NCBI RefSeq assembly: GCF_030253575.1
Contig: NC_080564.1
Location: 5,996,501-6,060,500 of the forward strand
Reading direction: 5' to 3'
Length of the DNA stretch: 64,000 bases
From: Rhododendron vialii
Taxonomy: Eukaryota; Streptophyta; Magnoliopsida; Ericales; Ericaceae
The notes under the pieces are model-generated. The model was not told where the DNA came from and searched no databases. It worked only from the letters and a program-made list of their open reading frames with translations. The translations under genes were made by a program, and so were the position numbers. This document shows positions 1 to 64,000 of this stretch, in pieces. The stretch's first letter is position 1. The number at the start of each line of letters is the position of its first letter.

Positions 1-980
1 CAAAACATTTTTTTTCCCTATGTTTAATCTTATATCCAATATGAGTCTTATTTAATAGATCTCGTCGAGTAGGTTCTGAAAATATAAAATTTATAAAAAA
101 AAAAACGGATAAGTATAATATGTCCACATCAGCACGAGTCAACATTAAGCACGTGCTTAATATGTTATCCACGTGCGTCAAGACCTATGTGGAAGGGAAA
201 TACAATAAAGGGCCAGTATATGACAAAACTCAAAAAGCGGGGCCGGTTTGAAATTTTCAATTAGTTGAGGTGCACGTAAATTGGCGTAGACAATTTTATA
301 TATCTCGGTGCTGAAAAATGAAACTTTACATTAAAACTGCATATGAGTTTTATTTGCTAGACTGGGGGTTCAATATGAACGATTGAAGAAGACTTGGAGG
401 AAAAAATGAGTCTTCTGTAAAGTCGGCAACAAGGACAGGAGAGCTGCTATTCCGCCGCCCCGCCCCCCCCCCGAGACCCTCTTCTTGCACCCCCTGACAC
501 CCTCCCTCCCCCCGGCCTCACTGTCTTTCCACCCTTCCCCTTCTTTTTCGGTTTTTTTTTTTTTTTCACTTTAACTAGTTTTTTTTTTGTTTTTTTTTTA
601 AAAGTAAATAATTACTGTATTATTTTTTTTTACTTTTACTAATTTTTTTTATACTATTAAAAGACTTTAATTACTGTTTTAATTTTTTGTAATTTTGCCT
701 AATTTTTTTTTGTTTACTTATAAAAAACTTTAATTACTTTTTTTTTAAAACTTTTATTAGCTTTTTTTTTGTTTTACTTTTACTAGTTTTTTATTTTACT
801 TTTAAAAGACTTCTTACTATAATTTTAATTAATAAATGAATAATTAAAATATAACTTATACTAACATAACTTGTACTAATGTTAATTAATCAAACCAAAC
901 ATAACTTGTACTAATTTCATGGAAGAGTGAAAATACATGAAAATAAGAGTAAAATTTCAATAACATAAAGAAATTTACTC
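1..980. other. AT-rich non-coding stretch with pyrimidine tracts
   Basis: No coding signal is visible. A C-rich then T-rich pyrimidine tract runs from about 455 to 790. The motif of C runs around 'ccctgacaccctccctcc' near 495 recurs near 2270-2300 and, in reverse complement, near 3830-3845. These three patches therefore look like dispersed copies of one repeat. Confidence 0.5.
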
Positions 981-983
981 ATG

Positions 984-2175
984 TATATAATATTACATAA
1001 TTTAAAAATACATATAAAGCGTAAAAAAATAAGTGTTCCGATTTTTAATTCGTTTGAACCGGTGCGAAGATCTTATTTTTCTTATCATTTCATCCTAAAT
1101 GGTTGTAATGAATTTTTGGCTCTAAAGCCTTTCAATGAGCACCCTAAGAGAGGCCTGAAACTAAATAATAAGTCTTAGAGTACTTGTTGAAAGGCCTTCG
1201 AGCCAAAAATTTATTATGATCATTGAAGTCAAAATGATAAAAAAAACAAGATCTTTGCATCGATTCAACCGGATTGAAAATTGGAACACTTAAATAATAT
1301 TAAATAAATAAAAATGAAACAAGATATAAAAGTTATTAAGTAAATAAATAAGAAATAAGAAAATGCCGTGGTTGAATTAATTGTGGGTATAATATTAAAT
1401 AATTTAAAAATACATATAAAGAGTAAAAAAATAAGTGTTCCGATTTTTAATTCGTTTGAACCGGTGCGAAGATCTTATTTTTCTTATCATTTCATCATAA
1501 ATGGTCGTAATGAATTTTTGGCTCTAAAGCCTTTCAATGAGCACCCTAAGAGAGGCCTGAAACTAAATAATAAGTCTTAGGGTACTTGTTGAAAGGCCTT
1601 CGAGCCAAAAATTCATTATAATCATTGAAGACAAAATGATAAAAAAAACAAGATCTTTACATCGATTCAAATGGATTGAAAATTGGAATACTTAAATAAT
1701 ATTAAATAAATAAAAATGAAACAAGATATAAAAGTTATTAAGTAAATAAATAAGAAATAAGAAAATGCCGTGGTTGAATTAATTGTGGGTATAATATTAA
1801 ATAATTTAAAAATACATATAAAGAGTAAAAAAATAAGTGTTCCGATTTTTAATTCGTTTGAACCGGTGCGAAGATCTTATTTTTCTTATCATTTCATCAT
1901 AAATGGTCGTAATGAATTTTTGGCTCTAAAGCCTTTCAATGAGCACCCTAAGAGAGACCTGAAACTAAATAATAAGTCTTAGGGTACTTGTTGAAAGGCC
2001 TTCGAGCCAAAAATTCATTATGATCATTGAAGACAAAATGATAAAAAAAACAAGATCTTTACATCGATTCAACCGGATTGAAAATTGAAACACTTAAATA
2101 ATATTAAATAAATAAAAATGAAACAAGATATAAAAGTTATGATGTAAATAAATAAAAAATAAAAAAATGTCGTGG
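984..2175. repeat. Three tandem copies of a 402-bp foldback unit
   Basis: The same unit starts near 984, 1386 and 1788, a period of 402 bp, with very few differences between copies 2 and 3. Each unit contains a hairpin. An arm reading 'ttttaattcgtttgaaccgg' is followed about 140 bp later by its near reverse complement, 'ccggattgaaaattgg'. Short open frames of 65-70 codons in each copy arise only because the sequence repeats, and they run through the inverted arms. The array looks like a tandemly amplified MITE-type element rather than genes. Confidence 0.85.
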
Positions 2176-2194
2176 GTTGAGTGGGTTTAATTAT

Positions 2195-2440
2195 TGCCGG
2201 GGGTATTTTGGTCTGGGGGTGGGGTCGGGCGGGGTGGTGTCGGGGGCGCGCAAAGAGATTTACGCCCCCCCTTCTGACACAGCCTCCCTCCCGACCCCAC
2301 CCCTTCCTTCCCGTTTTACCCTCTTCCCCCAGCTCCTTCTTTTTCTTCTTTTCTTTTTTTTTCTTTCTAATTTTCAATTTTTTCTTTATTTGCTTCCTTT
2401 CCCATTTTTCCTCCTTTTTTTTTATATCTAAAATTCTATT
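2195..2440. repeat. G-rich block followed by a long polypyrimidine tract
   Basis: From about 2199 to 2247 the plus strand carries five closely spaced runs of four or five G, which is potential G-quadruplex sequence. From about 2265 to 2430 it switches to an almost pure C/T tract. The apparent open frames on both strands here are low-complexity (Lys/Glu-rich or Phe/Ser-rich) and are not credible proteins. Confidence 0.6.
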
Positions 2441-2570
2441 TTCAATTAACCACCACAATACCATATTTAAGACCAACGCTCTGTGCCCAAGCTAACATAT
2501 TTCTATGCTTTCAAAAATCTATATAAAAAAAACAAATATATATAAGTACAACATTAACCACCAGTTCAAC

Positions 2571-3180
2571 GAGCACCCTAAGACTCCTTATTTAGTTTAG
2601 AGCTCTTAGGGTGCCCATTGAAAAGTTGTAAAGCCAAAAATTTATTAGAACCATTTAGGATGAAGTGATTAGAAAAATAACATCTTTACACTGATTCAAA
2701 CGGATTGAAAATTAAAACACTTATTTTTTTAAACCGTTTATATATTAAAAAAATATAGTTAAAAAGTTAATCTGACTATTTTTTCCCTTTTTTTCCTATA
2801 TATATATATTAAAAAATATAGTTAAAAAAAAGTATTTCAATTTTCAATCCGTTTGAACTGGTGCAAAGATATTATTTTTCTAAACATTTCATCCTAAATG
2901 GTTGTAATAAATTTTATAACACTTATTTTTTTAATATATAAACGGTGTAAAAAAATAAGTGTTTCAATTTTCAATCCGTTTGAATCGGTTCAAAGATGTT
3001 ATTTTTCTGATCATTTCATCTTAAATGGTCATAATAAATTTTTGATTCCAAGGCCTTTCAATAGACACCTTAAGAGAGTCTTGAAACTAAATAATGAGTC
3101 TTAAGGTGTTTGTTGAAAGACCTTAAACCAAAAAATTCATTAAATTTATTATGACCATTCAAAATAAAATAATAATAAAA
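2571..3180. repeat. Diverged copies of the same foldback family
   Basis: Blocks at about 2571-2725, 2835-2920 and 2935-3160 share the arm sequences of the upstream 402-bp array. Shared words include 'tcaatccgtttgaa', 'aaagat(a/g)ttatttttct' and 'ggcctttcaa'. They are interrupted and mutated, so they are older relics of the same element. Confidence 0.7.
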
Positions 3181-3205
3181 AGATTTTTGCTCTGAAACGG
3201 CAATT

Positions 3206-3769
3206 GTAAAACGGCAACGTTTTAGTTAAAAAAAAAAATTCAAAACCATCCATTTGCAATCCTATGGAGCAGAAACGTGATTTTGAGAGCCCTATAGACA
3301 AAATTTGATTATGTCTCTTTAGAATAAGATGATCAAAATAATAAGATCTTCACACCCGTTTAAATGGATTAAAAATTGAAGCACTTAATTTTTTAACTAT
3401 ATTTTTTAATATATAAACGGTCTAAAAAATTAAATGCTCAAATTTTCACTCCATTTGGATCGGTGCAAAGATCTTGTCAATATAATCAAAATAACAAGAT
3501 CTTTGCACCGACTTAAACGGAGTGAAAATTTGAGCACTTAATTTTTTGAGACCGTTTATATATTAAAAAATATGGTTAAAAAATTAAGTGCTTCAATTTT
3601 TAATTTGTTTGAATGGATGTGTAGATATTTTTATTCTGATCATATTATTCTAAAGAGACATAATCAAATTTTATCTGTAAAGCTCTCATAATTACGTTTC
3701 TGCTCCATAGAATTGCAAATAGATGGTTTTGATTTTTTTTTTTTTTTAACTAAAACGTTGCCGTTTTAG
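3206..3769. mobile_element. Foldback transposon / large MITE (about 565 bp palindrome)
   Basis: The left arm (about 3207-3477) and right arm (about 3494-3769) are reverse complements over most of their length, centred near 3485. Landmarks are 'aaaacggcaacgttttag' at the left end against 'ctaaaacgttgccgtttta' at the right end, and 'gcaaagatcttgt' against 'acaagatctttgc' at the centre. No coding capacity is present. The inner arm sequence matches the tandem units at 984-2175, so all belong to one family. Confidence 0.85.
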
Positions 3770-4147
3770 GGGGGGAGCCGGGGGATAATCCTGGAAAAGT
3801 GTGGAAAAGTGCTGTGGGGTCGGGAGGTGGGGTGTCAGGGGAGGGGGGAATAGCAATTTACCAAGGACAGCAGGACACTGCTTAAAGCCTTTTTTGGAGG
3901 GACAATGTCTAAAGTATTGATACGTCGTCTAGAAAGTAGGCAGTACATCCCAAGGCCGTAAAAGCTTGCCTTTAGAAAAATTATTGGTAGGCCTTGGTAA
4001 CTATACGTTCCGGTAAAAAATACATGTCTATTAAGACCCTTCCCTCCTCTATTCCTGTTAAAATTCTGGCTCCGCCACTTTCCATGCCAATGATCAATTT
4101 GGATTTTGCTTGTTACTATAGTTTTCAAGGTAGAGTAGCCATCCTGA

Positions 4148-4274
4148 TGAGATTGTCAATACTTAATTGGATCGGAAGTCCAGCCATGACATCTGAAACC
4201 CATATCGGTCATATTTTAACAATCTGAGTAGCTCATTTGGTGACCCTAATTAATACGAGATTGTCTTAATCAAA
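4148..4274 (+). repeat. Dispersed direct repeat, copy A
   Basis: A block beginning 'gtcaatacttaattggatcg' and ending 'gagattgtcttaat' is about 95% identical to 8189-8306. It lies in the 3' flank of the first metalloproteinase gene. The rest of 3770-4648 shows no coding signal. A short TE-like word, 'ctggctccgccact', occurs near 4064. Confidence 0.75.
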
Positions 4275-4648
4275 TTTTTTTTTTGGCTTAATCAATTTTG
4301 GATAGGAAATTGAATTTTCCATTGGGTCACTATTGTTGGATCCAATAGAGTAAACTTTGTAATGCTTTTTGAAATTAGTCGATGTGCAAGTTAAACTGGA
4401 CACTCTATAATAAAAAGAAGAAGAAGATCGATAAGATAAGGACTCTGTAATACTCTTTGACAAACACTGATACATCTTAACTTGAACACACAATGGTTAC
4501 ACAATATAGGGGGGGGAAAGGAAAACACAAACAAGAAATACCCCATCTTCTTACCTTTATTTTGGGGATGACTCTAATTGAATACTTCCATGCATATACA
4601 TGGTGTACGTCATAGATCACTGTATTGTTGGCCAAAGTATTCTTAATT

Positions 4649-5581
4649 TCACGCGTATAAAGTCCTAATTCCTTGTATATCATCGGCATTCAAACCTTTG
4701 GTTGTTGCTGGAGGAATGGAAGGCCACATGATAGCAGCTTGGACATTGCTATGTCCAAGTCCAAGAAGGTGCCCGATTTCATGCAAGGCCACAGTCTCCA
4801 GATGATACGAACCCGCAACCGGGTTCACGGAAAATGAATGGTCTGCGTTGTAGTGAAACTTTCCATCGGTTGGGGCGAAAGCATGGGCCAGGGCACCATT
4901 TCGCCCAGCGAACGGTGCCCCATCCCCATGGTTGCCACGGTAGAACCCGATTTTAAGATCTGCACTCGCAAAGTTTTGACTCTGAGAGAATCTAAATTGT
5001 GTTTGGGAAGCCCATGTGTTGAATGCTCTGGCCACGGCGGATATGGCATTCGAGCTGGTTCCAGGAGCAAATGCGTAAGTGAGCTGGTACCGAGTTGGAG
5101 GCCATTTCAAGTTACCGGGAAAGAAAGTGAAATGAGAGACAGTGTGGATATTGCTGTGGGTGTGATTGGCCTCTTTTTTGCCTCCTCGCATCCAGTTGGT
5201 GCCGTTAATGATGTCAGGGACCCCACATCGAGGGGTCATCATTTGGGACACAGTTTGGGCATCTAAAGCTCCAGTTGTCTTTAGATGGTAATTGAGCTGG
5301 TATGTTTTGACGGCAGCCTCCAAGGAATCGTCGAAATCATCGTCGTTTGCATGGGCTTGGTTAGGGGAGTAGTTCAAATAACCAAATGCCTCAAGATATT
5401 TCTTGAGTTGTTGGAGGCCTTTTACTGTCTCGCCTTTGTGGCATCCTTCCAAATGCTTAATGAAGTCGAAGGATGTTGGGTTTTCGGCCCTGGGTTTTGA
5501 TGGCCTTGCATGAGAGGGGAGAGGAAGGGGTAATGAGACGAGGAAAATGCATAAGAAAAGCTGAAATACTTTTGTTTCCAT
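4649..5581 (-). CDS. Matrix metalloproteinase (matrixin, M10A), secreted
   Basis: Zinc endopeptidase of the plant MMP family, expected in the apoplast. The 310-residue protein starts at 5581, because the Met there begins a clean signal peptide (METKVFQLFLCIF, hydrophobic to about residue 24). An in-frame Met 22 codons upstream would bury that peptide. Order: signal peptide, peptidoglycan-binding-like propeptide (about 38-115, with the SFDFIKHLEGCHKG block), cysteine switch PRCGVPD at 117-123, then catalytic domain with HGDG near 218, zinc site HEIGHLLGLGHS at 267-278 and Met-turn Met285. It ends at QGIRTLYA with no hydrophobic C-terminal anchor, as in soybean SMEP1 and unlike the longer GPI-type plant MMPs. 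Intronless, as usual for this family. It is about 70% similar to the gene at 11253, so the two are local duplicates. Family assignment is secure; the substrate is unknown. Confidence 0.96.
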   Translation of the reverse strand: METKVFQLFLCIFLVSLPLPLPSHARPSKPRAENPTSFDFIKHLEGCHKGETVKGLQQLKKYLEAFGYLNYSPNQAHANDDDFDDSLEAAVKTYQLNYHLKTTGALDAQTVSQMMTPRCGVPDIINGTNWMRGGKKEANHTHSNIHTVSHFTFFPGNLKWPPTRYQLTYAFAPGTSSNAISAVARAFNTWASQTQFRFSQSQNFASADLKIGFYRGNHGDGAPFAGRNGALAHAFAPTDGKFHYNADHSFSVNPVAGSYHLETVALHEIGHLLGLGHSNVQAAIMWPSIPPATTKGLNADDIQGIRTLYA

Positions 5582-5656
5582 TTCTTTTGGTAGAGGGAAG
5601 CTAGTAGCTAGTTGGGTACTTGGTGGATTTGTGAATTTGAATCCCATGTCTTAGGC

Positions 5657-5668
5657 CTATTTATAGAC
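5657..5668 (-). promoter_or_regulatory. TATA box of the first MMP gene
   Basis: On the minus strand this reads gtctataaatag, about 75 bp upstream of the chosen ATG. That leaves room for a 5'UTR of about 45 bp. The following bases, gcctaag, are shared with the second MMP gene at 11165-11172, so this is the ancestral promoter of the pair. Confidence 0.7.
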
Positions 5669-5742
5669 TTCTATGAAGAAAATATATCAGTGGTACGAAG
5701 GGTTTTTTTTTTTTTTTAAAGAGGGGATGAGAGTTGTTCTTC

Positions 5743-6105
5743 TAAGAGCATCTCCAATCCACCTCTATTTCTCCAAAATAGAGGATGGATGTGACACATT
5801 GAGGGGAGATTTTATAATTTATTCTCTTTTTTCTTCACTTTTTGTAATTTTTGGGAGAATTTTTGAGGGACCCACCGTCCTTTTTAGAGTTTGGTCCTCT
5901 AAAAGTAAATTTGGTCCTCTAAAAATAGAGGATCAAAAGTAAATTTAGAGTACAAAATTCCTCCAAAACTCTAAAAAGGACTATGGGTCCCTCAAAGATT
6001 CTCCCAAAAAGTACAAAAAGTGAAGAAAAAATGGAATAAATTACAAAATCTCCCCTCAATGTGTTACATCCATCCTCTATTTTGGATGGATTGGAGATGC
6101 TCTAA
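5743..6105. mobile_element. Palindromic MITE in the MMP promoter
   Basis: The termini 'taagagcatctccaatcca' and its reverse complement 'tggattggagatgctctaa' bound a 363-bp element. Its two halves are near-perfect reverse complements (for example 'cctctattt...' against '...aaatagagg', and 'gggtccctcaaa' in both orientations). It starts about 75 bp upstream of the TATA box at 5657. A transcript would form a long hairpin. Confidence 0.88.
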
Positions 6106-9100
6106 GGAGTTGCCTCCCCTATGACTTGCTTTGGTCTCGTGGCCGGGACCACCACAACAAATTATGTTGTTCTCAATTTCATGATTTTATTAATTCATTT
6201 TCATTTTGAGAATGGGCCTTATAGAAAATTGGGTCGGAGTGTATTCAATATATATTGGGTCCAAATGATATGATGGACTCTTTAGTATCATTATTCCACA
6301 ACGAAATGGTTCTTAAGCATGCAAATTGCAAGGGGCGGATTGATGCATCGTACAAACTCCATGTCCTGTCATGTTGCTCGTATTTTGCTTTGCTCCTTTC
6401 TCGATATACCTATTTATCTAGTAAAATAATATATGGCTTTGCAGATTAAAAAAGAGAGAGGTATAAAGCCGATGACTGACGATCTATCTATGGACTGACT
6501 CTCGGGGCGCTGTGAATAGGCTAAGGCCCCGTTCCGGTTTCTAGAAAAATAAACTTTTAGAAAATGAAGGTAATTTCAAGCTCAAAAATCATGTGTTTAC
6601 ACAAATAATTTTCCTACCAATATAGATCTTGTTTGATAGATCTTATTGAGATTTTTTAAACGGTGCAAAAAAAAAATTTATTTTTCATTTTCATTACTCC
6701 ATATTTGAGCTTAAATTACCTTCTTTTTTAAAAAGAAGAATTAAAAAAAAAAACGAAACGGCACCTAACACAGAGAACACTCGATGCAGCAATAAATACC
6801 CAAGATGACTCCCACAATTTAAGGTGACTTGATAATGGAGTAAAAAGACTTTGTGGGCTTGGTGGCTTTGATGACTAGATTATCAAAGTCTAATGAACAT
6901 GATTTATAAAAGTCTGTTCTAGGCGTTAATTTGAGGCCAACAAAGTGAATAATTCAAATCATGTTTCAGGGCTCAGGACAGTGCCCGTTTCATTCTGGTT
7001 TCGATCTTTGGGTTACTCATTCTATTCGTACCCCGTCCTCTAAGCTAGGCACGACTAATGACCTTGTACCAATCAACCTTTCAGACTTTTTAGAGAGTCT
7101 GAACTTAGACCAATCAACCTTTTTTGAGTTTTTCCTTGTTGACCGTACCAATCAACCCCAGCCAACCTCTAAAATTGGTCACCTCAATCACGACTCTTGA
7201 GTCAATCAATTTCGTTCGTCTAGAAGATTAAAGCCAGGGTCAGTCGCTTTATTATTCGTTGGACTGTATCTATGGGGGCGGAGCCTGAACTTTTGTGCCA
7301 GGACCTAGCTTGTGAGTGAAATCTAATTATCTTGGTCTAGACATCAAAATTTTCTTCCAACTGTTCCAAAAAAGAAAGACTTAAAATAAAGTACGAGAAA
7401 ATCTTTATGACGGAGGTTCCGTAAATAAAGTTTACGGTCTATTACCGTTAATAGATTGTTTTTATGATGGGCCGTCTAATGCCGAAACAGATGGCTAAGA
7501 TCATTCAACACTGTAAAGAGGCTCCGTGAATAAGTATATCTCATAAAGTAAATGCTAACGAATATTTATAGATATATATTGAACTAAATAATGCTCCAAC
7601 TAATAAGTTAACCTGACAAATTTTCAGTTTTTGAGAAATTTGCATGGTATTCTTCTTCTTCTTCTTTTTTGTGTTTGGCGGTTAGGGGTGTTTGGGCTTG
7701 CTAAACTTTTAGCAAGCTGAGTGTTTTAGGCCAGTTTGCGTATAACTCAATCAAAATAAATTACACAACTAGGACTTTGAGGTAATTTAATTTTTTTGGT
7801 AATGCTAGGTGTTTTTGGCCAGCTTGCGTGCAACTCGAACTAATCCCTAAAGTCCCTCTCACAGTCACCCTCGCACGCATATGCGTGACGTGAGGTGGGT
7901 GGCCCCATGAATAACGGCATGGAAAATCAAACATAAGACTTTAGCTAATACCTAAATATATACTAGGCAAAGACCATGAGGCCAACTCATTGAGTTTTAT
8001 ATTTAGGCAAAGACCATGAGGCCAACCCATTGAGTTAACTTGGTAGGTAATCATGTATTCACATTACTTGTACCTACTTTTTTCCCCTTAATCTTAACAA
8101 ATTTTTTTGGTCCTAACATTCTCAAGTCTAATTAATAGTCTTCAAAATCCCTGCACTTAACTCTCTTTGATCAACAGCTTTTGGATCCTCGTCAATACTT
8201 AATTGGATCGGAAGTCCAGCCATGACATCTGAGACCCATCTCGGTCATATTTTAACAATCTAAGTAGCTCATTTGGTGAGCCTAATTTACACGAGATTGT
8301 CTTATTCACGGAGCAGCCGTGAATAGCTTGTTCACGGAAAACACGCGATTTCAGCCATTCGTTTCGGCAATCAACAATTGAGATATGTTTTTAATCTTTG
8401 ACCGGTAATAAATATTTTTTACCGTTAATAGTTTGTCTTCAATCTAAATCGTCCAAAATACTTTTGGACAGCTCAGATTAACCTCTGTAAAATTTATTTA
8501 CAAAAACTCCGTAAATAAAAATTTTCCCAATTTATACATCATTCTTGAGCAATAATCCGACATAATAATAATATGTGAATACTAGTAATTCAATCATACT
8601 TTTTGATGCAATTATTAAGGGCGCGCTCTACCACTATTTTTTCGACCACTATTCTTTGAAAACACAGACGATCTATTTCCAAATCATACGTACTCCGGCC
8701 CCTTTGAATTTGCTAAAGATATATGTGATTAAAATGAAAGGGCTACTTTTTTCGAATCAATCTTATTTATTCAGTTGATGAATACTGGTGCATAATGTGT
8801 CGTTGCAGTTAAACCTACACGATGAACGATTTAGATCGCCTTAGCACGACCAAGGTAGACTCCACACGCGATGACTTGACTATCTGGTCCACCATTTACG
8901 CGGAAAAAGTCCAGACCCTTTTCTAGAACTAGGCGTTTTGGCTGTCTGCTTTAATTTCTTCTTCCCGTGGCTCTGGAGGTCTATGCAGGGAATCGTGTCC
9001 GAAAGAATTAGAAGACGACCACTGAAAGCAACTTCTCAGGCAGCTTTCTAGTGGGAATTGTTTAGGTCTTTGAGTCTTTGCTATATATATTATTCTTTGA

Positions 9101-9150
9101 GTCTTTGCTATATACTATTATTGCCCCGTCGCCCAAGGCATGCAGAAAAC
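6106..9150. other. Intergenic, no gene recognised
   Basis: No coding signal or splice-consistent exons are seen. A SINE tail fragment occurs at about 7790-7836 ('ggccagcttgcgtgcaactc'). Related fragments with 'ccgtaaataaa' and 'ttaccgttaatag' at 7410-7560 and 8310-8520 resemble decayed palindromic MITEs of the type found at 55892-56056. An open frame at 6961-7200 lacks any recognisable motif. Confidence 0.4.
8189..8306 (+). repeat. Dispersed direct repeat, copy B
   Basis: Nearly identical partner of 4148-4274, in the same orientation and 4.04 kb away. The homology stops abruptly at both ends. The flanks differ, so it is a short duplicated or transposed block rather than part of a larger segmental copy. 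Confidence 0.75.
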
Positions 9151-9153
9151 ACT

Positions 9154-9376
9154 GACTTGGTGGAGTCAATCATTTTTTTTATTAATTAAAAACCGGATGT
9201 CCAGGCCAGCTTGTGAGCACCTCGACTAATATTAGAAAAACTCTCTAGTGGCCCCAAGATTCGGAATGTTTGACCTCTGTTGGATTTGAAGACCTCAGGG
9301 AGGATACAACACACATTTGATTTCTTGTAGTGCTCACTTGACCAGACCCCTTGGATTGACTTGGAGTCAATCATTT
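9154..9376 (-). mobile_element. tRNA-derived SINE (Au-like) with target-site duplication
   Basis: The element (about 9174-9357) lies between two copies of 'gacttgg(tg)gagtcaatcattt', one at 9154-9173 and one at 9358-9376, differing by a 2-bp indel. On the minus strand it carries a pol III B-box-like gaggtcttcaaatcc. It ends in the segment gtcgaggtgctcacaagctgg followed by an A/T tail. That 3' segment recurs near 7800, 20890 and 25555. The resemblance to the angiosperm Au SINE is from memory; the TSD is direct evidence of retroposition. Confidence 0.75.
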
Positions 9377-10012
9377 GTGCGCGGTTGTTACCTTCTTCAG
9401 GACTCCGGAATTAGTCAAGATGCGTGCTGGCCCGGACATATTGTTATAAAAAAAATAAAAAGTTTGTGTGAAATGAACGCTTCGATCGGCCTTCAGAACA
9501 TGATAAAGAACTTGTTACGAGCCCAATTGAGATGTACTAACACCCCTAGTGCTTTCACGCACCTGCAAATAAAATGTTCGGAGAGAAAAGATCTTCGAAA
9601 AAGAGACCACATCCTTGTGAGATCATTGGCTAATAATTGTATTTTCTTTTCCTTAATTCCCTGTTACGTACTGTCATACTTTTATATGGTCTCGAGACCA
9701 TGTCAAACTTAAAGCCACATTCTCTTGGGAATTATCAGTCGAAGTTGGAATAGCACCACGAAAAAGCCGAGTAATTATTCAGCATTTCTGGAGTATTTCA
9801 TGGCCTTGCTTACATGTTACTTCCGACCATTTACGTACCATTTACAAAGCGACAAATCATGCAGTAGGGATATTACAATTCACTTTTGCTGGGTAGTTAG
9901 AAGAATAGAAGTGACCCATATTGTGAGGTGTCGATCTTTTATTTGCAGGGACTACCACTTGGCAAAAGCCACATGGTATAATCCATCGGTCAACACAATT
10001 TGCATCAAACAA

Positions 10013-10025
10013 GTCTATAAATAGG
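10013..10025 (+). promoter_or_regulatory. Displaced TATA box of the second MMP gene
   Basis: The sequence gtctataaatagg matches the TATA box of the first MMP gene base for base (gtctataaatagg there too). In that gene it is followed directly by cctaag. Here the continuation is found at 11167, 1.14 kb away, because an LTR element inserted between the two. Confidence 0.75.
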
Positions 10026-11161
10026 TGTTTGTACCACAATTAAGATTTCCATTTTTACCCGTCGATCTGGCGACACGTGGCAAGGGTAAATATGGGCAAG
10101 TAGGAGAATAGAATGGACTTACCTTAATAATTTAGAATCGATAGTGAAACTACAAAAAGTCATGTCCGTCGATTGGCCTACGCGTGGCGTATTCCGAGGG
10201 CCCTGTGATCCGTCGATCAGGTGACAGCTGTCAAAGAGGAATTAGATCCCATGATCCCACGATTGAAGAAGATGGTAACCGCAATTAACAAGGCAACTTT
10301 CTCAACGTGGGCATGATCGGCAGTTAGAGAAAGTTCTTAATCAAAATTCGGGGGAATGTTCAACTGCCACTTTGGAGGGAAGATTTGAATTCAAATGTAA
10401 GGAGGCCTATTTAAAGACAAGTTGTAACACCTCGTCCCACATCGGAAGTCTACATAGATGATTTTGGGCATATAACAAGCCTTGTGGGCTACTACTAGTA
10501 CCTTGTGCTTAAGCTTTTGGGTCATGTGGTGTGGCCTGTGGATCAAAATCAGGGTACTGGGCTAGTGGTCACGACCATGTGGGCCTTGGAGTTTGGTTTG
10601 ATTTAGTTGTTGGTTTGATTTGTATTGGTGATTATAGTGCTCAACCCCTCGCGAGGGCGCGAGGCTATGAAGTTGGGGAGATTGTAACACCCCGTCCCAC
10701 ATCGGAAGTCTACATGGATGATCTTGGACATATAACAAACCTTGTGGGCTACTACTAGTACCTTGTGCTTAAGCTTTTGGGTCATGTGGTGTGGCCTGTG
10801 GATCAAAATCAGGGTACTGGGCTAGTGGTCTGCTTGGGGCGTTACACAAGTTAGTAGCAGTTTCAGGGACACACAAACAACGCCAATCAGGCCTTTATCT
10901 TTTCTTTTCTGGGAGTAGAATTAACTTGTAATTGTTCACTCAATCATCTCGATTGGATGTTCTTCTACTTTGAGGGTTAATAAAGTCCAATTTGTTAATC
11001 TTCTTCCATACTTCATCCACTTCATTGTTTGTTTCCAAAGAAGTCCTGAAATACGGCAAGGAACCAAACTCCACTTTTCACACCCACATTCCAGCAAACC
11101 TCGAATACAATTTCCCATCGATTCTCCGTCGATTGGAAAGAAAACAAGAATTTTGGTAACA
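10026..11161. mobile_element. Solo LTR inserted at the TATA box of the second MMP gene
   Basis: A block starting TGTTTGTACC and ending GGTAACA is flanked by perfect 5-bp target-site duplications, ATAGG at 10021-10025 and at 11162-11166. No gag, pol or second LTR is present, so this is a solo LTR. It contains three variants of a 'cgtcgat...acacgtggc' motif (10059-10230), its own TATA-like cctatttaaag (about 10407) and a candidate polyadenylation region (ttaataaag near 10978). These traits suggest a Gypsy-type LTR, but the lineage is uncertain. A smaller LTR element is nested at 10423-10846. Confidence 0.82.
10423..10846 (+). mobile_element. TRIM-like miniature LTR element, nested
   Basis: Starts TGTAACACC, ends GTTACA, and is flanked by perfect CAAGT duplications (10418-10422 and 10847-10851). 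It contains two direct repeats of about 147 bp, at 10423-10569 and 10683-10829, period 260, about 95% identical. The first copy lacks the terminal 16 bases present in the second. Either it is a complete miniature element with a clipped 5' LTR, or one LTR with an internal duplication. It has no coding capacity. Confidence 0.83.
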
Positions 11162-11252
11162 ATAGGCCTAAGTCATAAGAAGCAAATGCACAATCCATCA
11201 GATGCTTGCATTTGCTTCAGGTTCAAGCATAGAAATTCCCTCTAGCTCAATC

Positions 11253-12194
11253 ATGGCAGCTAGAATTTTCCAGCTCTGCTTATGCATTTTCTTCTTCACC
11301 TTGGCCTTTCCACTCTCCTCTCATGCAATCCCATCAAAACCCAATGCTAAAAAACCATCATCCTTTGACTTCATCAAGCATTTGGAAGGTTGCCATAAGG
11401 GTGAAACAGTAGAAGGCCTCCAACAGCTCAAGAAGTATCTTGAGAAACTCGGTTATTTGAACTATAACCACTCCCAAGATCAAAGCCATGCCAACGATGA
11501 CGATTTTGATGACTTGTTGGAGGCTGCTGTCAAAACATACCAGCTGAATTACCATTTGAAGGCCACCGGAACTCTAGACGCCCAAACAGTGTCTAAAATG
11601 TCTAGCCCTCGATGTGGAGTCGCTGATATCGTCAATGGCACCAATTGGATGCGAGCGGGAAAAAAAAGGCCGAATCATGGCCATAACGCTCTCCACACAG
11701 TGTCCCATTACGCTTTCTTTGAGGGTAACCCGAAATGGCCTGCTTCTCAGACCCACCTCACGTACGGGTTTCTACCCGAAACCAAACAGGATGCAAGAAA
11801 CGCCGTGGCCAGAGCATTTGACAAATGGGCTTCCGCAACACAATTTACATTCTCCCAGAGCCAGGACTTTGGAAGTGCAAATCTTAAAATCGGGTTCCAC
11901 AGTCGCGATCACGGGGATGGTCACCCATTCGATGGTCCATTGGGGATCCTGGCTCATGCGTGGGCCCCAACCGACGGGAGGTTTCACTACGATGCGGACG
12001 AGACATGGACTGTGGGTCCCACGCCAGGTGCGTTCGAGTTGGAGACGGTGGCATTGCATGAAATCGGACACCTTCTCGGGCTAGGGCACAGCTCGGTTCC
12101 GGATGCTATCATGTACGCGAGCATTGATCAAGGGGTGGCCAAAGGTTTGCATGGAGATGACATACAGGGTATAAAGGCTTTATACAACGTTTGA
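11253..12194 (+). CDS. Matrix metalloproteinase (matrixin, M10A), secreted
   Basis: 313-residue zinc endopeptidase, paralogue of the gene at 4649. The start at 11253 is preferred over an upstream in-frame Met because MAARIFQLCLCIFFFTLAF is a signal peptide that aligns with the paralogue. Order: signal peptide to about 24, propeptide with SFDFIKHLEGCHKGET, cysteine switch PRCGVAD at 119-125, catalytic domain with HGDG near 220, HEIGHLLGLGHS at 269-280, Met-turn Met287, and the end at IKALYNV with no C-terminal anchor. All catalytic and zinc-binding residues are present, so the enzyme should work. Intronless. The ancestral promoter is split by an LTR element, so expression may now depend on the LTR or on sequences after 11162. 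Transcription start not determinable here. Confidence 0.96.
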   Translation: MAARIFQLCLCIFFFTLAFPLSSHAIPSKPNAKKPSSFDFIKHLEGCHKGETVEGLQQLKKYLEKLGYLNYNHSQDQSHANDDDFDDLLEAAVKTYQLNYHLKATGTLDAQTVSKMSSPRCGVADIVNGTNWMRAGKKRPNHGHNALHTVSHYAFFEGNPKWPASQTHLTYGFLPETKQDARNAVARAFDKWASATQFTFSQSQDFGSANLKIGFHSRDHGDGHPFDGPLGILAHAWAPTDGRFHYDADETWTVGPTPGAFELETVALHEIGHLLGLGHSSVPDAIMYASIDQGVAKGLHGDDIQGIKALYNV

Positions 12195-12569
12195 TTTGTG
12201 ATTTTGAAATTCAGAAAAAAGGCTTCTTGGCAAGCTGCTAATTAATAATGGAACAATGATTGTAGTACAGATTATATAAAAGAATAAAAGGTTTTGGCTT
12301 ATTAGTTGGAGTGTTAGGTTTTCCAGAATTGCAGCTGTAGAATATCCCTTCATAAATTTCACTCGATTTGGTTCGTATTAGTTGGCCTTTGGTCTCATAC
12401 TCTCATTTGCTTTGGCAGTAAAACTAGAGCTCAATGCTAACCTAAGTATTTCTTTTGTTAGAGCATCAACCATACTTCAAATCTCCAAACTCGTTCTTCA
12501 AATTCTCATTTTGTTCTTCATATATGGAGACTCCTCTAAATTATATAGAATGTTGTTCGTACTCCAAAA

Positions 12570-13225
12570 GTCCCTCTAACTCAATCATGGCAAGTAAGGT
12601 TTTTCACTTCTGCTTGTGAATTTCCCTGTTATCGAATCACCATGATTCTTCCACTCCAGTCCTACGGATAAAAATTCCGCCCCTCCGAATTTATCAAGCG
12701 TTTGGAAGGAGAACAGTTATTCAGGGCCCTCGGGCCACCGTGCCACCATCACATAGTGTCGCCCGTTTCTGCCGCACATTGGTACGGGCCCAAGACAAAA
12801 TGTGTATACCCCACACCAAATGTGCGGTAAGAAAATGAATAATCTCTCAAGGAAGGATCGATGCAAAAGGGTGGTCGGTATGGTAAAAAGTCTCCTCCAG
12901 CTCAACGCATATCTTGTGAAACTTGATTATCCGAGAAAACGGACCTTTTGCAACACAATTTACATTCTTCCAGTAGACTTAAAACATGTTAATATCATAA
13001 TTGGGTTCCATCCCAGGTCACATAATCCTAAGACCCTCCGTTTAAGCTCATCATAGTTCTCAATTTCAGCCCTTGTGAATTTTGTTGCAATTTGAGACGA
13101 TTTCGAAAGTTGTTTTTTCACGCTCGCGCTCTCATTCACGCATACGCACGGGAAGATGATGGTTATGCTACTTTTGATCATGGGGATGGGAGCCCGATTG
13201 GGTGTATTGCTCATCGATCGGCACA
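12570..13225 (+). pseudogene. Decayed third matrix metalloproteinase copy
   Basis: Fragments in gene order match the MMP gene at 11253. They are the start region 'ctctaactcaatcatggcaa' (12574), the propeptide stretch 'tttatcaagcgtttggaagg' (about 12691), 'ctcaacgcatatcttgtgaa' (about 12900), 'caacacaatttacattct' (12951), 'attgggttccatc' (about 13001), and 'catggggatggg...attgctcatcg' (13179-13215). Between them are deletions, at least two unrelated insertions (about 12715-12880 and 13021-13170) and an early stop 12 codons after the ATG. The zinc-site region is gone. A short second copy of 'cttttgatcatggggatggg' sits at 13381. The order and 0.4-kb spacing from the intact gene show that the family expanded in tandem. 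Confidence 0.85.
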
Positions 13226-13774
13226 AAAAGGTTTATTCCTCCTATTCTTACATATGATCAATCAAAATTTAGGCTTTTAAAACAGAAAGAAAAAAAAAAT
13301 TACACACCACATGAATTAGTCCCTTCAAGAGAGAGATTCAACTAAAAAGGAGCTTAGCCCAAGACGTAACATCTCTGCTTCTTTTGATCATGGGGATGGG
13401 ACATTGTTTTCTTTAACATCTCTATAATTTTAATTTTTCTATCTGGTCGAAATTGGGGCTTTTAGTTGGCGAGTTGTGTTTACGGAAACTGGAGAAGATT
13501 GCCTACGAACTGTTTGAGAAATTGACTGAGTGAATCTATAAATATACTGACCTAGTTAGGATTCTTCCAGTTCAAAAAAAAGAGAGAGTTAGGAATGCCA
13601 AGGACGAAAAAATGCGTAAGTAATACCAAAAAAAAATGCGTAATTAATGAACGAAAAAATATGCGCATCATGCACTACAAAGATGGCTATGTCTAAACCT
13701 GCACACACACACACACACAAAATGCACAATTTCTTTGTAGCGTTGAAGAAAATACTTAGTAAAAATTGTTGACG

Positions 13775-13920
13775 GGGAATGCTACATACACAACTCTCGA
13801 CCACAACTCCAAACATAACTACGTCTAGAACCGTTCGATGTAGATGGGTTCATGTGCATCGAACAATTCCAAACGCAATTGTGTCTAGAGTTGTGGTCGG
13901 GAGTTGTGTACGTCGACTTT
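13775..13920. mobile_element. Small palindromic MITE
   Basis: Outer arms 'acacaactc(t/c)cgaccacaactc' and 'gagttgtggtcgggagttgtgt' are reverse complements. Inner arms (about 13815 and 13875) pair around 'ctagaaccgttcgatg' / 'catcgaacaattcc'. It lies between the MMP relics and the 3' end of the NPF gene. Confidence 0.75.
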
Positions 13921-14118
13921 TCCATTGTTGACTAAGTAATTTAAATGTTGCACATGATCTTTTCAGAGGTGCTTCCCAGGCATGTGAAAGCCAGCTACTC
14001 TTGTATTGGCTCCTAGACCAATTTCTTTTTTTACCAAAAAAATACATCATCAGTGCACTTATGCTCAAACCACAACCTACATTTATTTACAATCACCACT
14101 ACACTAGCCAATCACAAC

Positions 14119-16828
14119 CTACTTCTTGTAAAATCTGCACAAAACTACAAAGGTTAGATAGCTAAAAGCACTAGCCAATGCCAGAAGCCAGTAGTAGTTG
14201 TCTAGCCTAGCTTCTCTCATGTCATCACAAAACCAACCAGTGAAATGCTCAACAAGGGAGATTAGCAAGGCACTCAAAAAGCTCCCTACCCCAAAAACAC
14301 TTGTGTACAGTGCGATCCCCATGGTCCTCATTGTTATGGGAACTTCAGAATAAAAGAACTGCTGCATCCCAACAACAGTGAAAATGTCTGAAATGCCCAG
14401 CAGGATGTACTGGGGTAGCAACCAAAATATGCTCAGTGGCACCGTCTCTGACTGTGAATTTCTGCTGATCTCGAGCCTCTTTGTCTCCACGATCGCTGCA
14501 ATCACCATGGCTACGACCGAAAGAGCCATGCCGACCCCCATCCTCTGCGTCACGGTGATGCCTTTCTCGTTGCGGGTGATTATCCGACCGAGGGGGATGA
14601 AGCACACGTCGTACAGAGGCATTAGAAGGATTATGGAGACTGTGATTGCGCTCTGCAGTGTGGCCGGTGGGATCTTGAAGTTGCTTCCGATGTTCCTTTT
14701 CATTGCCATGCCCTGTTTGGTAAAAAATGTCGCGGGTTGTTGGAAAATTACTGCAAACATTAGAAGCATAGTCCAGATAGGCAAGAGGTGCAATATAACT
14801 CGTGCGATTTCGCGTATTTGAATCCCGTCGTTGGAGCTCTTGTTCAAGCCCTCACTCACATCAAGACCTGGCTGACAAAGTGGTTTTTCTTGAAGCCTAT
14901 AAACAGAACTCCACCATTACAACTACAAGTAAAAAAATTACAAGCGTCCAATATGTTGTTTCGCATTCTGAATGACCCATGCTCAATCAAGATGAATGCA
15001 ACGTTTAAGTTAGAATTAAGAAAATTCAGAGTATGGATTTCTGATACTATGTAAGGAAACTTACTCGAGCTCAACAACATCTGATTTGTTCAACAGGGCG
15101 AATCGGACATTCACAATTTTCAATGCGGTTGCTTTCATGGCATGAACCATGTTTTCAAAGGACTTGAAAGCTACACTACTACCCTTGGGTTGCTTCAATG
15201 CGTAAAATCTACTCCCGCCGGAGAAAAGTGCCATCGAAGTTACCATTATAATTGTAGGGATAGCAAATCCCAACCCCCATCCGAATGTGTCTTGCACGTA
15301 CGCCATAAGGGAGACTCCCAAAAGACTGCCACTGCAAATGCCAAAGTACCACCACTGGAAGAACAAGCTCTTCTTATCAGAAATTTCGTCGTTTTTGCTA
15401 CTACAAGGCAATATTTCCTCGTCAATTTCAAGCTGATCTGCTCCAAAGGCTTGTAAGGAGGGATTGTATCCACCTTGGCCTAAAGAAATCATGTAGAGCG
15501 ACCAGAAGAGGGATGAAGAGGGACCGGTTTTCTTGATGGGAATCCAAGGCCGCACCAATGCTGTTGATGTCAATGCTAGAAGTCCCTACACAGAAAATAA
15601 TCGCAATGGAAAATGATCCCCAAGAACAATTATACCGAGAAACTTCACCAGAATGGTATGCCCATTGCATTTTATAACCATGACAAGTCAAATTGTTTTA
15701 GTCGAATAGAAAGGATCGCGAAACACAACATCCTTCGGTCTAGAAAGTTTTATTTGTCTAGTGAATGAGGCTGTTAGCAAACAAAGTAATACGGGAATCT
15801 CTATAGAATCGTAGTTTATATACTCAACATAATCAGAATGATGTGACCGTGACAATTTGAATTACAAGGCGTAACAGTGTCGTTTGGCTTGAAATAAAAA
15901 AACAACAAATCGCTATATCAGTCTACATGAAAATTCCGATATAAATTTTCCTTTTGTATGTTGTTAACCAAAAAATTATGTGAACAAGAGTAAATTACCA
16001 GAACATATAGGGAAGAAGAGACTAATATGGTGGAATATTGATCCCAGTAAGTGTCAGCAAGGGGTGCCACTAGTAGGGGCAACATAGATGTGAATCCACA
16101 CCAACTGTTTACTGTCTTGGCTGCTGTAGAATTGCTCATCTTCAACACATCGGTTAGGTACGTTACCAAATTTGATGCCACCCCTTTGAATGCAAACCTC
16201 TCCATACCAGCTATCACTGTCCATAAACAACAGAGAGACTAAGGAAAAAAGCAAAGCAACAGAAGAAAAAAGAAAAAAAATCCTCGGAAATTTGTGTATA
16301 TTTGCATCATAACTCGACTCTTTTGTGAAGGCCATTTTGAGGCGCATGATTCTCTGTTTCTCAAAATTCCTTCACTACCTCCGTCTTGTCTTCACGGCTG
16401 CATGATCATACCGCATGATTCATGTATTTCGAAGCTTTGATAGCATCTCGCGATTACGAATCATATAGATTCCAATAACAAAAATATATATATATATATT
16501 TATTTATTTATTTAATTTGAAAGAGACATCCTTGGCTTCTCCCATGGTACAATATTCCTCTTCCCACCAAGCCCCCGGTTCTCCTCCTCGGTTCACAAAA
16601 ACAAAATGTAGTACTAATGCCAACAATTCATCACGGAAGGACTCACTAAGCCGGGATCACTAACGATGTCTAATATAATAGAAAACACTCGTAGAATAGA
16701 AATGTCTTTTCGGTATACTTTTCCTGATTCCGTTGCTACTGCAGGCTTTACGCAAGGTGACGAGAGTAATTACCTATGAGGAGGATGCATGGTTTGTTGA
16801 GTCCTTGTGCTCTTTGCCCTCCAGCCAT
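14119..16828 (-). CDS. NRT1/PTR family (NPF) transporter, NPF5.8/5.9-like, four exons
   Basis: Proton-coupled oligopeptide/nitrate transporter family, a multi-pass membrane protein. Exons on the minus strand are 16828-16774, 16216-15999, 15585-15065 and 14896-14119. All junctions are GT-AG, and together they give 1572 nt, or 523 residues, near the usual family length. Exon 1 encodes [18 protein letters not shown]. Exon 2 continues [20 protein letters not shown], the TM1 region. Exon 3 carries the [10 protein letters not shown] and [16 protein letters not shown] blocks typical of NPF. Exon 4 encodes the C-terminal half ([33 protein letters not shown]) and ends [10 protein letters not shown]. 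The canonical E-x-x-E-R motif of TM1 reads A-G-M-E-R, so the first Glu is missing. The substrate cannot be inferred. The short exon 1 is supported by frame and splice consensus, not by transcript data. Confidence 0.9.
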
Positions 16829-17329
16829 CGGGGAGAGAATGAACGTACCGAGCTGAGCAACAACTCTATATTGTCGTGCCAACACCAATGGTTGGTTGGC
16901 TTTTGCAAACTATCTAAAATACAAGTCTCTCCATTAGTAAACAAACCAACATTATTGAGCCACTTCAATCTTTTCTCTTGTCAGTTGGTTTCCCCCACTT
17001 AATATATATTTCTCTCTCTTTTTAAGCTTTCGTTTTTGTAGCAAAGTTTGTTTCTTTTGGGTTAATGGAACACTAGCTAGATCAGCACTGAAAGTTTGTA
17101 ACTATTCATAAACAGGAAATTAAAGGCTCCACTCTCGCAGTTTTTGTGCGTTGGTTCTGTCTTCACAGTGTTTGTAGCAACAATTTTCATGCATGGCAAG
17201 TGGGGTGATAGTCCAGTGGTAGGGACCATATACTCTGATGCAATTAACTGGGATTTAAAGCTCACTAACTACAACTAATCATACAAACTTTCGCCAAGCA
17301 CCAAAAAAAAAAAAAAACAATTGTGATAC

Positions 17330-17527
17330 GCAGAGCCGACCCTAGGGTAAGCCCCACAAGACCATGGGCTTGGGCAAATCCCATCATGGGGCAACCAAAA
17401 AAAAAATTTGTATACCGAACAAGAAAATTTTGACTTGTATGTCTCTTTATTTTTTATGACTTAATAGTAAGTAGGTAACCAAGCTTAGAATCGGACTTGG
17501 GTAACCCAAACACCGGAGCCGGCACTG
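17330..17527. mobile_element. Short non-autonomous TIR element (hAT-like)
   Basis: Imperfect terminal inverted repeats 'cagagccgaccctag' and, reverse complemented, 'cagtgccggctccgg' bound about 198 bp of non-coding sequence. A clear 8-bp duplication is not visible. A related word, 'ggggcggtcctagg', occurs at 63807. Confidence 0.45.
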
Positions 17528-20500
17528 TTATACATACGTGTTGATCTGATATTGTAGGGAAATTGAGTTTGTTTAACACGTACCGTCCATAACGTACGTG
17601 GGCAATTCACCATGTTCGCTTTTGGAGTATTGCTCTCCACGAATGACCAATTAATTGACACCTCAACAGTTTAGTTTTCTCCAGTGGAGGAGCCAGAACT
17701 TTGGGGTTCGGGGTGGCGCATTTTAACAGGAGTCTACTGCCATTGTTGTGTGCGTTTTTAGTAAAGTCGGGCTTTGTTCTAGACTCTGTTTTTTGCTAAA
17801 ACAAAAATAAAGACCGGATTCAATTCTCCAGTCTTTAAATCAAAGTCATTGATATGTTTTTTTCTTATGGTAGGAATTTTGGTATGTTCGGGTTTTAAAA
17901 CATTCGGAGGAGGTCCTACGCCATCGCCTCGCCCAGCAACCCTAAGATCACGAGGTTGGGTGTCGCAAGTTCATGACAAACTGCAGTACCACTAAGTTAC
18001 TAACACGACACATATTTTGAGTCTCACGGAACACTCTCTCTTCGCAAAGAAGCACGACAAAAAGAAGCACGAGTAAAGATTGCTTAGAACTTCCACATTT
18101 GGCTCTTGAAGACAATTTTTAGTCTGACATTTTTGTGACTTGTGTCAGCCAGTGAAAAAAATGTTGCATTTTGTTGTCCCATTTGAACACTTTAGAGGCT
18201 TTGTTACATAAAACTCACCCTCCCGATTTTAGAGCCTTGGCTACGTGCGGCATGACCTTTAAAGAAGGTTAAAGAAAATGTTGTCCCATTTGAACACTTT
18301 AGAGGCTTTGTTACATAAAATTCACCCTCCCGATTTTAGAGCCTTGGCTACGTGCGGCATGACCTTTAAAGAAGGTTAAAGGAAGGAGAGAGAGAGAGAG
18401 AGAGAGAGAGAATGTACCACCTTTAACACTTTTTGTCATATAACAAACATTTTGTCGAGAGTCAAATGATGATCCTCTTATGCACTTCTCTCAAATCTTC
18501 TATTGAATCCCACTTCATTTAAAGGTTAAATATCACTGACACTCCTAAGGTTTGCCTTCATGACAAATATTCCTTCACGTAAAAAAAATAATGACCATAA
18601 ACTTCCATGTGGTTTCCAATGTTCATCTCACCGATGCCCAACAAACAACTGTTCGGCCAAATAGGTGATATAATTAGCAAAAAGTGGTGGTGATATATCT
18701 CTTTTTCCGTTTCCTTTTAATCTCTAATTCTTCAGTTCGTTGATTAATAAAATTTTATTTGTTGGTATAAAAAAAAGTCTTATATTGATAACTTCACCCT
18801 TTTTAATAATGGAGTAAATAATAACAAGCTTCCAATTCTCATTATGACCCAAAAGTAAAAAATTTGTCATTTTCTCTTAACAAAAACAGTTCTTTCGAGA
18901 AGTAAAAAATAAATTATCAATAAATTTTATTCTTTTTAATCTAAACATCTAAACAGCTCCTCCAATGGGTACAAAAAGTATTTTTTGTTCAAAATTAAAT
19001 AAGTGAAAATTGACTGTTCTTATTACTTTTTTATGATCAGAGAATGTGAATTTTTTAATATAAGGTTCTTATTTTATAAATACTTATTTTTCGCTTTACG
19101 AGGCAAGTCATTCTCTCACAATACATTACCTTTAATTCAAAAATTAAGTGCTTATTTGAAAATTAATGAAAATAAGTACTTATTTGTGTAAGTGAAACAC
19201 ACCTTCTTTTCTTTTTTTTTTGACAAGAAATTAAACACACCTCAGTTTTGGCTCATACAATCACTTGTTTGAGCAAATAATTGTCAATTGAAAGTGTCGG
19301 TGAAACGCATATAAAAACCATGAGGAATTTATTGTCATTTTTTATATATGAGAGGGTGTCCATCGTCAAGACAAACGTGGTGTCAAGGAAATTTACCCCA
19401 ATTTAAATAGCAATGCAGGGGTCCTACTTTTTTTTTTAATTATTATGTCACGAAAAAGAAAACTGTTGGAGTGTGACGTGTAGGAGGTCTTGTCACACAC
19501 GCATTACTTTGCTAATGCCAACACACACACCCCTCACGTAACCATTGTATTTTTCATGAAGATTATTAAAATTGGTTAGTTTTACTTATCTCTAATTAAA
19601 AACTAAGAACGTTGAAGCCCAAACTGGTGGCTTGCCAATTTTTCCAATTTTATCCCTGGATTGCATCTCTCCAAGGTTTGGCTCCAGTGGTAATTTGGTC
19701 TTTTCGCAATAAAGGAAATTCGGTGCTCCCAGATACACGTTCTTTTTTGGACACGAGAGAGCCACGTATGACTTTGGTTAGTTTTGCTTATATAATTAAC
19801 TAACTAATTAAACCAATCATAATTAGACTGCACGCATGCAAAGAGCACTTGTGAGTTTGTTACTATAACTGAAAGTATATGACATATCCCACTAAAGATT
19901 CCTTGGATGATCGAAAGGTAGAAGTTATCCCCTAAAATCTCTTTGCTAGTTTGTTTGTATGCAATGGTTTTCTCGCTGCGTTTTCGGTTACTGAATCACG
20001 TGAAAATTCTGAAAGATGAGAAGACGTTCAATTGATCTAATGGGCCTAAAATGCAATAGAAAATTGGTACAAAAAAAAATTGGATATAAAGGATTTGAGG
20101 TCTACTTTTTTATCTGCTTCTAGCTTTGACATCGGGTTACGACAATCAATATTTTGAGAAATAAAATTTCGAGATGAAACAACCTGCTTTTCTATTTTTC
20201 TTCAAAATAGAAAAACTGCGCAAACTCTTGTATATAAGTGAGAGATTGAGTGTGTCATATTTCATTATTTCTTTCTATATGTTACACCTTAATTCTGAGA
20301 GATTCGTAATATGACTTTGTCTTTTTAGAATACACATGCAAATTAATAAGATCCTTCCTTATCACGCATTGCCAATGTCTCTTTTTTTTAAACAAAATTT
20401 AAACAAACTCGTCTACTTGTTAATCTCTAAGACAGTGTACAATACGAGCCTCTGGTATTCAAACGAGCCTCTATTACAACTTTACAAGTAGTAGACTCGT

Positions 20501-20860
20501 GCACGTACTCTTTACATTTTTGTGAACAATAATTTGTCATTCCCCACCTAAAAGCAAGAATTAAACAAACCCTCTAATCTCAATATTATAAATTCAACAG
20601 GAAGTTTGCTTATTGCCCGGAGCCAATGTTTGCTTTTTTCCATGGCATCAAGTATCTAGGCAATGTACCAATTGGTGGTTTAATGAGTTGGAAAACACTT
20701 TTGTCTTCACACTCCCACTGAGGATAAAGTTTAGATTACGTCTGTTGTGACCAAAACAAATCGGAAAATCAAGCTCGTTTCTCATTGGACGTCAGTTTCT
20801 TGTTTAATTTATCAATACACGCAAAGGATCTGCCTTAACTTTATCAAGGAAATTACAACT
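17528..20860. other. Intergenic, no gene recognised
   Basis: AT-rich DNA without coding signal. The only structured items are the 107-bp tandem duplication at 18167-18381 and a GA tract at 18385-18412. The short open frames near 19003 and 19612 show no motif or codon pattern that would support them. Confidence 0.4.
18167..18381 (+). repeat. 107-bp tandem duplication
   Basis: The block 'ttgtcccatttgaacacttt' through 'gacctttaaagaaggttaaa' occurs twice back to back, with two or three differences. It is followed at once by a (GA)n tract at 18385-18412. This is a recent unequal-exchange or slippage duplication. Confidence 0.88.
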
Positions 20861-20867
20861 CTTTTTT

Positions 20868-21092
20868 ACGATTTCGGTGTTCGAGCCAGCTTATGTGAAC
20901 CTCGATTAATCATGGGTGACCAATCATACTGCCTATTAGTGGGGGGTCCTAATTAAAAAGAGAGCAAAACTCTATATGGACCGGCCCCAAACAAATTGAT
21001 AGCACATAAGAGGTTTCAAACTTGCGATTTTACGAGTGACCAAATTCTTAAGTCTCAAGCCTTGACTACTAAGTCAACCCAATTTCTTCGAA
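20868..21092 (-). mobile_element. Au-like SINE relic
   Basis: On the minus strand the block shows an A-box-like ttagtagtcaagg near its start (about 21085) and a B-box-like agtttgaaacctc (21010-21022). It ends in cgaggttcacataagctggc, the same 3' segment as the SINE at 9154. Direct flanking repeats are not convincing, so this is an older copy. Confidence 0.55.
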
Positions 21093-21774
21093 AAAACTAA
21101 GCCAACCCTTTGGGCTTAACGAAATTACAACAAGTGAGATCAATCGGTGCTCCCGGAGTTCGCTCGAAGCACTCACATACTTCTGTGGTCATACACAAAT
21201 TTGTGTAGAATTCAGACACTTATGTGAGTGTGTGTAGCAAACTCCTCGGCTATGGATATTTCATGGAGTGAATTATGTGGCTTTTTACTATGAATGAGGC
21301 TACATACGTGTATATACGCAAACAAACGTGCACATATTTGGGTGTATTGATGTAATCAGAGCCGTCCATGCCCGTAGAACTCTCATTATTTTATGAAATT
21401 CACACATATCAAGACGATTTTTTGTTCATTGACTGGGCCTTGCGATCAGAAGACAATTTGGGCCGTGCTTTTTTTTTTTTTTTTTTTGGAACTTGGAAAA
21501 AAGGATCCGTGTTATTGGCTTTTGCAAAATATGTTAGCCATGTAGGTGACATAGGCAGAAGTTGAGTTGACACGATGCAAGGAAAGAGTCCTCGTCAAAT
21601 CATCAAACGCAACAAAGTATGGATTCATGACTAGGTCCTCCATATTGGGGTTATGACTAGCCGGCCTCATTTTGTCTCCGTGTACCTCTCTAGATTCATC
21701 CATTGTAAAATACTACCCGCACAAGCCCTTATTTCTTTGTGTACCTGTCTAGATTCACCCATTATAAAACGGAA

Positions 21775-22045
21775 ATTCTATGTGCACCGACCAAAAGTGT
21801 AGGAAAACCGTTCTTACCGTCGCGCGCGGCGACATATATACACGAAAAATATGGTGTCTAGATCAAGCATCCTACAAACATCGGATGCCTTTTATTCCCG
21901 CGTTGGGCCCCTCGGTTTTTTTAAAAAAAAATTTTGGACGGCTCGGATCGGCCGTCCGGTGGCCGGCGACGGCCGCGCGCGACGATCGGTATACCGTCGG
22001 TAGGTTGGTGTCGGTGCAAATAGCACGAACCTGCACAAGCTCTTT
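21775..22045. mobile_element. GC-rich terminal-inverted-repeat element
   Basis: 'tctatgtgcaccgacc' near 21778 and the reverse complement of 'ggtgtcggtgcaaatagc' near 22020 form terminal inverted repeats. Inside are CG-rich 'gtcgcgcgcggcgac' (about 21819) and 'cggccgcgcgcgacgat' (about 21969), also in inverted arrangement. The interior is strikingly GC-rich against its AT-rich surroundings. No coding potential is supported. Confidence 0.6.
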
Positions 22046-22309
22046 TTTTCTCAGCACCTACGCACGTTGAGTTTAGCATTAAGATAAATTATCCAATGTG
22101 AAAGGAATTAATATTATATTGTAGACTTGTACTGTCCCAACTCATGTAACATTGGCTAATATTACGGATCCATTACTTTGTACTAGTGATTTGATAAATA
22201 AATTGATATTAATTTGTCATTTGATGAGTGGTGGAGCATTGTTTAAAAACCACCAAATAATATTTTCTAATCTCAAGGGACGTTTTCGATCGGTAAGGTA
22301 GATCTTGTG

Positions 22310-22500
22310 GACAACTTTTAGTAGTTATTTGTAGCTAAGATGTTGTTTCCACCAAACTAAAATATCCAACACATTTCCTTCTACTAACCCAACATACAAA
22401 GTTAAGTTGTTTTCACTAATATATTTGCGCATTAGGTTAGTAGAAGAAAATATATTGGATATTTTAGTTTAGTGGAAACAGCGTAATTTTTTACCAAAAA
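22310..22500. mobile_element. Palindromic MITE
   Basis: The arm 'gttgtttccaccaaactaaa' (about 22340) is repeated in reverse complement as 'tttagtttagtggaaacagc' (about 22466). The inner arms 'ttctactaaccc' and 'gttagtagaag' also pair. A further 'gttagtggaaacgggg' at 22560 may be part of the same or a neighbouring copy. The flanking 22560-24060 contains no recognisable gene; inverted pieces of a TE occur around 23100-23390. Confidence 0.65.
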
Positions 22501-24065
22501 AAAAAAATTAGTTTATTATGAACAATTTCACAAAAGCTAATAAGTTGTAGTGCAAAAATGTTAGTGGAAACGGGGCCTCAATAATTAGTTGGGGTACAAG
22601 TAAGTTGGTCTCGATATGTTATTACAAAAAAAAAAAATCAAACTGTTTACAGTGTTGTAATGTGAGATATCGGAAGGATACGGTCAGTTGGGTGTTTTCG
22701 ACTGCTTGTTAGACTTAATTCAATTATCAATTCCGTCCATAATGTAGATCTCGTCGAAATGCATAAGCGCGATTTGAAATCATGAACATGTTTTCGTCCG
22801 AAATTAGAGATTAGCGGATTAATTGATCAGAAACATCGTTATTGAATATCCAATATTGTTGTACGTACTTTACCAAGAAAAGAATTCTGACCCATAAAGT
22901 GGTCTTCAATTAAAACAGATTTGATTTGACAATTCTCGACATCTTTAATCACTTTTTAAAGTTTTAAGTAGCTTATCTTTTAAAAGCGAGAAACTTGCCG
23001 CGCAATCTCAATCATTCGTTTTAGCAATTAATGATCCGTTTTTAAAAAAACTCTTTCAGCGAATAATTTTTCTAAAATCCAATGCCTTGTTCTCTTTGCT
23101 TTTCAGAAAGCATTCTTAAAAAAATTCTCCCTAGACTCCTTCTATATTCTCAATATTTCTAATATTTTTCTCTCTATCTCTCCACTTATTATCCCTACTA
23201 TTTTTCAAAAAAAATTGCAAAACACAAACCAAACACAGCCAGATTTTGTTTGGTTGGGCTTTTAGAAAGTTTTTTTTGAGAGTTGGAGTGGTAATGAGTG
23301 GAGAGAGATAGAAAGATTTATTGAAAACTGTGCCGAGAGTTGAAAGATACTCTAAAAAAGGGCAACCAAACACAGCGAGCATTGTCCAAAACACTTTTGA
23401 ACGCACGCAATTGAGTGCCGTAAGAGATTTTTTCTCCTTTTAAAAATGGAGTAATTTGTAGAGTTTCTTTGGCATCATCAATGATTATGCTTTAAAGTTG
23501 GCCACTTTTTTTCATTTTATTACTTTTAATTTCGTTCCACACATAATGGTACTAGTGTAGCTACTACTACTTGGTCTGTTGGTCAAGGGATTTTTCTGAC
23601 TGGGTTGATAGAAAAGCGTTTTAGATGTGTTTATTTGCCGTTGTGATTCAATAAAAGTTGTTGCCTATTGGCAAAAAAAAATATATGTATTATTGAGCAT
23701 AGGCAATACTGCCAACAAAAAGTTGCTTAATCATACTCCATCAATTTCAACACGACACAACGGAGAAAGTGGTCAATGATGAGTCTAATTCATTTTCAAG
23801 TTGATAACATAAAATGTGTGATAATGAGAGCTCTATGCTCCAGGAGCATTGCCCCAACAATACCAAATAACTCTTCGAAAATACTGAGGTATCGATAGGG
23901 AGGGTACTGATTGGCACGTGGGGTCCACTCCGAATCCCGCACGAATGATTCGATCCGTTTAATAATTTTGAAAAAAAAAATCAAGTGAGCCCACGATAAA
24001 TCAGTTGTCGGTATCTATAGTGGGGCTCGTGACTCTTGAGCTTCCTTCATTAGGTTCGTGATTAA

Positions 24066-24197
24066 GGAAAAATGACGACGCAAGACGTATTTTGATAATT
24101 AATACCCGCCAAGGATATGCTAAAAACATTTGTTAATGTTGAAAACGTCCTTAGCGGGTATTAATTATCAAAACACGTCATTGGCCGTCATTTTCCC
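24066..24197. mobile_element. Short palindromic MITE
   Basis: Two arms of about 48 bp pair: 'ggaaaaatgacg...' at the left and '...cgtcattttcc' at the right. The inner arms share 'ttttgataattaatacccgc' and its reverse complement. The loop is about 35 bp. Confidence 0.85.
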
Positions 24198-24230
24198 TAA
24201 AAGAAGGTAGTAGTACTATTTTTTGGGCTG

Positions 24231-24430
24231 GCCTTTCTTAATAACATGGCTCTAAGCCCTCAGTTGACCCATTTGATCGGGCTTATAAGCCTCCGTCCAA
24301 ACAGCCCATTTTGGCTGTAATGAAGGCTTGTAAAGCCCAGGGCCGAAAGAGGTAGGGGCAAAACCTTATTTCGGGGCTTACGAGATGTTACACAACAAAG
24401 CTCTTTTCTTGGGAGTTCGTCTCAGATCCG
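24231..24430 (+). promoter_or_regulatory. Predicted promoter and 5'UTR start of the SEC13-like gene
   Basis: Several site-II-like words (tgggct, agcccatt, aagcccag, in both orientations) cluster at about 24226-24350, a pattern common in promoters of plant housekeeping genes. About 75 bp of mixed sequence follows before a hAT-like insertion at 24431. Resuming after that element, the sequence reaches a good donor site (cag|gtaaat at 25181-25186). The assignment to the gene at 26825 is inference. Confidence 0.4.
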
Positions 24431-25147
24431 TAGGGATGGCAATCCCGGCCGCCCCGCCCCATTTCCCACCTCAAATGGATTGGGGATTTGGGGATTTTTT
24501 GGGGATCGGATAGGGGATGGGGATAATTTTTTTAAAAAAATGGGGAACGGGTAGGGGATGGGTATGAGTCTATCCCCGCCCCATCCCCACCCCGCCCTGT
24601 TTGTGTGTGTCTATATATATATATATAAAATAAATAAGTTATATACATAAATGAAAATTATATAGGAGTACTATATATACATAAGTGAAGAAGAAAGAAA
24701 GAAACTAAATCTCACTGTTAATTAACATAGAAGTAATTGAATTCACTTATCACGGATAGAAGATTAGTAGAAAAAAGAGCTCAAATCGATAGTTCTAGTC
24801 AGATAAATATTGTTCACGTCTGATAAATATTGTTCACGTCGGAAACTCATTAAATAGCGTCGTGTTGAGAGACTAAGAAACGAAGCTTTAAAGAGCTTTG
24901 CATGTGTTGTTTGTTCTTGGCGTCTTGCTGCAAGAGGAATATCGGATTAAGAATACCGGTTTTGCCTATGGTTTCAGTTGGATCCTTGATTCCCCAAGGG
25001 GATCTCTATTCCCTGTTTGGGGAGGGGATGGAGGGTAAAAATAATTCCCCGGTGGGGATCGGGGAGGGGATGGGAATGGATTTGGATTCGGGGATCGGGG
25101 ACGGGGATAGTGGTATCCACCCCCTACCCGCCTCATTGCCAACCCTA
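24431..25147. mobile_element. Non-autonomous hAT-like element
   Basis: The ends are TAGGGATGGCAAT and, reverse complemented, TAGGGTTGGCAAT. The flanks carry 8-bp direct repeats, cagatccg (24423-24430) and gagatccg (25148-25155), with one mismatch. The interior has G-rich 'ggggatgggg' runs on both strands near the ends and an AT-rich centre. No transposase is encoded. End sequences and TSD length fit hAT. Confidence 0.82.
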
Positions 25148-25183
25148 GAGATCCGATTCGTGAAAGTGCTCCCTCTCTCACAG

Positions 25184-26747
25184 GTAAATCGGTTAAATTT
25201 TTGACTACGTTAATCACTAGTATTTGGGTTTGAGTCAATTTGTTTTCTGAGAAGTTTTTTGGGTCTAGAGCGAAAAATTTAGATATGTTGTGTACGCACG
25301 TGTACTGTGGAATTTCTAGAGGCCTAAATCGGACCAATTTTGGAACTGAATGACTTGATATGGGTTTGTTAGACTAAAGGGGATAAGAATTCACGCATTT
25401 GAGTCGGGTCTGGTAGTATTGCATTTTTATGGAAAGCATAGCATGTTGATATATCTAAGGCCTAGTTGTGTTTGTAACTTTAGAGAATTGGAATTGAATT
25501 TGAATGGTCTTAAGGAAAATCATTTAACATTTTTTTTATAACTAGATGTCTAGGCCAGCTTACGCACGCCTTTGACTGATTCCAAGGCCTTGAAATTAAT
25601 GACCGGGCAAACCTTTAGTGGCCCAAAGGTTTGGAATGTTTGGTCTTCGTGGAATTCATACTCACAGCAAGTCTTTTCTCATACCCACTTGACCAAATCC
25701 CTATCATCTCCGTCGTGGATGTTTATCACCGTAATCCTCGTGAGGTGCCATGTGGATAGTTACAGGCCCTCATGCTGTCATTCCTCCTCGAATGCGTCAT
25801 GGGAATGCGAGCTCACATGGTGCGATTTGCCTGATGGATATGTCTTGGTGTAGATGCTGGTTAGCAGCATACCTTTGCTTGTCTAAAAGATCTCTGCTTG
25901 AGCAAATATATTCCCGAATTGGCTGTGCAACTGCAACCCCACATGCAGACACTCTTAGAAGCCCCTTGTAGATGCCTCCAAGACACATGGGTTAGGAGTA
26001 AGACCTAGGAACTCCGCTCAAAACATGTCATACTTATCGCGATGAAGGCATATCGGATTCATCCCATTATACAACCACTCATAATCTCTCACCTAGGATG
26101 AGTTAGAAAATTAACTTACATATTGTCAAGCCTTGGGGAACTTGTCACGTGTCCAAGATAAGTTGTCTGTGTCACATGGTTCAACCCTTGGTCTCTCCCT
26201 ATGTTGCATGGAACGCGAATTGTTCTTGTACGGTAAATGGAAAATGAGACGTTGTACGCCTCCTTAAACTGCCTTGTGATGGAGGTAGGCTTCCATGGAT
26301 AAAATCTTGAATGCACTTCTTCTTAACAGGTAAACATAAGATAAGAGGGAATACCATTTTTTAATTTGACCATGTAAAGCACATATATATAGGAGCATTA
26401 TGATAGACCATTCCACATTTTTGTCTTGCCAAAACTCTAGTATTGTTTTATTCCATTTGGTTCTTACGCTTGAAAAATGCCAAAGTGGAGAATACCTTGG
26501 TGAGAGCTTGGGATTGCTAAATTTCACTGTTTGAAATGAACTAATAAAGGTGTACAATGTTTATGAATGTGCCTTCCAAACCCTTCATCACTAGAGCAAA
26601 CCACAAAGAGAGCATTTTCTTGATATGAAAGTTGATTCACTAGAACCGCTTGGGCTTGTAAGGATATGTTCACAAGTTCCTAGTTTTATTTTCAATATTA
26701 CTGGCCATTTGTCTAATTGTGCATTTGACTCTGATTGCCAATTGTAG
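25184..26747 (+). other. Predicted 5'UTR intron of the SEC13-like gene
   Basis: A donor at 25184 (cag|gtaaatc) and an acceptor at 26747 (ccaattgtag|tttggg) would join the exon before and after the hAT-like insertion to the 77-bp leader in front of the ATG at 26825. Nothing in this stretch looks coding except a SINE relic at 25540-25705. The intron is inferred from splice signals only. Confidence 0.4.
25540..25705 (-). mobile_element. SINE relic (Au-like)
   Basis: Reading the minus strand, 'ggatttggtcaagtgggtat' begins the block and 'aagctggcctagacatctag' ends it, followed by an A/T tail. The order and 3' segment match the SINE at 9154-9376. No clear TSD. Confidence 0.55.
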
Positions 26748-26824
26748 TTTGGGAGGTACCAGATAAGGAGGGCAAAACTAGGAATTAAAGGAAGGTTAGG
26801 AGGGGCTATAAAGATCTAGGAAAA

Positions 26825-27730
26825 ATGCCTGCCCAGAAGATTGAAAGCGGTCACAATGACACAGTTCACGATGTGTCCATGGATTACTATGGAAAGCGTT
26901 TAGCAAGCGCGTCATCTGATACCACTATAAAAATAATTGGCGTAAGCAACAACTTGACATCACAGCACCTCACGACTTTAACTGGACATCAAGGCCCTGT
27001 TTGGCAGGTTGCTTGGGCACATCCCAAGTTTGGATCAATCCTTGCTTCCTGTTCCTACGATGGTAGGGTAATTATTTGGAAGGAAGGTAACCCAAATGAA
27101 TGGACACAGGCCCATGTGTTCACCGAACATAAATCATCCGTCAATTCAATTGCTTGGGCGCCTCAAGAACTTGGTCTCTGCTTAGCTTGTGGATCTTCCG
27201 ACGGGAATATCTCAGTTTTCACTGCCAGATCCGATGGTGGTTGGGACACCACCAGGATAGACCAAGCCCACCCTCTTGGAGTGACCTCGGTTTCTTGGGC
27301 CCCATCTACGGCTCCTGGCGCTCTCGTTGGATCTGGCATGCTGGATTCTGTTCAGAAGCTGGCTTCTGGTGGCTGTGATAATACTGTGAAGGTTTGGAAG
27401 CTATATAATGGGAATTGGAAGATGGACTGCTTCCCTGCCTTGCAAATGCACACTGATTGGGTTAGGGATGTGGCTTGGGCTCCCAACCTGGGCCTTCCAA
27501 AGACTACTATGGCAAGTGCTTCACAAGATGGGACAGTGGTTATATGGACTGTGGCCAAAGAAGGTGATCAATGGGAAGGTAAAGTCTTGAAGGACTTCAA
27601 GACTCCAGTTTGGAGGGCATCATGGTCTTTGACAGGAAACTTGTTGGCTGTGGCTTCTGGTGACAACAATGTCACTTTGTGGAAAGAAGCAGTTGATGGG
27701 GAGTGGCAACAGGTGACCACTGTTGATTAA
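26825..27730 (+). CDS. SEC13: SEC13-like WD40 protein (COPII coat / nuclear pore)
   Basis: 301-residue protein built almost entirely of WD40 repeats, matching eukaryotic SEC13 in length and blocks. SEC13 pairs with SEC31 in the outer COPII cage for ER-to-Golgi vesicles and is also a scaffold nucleoporin in the NUP107-160 (Y) complex. Visible repeats include [20 protein letters not shown] (about 9-28), [71 protein letters not shown] and [20 protein letters not shown]. The WD-like ends are VIIWKEG, VKVWKL, VVIWTV and VTLWKE. The protein begins [16 protein letters not shown], typical for plant SEC13, which fixes the start. The coding part is a single exon. The leader is probably split by an intron, and its first exon carries a hAT insertion. 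Plants usually have two SEC13 paralogues; which one this is cannot be decided here. Confidence 0.95.
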
Positions 27731-28539
27731 TACTTTCTCCTTTTTTTGTATACTTTCTAGTGCCATTTGTGTCTTTTGGCCTTTTTAAGGAACATTTTGC
27801 TAGTTTCCAGTACTATCTTCACCATCTTTTTCCCTCTTTTGGTATAGGTTTGTTTGTATGTGTTGATGGGATTGATTACTTGCAATATATAGGATTCTGG
27901 TGAGAAAGAACAAGATTTTGATAACCTTGGTTTTTCATTCTCATCATGTATTGGTATTTGCATCCTATTAAACGATTCCTTCAGTACCCAGGTTTTGTCT
28001 GCTCTCATCTATTTACTAAACTTGGTTTGTGTGCCTCTTGTTGCGATTGTTGAGTAGGTTTCCAATTGTTATTCTTCTGATGTGTCGGTGGAGAGTTGGA
28101 AAATGGTGGCATTGGGTAATTAACAGGTGATTTTTCTTGTTTCTTAAACATCCTATGCCGACTTGCTTGTGTCATTACACTTCCCAATCCTAGCGATTTC
28201 CCTCAATTTGTTTTGATTTGGTTACGCTCATTCTGGTGGTTGGTTAAACTGGAAACATGCAAAAACCTGACTGAGGCGGGGTTTCTTTCCAATATAGCTA
28301 GCGAGTTGCGTACTTGTGTCCCTCCATCAGTTTTGCCGCCGAGTTGGGTAGCTGGGTTCTTCATTTGTGCCGTTATAAAGCATTAGTTAGCAGTTGCGAG
28401 ACTCCTAATTTGCTGCACTCCTTGTTCAAACATAGGACAACTGCAATTTGGGTACTTACCTTACAGTGAAAACTCGTGTCCAGATTCAAGATTCACTCCT
28501 AATTCATGTGGCATGAACTACATTATCTGAGGGACGGAC

Positions 28540-28860
28540 ACACACCCACGTGCCCCAGTCAAATTTTCAGTTTGTGTGTGTGTGTGTAAAACAAAACATT
28601 ACCCCTAAAAATAAAACGAACTATTGCTACACAACGCTGTTCGCCTTCGCCGTACTCTGTATCAGTCCGCCTTCGCCGTCCCTCGTCTTCTGTTGCTGTC
28701 TTCCTTCGAATCCGGAGAGTTTTGTCCCTCTCATACTCTCTCACTCTCTCTGTGTATAACTGTGTGTGTATATACACACACACATGTATATATAGGAATT
28801 TACCCTAAAATCCGGTATGCTTGGTTTCAAATTTGTTTACGGTAGTTTTGAATCTCCTTG
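28540..28860 (+). other. Possible leader-like region, no coding exon found
   Basis: A CT-rich stretch (28625-28760) sits between GT repeats (28572-28588) and CA repeats (28763-28785), resembling a plant 5'UTR. No following coding exon is recognisable before the repeats further on. From 27731 to 28540 only the 3' flank of the SEC13-like gene is seen. Confidence 0.2.
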
Positions 28861-28999
28861 CGAATTGATTTAATGGAAGGTTGATTGCTTGTGTATATAT
28901 GTATATATATTTGTATATAAGGGCTTTTTAATTGCTTTGTGAATTAGGGCTTTCTTTCTTCTTTATATTTTGGGTATTTTGTGGGGTGTTTAATAAAGT

Positions 29000-29760
29000 C
29001 TTGTGACCATGTCGTTCCGTGTCAAAAATAAATTTATAAAACTAAGAATTAACTATTACGTAGAATAGTAGTTAAGACCGAGTATCATTCCAATGGGAAC
29101 TAAAGGGCTGAGTTACGACAAATTCGATTAACTTCTAGATTAATTCGGGCAAAGAAAGTTTGGTTGTTTGATTTTGGAGAATTTATTAAACTAAGAAAAG
29201 CAATTAAATTAAAAGTTTGTAACGAGTGGACAGGAAATCTAGGGTTCGAATCCACTTCGACTGCATAACTCTATCATGCATAGGCGATTAATTATTCGAA
29301 TCAGAATGGATTATTGTTAGGGCTTGCAAACCCTAACTTTATCATAAGAAAATAATTGAATTGTTAAAAGGCATAAACTATATCTCATAGTACGGACCGT
29401 CTTAGAAGTACGGTCTAGCCGCCTAACAGCACGGCTCTTAACGATAAATGTTAGGGTTTTAACAACTCTATGTGGATCACTATGTAGTGATTTAATTGGC
29501 TTAGGTTGTGATCTAATTTTTTTTGTTTTGCAAAACTTAAACAGGGTTTTGTTGGTAATTGTAAATTGGTAGTATATTTTTTCAAAATTCACTTGCTTGA
29601 AATTGATTAGATGTATCATGTTTGAAAAAGTTAGGTTCGTTATCAGGTTGGTTAGAAGCAGAGAAGGATAATTCAATTTAGTTGTGCACAAAACGAGTTG
29701 CACTGTGCCTTCAGGCACGAGCTCATTCGCTAGTAATTAAATATTATATAAATGCAAATA
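29000..29760. other. Unclassified repeat-like DNA
   Basis: Contains a B-box-like ggttcgaatcc (29243-29253) but no matching A box or cloverleaf, so it is not called a tRNA. The wording 'gaccgagtatcattccaatg' looks like dispersed repetitive DNA, but I cannot classify it. The region 29760-30890 is also without a supported gene. Confidence 0.25.
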
Positions 29761-30890
29761 TAATTAATTTTTTACATTTATGCCATAATAATTAGTTGTA
29801 CTAATAAATTTAATAATATTAAAAATTAAAAATTAAAAATTCGTTTTCTTATTGTGTTTTTTTTATCCATGGTTATTTTTTAAAAATATGATATGTAAAG
29901 TTTGGGACTGATCATTTACCCACTTTTTTTATCCATTCGTTTTTTTATTTATTGAATATTTAGTTTTGTACACAACAAAATAGGAGTTAAAAAAAAAAAA
30001 GACAGATCAAAAGGAAAAGGAAAAGACAAAATCCACCTCGTTTTGGTTCTGTACACGGTTTTTACAAAAACCACCGCCCCACTCAGCGAAGGAGATCCCC
30101 TGTCCGACTCCCATCCGGACAGGGGTCTGTCCAACTCTTCTCGGCAGTTGATCTCGCAAATCAACGGCTGAGATGAGCCAAACACTTTTTGTGCCAAAAC
30201 GACATCGTTTTTTAATCCGTCTATGAATTTAACTGATCTGAACAGACAAACAAAAAATAAATCAAAAATAAATGAGTGGATCAAAAAGAACAAAAACATA
30301 CCGTCCTTTTTCTTTTCTTTTTCGGGATCAACTAAAAACATACCATCCTGTGAATAAAAAATAAAAATAAAAAAATAAAGTTCAAAACTTGCCTCTTGAG
30401 GACGATTCGATTCCTTCGGATGCAAGCGGTTCGGGATAACCTGCTCCGGTTGACGATCCATCGACTCCATCGATTGCTTCCTGGCTTTCGTTATGCAGTA
30501 CTCCATTTGTTGTGAGTGCATCATCAACAAATCAAAGAGAGGGGAAGAGAGACGCTCCTCAGGAAGTGCTGGGGACTGACCGAGGGAGATGGAAGAATTG
30601 GGAAAAGCTAGTGCTAAAAACTGGTCCTAGCGGTGGGAGGCAGAATTTGGAAGAATTGAGAAAATTTGGTGCGGGTGGAGATGGAACTTGGAACCAGGGG
30701 TTGTAGACGGGAATCAGTGGGGCATTTTTGTAAAAACAAGTGATATAATAGAGGGCAATTAAGTCATGAAATATATCCCTTGAGTTTTGGAAGGAATAAA
30801 AATAATTTTGGCATTATCAATTCCCAAATTTTAACAGTGCACAATACATTGGAAATCATTCCACATATAGAAGAAGGATACTAAATACAA

Positions 30891-32340
30891 GGGAAAAAAA
30901 CTGCAATAGTCCTTATAGTTAAGCGTTTGTGTCAATTTGGTCCCTGTAGTTATAATTGGCTCGATTTACACTCTATACTTTTCATTTTGTTTCAATTTGG
31001 TCCAATTACTAACTTCCGTTAGTTCGCCGTTAGTCCTTTAAATAGCAAAATCATATGGCTCCCTTTTTTGGGGTTAAAACAGACCCGTTCGGCTAAATAA
31101 GTGAACTTCCTTATTTTTTGTCCTTATTCAATTTTTTTTTTTCGTATTTGTTAGTTTTTCATCAATTTTTTTGAGGGTTATTGCATCGTCATGACAAGAA
31201 GAATCTAAAAAGTAAAAAATTATTATCGAAATTCAAATTTTTTTGAATAAAGACGAAAAAATTGGCTTTGATTTATTTTTCAACATTCCTAGTCAGGAAT
31301 CAGTGTATGGGCCAAGTGTAGAAAAATGAATGGAATAACAGGGCACTATTTTTTGTAACCACTTGGGCTGTTAAGTTAGGTTTATTGTAACCTAGTTGAT
31401 TGGTTTGTTATGTCTATGTATTAGGTTATGACATGGTAAATTTGAAACTGAGTTTATAGAATATTCTGACTTTTGGATATGGTTATTTATCATATTGTGA
31501 CTTTTGGATCTATATCATGTTATAACTTTTGGACATGGTTCTATATGCATTTTCAGTACTATGCAGAAAAATAAGGCATCTCAGTATTTGTTCACAAGTT
31601 GAACATGTAGACAATATCAGTAGTTATGATGCCCCATGGCTGATCATGAAATTGTTGAATTCGATAGCAACTTTTTGTAGAAAATTATAACCAAATTTTC
31701 CTCCCAAGTGCCTCCTTATCAATGGAGAATGAAAGAATGAGCTGTGTTTTGGTTCAGAGGTATATTAGGGCAAAAGGGGAATGAGTAATCCTATTCAGCT
31801 AAATAAGCCAGCTGGTTTATTTTTTTTGTCCTCATTCAATTTTTTTTCGTATTTGTTAGTTTTTTCGTCATTTTTTTGGGAATTATTGCATCGGCATAAC
31901 AAGAGGAATCTAAAAAGTAAAAAATTACGATCGAAACCGAATTTTTTTGAATAAAGACAAAAATAAGCCAATTTTTTCGTCTTTATTCAAAAAAAAAAAA
32001 GGATTTCGATCATAATTTTTTACCTTTAGATTCCTCTCGTCATGACGATGCAATAACCCCAAAAAAATTGACGAAAAACTAACAAATACGAAAAAAAATT
32101 CAATAAAGATAAAAAAATAAGCCAGTTGGCTTATTTAGCCGAACGAGTCTATTTTAACCCCAAAAAAGGGGGCCATATGATTTTGTTGTTTAAAGGACTA
32201 ACGGCGGACTAGCGGAAGTTTGTAATTGGACCAAATTGGAACAAAATGAAAAGTACAGAGTGTAAATCGAGCCAATTACAACTTCGGGGACCAAATTGAC
32301 ACAAATACTTAACTACAGGGACTATTTCAGTTTTTTCCCC
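30891..32340. mobile_element. Long-TIR non-autonomous DNA transposon (Mutator-like)
   Basis: The first and last roughly 370 bp are reverse complements. The outer ends are 'gggaaaaaaactgcaatagt' and 'actatttcagttttttcccc'. Within the right half a second, smaller inverted structure (about 31797-32120) shares the 'cgtatttgttagttttt' arm and is probably a nested or duplicated piece. The central 31260-31790 is unique and non-coding. The long TIRs and the GGGAAAA end fit Mutator-like elements. A 9-bp TSD is not clear, so the superfamily is tentative. Confidence 0.75.
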
Positions 32341-32589
32341 AATATAGTTGGCCAAATTTTCTTTCTTTATTTTGTTGTTAAATTTTCTTTCTTTGAGGTG
32401 TGTGAATGTCATTGTTTTGGAAAGGATACCTTTTTAATTAGTTCTCATCCTTCTCCTAAGTCGATTGATATATCGTATATACAATTTTAGGATACATAAT
32501 TACATTCATGGATTGCTAATTAAGAATTCAAATTAGTCAAATTCAGGATTTAAAAAAAATTAAAATCCTTAGACAATATTTTGAAATGC

Positions 32590-34892
32590 CACTAACACGT
32601 GTTGCATCCCAGAGCTTGCATCAAGGCGACCCTTTTGTCGCCTTATTTATTCTTGTTTTGTGCTAAGGGTTTTTCAGAGATGTTGCGCCATGTTGAATCT
32701 CGGGGTGCTATTCAAGGTTTGAGGATCTGTAGGGGTGCCCCGTCCATTAGTCATTTGCTCTTTGCGGATGATACACTGGTTTTCTGTAAAGCAAAAGAAG
32801 GGAGTTGCAAGCTATTGGAGACATTCTGGATAATTATCGGAAGGCATCGAGTCAACTCATCAATCTTCAAAAGTCTTCTATGTTTTTTAGCAAAAATACA
32901 GGAGCTGATTTAAAGAGGGCTCTTAGTTCAAATCTAGCCATTCCTGTTAGGGCTGATTTGGGGAAGTACTTAGGGCTCCTGGCGGAGGTTGACAAATCCA
33001 AAACAGAAATTCAACTATATAAAGCAAAGAGTGCTGCAGAAGTTGGCGGGTTGGAAGGAGAAAATTCTTATTCATGCCAAGAAGGAAGTCTTGCTCAAAT
33101 CGGTGGCATTGGCGCTTTCTACTTATGCTATGATGTGTTTTAAGTTTCCAGAAGGTTTATGCCATCAAATTGAGTCAGCTATGGCAAGTTTTTGGTGGGG
33201 ACAAAAGAATAATGAAAGGAAAATTCATTGGATGAAGTGGAGCAGGTTATGTCAGGCTAAATTTAAAGGAGGGTTGGGTTTCCGGGGCCTTAGTGCTTAT
33301 AATTTGGCTCTCCTAGCAAAGCAAGGTTGGAAGATCATGATGTCACCAAATTATTTTATGGCTAGGGTTCTCAAAAGTAAATATTTCAAGGATTGTTCTT
33401 TTATGGAGGCAGGTTTGGGGAACAATCCGTCCTGAGTTTGGCGGAGCATTTGGGAAGGAAGGAAGGTCTTAGAGGCTAGATTGAGATGGTCGATCGAAAA
33501 TGAGGCTTCGGTTCGCATTGATACAGATCCTTGGCTACATTTGGCTAGGGATTTTAAACCAAAGAGAATTGATGTAGACGAGAGCTTCACTTGGGTTCGG
33601 CAACTCATTAATGACGACATGGCAACGTGGAAAGAGGAGGTGGTCTCGCGATTATTTGTTCCAGATCACGCGAGATGCATCCTTTCCATCCCATTGTCAT
33701 GGACAAATAAACTGGACACGATGGTTTGGCATTTTACTCATTCGGGGCATTATTTTGTGAGCTCCGGTTATATGGCTGCTCTGGATTTGCAGCATAGAAG
33801 GCAAGGTAGCTCGGATGCTGGGCCCATTGATGAGAATGGGTCCAACAAGCGCTGGAAAGGGATATGACAGCTGCACGTTCCCAGGAAGGTTCAGGTCTTT
33901 ATGTGGAAATGCTGCCATGGAATTTTACCGACAAAGAGGGAGCTGCAGCGTAAACGGATTGTTGACAATGCTAGCTGTCCGGTTTGTGGTGATGATTTGG
34001 AATCGATTGTGCATCTTTTTTGGGATTGTCCGTTGTCCCATCGGTGCGGTTATGCTCCCCTTTTTAGTTGGATGTCGTAAATTTACAAGTTAACTCTTTT
34101 ATTGATCTGTGAGATGATTTCTTATCATGATGGAAGACTGTATCTAATAGGGAGTGGTTTTTAGGGTTAATTGCTATGCTTTTGTGGTACATTTGGAAAG
34201 GGAGAAATAGTGCGGTTTTTTATCACAAGATCCTCCTCCTTGAAATGATCAGTAAACACGCAGTGGCTGCTTTTCAGGAATTTTTGGCAGTGAACCCGCT
34301 GGTAGTTTATGAGAGAGGAGGAGGTGGGGAGGTGCAAAGGCAATTGTGGCGACGACCATCGAAGGGGTCCTTCAAGATTAATGTAGACGGTGCGTGGAAT
34401 AAGGAATCTGAGGAAGGCGGTTTTGGTGCCGTGATTCGAGATAGTAGGGGGAGCTTTGTTGGTGCTATTATGGGGAAGCTGTCGTGGTGTGCTAGCCCTG
34501 CAGTTGTAGAAGCCATGGCAATTCGAAGAGGGATTTTGCTAGGGAGCCAGTTGGGGTTATGGTCAATTGTAGTGGAGGGTGATGCTCAAGCTGTGATTAA
34601 TATGATAAATGGACAGATTGTGACTAGTCAGGAGTTGGGGGTTATTATTCATGATGTCCAGGCTTTGGGTAGAAGTTTTCAAGCCTATTCTTTTTCCTTT
34701 GCCCGTAGGTCTTGCAATATGGTTGATCATCTGTTGGCGAGCATAGGTATATTTGGTATGGGGTCTTGTCTGTAGACTGATTTTCCACCGTCGTGGTTAC
34801 TTGATCCTTTAATTAGGGACAGTCCAATTCTTGATGTAATGATTTTCTTTGTGGTTATAATATCTGTTATCGGTTGGAAAAAAAAAAAATCA
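32590..34892 (+). pseudogene. 5'-truncated, degenerate L1-type LINE (RT to RNase H)
   Basis: Frame-shifted relics of a plant non-LTR retrotransposon, in order. Reverse transcriptase: ASQSLHQGDP near 32610, then SISHLLFADDTLVFCK near 32745, which includes the catalytic FADD. RT connection: YIKQRVLQKLAGWKEKILIH and FWWGQKNNERKIHWMKW, 33014-33240. Zn-binding domain (zf-RVT), around 33860-34030. RNase H-like domain: FKINVDGAWNKESEEGGFGA to DHLLAS, 34372-34740. Several frame changes and an in-frame TGA at 33433 break it. A run of 12 A at 34879-34890 marks the 3' end. The 5' end, including the endonuclease, is missing. No convincing TSD was found. Confidence 0.9.
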
Positions 34893-34925
34893 TTCTGCAA
34901 TACTATATAGTACAGATATTCGTTA

Positions 34926-35390
34926 AAGAAGTGTAAAAAATTAAGAAACACTTGCACGCAAATCTCGTTTGCACCTTTAATATTCTCACTATCAGTCTTG
35001 GCCTATCTTCCCAAATCATATGATGACCGATCCATGATTGAAATTAAGGATTTTATGTATTAACAACTCTTTCTCCAATTTACTTGCATTGTCATCAGGC
35101 TTTGAATAACAATTAAGTACCAACTAATTAAGCATCCAAACCATGTATATAGACGCAATTAATTTACGCAATTGATTTGATTTTAAGTTTTAATATGCTG
35201 AAAGATTTGTCAACGATTCGACGAATTTTTTATGACTCCAAAGAAGCTAAAAGACACATTTTAGATTATGCATGACCTTTATTCAATAAGAATTATTAAT
35301 TTCCCCAATATTTGGATCTTAGCAGTTACTATCATTTAATTTTTCCACTATATAAGAAAACTGAAATCTTCGTGCCACGTTGCATCCATA
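34926..35390 (+). repeat. ABCB upstream region, copy A (segmental duplication)
   Basis: Starting at 'gtgtaaaaaattaag', this is about 90% similar to 58466-58735 and then to 60248-60380. It lies upstream of the ABCB first exon at 37247, as copy B lies upstream of the one at 60524. Insertions after 35390 ((TA)n, MITEs) and inside copy B make the two distances to the ATG differ. Confidence 0.85.
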
Positions 35391-35417
35391 TTTCTCCTCA
35401 CTGAATGATCATTTAAC

Positions 35418-35420
<3 letters not shown>

Positions 35421-35474
<54 letters not shown>
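35421..35474. repeat. (TA)n microsatellite
   Basis: About 27 uninterrupted TA units, directly abutting the MITE at 35475. Confidence 0.95.
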
Positions 35475-35476
<2 letters not shown>

Positions 35477-35832
35477 AATTTTCAAGTGAGGGATCCCTCA
35501 TTTTAACAAAATGAGGGACTTTCATTTCCCGATCAAAATTTGAAAATCTGAACCGTTCAATGTGTGCAGAACATAATTTCAAGGATCCAAGAGAGAAATC
35601 AGCAAAAAAAATGACCGGGAAGGGCGTCATCCGAGCAGTTTTTTTTGAACCGTTCAATGAAAACTGCTCGGATGAAGCCTTGTCCGGTCTTTTTTTTTTG
35701 CTGATTTCTCATAGGACCCTTAAAATCACGTTTTGATCACTTTGAGCGGCTCGGATCATCGAAATTCAATCGGGAAGGGGAGTCCCGCATTTTAATAAAA
35801 TGAGAGATCCCTCACCGGAACCTAACTCTATA
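35475..35832. mobile_element. Palindromic MITE at the end of the (TA)n tract
   Basis: Outer arms 'gtgagggatccctcatttta' and the reverse complement of 'taaaatgagagatccctcac' (right end) pair. Inner arms 'tcatccgagcagtttt' / 'aaaactgctcggatga' meet at about 35650. The length is about 358 bp and it is non-coding. Confidence 0.85.
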
Positions 35833-36098
35833 TATATATAAGTCTAGAGGTCGAGGGACACGCATTCAAGTCGAATGTAGACGAAATATGCACCAGAACT
35901 TCTGGCCTGTTGTTTGATCGTATATAAAGTCATATTAATATTTTGTGACAGATAAGCAACGATTCAATAAACTAACTGCGACTAGATCAGTTGACCACAA
36001 TTCTTGCATCTCACTAAGAAGTTAGGAGTTCAAGTCTCCCCATCTACGTGTGGGTGCTCCTTTCCTTAGAGGACTTTTCATTTCTTTCTTTGTTTATA

Positions 36099-36221
36099 GG
36101 GAAATGATATTGGCACTCCAAAAATTGATGCAGGCACTCCAAAATCAGTGTAATTCCAAAGTCATTTTCCTTTGTTTTTTGGAGTGCTTGCATTAATTTT
36201 TGGAGTGCCAATATCATTTCC
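36099..36221. mobile_element. Short palindromic MITE
   Basis: 'gggaaatgatattggcactc' at the left and 'gagtgccaatatcatttccc' at the right are perfect reverse complements. Inner arms 'aattgatgcaggcactcc' / 'ggagtgcttgcattaatt' also pair. About 120 bp. Confidence 0.9.
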
Positions 36222-37197
36222 CTTGTTTATATCTTATAATGAGCTTATTTCGTGTATTGGTTGAGTTGTTTGTTGAGCTTGATTGTCTCATGAACTCTCA
36301 TAATTGATATAGTCTCCCGGATTTGTACTCTATACTTCATATTTGATGTAAAAATCACTCCTCTATCGATTGAAAAAAAAAAAAAAAAACCAACGATTCC
36401 ATGAGCATCACACCAAATTATCTATTGTAGAATTAAACGTCACACCAAATTATATATCGTTTCCACTTACAATGGCATTCAAATTGTGTGAATTTACGTT
36501 GATCCGATATCATTTGATACAATTTTGGAAGGCATATATTAAGCTTCATATAATTGTGTTAAAGAGGAGAAGAGAAGATAAAGAACACTCCTGGCGTTGG
36601 ATGAAGAACATGTCTGGTGTTGGAAATGTGAATACTGATTTTTAGGGGAAGGGGAAAGAAGATAATTTAGGATTTTGGTTATAAGGGCATGTAGGTCATC
36701 TCATGTATAGGTATAAAGGTAAATAAGTCATTTTGCATTGGGGATTATGTTGTAATTAGTTGAAAATTTTTAACGAGCTAAAGGAGAAAATAGAGGGTTG
36801 TAAATAGTCACCCCCACATTTAATTGATTTTCACACTTTTCTTTTCTTTTATTTTTTTTCACAGTCCCCCCCTCCCCCTTTTATTCAAATGCATTTTTTT
36901 TTGTACGAAGGTAAAATTACATGATTATTTTTTTCATGTGTGAAGGAAAAAATATACAAAAGGTAATTTTGTAATTCTACATGAAAACAAAAAAAATAAG
37001 GTGCACTTGGACAAAATAAGAGTGTGAAAATTAATTTCTTCTTTTAATGAAAAATAAATAAATAAAACACTATTTTTTGTATTTTCTAATCAGTTCGATC
37101 AGTAAACACCTCTCGTCTGCAATTTTCCGATTGGAATAATATATGATGTAGACATCTCTCTCTATCTCCTAACTGATCAAATGGCATCTTAGAGACA

Positions 37198-37200
<3 letters not shown>

Positions 37201-37246
<46 letters not shown>
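37201..37246 (+). repeat. CA/GA tract in the ABCB leader
   Basis: A (CA)n then (GA)n run ends exactly at the ATG at 37247. The paralogous first exon at 60524 has a GA run at 60476-60514 in the same place, so the tract predates the duplication. The preceding 'gatgtagacatctctctct' (37145) is also shared. Confidence 0.85.
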
Positions 37247-37251
<5 letters not shown>

Positions 37252-37814
37252 AAAGAAGAGCATTATTGGCTCATATGGTTCCATTTTCATGCATTCGGAT
37301 GGCTTTGATAAGTTGCTAATGGGACTCGGATTCATCGGGGCCGTCTGCGAAGGGCTTTGTCCGCCCTTGACGTTCCTCTTCACTAACAAGATTATGAATG
37401 ATATCGGCAGCTCTCTTACAATCGCCGCGGATTTCACACATAACCTCGACAAGGTATTCTCTGTCTCTCCCTCCACCCCTCTCTCTCTCAATGTATCTAT
37501 ATCTCTCCATCTCCCTAGTTTAAAGGATCTGGTTCCATATCTCCAAACGTACCCCTCTTTAATTTTAATATTCATTGAATGCTTAACATTTAATCTCATC
37601 ACTTACGTAATTAGAGTGTTAATATTTGCTATCTGTGTAGCCGATCATCTAGACCAATTAGGTTCATAACTTTCAGCCAATAATACTCATACTGGACAGT
37701 CTGGACTAGTCGATCGGTTTTCCTGCATATATTGTAGCAGGAGTTCCTCCTGCCATGTACTCGTGCATGGCAACCCCTTATTTGCTACAATTATCCTGTA
37801 AAAGTATTCTTTTC

Positions 37815-37872
<58 letters not shown>

Positions 37873-40800
37873 AAAGCTAGAATAGAATGGATAAGAAAAA
37901 AACCCTCTGAACAGAAAAAAAAAAAATTTCTCACAAAAATCAATGAAAATGCAATCATATATTGTTATAGTGATTTATGATTAACACGATCCGATTCAAA
38001 AAAAACAAATTCTTCTTGCATTTTTTTAAGCAAATTATTTTTCAATGAAATCATCATATTTTAACTTATCAAAATACTTATTTTCAATTGAGCTTATAAC
38101 CAATCTACATAATCTCTCCTACAACATGGTCTAAGGTAATTTTTTATGAACTTGAACTTCAAAAAGCTCCTCTCTGTTGACCGAAACAACTGTGACCAGT
38201 ATAAGCAACAAAATTCGATAAACAACTAATACCATTTGAAAACCACCATCTTTCCAACAAGACCTTATAAAAATCAAGGTTGTCAATTGATTCTGGTACT
38301 TCTCTCGGCAATATTGTTTTCAAATGTCCAAGAAACTTTCTAAAAAAATTTTGGGATAGAAACTATACATACTCCTAATTTTTCTTGCGGGATTTATCAA
38401 TTTTTTTTAAATTTATGAAACATTTTGGTCTTTTGGTTGCCCCATGCCGAGTGGTTGCCCAAGTTCGCTAGTTTGTGGGGCTTACATGGTAGGAGGAACT
38501 CCTGCTACAAGGTATGCAGGAAAACCAACTCCTAAGTAATACCGTACCGATAATTAGGCTAAATACATTTTTGCGTCCTCCTGGGGTGTGTCTGTGGTGG
38601 TGCTAGGGGGTTGTGATCCGACGTTTGGTCTTGCCAATTGCTGTTTGATTTGGGTAGTTGTGGGTGGCCGGCGGCGGACTGGAAGGAGTTCTATTTCCGT
38701 GTGTTTAGGTTTAGGGTTTTCTTTTGGGATTGCCTTTGGCTGGGCTAGCCCACTTTGGTGGGTTAGGTTCTCTTTATGTGTTTAATTGTAAGATTTGCAC
38801 TTTTAGACTATATGATATTTGGGCTTTATTTGTAACATTTGGGCTTTGTAAGCCATTTGGTGTATTGGGTTTTATCCCTAAGGTGTGTGTGGGCTTTGTC
38901 CCATTCTGATGTATTTTCCAACCCTTTTCTCGCTCTCTTTAATAAAATGTTACTTTCATCAATAAAAAAAAACTCTTTTTTTTTTTTGTTTTTTTCCCCC
39001 TGTTTATTCCAAAATCAATAATAATATATTTTGCAAATTAATAATTCATTTGAGAATTAATTGTTGTGAAGTTGGTGATGAATTTCACGATAATTTTTTT
39101 TATCGAGAATCAATTCATCGAATTTGCCGCTACGGAATCAGATATATACTCGTGTTTGTCTAATTAGTTAAGTAAATCTGAGTTGTTTTTTTTATATAAT
39201 ATTTTGCATTGAAGGATCCAGTACAATCAAACTTACAATGATTAAACAATCGATCGACTCATAAAGTGATTGTGTTTGCAAAATAAATTCTGAAATTGGT
39301 TGTGGTAAAATTTTGTATCTAGAACAGAATCGTGCCAAGGTGATGAAAGACTTCGAATTTTTTGTTCTATTTTGGACAAATAATCTGACAAACGATTAGA
39401 ATGTATGAGGGTAGCAAAATCATACCTTCCTCGTATCCGACCAGGTAATGATATGATTACCCCGTACCCACTCCTAATGGGTAAAAACCTCGGGTGGTAC
39501 CCATCTTCAAATGACCAGATCAGATTGGTATCCATAACCATAAGTATGGGCGTGTTTTTTCAAAAAATGTGATCCTATCACATTTTTTGAAAAAACACGC
39601 CGATCATTCCTATTCCAGCGTAGGGCCTTAATGGTTGTAAATATGAATACTTTCATATGAGTTTTTATCGAATTACTCGATTTATTGATTTCATTTTAAT
39701 AGTATTTATTTTGAGGTTTTAGGTTAAATTAACGTTACTTTTTGTAATTGTATGACTCGCAATGTAAATGTGCTACAAAATTCAACAATCCTCATTTTAT
39801 TAGCATTTTTAGGCAATCAAAATATATATATTTTTTATTTTGAATAGTTAATATGAACTAATAAAGTGAATCAATTTGGTTAAAAGATACCACATATTTT
39901 GCCAACCTTAGAGCATCCACATTGGACTAATCAAAATTGGATAATCTAAAGTTGCCACATCACCTTTTGATTATCTATTTAAGGGGTTACTAAGGTTAGC
40001 AATGTAGATGTTTACAGTGGCATAATCGAACATTGATCGAATAATCAAAACTTGCCACATTACCTTTTCAACCTATAAAAATCTAAAAATTGTCACAATA
40101 AAAAACATTTTTTAAAATAATTTTCAAACTAATAAAAACATGTTATTAGAAATAGAAAATAATTTTTTGAAAACTTTTAAATTTTGAAAAACACTTTTCC
40201 AATAAAGTTTTTTAAAAAAAAAGTTTTTGAAAAAAAGACAATTTTTTTTAATAAAAGTTTTTGAAAAAAAATATAGTTTTAAAAAATAATTTTTAAATGA
40301 AAAACAGTATTTGAAAAACGGTTTAACTGTTTTTGTTTTAAAAAAATTCTTTTAATAAAATACAGTATTTTTCTTAAAAACATTGTTGAGAGAGAGAAAA
40401 GGTTTTGATTATTGGTAAAAAGTTACTAGTTTTGATTATTCAATGACCAAAATTTGATGAGTTGCTAAGAAGTTGTTAAGTTTGGTTATGCGACTGTGAT
40501 CAGTTTTTTGAGAGAACATTGCTGTAACGCCCCGAATTTTGGGTACGTTAAATAAAATATTTTATTGAAATAAAAGCTGAGTCCGGCTCTTTTATTACAA
40601 CAAAAACATAAAATGAGTACTTTTATTACAAACGGAAGGAAACTAAGGCTCCTAACTATAGCTCCGCTTGTTCTTCCATCACAGCTAGTTCCTCGGCTCC
40701 GAAGGCTTCCAAGGTGTAAAGCTCGCCCTGCTCATCTATGAGATCTGACATATTATACCCACGTCGCCACCGGTATAATATGCTAGGGTCACCAAAAAGG

Positions 40801-42314
40801 CAACACCGTGAGCCAAAAAGCTCAATAGAACTATCCAAACCCTCTAACCCTTAACTTATGAACGAAGAACATAATAACAACAATTTCCACTTAGATCATG
40901 CATATAGTCCATCCAAATATTCGAATCTACAATCCTTACTTGACTAACGTTGTGTTCATTACTTGGACTCATCGTAGACCATGTTTTTACTTCACTTTCC
41001 TTTTTACCCAAAAACTCCTTTTTAACTCACCCAACCTCGGTTCCGCCGCGCCGGTTTCCCGAGTATCCTCACAATGGTTCCGCCGCGCCGGGTTCCCATT
41101 GGCACACAACCGCATTGGCTCCGTACCGCGGATAACCAAGCACACACCCAACCTCGGTTCCGCCGCGCCGGTTTCTCGAGTATCCTCACAATGGTTCCGC
41201 CGCGCCGGGTTCCCATTGGCATACACACACATAACTCACATAATGCACCTAAAACCGGTCATTATGTAGTTTCCAAAATATTTCCTCCCTCGGATACACA
41301 TTTTTATCTTTGTTAACACACCCTAAGTGCCATGTCTCTACTATCTTGTTTCTCGTATCACATTTATCATGCATAGACTCCGTGGTGTAGAACTTTCCAC
41401 ATAAACAAGCATTTATAAATTTCCAAAATGAATACAACAATATTATCCAACTCTTGATCACATAACATGCTTGAATAATAACAACATCATGCATCTCATA
41501 CATTCTTAAACAAAGATAACCTTATCTACATAATCTTAATGATCAAAGTTACTTTCAAATGAACTTATTTTAGGGTTATGATACAAAACTACGTTATACT
41601 TAAGAATAGGGATAAGAAATTTCTACCGGGATGGAAGTTAAGAAAATCCTACCGTGCTTCTTGGCGGTAGTAGTTGGTTATGAAAATTCGGTCGTCGGTT
41701 TTGGATTTCGGCGGCGTAACGGCGTCGGTTTGCTTCGAAAGGAAGAGAGTTGATCTTTTCTCTTCCTAGAAACAACTTTCTAACTAACTAAGCTACTTTA
41801 AAAGATCTAACGGTGGTTTTGGGAGGTGGTTTGGTGGTTTCTCTCAAGAACACTCAAGAACACTAGAAAACTAGAACTTTGAAAGTAAGAACTTTTGGAA
41901 TTTCTAGAGAGAAGTGAGAGCAATGGTGGAAGGTGTGAGTTTAAGCTTTAGTATGAGCTTCTATTTATAGGCAAGGGCTCTCCCTCTCTCCCTCTTGGCC
42001 GGCCCCTCTCTCTCTCTCTCTCTCTATGTCACACTTTATTTCACATGTCAAGGTTTGATTGAAAGGTTGGAAGCTAAATTGGTAGGCTTGCATAGCTAGG
42101 TTAGTCCTTGGATGGGATTCTTGGAAGATATGTTGCAATGGAGGAGACATTGGTACAAGATTCATGGCTTAAACAATTGAAAGTTTGTACAATGGAGGTT
42201 AATGGGGTTAAGATTTGGCTAGGAAAGGAATCACCAAAGATTTGAAGTACTTTGAAAGACTAATGTCAAAGTACACATCAAATCCATCTTCTTCTTCCTT
42301 CCTCTTTCCTACAC

Positions 42315-42348
<34 letters not shown>

Positions 42349-45300
42349 GGCCTCTCTCTCCTCTCTCTCCCTCTCTCTCTCTCATGTACTAACTATATAT
42401 GTATATATATGTACAAACATGTAAGAATATAATTAAACAATAGGTACTTTTGTACAAAAGGGCAATTTAGTCTTTAAGGGTCAAAATTTTCCCAATAAAC
42501 AATTATAAAGTACGAGTACTTTAAATAATAAAATAATGTACTTTTGTACTCCCGGGAATCTTAACAAAATATTAGTTTAATGGGTTAAGTACTTTGGTTG
42601 AAAGATGAGCCTATTACCCAATGGTTAATAGAATCCCTAATGGTTATTATCCAAGGGATAATAAGGTACGAGTACTCTAAATACTAAATTAAGTTTTTTT
42701 TTGGAAAAGACTACATGTCCTTTTTTTGGAAATACACATGTGATATATATATATGTACTTACCAATTAAAATAAGGAAAAGGCTTTTGTCCAATGGGTAA
42801 AGATTACCCTAATGGTTATTGTCCAATGGTCCATGTTACTTGGGTACTTTTATTAGTAAAGTAATTGAAAAGTACTTTTCAAAATAATTATAAATGTCAA
42901 TCATAGTACTTTGCTTAAATCTTTCAAAATCCTTTTAATATAAAGAAATGGGTTTCGTTTCTCCAATGGATAATAATTCCCCTAACATTTATCGTCCAAT
43001 GGATAAAGAATAAAGTTAAAACAATAAAAGAAAACAATTAAACAATTTCTAGTCTAGGGTTCAAAAGGTTCAAGATGGGCAAAATGGTCCATCTTCGGTT
43101 AGGGATAAGTAACTAGGTGACTTTCTAGTTTGGTTACTCCATCAAGCCGGTTAGAAGCTAACTAGGCTTGCTAAGTAGGGCATATAAGTCAAGAAACGAT
43201 CCTTGAGGGTCCAAAGTGCGATTAGGGTTTCTAGTCGAGAAATACGATGATAAGGCGATCGATTGCTTAAATACAAACCACAAGAAAATCAAATAAGAAC
43301 ATCAACGAGCAATTAAGAGAAATTTAAGAAATTTCAAATAACAACGAGATTTTTATTACACGAAAAATCGGAGTTGTTACAATTGCTAACTTTAACAACT
43401 TTATGGTCTTGATTATTCCACTGTGGATGCTCTAACGTTCTATTTTTTAAATCTATAATTGGGTTAAATTTTTTATAACATAATTACATAGGGCCTATTA
43501 TTATACAATTTTTTGTCTAGCGCCCCGGAATCTCATGCCAACCCTGCCGTTGCACCCCTATGAACCAATATTTTTGTTTATTTTTTGTCTTTTTCTTTTT
43601 TCTGCATCCTATTTAAGATGATACACAGCCGTCGATTTCATCAACTAACGATTGAGATTAAAAAAAATTCCAAGAGCACACTACACGGCTACGATGCTAC
43701 AATACACAGTGCACTATAGCGTTTCCGATTCTGAGCAAAACAACTACGATGCTGCAATACACAGTGCATTTCCAATTCCGGGCAAAACGTTTACCTCATT
43801 ATAAAAGCTGTAATTTGGTACTTTTGTCTCATTAAAAGCTTTGATCGATCTGGTGCACTCCAACGATTAAGCACATGTTTCATGGCCTTGTACTTAGGCC
43901 TAGTTTCCAAAAAAAAAGGTAATTTTTTTTCTTTGTTAATTTTGCGTCAAACTTTGTACATAATTGATTTGTCTCGATAAGAGAAATTAAAAAATTTAAA
44001 GATATGACTTATCCAATTTTGTTTGGAAATAATTCAAAATTTAGCATTTTTAACCCAGCTTTTTGGATTAATAGTACAAAATTTTGAATATTTTTTTAAA
44101 AAAGGGGATAAGTCAGTAAAATTTTTTCCTATTTGACCCAAATTAACAAATACGGAAAAAAATTAAATAAGAATAAAACAAAAAAAAGTCCTTTGTTTTT
44201 TTTGGAAAATTACACCATTGGTCCCACTCCCAAGGCGCGCGCTTTTTGCGCCTCACCTGCCCTTCCCCACCCGCGCTTTTTAACCTTCCCTGAGGTTTTT
44301 GGGTTTAGACTTTAATACGATTTCTTCCCTCTAGTTCGACCGATACCGATTTCTTTTCCTCTCTCTCTCTCTCGCTCTCTCTCTCTATTGTTCGACCTTT
44401 GGACTCGTCGCCGCCGAGAACACCAACCAACTGCAGCACCTGCACCCACAGATCCCTTTCTAACATGGGTAGCGTTTTTGGCGGCTCAGCGGTGATGGGA
44501 CCCATCGACGGTTCGATTGACATTCGGCACATTCATCGATCGCCCACCATTATCCCAAGGTGGATATCTGGCATTTGGGCGTTTGATTGGCATTGTTAGA
44601 GCATCTCGAGTCTTCACTCAAATTTTCGAAACAATCCCAACGGATTGGCCAGGTTTAGGGCTGCAAACTGTGAACAAACTGAGCCGAGCTTTACAGTGTT
44701 TGAGCTCGGCTTGTTTAGTAAACGAACGAGCCGAGCCAGCTTAATTTACTTGATGAGCCGAACCTATACAAACAATTCGAGCTCTTGAGAACTGAGCCGA
44801 GCTTTGAACTGGTTGAGCTCGGCTTGATTACTAAACAAGTTGAGCCGTCCGAGCAGCTCGATTCATTCATTTGCAGCCCTAGCTAGGTTGTCAAAGCCTC
44901 AAACGTAAGGGCTTGCTCCATTTCAGTTTCGAAACCTCTCGCAACCAGAGGTTTGCCTGGTTGTGAACTTCATGCCCGAGATTAATCGAGATGTGCACAA
45001 GTTGGCGAACACATAGTTATGAGAAAAATTTAAGTGGAAACTTCCTTTGATTGGGACTTGAGGTTTGTTTGGTTTGGTTTGTTTTGTTTAAAGATTTCTT
45101 TAGTATCTATAAGTAAAGTCAAATTTAAGCGCATAAATTTAAGTAAAAGCTTCATTCACGGCATACTTGTCGATTTTGGAGTATGAGAATAACCTCCAAT
45201 TTGAGTAAAACTCCATCTGACATAAGTCAAGGTTAGTGAGGTCTAGGTGGGTGAAGACTCTGGTGGATTTTAGGAGGTTTTGCTCATTAATCAAATGAGT

Positions 45301-48300
45301 CAATAATAGAAACAGTAAGGACTGGAGTCTGGAGATGCTCTTGAACTTTTTCGTTATATCTCCATGCTCGATCTGGTTTTTATTATTGTAATCGCTGCTA
45401 AGGGTATTGCCTGTTCTGGTAAAAAAGGAAAAAGAAAATGGATATTGCATGCTTTTCCACCAGTGAAATACCCATTAACTTTGTATAAAACCCATTTGGA
45501 TTTATGTTAGCATAAAGTTGTGATTAGCACTGTATCTGGTGTACAATTTTCTGCTTATGGTAGTTTGTATACCTTTGTGTTTCTCTCGGGAAATAAGCTT
45601 GCATACCTTTGTGTTTCTCTCGGGAAATAAGCTTGCATACCTTTGTATTTCTCTCAGAAAATAAGCAGAAAGGTATACAAGCATGGAAGTAAATTGTTTG
45701 GAGGCTTGATTTCTTTTCTTAGAAAAGTTAACAGTCGGGCGTGAGATTGAAGAATGATGATTTGTGTTATTATACCCTTTTCTTGCCTTTATATTGTTTG
45801 AAAAAATGCCTCACATGGAAGTGAATTGTTCATTAGTTTTCTTTATCTATTCATTTAAGTAGTTCTGGAAGTCTTTGCATGCCCATCATTATATATTCTC
45901 AGTCTTCCTTCTCTTCATTGATAAACACGTTAAATACAAATTGGATAATCAAACAATTGGTCATGTGTCTCCAGAAAAATTAGACATGGTTCATTTCTAT
46001 GATAGCTTTCTACTTTTATGTATTCTCATCTGTATTCATCGAATCGTTCAAATTAGTCTTAGACTTTAGATACATGATGCTGTGTTAGTGTATGGGAATA
46101 TCTTCTCCTCAACCGTATGACTTCTTTTTTTCTTTTCTCTCCACTACTTTCAGGTTGGAATGCAATAGGTTTACTAATTACTATCCATTTCAAACGAGGG
46201 CCTCCAATTTCACTCTTAACATCTTTTTTCTTTGCTTTATTTACCAATTGTAACGAACTTCAAGAGGGATGGAATGATACATTATTTTCACATTTTTGCA
46301 CTATTCCTGAGTTGCACATGCATTGTGTTTCACTTGGACTCTAGTTTATATACAGACCTATATATGTATATTTCTGTTTATAAATTAGATATATAACCGT
46401 ATGCGCAGTACATATGATAAAGGTTTTTTTTTTTTTAGGGAATTTAAAATTGGGGCAAGTTTTGTTCATTTGGGAGATCAAAAATGGGTCAAGGATTTGA
46501 GATTTAGCTGAGTATGTGGTGGCTGAATTGGTGATGGTGGTGGAAGGGGGTTGGTAGACAAATAGTGTGGTGGAGGGAGGAGGCTGCTGTGGAGATGGTG
46601 TGAATGGGCAGTGGTGGTGAGAGGGTGTTGGGAACTTGGTGTGTCCGGCAAAGATGGTGGTGGTGGGAGGTAGAGGTGATGATATGAGTTGGAGTGGGAG
46701 GTACGTCGGTGGGTCTGTGGGGGTGTTTGGAGGATTGGGCTGTGAAGGGAGTGGAAGGAGATGGTGTGGTGTTGAGAGGGAGAAGAGGGCTAATATCGGC
46801 ATTTTAAGAATTTTAACTGCGTACATCATCAACCGCAGTTGCTCAATGGTGGGGGAATCATAACCCAACTCAAGACCATAAGGGAGGTGACTGTAATTTC
46901 TTAAACGTGAGGGGGAATCTCCCCCACAGATTCAGGGGAGATTAGTGTACGTTGCCCTTCGAACTTGAAACCAATTGCAAGAAAGACAAACCACTAACCG
47001 CTAGACCACAAGACTATCAACTACATTCTTTGAACTTTTGAATGCTATTCAAAGTACAGAGTCGTTCGAAAAATGCGGGTCCTAATTGTTGGAATGAAAA
47101 AGAACGGACGATTACTGTGTATGAAAATCGTATCCAAAATGTTATATACATTATGCAACCGCTTAATGCTGATCCATTGTTAAGGTGTTTGAAAATATAA
47201 AGCATACGATAATTATTACCTCTTTCAGGCGGGGCCCTATTTTAAGGCCTAATCTGTAGGTTCCTTGGTGGCCTCCTAGTGGCTTATGCTAAGGGACGGC
47301 CCTGTATATGGACTTTTCTTCTACGTATATAGTGATGAATGAGTTTTGTTTGTTGAGTGACAGAATGCAAAGATGCTGTGTTACGTGGCGCTTGGGAGAT
47401 GGATAGCTTGTTTCCTTGGTGGGTTTTAGTGCAAGAACATTTTATTTTGTTTTTGTCTTCATTTTCCATTGTGTTTCCCGAATGGGGATTCATCTGGGGC
47501 CTTGCGGGTGTTTATTTTTTTCTTGTTTTTTGGTATATTTTGTAGTGGGCTATTGTTGGACAAGAACAGCGCAAAGACAGGCATCAAGAATAAGATCAAG
47601 ATATTTGAAGGCAGTGCTAAGGCAAGAAGTGGGTTACTTTGATTTGCATGTCACAAACCCCGCGGAAGTCATAACCAGCGTCTCTAGTGACAGTCTTGTA
47701 ATTCAAGATATTATTAGCGAAAAGGTTGGTAGAAAATTAATTTATCAAAACTGCTCAAGACGGGTTTCCAAAAAGTACCAGTCATAGAGATTTAATTTAT
47801 TTGAATTTTCTTTAGCCGTTAGCGAAGTTTTGGTTTTTGTTTTTTTATATCTGCTGGAGACAAATCAAGAAAGTATATTGTTACCAAAGTTTTAAAAAAA
47901 ATATACTAAGCATAAAAATATGCTTAAGAGTTGATTTTTTTAATTTCTTAAAAGAAGTAGCACCCATCATATGTTTTTTACAAGAATACGTTTTGAAAAG
48001 AAAAATCCAGCCTTGTAGGTTCGAATATGCCTGAATTTCACAAGGATGAGACGATGAGTTTCTTTGAGAGTTTTTTTTCGAGGTTATTTTTCATTTGTTT
48101 TCATGCAAATTACATTGTTTTTTCCCAGCATATTTTCTGTACAAATTATTGTCGCTTCATTTCAGATTAAAACACCCATCGTTTTACTTCACACTTCACA
48201 ATCAAGAAATTTCATTTGGACAAGTTTGGTATAGAAGTCTTTTTTGAATTGGGATGTCTAATTGGTTTCAATATCAATACAGGTCCCAGTATTCCTGATG

Positions 48301-51300
48301 AACTTATCCACATTCATTTGGGGCTACATAGTGGCTTTTTTTATCCTATGGAGGCTAGCAATTGTGGCGTTCCCCTTTGTGGTACTTCTTGTAATCCCTG
48401 GTTTGATGTATGGAAGTGCACTAATGGGAATAGCCAGAAAAATGAGGGTGGAATACAACAAGGCTGGGACAGTAGCAGAGCAAGCAATCTCTTCTATTAG
48501 AACTGTTTACGCCTTTGTTGGAGAGAGCAAGACCATAGCAAATTACTCTGCTGCCCTTCAAGGGACTGTCAAGCTGGGGCTAAGGCAAGGATTGGCAAAA
48601 GGGTTAGCCATTGGTACCAATAGCATAGTATTTGCAATTTGGTCCTTCACAGCTTATTATGGTAGTAGATTGGTCATGTACCATGGAGCTCACGGCGGCA
48701 CTGTTTATGTGGTGGGGAACACCATGATCATCAGTGGGCTGTAAGTATCTATACCCTCTTTACATTCTTTCTCTTTTGGATATGGCTTTGGACTGCAAAG
48801 GTGCAATCAAAGTGATTGCAACCGTCAGTTAGCGTTTTCAATGGTCCAGATTTGTTTTGAAATTCGTACCGGTAAGAATAAACTTTACCGATGAGAATAT
48901 TCAACAGATCTGAACCATTACTTGTCAATATGAGCGGTCCAGATTAAACTGTACACACTTCCCTGCACTCAAAGAAGCCGGATCCTTCTCTTTCTGCCTA
49001 GGTTCATGTTACTGGGTTTTGCGCTTGGCTTAGATCCTTAATGGGTATCTTTGTTATGTTGAAATCTTTTAAAAGCTCACATATATCATTACTTGATCAG
49101 AGCACTGGGTTCCAGTTTATCCAACCTGAAGGACTTCTCAGAAGCATTGGCAGCAGGAGAGAGAATAATGGAAGTAATAAAACGAGTACCCAAAATCGAT
49201 TCCGACAACATGGACGGCCAAATTCTCCCTTCTGTTTTCGGAGACATCGAATTCAAAAATGTCAAATTCGCCTACCCATCACGACCTGAAACGCCAATTT
49301 TCCAAAACTTCAACCTAAAAATTCCATCGAGTTTAACATTGGCATTAGTCGGAGGAAGTGGGTCTGGGAAATCGACCGTGATCGCACTTCTACAGCGGTT
49401 TTATGACCCACTGGCAGGAGAGATTTGTCTCGATGGGGTCGCCATTGATAAGCTCCAGTTGAAGTGGTTGAGATCTCAGATGGGGTTTGTGAGTCAAGAG
49501 CCTGCACTTTTTGCTGCTAGTATTAAAGAGAACATACTTTTTGGGAAGGAAGATGCTAATACGGAAGAGGTTATTGGTGCTGCTAAAGCTTCTAATGCTC
49601 ATACTTTCATTTCTCACTTGCCTCAGGGTTATGATACCCAGGTTTGTGTTCTCTACTCATCCTTTGGCTCTCCTTTTGCTCTATCTTTATTCAATTTTTC
49701 ATTGGGAAACTCTGTTCTCCTAGAGTTCACATTATTTAAAAATGAGTGCACTGATTCTAAAGAACTTGGTTCGTCGTGATTCTTACTACCTATGTTGAAT
49801 TTTATCATATAACTACGTATAATATTTTTATATCCTCTGTATCCCATTAGTAAGACCTGTCTTGAGTTTTAAATGATGATTCGAAATGTTCATATTGAAG
49901 ATACTATAGAGTGGAACAATTGTTCTGAAAATCAGCTCGACCTGGTCCGGAAATCAAAAAGTACGAGAATAAATCAAACTTCGTTTATTGAAATTGATGG
50001 TAAATAAAGTTATAACATACGCAGCCCATTTATCTATAAAGTATATCTCGTTCATGTGTCCTTTTATGTCCGATCAAGCTTCTTCTTTTTTTCTGAAAAT
50101 TAATGCTTGTATTAGACTGCAAGCCTTATGAAATGAACGGGTTGGACTAATGTTTTGGAGTTGGGAGGGAACCCACAAGTATGAAAATGTATAGAGAGAT
50201 GAGATATGGAGGGAACTCAAGGTTAAAAGAAGACAAAAACGATGTTGATGTAAAATGTCATACCAACTCGTCGGAAATGTAAAACGAATTCGACAATAGA
50301 TGTTTATTGAGTCATTGCTGGCTGCATATTCAGACAAGGAGGGATTCTTGAACTGGGTGTGGAGGACATATTTGAAGTTGGGGCCGGGGCTCTTTGGTTG
50401 GGTTCTATTCACAAGTGAAAGCTTGTGCAAAATAGTTTTGGAAGGGGTTTCAGGCTTACGATGATCAGTGGGATTAGTTCCGGTCCTTCCGGATAATATA
50501 TAAAAATAAAAGAACAGAGTATGCCTTCCTGAGCAACACTGATTGTCTTCTTTAGATAACCTTTGTATCCCTATTTGTTTTACAATGAACTGTTTACAAC
50601 AAGCAAGTGAATTATGCATCAGAAAAATCTTTTGGACTGAAGGGGGCATCCTGTCTTGTACCCTCTTTGTTTTGTATTGTCATTAAGCAATATTCCTAAA
50701 AAGATTGGAAATGACTTCTCTGCCGTCCCTCTGCAGTCCCCTTTGGGACTGCACCCTCAGGTTGAAGCCTTTTGTAGGCCCTTTCCGGATCTTCCAAAAT
50801 GATTGGAACCATTCATGTTTTATATCTGTCGAGAACATGAGTCATGCCACATATCGTGTCAATGGGGTATCGATAGATATGATTTCGCTTCTTTTATCTT
50901 GAGGTAAATGGGTTCTAACTTCTACGCTAGTGTGCCAACTGTCAACATGGTTTCTCCAAGATAACTGAATATCGAAATCATATTTATCGATACATGGTCA
51001 ACATGATTTTTGGCATAACTAATGTTCTCAGCGAAATCTAAAAAGTGTACAATTCTGATCTCTTGGGGGTCCGAGAAGGGCCCACAAAATGCTTCAACCA
51101 GAGGGTGCAGTCCCTACAAGTGAAGCTATCTCCACAAAAATACTCCTTAATTCCTTGGAGGTACACTGAACCTAATACTCCCTTATTTTAATGTTATCGT
51201 ATAGACTAAACCTAACAGACTCATTCTGTACTTATCAAACCACTTTTATAAGTTTTTGTTTGTGAAGTTTTGACACCAATCACACTCATTCTGTCCAGTG

Positions 51301-54300
51301 CTACAGTTACATATTCTGGCAAATAGCCAAAGAGAATGTTCTGGACAGAAAAAGATGGGACATAGGATCCCATGTACGAGTAGTGGAGTATGTATTCAAA
51401 TCAATGCGTTTGTTCTTCTAAACAAAAGATGGGTGCTCCTAGGTGTGTGTAGGGGTTGTGTTTGTTCTCAGTTAAACAACACAAATTGTTATAATGATTT
51501 ACCTAGAAAATGTAGTTTTCATTTTCAATGATTTAATTCTGGAAAACACCATTTTTCTTCATATATGATTCATACCAAATGTGTGGCCTCTTTTTATTCA
51601 TCACTTTGAATTTAAAACTTGAGATAAGACAAATCAATGACATATTTGCATCAGTCTTGTAGCCTTACATAGGTTGTGTATATCAAGATTACTAGGTGAA
51701 TATCGTTTTCTTTAGTCTTTGGACCATGAGATTTTTCCACGGAGTGTTTATTGGAAATCCCCAAATTATGGAAAGCTACACCAATCGATATCAACAATAT
51801 CATCAAATAATTTGTCTACAGTGCTCATACACAATTTGTTATCACTGATAAGAGTATAATTTGTTCTTCCATCTAGGTGGGTGAGAGAGGGGTGCAAATG
51901 TCAGGGGGACAAAAGCAACGAATAGCAATTGCTCGTGCCATAATCAAGGCAACGCGCATTCTTCTATTGGACGAAGCCACAAGCGCATTGGACTCAAAAT
52001 CAGAGCGAATAGTCCAAGAAGCACTTGATAACGTAGTCGTGGGCCGAACCACTATCATCATCGCCCACCGCCTCTCCTCCATTCAAAATGCCAATGTCAT
52101 CGCCCTCATCCAAAATGGCCAGGTAACTATGAAGTTCAAAAGAAATCTAAAACTGGGAACTAACAATTATTCCGAAGAATAGCGATTATGTCCAAGATCG
52201 TTCACAGCGAGTAAAAAACTAAGTTACGGTACTCTCAATTTATTTCTAATTTAATTCTGCAAAAGATAAAAGTTTGGATTTTATTTGATTAAACTAGAAA
52301 GCAATTTAAAGGTTTTGGAAACAAAAGATAAAGAGGACTGGGGTTTAGATTCAACCTCCCCTTGTAGTATAATTGCAACGAAAGCACCAAAACCAAGGGG
52401 AAGGCACCGCCCCTTTCTGAGGAAAACAATTGGAGAGAGGGAGGGAACCTATGTAGCACCGATACTCCAAAAGGGCGCCGTGTCCACGTATTGGACACGG
52501 GGACACGCGGGGACACGTATTGGACACGCCACATGGCGTGTCCAATAATTTTTATTATTTTTTGATAGGGGACACGGCGGGGACACGGCTGGGGACACCG
52601 CAGGGACATAGCTGGGGGTCAAAATGTAACATTTTTAAAATTTTTGGGGGTTAATGTCAAATTATTCAAAACATTTGGGTTAAACTGTAATTTTTCCTTT
52701 GAAATTTTTTTATACAATTTGTGAAATTATTCATATACAATGGTTCATAATTTTATATATATATATGTACATATATTTATTTATTATTTATTTATACACG
52801 TGGCGTGTCCCCCGCCGTGCCCGTGTCCCCATTTTTTTAGAATTGCCGTGTCCCGTGTCCGTGTCTGTGTCCGTATCCGTATTCGTGCCCGTGCTACATA
52901 GGAGGGAACAAATTGAGGATACAGTGGACTAACGAAAAATTGCTAGCAGGTAGTGCAAACTGGCTCACATGATGAACTAATCCACAACAAAGATGGCCTG
53001 TATGCATCCCTTTTCCAGCTCCAACAAACAGAGAAGAACAGAGAAGAAATTTCATCAAATAGCACTTCGACGTTGCCAAATAACCTAAAAATGGATTTGA
53101 ACAACATTGGTAGTCGAAGCTTATCAATTATGAGTCGATCCAGTTCAGATAACTCAGTTGCCCAAAGTCAGAGACTCGACCATTCTTCTATGGCTAATGT
53201 AGAACAAGTTTTTCCAGTACCCTCATCCCGAAGGCTTTTCGCAATGAATTTACCTGAGTGGAAGCAAGTGATAATGGGGTGCATAGGTGCGGTTCTATCT
53301 GGTGCAGTTCAACCAGTTTATTCGTTTGCATTGGGATCGATGATTTCGGTGTATTTCTTGCCCGATCATAATGAGATCAAGTATAAGACAAGGATTCATT
53401 CTTTGTTTTTTGTTGGGTTGGCAATTTTTTCGTTGTCGATTAATATAATCCAGCATTATAATTTTGCCTATATGGGGGAGCATTTGACAAAGAGGATTAG
53501 AGAAAGGATGTTGTCCAAGATATTGACATTTGAGGTTGGGTGGTTTGATCGAGATGAGAATGCTAGTGGTGCTGTTTGTTCTCGTCTTGCTAAAGATGCT
53601 AATGTGGTGTGCTCTCTCTCTCTCTCATAATCAATTTGTCAAATCTGTTACAGCCACGTTATCATGTAACAAGATTTTGCGTTTTTTTTTTTTTTTTGCT
53701 TTCTTGTGGCTTTACTTTAGTTTATTGACCTGACAGCCTATGAGTTGTTTCTTAGTATGACTCTATTACAGAAACACGTTTACTTGGTACTAGTATGATT
53801 GTGAAAAGTTTCAATTGGGAATATCAATAGAGAAAGTTCAGACCATCCAACACGTATTGGATAATTAACCAAGTGACAATTCAGAATTAGCATCTTGATT
53901 AACTATGATATTTTGGTGGTTGTTGGGGAATAAAGTGTAGCAGATAAAGCCAATCATCTCCTTGATGGTGGTTTGACTTGGGTGAGATTCCAAGTATCTT
54001 TTTGGGTTTAAATGATGTAACTGTTTAAGACCTCATTCTGTATAAGAATTCTGTGCAGAACTCCTATTTGTATTTTGTACTCCTATATCGCATCACACAT
54101 TCACACATCGAGACCACCAAATCCTGCACACCTGTGGATTGCATATCTATTGCTAAATCTAATTCCACTTTGGTGTTCCACGATATTGCAGGCGATCTAT
54201 CTCTAGTGGGCGATAGAGTAGCACTACTTATCCAAACCCTTCTTAAAAGGATTATACAATAAAATTTCTCTACGGAAAACTCTTTACAATTATGTAGTTC

Positions 54301-55928
54301 CGGAAATTAGGATTGTTGAAATTATGAGTCGCAACTTGGGGTGTTTGGTTTAAATGCAGTAACTACTTAATGCCCATCATTATATATCACAAATTTCTAG
54401 AATGCTCCTATTCATGTTTTGTATGTAGCATGACACATTCACATTAGCTCAGAAACTCATGCACAGCGATGGATAGCGTTTTGTGTTGTTTAATCTAGTT
54501 CCACTTTGGTGTTTCACAATGTTGCAGCTGAGATCTCTGGTGGGCGATAGGGTAGCGCTCCTTATCCAAACCTTCTCGGCAGTAACCATAGCTTGCACCA
54601 TGGGCCTGGTCATCGCATGGAGGCTTGCAGTTGTTGTGATAGCAGTTCAACCCCTTATCGTCATCAGCTTCTATTCCAAGCGTGTTCTTCTCAAGAGCAT
54701 GTCCAAGAAGGCCATCAAGGCCCAAGACGAAAGCAGCAAGCTGGCTTCTTAAGCAGTCTCCAACCTCCGAACCGTCACTGCCTTCTCTTCCCAAGCCCGA
54801 GTCCTCCAAATGCTCGAAAAAGCTCAAGAAGGTCCACAACGCGAAAACACCCGACAGTCATGGTTTGCTGGTCTTGGGCTTGGTACCTCCCAATGCCTCA
54901 CAACATTCACTTGGGCTTTCGACTTTTGGTATGGAGCAAGGCTTGTTTCCGAAGGCTACGTTGGGGCCAAAGCAATGTTTGAAACTGTCCTGATCTTATT
55001 CAGCACAGGTCGGGTCATTGCTGATGCAGGAACCATGACTAATGACCTTGCAAAAGGGTATGATGCAGTCAGGTCGGTTTTTACTGTATTGGATCGTTAT
55101 GCTGATATTGAGCCTGACAACCCAACTGGCTACCAGCCCAACAAAATAACGGGCCACGTGGAGCTACACGATGTTCGATTTGCATACCCGGCTAGGCCCA
55201 ATGTGATGGTATTCAACGGCTTTTCTATCCAAATTGAAGCGGGAAATTCAACAGCATTGGTTGGACAAAGTGGGTCTGGGAAATCAACCATCATCGGATT
55301 GATCGAGCGATTCTACGACCCACTTGAAGGTCTTGTGAAAATCGATGGTCGCGATATAAGATCATACCATCTAAGGTCACTAAGGAAGCACATTGCACTT
55401 GTGAGTCAAGAGCCAACTTTATTTGCGGGGTCCATTAAAGAAAACATGATGTACGGAGCATCTGATAAGGTCAACGAATCTGAGGTCATCGAGGCAGCGA
55501 AGGCAGCCAATGCTCACGATTTTATCGCTGGCTTAAAAGACGGGTACGATACGTGGTGTAGGGACCGGGGATTGCAGCTATCCGGTGGACAAAAGCAGCG
55601 TGTTGCAATAGCCCGTGCAATTCTGAAAAATTCAGCTATATTGTTACTAGATGAGGCGACGAGTGCGTTGGATAGCCAATCGGAGAAAGTGGTACAGGAC
55701 GCGCTTGAGCAGATGATGGTGGGGAGGACTAGCGTGGTGGTCGCCCACAGATTGAGTACAATAAAAAACTGCGATACGATTGTTGTTTTGGATAAAGGTA
55801 AGGTGGTGGAGCAAGGGACCCACTCTTCCTTGTTAGGTATGGGTCCCACCGGAGCATATTACTCTCTGCTTAGCGGAACCAGAGGTACTGTAATGCACCC
55901 CGGTGTAGTGCGAAACACGGACTGTTGA
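37247..55928 (+). CDS. ABCB (MDR/P-glycoprotein) transporter, ABCB15-like, eight exons, in-frame stop at codon 856
   Basis: Full-size ABC exporter (TMD1-NBD1-TMD2-NBD2), plasma-membrane type. Exons: 37247-37453, 47364-47418, 47546-47724, 48283-48740, 49101-49641, 51877-52122, 52950-53606 and 54528-55928. Sum 3744 nt, 1248 codons, all GT-AG and phase-consistent. NBD1: Walker [10 protein letters not shown] at about 384-392, signature MSGGQKQR at 488, Walker [13 protein letters not shown] around 512. NBD2: Walker [10 protein letters not shown] at about 1027, signature LSGGQKQR at 1132, Walker B around 1156. TMD2 has a TAA at 54750-54752 where relatives have Glu (KLAS-stop-AVSNLRT). The frame is intact for the 391 codons after it. 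The last ~12 codons are read from a MITE. So this is either a very young pseudogene, a half-transporter allele or an assembly error. Intron 1 is 9.9 kb. The relatives known as ABCB15-like have varied or unknown substrates. Confidence 0.88.
37716..38526. mobile_element. TIR transposon in ABCB intron 1
   Basis: The ends 'ggttttcctgcatatattgt' and, reverse complemented from the right, 'ggttttcctgcataccttgt' continue pairing through 'agcaggagttcctcct(g/a)ccatgta'. The ~810-bp element contains a long (CT)n tract (37817-37868) and no coding sequence. Confidence 0.82.
38580..38973 (+). mobile_element. Probable 3' fragment of a LINE
   Basis: A G/T-rich block ending '...gctctctttaataaaatgtt' plus a short A run (38964-38971) looks like the 3' end of a plant L1-type element. 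No RT or RNase H sequence remains. Low certainty. Confidence 0.35.
39549..39601. repeat. Perfect 25-bp inverted repeat (hairpin)
   Basis: Arm 'ggcgtgttttttcaaaaaat' plus gtgat, a 3-base loop cct, then the exact reverse complement, ending in ...acacgcc. It lies inside ABCB intron 1. Confidence 0.95.
40523..43381. mobile_element. Solo LTR, 2.86 kb, with perfect TSD
   Basis: It starts TGTAACGCCCCGAATTTTGG, ends GGAGTTGTTACA, and is flanked by ATTGC on both sides (40518-40522 and 43382-43386). Neither a partner LTR nor gag-pol is present, so recombination has removed the body. The terminal sequences fit a Gypsy-type element. Inside are the 117-bp tandem duplication at 41031-41260, CT tracts (about 42000 and 42310-42380) and many short AT-rich repeats of 'ccaatggataa' type. 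Confidence 0.9.
41031..41260 (+). repeat. 117-bp tandem duplication inside the solo LTR
   Basis: 'ccaacctcggttccgccgcg' begins at 41031 and again at 41148. Each unit contains 'ggttccgccgcgccggg' twice, giving a GC-rich patch in AT-rich surroundings. Confidence 0.88.
44270..44925 (+). repeat. Intron-1 homology block, copy A
   Basis: 'ccttccctgaggttt' (44285), 'gactcgtcgccgccgagaa' (44401), 'gatccctttctaac' (44451), 'tatctggcatttggg' (about 44566) and 'gagcatctcgagtcttcact' (44600) all recur in order at 63375-63800. The middle (about 44466-44560) does not match copy B. The 3' part is interrupted by the hAT MITE at 44656-44881. Confidence 0.8.
44656..44881. mobile_element. hAT-type MITE with TSD and a paralogous empty site
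   Basis: TAGGGCTGCAAAC at the left and TTTGCAGCCCTA at the right are the termini. The flanks are gccaggtt and gctaggtt (8 bp, one mismatch). Internally it repeats 'gagccgagc' and 'gagctcggctt'. At the paralogous locus (about 63765-63790) the sequence runs straight through as 'ttgcccaggttgtcaaagcc' with no element, which proves insertion here. Confidence 0.92.
45569..45670 (+). repeat. 34-bp tandem repeat, three copies
   Basis: 'atacctttgtgtttctctcg' starts at 45569, 45603 and 45637. Non-coding, in ABCB intron 1. The rest of 44925-47360 shows no exon. Confidence 0.88.
50074..50649 (-). other. Unassigned 191-codon open frame, antisense in ABCB intron 5
   Basis: I do not recognise this protein. 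It has a moderately even composition but no motif, signal peptide or repeat I can name, and it lies opposite the ABCB sense strand between exons 5 and 6. It may be a chance frame or a relic. It is the longest open frame in the window that no annotated gene or transposon explains. Confidence 0.15.
50739..51118. mobile_element. Palindromic MITE in ABCB intron 5
   Basis: 'gggactgcaccctcaggttg' (left) and the reverse complement of 'caaccagagggtgcagtccc' (right) pair. The inner arms around 'gtatcgatagatatgatttcg' and 'cgaaatcatatttatcgatac' pair too. Length about 380 bp. Confidence 0.85.
52449..52901. mobile_element. Non-autonomous hAT element in ABCB intron 6, perfect TSD
   Basis: The ends are CTATGTAGCAC and GTGCTACATAG. 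The 8-bp duplication gagggaac at 52441-52448 and 52902-52909 is exact. Sub-terminal 'cgtgtcc'/'ggacacg' motifs are repeated many times at both ends, as hAT transposase-binding arrays often are. The AT-rich centre is non-coding. Confidence 0.92.
54053..54255 (+). pseudogene. Decayed duplicate of the ABCB exon 8 start
   Basis: 'ttccactttggtgttccacg' (54161) to 'gtgggcgatagagtagcact' and 'cttatccaaaccctt' repeat the intron end and first about 50 bp of exon 8 (54499-54574), about 335 bp upstream. The preceding intron sequence is also duplicated ('ttttgta', 'acacattcacac'). The copy lacks the reading frame of exon 8 and has a 3' truncation at about 54245. Confidence 0.82.
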
Positions 55929-56056
55929 TCTCGTCAATCAACGATTACGATGTGTTTTTAATTTTTGACCGGTAAAAGATTATTTTTAATCTGAACTGTT
56001 GATTGATGAGATCGACGGTTGTGTGCCGCCTTACACGTGCATTACACGGGGTGCAC
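55892..56056. mobile_element. Palindromic MITE overlapping the ABCB stop codon
   Basis: Terminal 'tgcaccccggtgtagtgc' and the reverse complement of 'gcattacacggggtgca' pair. Inner 'gatctcgtcaatcaacga' / 'gttgattgatgagatcga' also pair around a 'ttgaccggtaa' loop. The ABCB frame runs into it and stops at 55926. Similar loop words occur at 8396-8420. Confidence 0.82.
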
Positions 56057-56092
56057 CGGATTCTAAGTGGGGATTTGAGGGAAAAATTAGGC

Positions 56093-56308
56093 ATGGGGAT
56101 GAACAAGAACAGCAGTATTGGCTCATTTGGTTTCATTTTCATGCATTCCGATGGCTTTGATAAGTTGGTAATGGGCCTCGGATTCCTCAGGGCCATCGGC
56201 GATGGGTTTTGTGTGCCCATGATGTTCCTCTTCACTGGCAAGATTATGAACGATGTCAGCGGCTCTTCCACTTGCACAGCCGATAACTTGTTTCATAACG
56301 TCAACAAG
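56093..56308 (+). pseudogene. Isolated ABCB first exon, copy 2
   Basis: 72 in-frame codons (MGMNKNSSIGSFGFIFMHSD... ending NLFHNVNK) followed by a good donor, gttctc. It is about 75% identical to the first exons at 37247 and 60524 but lacks the promoter block both of those share. It starts only 165 bp after the stop of the ABCB gene. No second exon of the expected type (NA-x-x-L-C-Y-x-A-x-G-x-W) is seen before 60524. It is most likely a stranded duplicate, although splicing to exons past the window cannot be excluded. Confidence 0.75.
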
Positions 56309-56635
56309 GTTCTCAATCTATTCACGAATCTCTATCCCAAGTATTTGGAGATTTTGAGCTTTTAATATTGACTTTTGATACTTGTATTTGTTGATATTCC
56401 ACTAGAGACTTTTTATACTTACTGATGTTGATATTCAAAAGTTATAACATCGGTGTCTTTTAGAATCTGAGACTTTACAAAATTAATTTCCAAATCAAGA
56501 TTCAAAAATATCAAAAGTGATACCCACCTTTTAAAATCAACTTTTAAACCACTCTATAAGTTGCCTTTTTAACTCGAAACAGAAAGTAGTAATGTTTTCA
56601 AGTCGTAGCCGCAAATTTATATAATTAGGCAAACA

Positions 56636-56956
56636 AAGATGCTACATGCACAACGGTTGTGCAAAACATTAAACACAACCAATCTCCATCCGTTCATTGT
56701 TGTAATAAATGGTCAAGATTCGTTCAAATTTTTCTTTGGAAGAGTTAAACTTTTCTTTTGAAGAGTTTTTTTAAAATCTAGAGCGTCCAAACACATCTGA
56801 ACGGTCAAAATTGGTTATACAACACACACAACGGTTGTGTGAGTATCATTTCCAAGGAAAGTTTGAACGAATCTTGACCATTTATTACAACAATGGACGG
56901 ATGGAGATTGGTTGTGTTTGATGTTTTGCACAACCGTTGTACATGTAGCATCTTTG
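56636..56956. mobile_element. Palindromic MITE
   Basis: The left arm 'aaagatgctacatgcacaac' and the reverse complement of the right arm ('aaagatgctacatgtacaac') differ at one base. Pairing continues through 'ggttgtgcaaaacat' and 'gatggagattggttgtgttt'. About 320 bp. Confidence 0.92.
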
Positions 56957-56999
56957 CACAACCTAACACATGCATGCAACTTTGTTTTGGAATTTTTTG

Positions 57000-58460
57000 T
57001 CTAGTCCCTTTTCCGGAATGTAACATACCTAATTTGATTTTCTCTGTTAAGAAAGCGTTTAACTATCAGATTATGTTAAAAGTAGCCACAGGAAAAAAAA
57101 AAAAAAATTTTGACTGTGTTTTAGACAAATTTATAATTTCCGCACATATTTTCAAAAGTAAAATAATTAAATTTTCATATCTAAACCAATCATTTCAAAG
57201 TAATCTGAGGGGAGTTGATAATTTCTGCACATATTTTCATATCTAAAAAATTGACTATGTTCTAGACAAATTTATAATTTCCGCACATATTTTCAATATT
57301 TTGAGAAATACACTTTTTAGTGCTGAAAGTGACTTTTTGGGTTAAAAAATTATTATTTCTCAAAATACTTGGGTAAAAGTAAAGAAATTTTATTTTTTCG
57401 ATTCGTCTCATCGCGACGAATCAATAGCTGACAAAAGTTTGGCGCAAAACTAACAAATACGAAAAAAATTCAAATAAGAACAAAATTCTAAGATTTAAAT
57501 TAAGTTTAAGTTGAGTTCATAAGAACGCAGCCTACGAAGAGAAAGAACGGAGGAGGAGGAAAGGAGTGTTGCTCGGCTTGCATTTTGTGATGAGATGGTA
57601 ATTGTAATTCCATAAACACATGATTGTTCAAAAGCGAAAGTTCAATGGAGACCTACTTGTGTGCAATTTATCATTTAGTGTTTATAGGGCATCGCTACAT
57701 ACATGGTGCCACAACATTCTTCTCCACTACACCTTTTTATTTTCACCTCTACTGAACTCCCTTTACCATTGGATATGTATCTTCACTATTTAAAGATTTC
57801 GGGTTCCTAGGTGTGCCTGTAACCTAGGGTACATAGATTTTTACGATTTGCTTATTACAACGTCCGGTAGGCAAATACATGCATGCAAGTATCAAAATTA
57901 TATCAAACAAAAAACAAGTCTACAATCATTATGAAGGGTCTTTTTTAAATTTCTTTTAATGAGTTAATGTATTAGGTGTTCAACTACGAATTATCTAGAT
58001 TGATGGGTGTTCATAGTATATTGAGTTGAGTGTTCAAATATAGAATAACATAATTTGGCTATTTAAATTGGATTGATTTTGTGGGTTGAGTTTTTGGGCC
58101 AGGTGTTCAAATTTTTTTCGATTGGGTGTTCATTCATATTTGAATTGGGTGTTCAAAAAAAAGGCTAGCCTAAAATTTCAACATGTATTATGAACAAAAA
58201 AAAATTTGGGGGGTGTTCATGTGACCATCCACATCTCAATGTGAAGCCGCCAGTGGGAGGGTTGGAATAGAGAGAAGGGCCGTTGTTCGATGGTGTTTGG
58301 AGTAATGAAGGGGAAGTGAAATTAATCGATGTTTTGCCATTAATGATCTTGGCCGTTGATTTTATAGTGGTCATGAGTCGTGTTATTAATAGGACTTCAG
58401 GATCCTCCAATTCCCCTAGGATTGGAACGGAGCCAAACTTATTGCATTTTTTTTCTTTTT
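57000..58460. other. Non-coding interval between ABCB first-exon copies
   Basis: No ABCB exon 2-like sequence is visible. 57290-57500 contains one half of the palindrome family seen complete at 62979-63343 ('actaacaaatacgaaaaaaa' and 'aaattaagtttaagt'). Confidence 0.45.
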
Positions 58461-58465
58461 CTTTG

Positions 58466-58735
58466 TCAAGTGTAAAAAATTAAGGAACACATGCACGCAA
58501 ATCTCGTTTGCACCTTTAATATTCTCACCGTCAGTCTTGCCATATCTTCCCAAATCATATGATGACCAATCCATTATTGAAATTATGGATGTTAGGGATC
58601 GGACCCAAGATTAAGAAAAGGGATTTTATGTATTAACAACTCTTAATTTGTCCAGTGCATTTGCATTGTCATCTAGTACGTACCAACTAAGCATCCAGAC
58701 CATGTATATATAATAATGCGCCCAATTGATTTGTT
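58466..58735 (+). repeat. ABCB upstream region, copy B (part 1)
   Basis: Matches 34926-35180: 'gtgtaaaaaattaagg', 'cgcaaatctcgtttgcacct', 'tcccaaatcatatgatgacc', 'aagcatccagaccatgtata'. The match breaks near 58735 at an insertion of about 1.5 kb and resumes near 60248. Confidence 0.85.
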
Positions 58736-59691
58736 TTTGGGAAAAGCTACTGTCAGCCCAAAGGGCGGACCATAGTGATTATCACGCGCGCGTTAGTCAC
58801 GGCTTCTTCAATGCACTGACAGATTCATTTGAAAATTGTTGAAGTTGTGAACGAAATGACAAATATAGCCCCCGACTTAATAATGTTGACTCACCCAACT
58901 ACTCTCTGCGGATCAAAAAAAAAAAAAACTACTCTCTCTCTCTCCTCCATTGACGATCCCCAATAGCCAAGTTGTTCCTAAAATCTGGCAGGGGCTTTTT
59001 CCGGCATCTCTCCATTTACTTTTTCTTTTGCGATTTTCAATTTTTCCCATCGTGTATGCATCATCTAAAAAAATAGCACTACACTTTCACCTTATTTTTT
59101 ATTGAATTCTGCAATTTATGGGTTTGATAGCCCAGTTGGATGTGTGAAACAGGGGGGAATATGGCTCTCTCACTCTTGCCTGTACTCTTTCTCGCATAGC
59201 TCAACAGACATGGGTCCTTTTTTTTTATCGACAACAAACATGGGTTTTACTCCCCTGTGTTTTTTTTTCCTTCCATAGATTACTCAAGGTTTTCTTCTTT
59301 TATAGATCTAGATACGATTTCTATATATATTTTTTTTTTGGTTACCGATACAGCGGAAGGATAGATGTCACTTTGATTGGGTTGGTGATTGGCTTGTATT
59401 GATTTGTGCAATTCTTTGGCTATGGCCTTCTTGTTCTTCCATTTATGCCGTAGTCAAAATTAATATGGGAAGTGGTACACAGAGAAGAGAGATGCATTAA
59501 TCAACTGTTAGGCACGATTCGGTGCTAAACCAAGTACATTAGAATTGGGGCGGCAAGCACTTGATAAATTTGGGAATCAATTTTGTTAGAGTTCTCAAAA
59601 TAGTATTGGTTTGTGAGGAGAAAATTGGGGAAGCGCCTTCAGAGTGGAGCTGGGTTCTTGTATGAGAGAGAGGGAATTGGTTAGGGACGCA

Positions 59692-60056
59692 GTAATGCTA
59701 CACACACAGCATTGGTGCACAGATTTATTGTGGGGCCCACTATGGGTCCCACACAAGTAATCCGAGCCGTTCATTAAATGTAAAATATTTTTTCAAGGGC
59801 TTCCGCAAAAAATCAACTCAATTCGATACTTACAGATGCTCGATTCAATCATTTAACTTTTCATTCGAATTTCAGGATAATGAAAATTTAGATGATTAAA
59901 TCAAGCACTTATAAGTATCGGATTGAGCTGATTTTTCGCGGAGGCCCTTGAAAAAATATTTTACATTTAATAAATGGCTCGAATTATTTGTATGAGACAC
60001 GTAGTGGGCCCCATAACAAATCTGTGCACAAATGCTGTGTGTAGCATTACTGTTAG
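59692..60056. mobile_element. Palindromic MITE inside the insertion of the copy-B promoter
   Basis: 'cagtaatgctacacacacag' at the left and 'ctgtgtgtagcattactg' at the right are reverse complements. Pairing extends through 'gggcccactatgggtcc' / 'gtagtgggcccc', 'ccttgaaaaaatattttaca' and onward. About 365 bp, almost wholly palindromic. Confidence 0.9.
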
Positions 60057-60247
60057 GGACGGGTAAGGAATGAAGGCTAAAATGGAAATTCTACAAGATA
60101 TGACAGTACAAAAAGCAAAAGTTAGTCTGAGATTTTTAAAGTTGGCATAAAAGATGTCAGAGCATAGACACGTGTTGTGCAGTCCATTTAAGTCCCTTAT
60201 TTTACCGTCTTCCAACCATCCGCCCAGTAGGTTGATATTAGACGAAC

Positions 60248-60471
60248 CGTTTGTTTTTTAATATGTTGAAAGATTTGTACCAACGATTGGACAAATTTTT
60301 TATCGATCCAGGAGAAGCTCAAAGAAACATTTTAGTTTATGAGACATTATGTACGACCTTATTTCAATAAGAAATATTTCCCCATCGAGGTGAGTCAAAC
60401 CTTGATCCTACCTTGTAACATGTTCACGATGTAGACATCTCTCTCTGTCTCCTCACTAATCAAGTGGCAGC

Positions 60472-60514
<43 letters not shown>
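60248..60514 (+). promoter_or_regulatory. ABCB upstream region, copy B (part 2), with GA-rich leader
   Basis: 'ttaatatgttgaaagatttg' to 'caataagaaatatttcccc' continues the match to copy A (35190-35320). 'gatgtagacatctctctct' (60430) matches 37145, just upstream of the first ABCB leader. The GA tract at 60476-60514 lies in the presumed 5'UTR. Because the block is conserved between the copies, it is a candidate promoter. Confidence 0.65.
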
Positions 60515-60516
<2 letters not shown>

Positions 60517-60523
60517 CTTGGGG

Positions 60524-60733
60524 ATGAAAAAGAAGAGCATTATTGGCTCATTCGGTTCCATTTTCATGCATTCGGATGGCTTAGATAAGTTGCTAATGGG
60601 ACTCGGATTCCTCGGGGCCGTCTGCGAAGGGCTTTGTCCGCCCTTGACGTTCCTCTGGACTAGCAAGATTATGAATGATATGGGCAGCTCTCTTGCTATC
60701 CCCGCGGGTAACTTCACTCATAACCTCGACAAG
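60524..60733 (+). CDS. ABCB transporter first exon, copy 3 (gene probably continues past the window)
   Basis: 70 codons, [20 protein letters not shown] to NFTHNLDK, followed by donor gtacta in phase 0, exactly as in the first exon at 37247. About 88% identical to that exon. It keeps the duplicated promoter and leader, and its downstream sequence matches intron 1 of the first gene (about 61200 and 63375-63800). This is therefore the start of a tandem ABCB paralogue. Exon 2 is not found before 64000, which is expected because the paralogous intron is 9.9 kb. The encoded segment covers the cytosolic N-terminus and start of TMD1. Confidence 0.82.
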
Positions 60734-61302
60734 GTACTATCTCCCTCTCTCACACACACTGAATCCATATCTCCCTATCCCAAAGTTTTTTTTCCCCTTA
60801 ACAAAATGGAGAAGATTGTATAAATAAAACCGTTGTTTTTTCATTTCGAGCCAGACGCAAATAGCGGCACTCGCAATATATTATATATTCATCTAAAATC
60901 AACAGTCTCAAAAGAGATAAAGTGTTAGCCAAAGATAAAAGACAACAAATACCCAGACGATCAGAAGGACTCCAACCAAGTATGAACGCACCAATAAATT
61001 TTTAAAAACTACAGATCTAACAAGCTATTACAAGTTGCCTCACCAAAAACACCGTGTAGGATAATAGCATTGTTGACACGGATATCATTGTGAAGCAACA
61101 TTGTCTCTAAAAGAAAACCCTATCTGTAAAACGAAATATTCTCCTAAAGACGAAACTAAGAACTTTGTATTATATAATTGCCCTTTCATGTTCTATTTCA
61201 TGGATCATAACATTTTTCTTTTGCCTACCGCCCCGCCATCTCATGCCAACCCTGTCGTTGCCATGGGCAAGTAGGCTTTTTTATAAAAGCCGAAATTTGA
61301 TA

Positions 61303-61837
61303 CTCCTTCCATCTCATTTTGTTTGTCCATTTTCGTTATTCGTATCGTTCTTTAAACACTTAGGGCCCGATTGGATGGCGTATAAGTTTTGGGTATATTA
61401 TTTATAAAGGGGGGATAAAATAGTAAAGGGTATTAGTTAAGAAGGGATGACTCACATTGATGTAACATTTATGGAGGGGGGATAAAATAATATTTGATTT
61501 GGATGAAAGATAAATTTGTGGTATAAGGAAGAGTGTATAATGTAAAAAGCTGTCAAATGACTCATTTGCATTTATGCAGTATGAAATTAGATTATTCATT
61601 ATATAATAACAAAATTCAATAAAATTAATTACTTTTCACAATTTAAGGAATACTAATTTAGTTTACAAATAAAAATAATTAATTTAATATTTATAAATAA
61701 TAAAAAATCAATTTCAATTTCAATTATATTTAATTCAATTTGTGGTTTGTTTAATATGAAAATGTACAAATGTTAAGTTGAAATGCACCAAATCATTTTT
61801 CCTCTTTCCTTAATCTTCTCTTCTTTGTTTTTATTTC

Positions 61838-61874
<37 letters not shown>

Positions 61875-62620
61875 AGAAGAAGAAGAAGAAGAAAAAGCTG
61901 CTGCTACTCTCCGATCATGGTGAACATCTCTCCCTCTCTCTCTCTGTCTCTCTGATTTGTTGTTGATGTTCATCTTTTTCTTCTTATTTCTTTTCACTGT
62001 TTATCTCTCTGAAATTTAGGGTTTCAAATTCAAAATTGGGGGTTTGTGGTGGTGGCGGTTTGTGGTGGTTCTGATGGTTTGTGTGTGTGTTTTTGTGTAG
62101 GTGTGGTGGTGATCTCCTCTTCTTCTTCTTCTTCTCTTTTCTTTTTTGATCGGTCTTCTTCTTCATCTCTGTTAAACAGAGCAAGAGAGCCGTTGGGGAG
62201 GGGGGATGAGGAGGGGTGTTTTGGTCAAAAAATAGGTGTATTAGGCCGGATAAATTATGGAGAGCTCAAGGGGTGGCAATAATTTAGCACCTCATACACC
62301 GGATTGAGGTGTATTTGTGAAGAAGGGGGACTGAACAATACAAGAGGAAATAGGCTTGCCAAACCCAGCTAAAACTGTCCCATCACCCCTAAACCGGGTG
62401 TATTCCACAATACACCCACCCAAAGCTGCATCCAATCGGCCCCTTATAAGTCTCAATCTATAATATTTTTCATAATTTTGAAAACTTTGTATTATATACC
62501 AAATCGAGAACTATCAAATAAGATTCATATTGTATGTTTTTTAAAATTCATATTGAAGATATAAGTGATTAAAAACTAACACGAGTATCAAAAAATACAA
62601 ACAAAATGGGACGAACGGAG
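61303..62620. mobile_element. Stowaway-like MITE, split by a nested element
   Basis: Termini CTCCTTCCATCTCATTTTGT and, reverse complemented, CTCCGTTCGTCCCATTTTGT, with TA on both flanks (61301-61302, 62621-62622). This is the common 'ctccctccgtccca' plant family of Tc1/mariner type. Without the nested 1.08 kb the element is about 235 bp. Confidence 0.85.
61363..62443. mobile_element. PIF/Harbinger-like non-autonomous element, nested
   Basis: Ends GGGCCCGATTGGATG and, reverse complemented, GGGGCCGATTGGATG. The 3-bp duplication TTA is at 61360-61362 and 62444-62446. It carries no transposase. The right half (about 61790-62200) has GA/CT tracts, an ATG in a leader-like context and 'gtttttgtgtaggtg', resembling a captured host leader and first exon. 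Confidence 0.85.
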
Positions 62621-62713
62621 TAGTAATTTGGTCTCACTGAAAGCTTTGATTTGGTGCACTGGATTTCACTCATAGCTAGACTTTAAAAAATGGACAGTTT
62701 TTATTAAATATTA

Positions 62714-62951
62714 CCTCTGTCCGTTTTTATTTGTCCACTTTCACTATTTCACACATCTTAAAAAATTGTACATGTCTTTTCAATACGAATATCTAAAAAT
62801 ATGCAATATGAATATTATTTGATGGATCTCAGTTAGCTTTTATTATGCAAAATTTTTAAAATCATGAAATTCATAATAAATTGAAAAATATAAATAATTT
62901 AAAATATTACACGAATGTTGTAAATGAACCAACAAACATGGCCGAAAGGAG
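62714..62951. mobile_element. Second Stowaway-like MITE
   Basis: Begins CCTCTGTCCGTTTTTATTTG, ends with sequence whose reverse complement is CTCCTTTCGGCCATGTTTGT, and is flanked by TA (62712-62713, 62952-62953). 238 bp, non-coding. Confidence 0.8.
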
Positions 62952-62978
62952 TACACAAATTTCTTAGAGTTCTCTATT

Positions 62979-63343
62979 CTTTTGGACTTAACTTAAATTT
63001 AACTTAAATTTGAAAATTTTTTCTTTTTTTTTTGCATTTGTTAGTTTTGAACCATATTTTTTTGGGTATTAATTCGTCTCGATGATAGGAATCAGAAAAG
63101 TAAAACCTAAGTATTTTGAAAAATAACCACTTTTTGACGCAAAAATGTCATTTTTGCGTCAAAAAGTGGTTATTTTTTAAAATACTTGGATAAAAATAAA
63201 AAAAATACTTTTGTGATTTCTCTCATCAAGACGAATTAATACCCCAAAAAAATTTAGCAAAAAATTAACAAATGCAAAAAAATTTAAATAAGGACAAAAA
63301 ATTTCAAATTTAAATTAAGTTTAAGTAAAGTCTAAAAGAACGG
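62979..63343. mobile_element. Palindromic foldback MITE
   Basis: The outer arms ('ttggacttaacttaaattta' / 'taaattaagtttaagtaaag'), middle arms ('gcatttgttagttttgaacc' / 'aaaaaattaacaaatgc') and a perfect centre ('aaccactttttgacgcaaaa' / 'tttttgcgtcaaaaagtggtt') pair along about 365 bp. The same arms occur in the element at 30891-32340 and at 57400-57500. Confidence 0.88.
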
Positions 63344-63374
63344 AATCCGTGGGAAAGCTACGTACGTTATCCTT

Positions 63375-63800
63375 CCCTGAGGTTTGGGTTTAACACGATT
63401 TCATCCCTCTAGTTTTTTTTTTTTTTTATCCTATTTCATCCCTCTAGTTACCTGCATCTCTCTCTCTCTCTGATGTTCAACCGTTGGGCTCGTCGCCGCC
63501 GAGAATACCAACCACCCGCACCCAAAGATCCCTCTCTAACGATGAATCAGATTAGGGAAGGAACACTCATGGCCTCTCATCCTCAACTTCCTAGGAAGAA
63601 TTACTCACTCTGCGAAAGAAAATTGGAATGGGGGTTTGTGTGTTCTCCCTCTGGCTTTACTCAATCTGAAACGGCACCGAGGTGAGTATCTGGTATTTGG
63701 TGTTTGATTGACATTGTTATTAAAGCATCTCGAGTCTTTCACTCAAATTTTAGAAACAATCCCAACGGGTTGCCCAGGTTGTCAAAGCCTGTTTGTTACG
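63375..63800 (+). repeat. Intron-1 homology block, copy B
   Basis: Paralogous to 44270-44925 without the hAT MITE. Contains the same leader-like start ('gatccctctctaac' then ATG at about 63542) and a donor-like 'ccgag|gtgagtatctgg' at about 63680. The stretch between them (63541-63680) is unrelated in sequence to copy A. An open frame of 47 codons starts at that ATG; I do not recognise it. Confidence 0.78.
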
Positions 63801-64000
63801 TTTCCAGGGGCGGTCCTAGGTTGGTATAAGGGGGAATCCGGCCCCTGAACAACTTCAAAGTTCAAACATTCTCACGTATCATACTAACTTTTAGGTTAAT
63901 CTGCAAAATTTTCATTGGCCCCTGTAAGTCCCTTGAGTGGAAAAAACTTTTTAAATTTTTATATTTATGGGTGTGGGGTAAAAACCTCTAAATTTTAAGT
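63801..64000. other. Window end, TE-like fragment
   Basis: 'ggggcggtcctaggttggta' resembles the end of a dispersed TIR element. The element, if present, runs past the window. No exon is seen. Confidence 0.3.

Follow-up and report, generated by a model that had tools for sequence, protein, structure and literature searches.

The second MMP gene in the window (the whole analysed stretch of 64,000 nucleotides, C8:5996501-6060500) carries a solo LTR between its native TATA word and its leader, and this LTR is itself interrupted by a TRIM-like element that begins just past the LTR's own TATA-like word. With transcription starts placed by prediction, two nested core promoters are split in the same way, upstream of a coding region that is still intact. 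On balance, we consider that native expression of the gene has probably been lost or strongly reduced. The features of the gene, of the outer insertion and of the comparison gene are as follows:

4649-5647, minus strand: first MMP gene (ORF), the comparison gene with an empty site; TATA word at 5656-5667
10014-10025, plus strand: native TATA word TCTATAAATAGG of the second MMP gene; the TATA-leader junction is unbroken in 12 other MMP loci
10021-10025, plus strand: left target-site duplication ATAGG of the outer insert
10026-11161, plus strand, in gene orientation: outer insert, a solo LTR (Ty3/gypsy, Tat-like) of 1136 bp including the nested element and 707 bp without it
11162-11166, plus strand: right target-site duplication ATAGG of the outer insert
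11167-11252, plus strand: displaced native leader, from CCTAAG to the conserved ATG, with an extra in-frame ATG at 11202
11253-12194, plus strand: intact MMP coding region of 313 aa in one open frame, with the cysteine switch PRCGVAD and the zinc motif HEIGHLLGLGH

The sequence-only reading of this stretch had described a 1136-bp TG...CA insert between the end of the TATA word at 10025 and the resumption of CCTAAG at 11167, flanked by a perfect ATAGG duplication. Re-reading of the sequence returned exactly these coordinates, as well as both copies of the duplication, and the termini of the insert are TGTTTGTACC...GGTAACA. The classification of the insert as an LTR element also proved correct, as its ends match those of a dispersed LTR family; the insert is not a chance arrangement because its ends coincide with the family ends and 19 of the 20 family sites with both flanks seen, the window included, have perfect duplications. 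The coordinates place the native TATA 1237 bp from the ATG, against 96 bp without the insert and one copy of the duplication. The exact word TCTATAAATAGG occurs at two places only in the window, and three matches, against 0.49 expected, appear if one mismatch is tolerated. The claim that the core promoter was parted from its leader stands insofar as the TATA-leader junction is interrupted; more precisely, the TATA is parted from the transcription start. At the right junction, positions 11157-11166 read TAACAATAGG, with 8 of 10 letters as in the lost TATAAATAGG, since the insertion duplicated the second half of the TATA word. This sequence was considered as a rebuilt TATA and judged too poor a TATA box.

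The genome holding the window (532,647,506 bases in 13 contigs) was searched with the MMP protein, which gave 33 matches and a cluster at C8:5.67-6.01 Mb. Upstream regions were read in gene orientation at 18 MMP loci, the second MMP gene being one of them. The TATA word is joined straight to a similar leader in 12 other loci, 71-93 bp before the ATG, as the exact TATAAATAGG in nine, TATAAATAAG in one and TATAAGTAGG in two. Eleven of these loci belong to the C8 cluster, and the remaining one, L061, is on C2. An in-frame stop is present in L061, while L067 and L069 match the protein partially in one frame. The first MMP gene carries the same TATA word without an interruption (5656-5667, minus strand), as had been proposed, and both MMP genes of the window align across the TATA-leader junction once the insert is skipped. 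At five of the 18 loci read (L062, L063, L066, L068 and L070, all more distant MMPs), the TATA word is absent at that position. The 12 unbroken paralogous junctions are a genuine empty-site comparison within the same genome.

The C8 cluster consists of L051-L060, L064-L065, L067 and L069, which have closely similar core promoters; ten of its MMP loci are matched near full protein length without stops, and partial copies are present as well. The zinc motif varies within the cluster, being HEIGHLLELAH in L058 and HEIGHLLGLAH in L053, L057 and L060. Just downstream of the intact gene, positions 12567-12623 and 12950-12973 of the window resemble the beginning and a later portion of the MMP coding region, and are probably the remains of a third, degenerate MMP copy. 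Among the eight papers listed by a literature search on matrix metalloproteinases, Rhododendron and tandem duplication, none presents this MMP cluster in its title or the start of its abstract.

The LTR was compared with its family in two parts. The 397 bp on the 5' side of the nested element match at least 40 places (the best 40 scored of 158 candidates), and the last 310 bp of the LTR also match at least 40 (the best 40 scored of 553 candidates). Among the matches of the 397-bp search, at least 13 pairs of places represent both LTRs of a single element, bounded by matching duplications and spaced 13.2-13.3 kb apart in eight pairs and 4-24 kb in the other five. Target-site duplications were read at 27 sites, at seven of which one flank was seen; the only imperfect duplication among the remaining 20 is that of L083/L103, with one base different. 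L013, whose 5' LTR begins with CG and not TG, was counted as having a perfect duplication, whereas a script with fixed boundaries gave unequal copies. Solo-like LTRs were found at seven of the 27 sites (the window, L002, L011, L014, L083, L097 and L099), and the duplications are perfect in five of the six found among the 26 other sites. The window copy is a single LTR with both termini and no internal region, with ATAGG on both sides.

A 3.5-kb internal piece of a full-length relative, L081, located outside the window, encodes RVT_1, RT_RNaseH, RVT_3, Integrase_H2C2 and rve, in this order. Tat elements are described as carrying reverse transcriptase, RNase H and integrase in this order, and a further RNase H (aRH) next to the native one (Biryukov and Ustyantsev, PMC10508981). 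Judged by the domain order in this one relative, the putative parent of the solo LTR is a Tat-like Ty3/gypsy element of about 14 kb. The LTR at 10026-11161 looks mosaic: among the matches listed, L002 is closest to its 5' half (95%) and L011 and L014 to its 3' half (97-98%), as if it came from recombination or template switching between subfamilies. It contains one TATA-like word and one AATAAA:

10059-10234, plus strand: three imperfect 25-bp repeats (CCGTCGAT...) upstream of the LTR TATA, one of them with the G-box CACGTG at 10074-10079
10408-10415, plus strand: LTR TATA-like word TATTTAAA; TATTTAA in 20 of 20 aligned LTR copies, the window included
10979-10984, plus strand: AATAAA resembling a poly(A) signal of the LTR; 20 of 20 aligned copies, the window included

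Within the LTR lies a second element, which was overlooked in the earlier note, where the insert was taken for one LTR element of 1136 bp:

10418-10422, plus strand: left target-site duplication CAAGT of the nested element; right copy at 10847-10851
10423-10846, plus strand: nested TRIM-like element, TGTAAC...GTTACA, 424 bp, with the end of the 5' LTR and the primer-binding site deleted
10423-10570, plus strand: truncated 5' LTR of the nested element, broken after 148 bp
10670-10682, plus strand: polypurine-tract-like AAGTTGGGGAGAT before the nested 3' LTR, read from the sequence
10683-10846, plus strand: 3' LTR of the nested element, 164 bp

The two halves of the outer LTR abut in each of the 19 other copies examined, 14 of which were also seen in a second listing restricted to plus-strand loci. 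This empty site indicates that the TRIM-like element entered the LTR later than the LTR's own insertion. The search of the genome with the TRIM LTR gave at least 46 matches (the best 40 scored, of 610 candidates). Of the 20 extents read, one is the window copy, nine are elements with two LTRs, five are longer arrays and four are single LTRs; the last is a truncated copy. The nine two-LTR relatives are 465-476 bp long, with 4 clipped bases added back, which leaves no room for coding genes. In L024, the one relative read at this point, the 5' LTR is followed by TGGTATCAAAGCC, which we take to resemble an initiator-Met primer-binding site; the window copy is without it and has lost about 41 bp there. 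The family duplications are perfect at 10 of 18 sites, CAAGT of the window included. Short LTRs, a length of a few hundred bp, a polypurine tract and a 5-bp duplication are all found, with the primer-binding site seen in L024, and these characters point to the nested element being a deletion derivative of a TRIM-like family. Its LTRs hold TATAAC at 10471 and 10731. Some of its relatives form arrays, like tandem TRIM arrays such as those described for Cassandra (PMC7215508), two of them with a 302-bp period. These two, L026 (C6:25.90 Mb) and L037 (C6:26.09 Mb), are near-identical five-LTR arrays about 190 kb apart that share the same 50-bp flanks, which identifies them as a putative segmental or assembly duplication.

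Plant transcription starts roughly 30 bp past the first T of the TATA. With starts taken at this distance, both insertions fall between TATA and start, as the LTR begins 10 bp past the first T of the native TATA and the nested element 15 bp past the start of the LTR TATA (10408). The start set by the native TATA would be near 10048 and that set by the LTR TATA near 10440. From these positions, 18 and 10 ATGs, respectively, precede 11253, and 17 and 9 of them open short upstream frames that close before the MMP frame. The only upstream ATG whose frame does not close is that at 11202, which is in frame with MMP and adds 17 residues. Inserted DNA holds 16 of the 17 closed frames, and the 17th, at 11186, belongs to the native leader. 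Moreover, a transcript from either TATA would cross the AATAAA of the LTR at 10979.

The two landings between TATA and start suggested TATA-directed integration, which the flank counts, being near background, did not support. TATAAA, TATATA or TATTTA within 30 bp was found at 2 of 47 LTR-family sides (27 sites, the window being one of the two), compared with 63 of 1762 (3.6%) in the background (binomial P 0.51). For the TRIM family, such a word was present at 3 of 36 sides, the window included, against a background of 107 of 2631 (4.1%; P 0.18). The TRIM flanks came from 18 of 30 fetched loci, leaving out L032 (no 5' end), L037 (nearly identical to L026) and ten loci that are additional LTRs of elements already counted. 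Pooling the LTR and TRIM sides before the extra flanks were added gave 5 of 60 (P 0.08). The 5-bp duplications of the LTR family show G or C at the first base in 23 of 27 and at the last base in 24 of 27, and ATAGG of the window fits this preference at the last base only. Sequence choice explains the double landing less well than coincidence or accessibility does.

Between the LTRs of the nested element, 5 of 148 positions are different, which corresponds to 1.3 million years (Poisson range 0.4-3.0) at a rate of 1.3e-8, the rate used in PMC5437302. The terminal branch of the window LTR is 0.028, or about 2.1 million years. Part of this time precedes the insertion, and the value is inflated by the different nearest relatives of the two halves (L002 for the 5' half, L011 and L014 for the 3' half), which is also why dating from the complete LTR was rejected as unsafe. 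The LTR pairs of seven relatives are 0.9-2.6% different, equivalent to 0.3-1.0 million years. By this generic rate the insertion event appears young, about one to two million years old, and the MMP paralogs are estimated to be far older than the insertions, with dS of 0.79-1.07 between the second MMP gene and nine of them.

The dN values for the same comparisons are 0.19-0.22, which indicates long purifying selection on the coding region. Together with the retained catalytic motifs, this counts against a loss of native expression, though most of the time under selection must predate the apparently young insertion. The coding region had been called intact in the sequence-only reading, and one open frame with the catalytic motifs kept was indeed found; the protein has the domains Peptidase_M10 and PG_binding_1, with the propeptide cysteine switch and HExxHxxGxxH of plant matrixins. 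An intact ORF was rejected as proof of function, as neutral survival is not improbable: in simulations with assumed indel ratios of 0.05 and 0.1, a neutral ORF survived with a frequency of 0.53-0.64 at d 0.0055, 0.14-0.25 at d 0.017, 0.04-0.10 at d 0.028 and 0.01-0.04 at d 0.04. At the upper age bound, d 0.04, survival this low would argue that the gene is in use.

The substitution spectrum was analysed as a footprint of methylation. C>T/G>A changes account for 6 of 15 substitutions in the window LTR and 124 of 208 in other copies (p 0.18), and under two other settings for 2 of 8 versus 116 of 200 and 1 of 6 versus 105 of 175 (p 0.08 for both). The share is 44 of 61 among the LTR-LTR changes of seven two-LTR relatives of the outer LTR, 4 of 5 between the LTRs of the nested element and 17 of 25 in nine two-LTR TRIM relatives. 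The window LTR is, if anything, poorer in such changes, which leans against heavy methylation and is not significant.

Taken in order, an LTR retrotransposon entered between the native TATA and the leader of a gene of the local MMP cluster and left a solo LTR, which a TRIM-like element then entered past the LTR TATA. The output of the native promoter would be lost or strongly reduced, since a transcript from either TATA crosses AATAAA and 17 or 9 closed upstream frames, and the coding region would still be intact owing to the recent date of the event. Expression could, however, be restored by a promoter that the TEs supply within the last 500 bp.

Insertions of this type are already well documented in grape, citrus and wheat. 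For VvMYBA1 of grape, the full Gret1 element is reported to block expression, while the solo LTR allele is expressed (PMC10249860). Both loci have a Ty3/gypsy element that was reduced to a solo LTR close to the start of an intact gene; unlike Gret1 as described there, the window LTR lies between TATA and start and carries a second insertion. In blood orange, an LTR gives Ruby a new transcription start, according to a meeting report (PMC3520747). There too the LTR lies in the 5' region of the gene and solo LTR forms exist, whereas the core promoter of the window LTR is itself interrupted. In wheat, a TRIM 309 bp upstream of the start is reported to activate Ms2 (PMC5437302); like the window TRIM it is a short non-autonomous LTR element in a promoter, but the latter lies inside a solo LTR and has its own primer-binding site deleted.

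Ruby and Ms2 (PMC3520747, PMC5437302) are the precedents for the explanation ranked second, in which a promoter in the LTR or the TRIM took over and a chimeric TE-MMP transcript has a new expression pattern. We regard it as possible but doubtful. Both elements are in gene orientation, the TATA-like word conserved in all 20 LTR copies is accompanied by a G-box, the TRIM LTRs add their TATAAC words, and the MMP ORF and motifs are intact. However, simple LTR-driven expression, which the sequence-only reading had named beside silencing as a possible outcome, is weakened because the TRIM cuts the LTR TATA from its start region, and a transcript from the LTR start would meet AATAAA and nine closed upstream frames before the MMP ATG. 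It is unlikely that the native TATA still drives the gene, with the TEs read through and the long leader spliced out or tolerated: the TATA word is preserved together with its upstream junction, but the inserted DNA holds AATAAA and all but one of the closed upstream ATG frames. Slightly less likely again is an insertion specific to a haplotype or to the assembly, with the gene normal on other chromosomes of the species; the comparison covers one assembly of 13 sequences, yet the perfect duplications and the later nested insertion argue against an assembly error, and the nested element is old enough for its LTRs to have diverged. Least probable of all is a serial capture, in which the solo LTR would have become the open, active promoter of the MMP gene and the TRIM would have entered the LTR's TATA-to-start gap because it was exposed, so that the promoter was replaced twice by TEs.

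Loss or strong reduction of native expression therefore remains the reading we prefer. Among the closely similar promoters of the MMP cluster, one is cut between TATA and start and contains a TE promoter cut likewise, so that the locus offers a clean natural test of the requirements of a plant core promoter. Expression of the gene would probably mean a new start in known TE sequence; if there is none, a protease gene has been caught during its loss.
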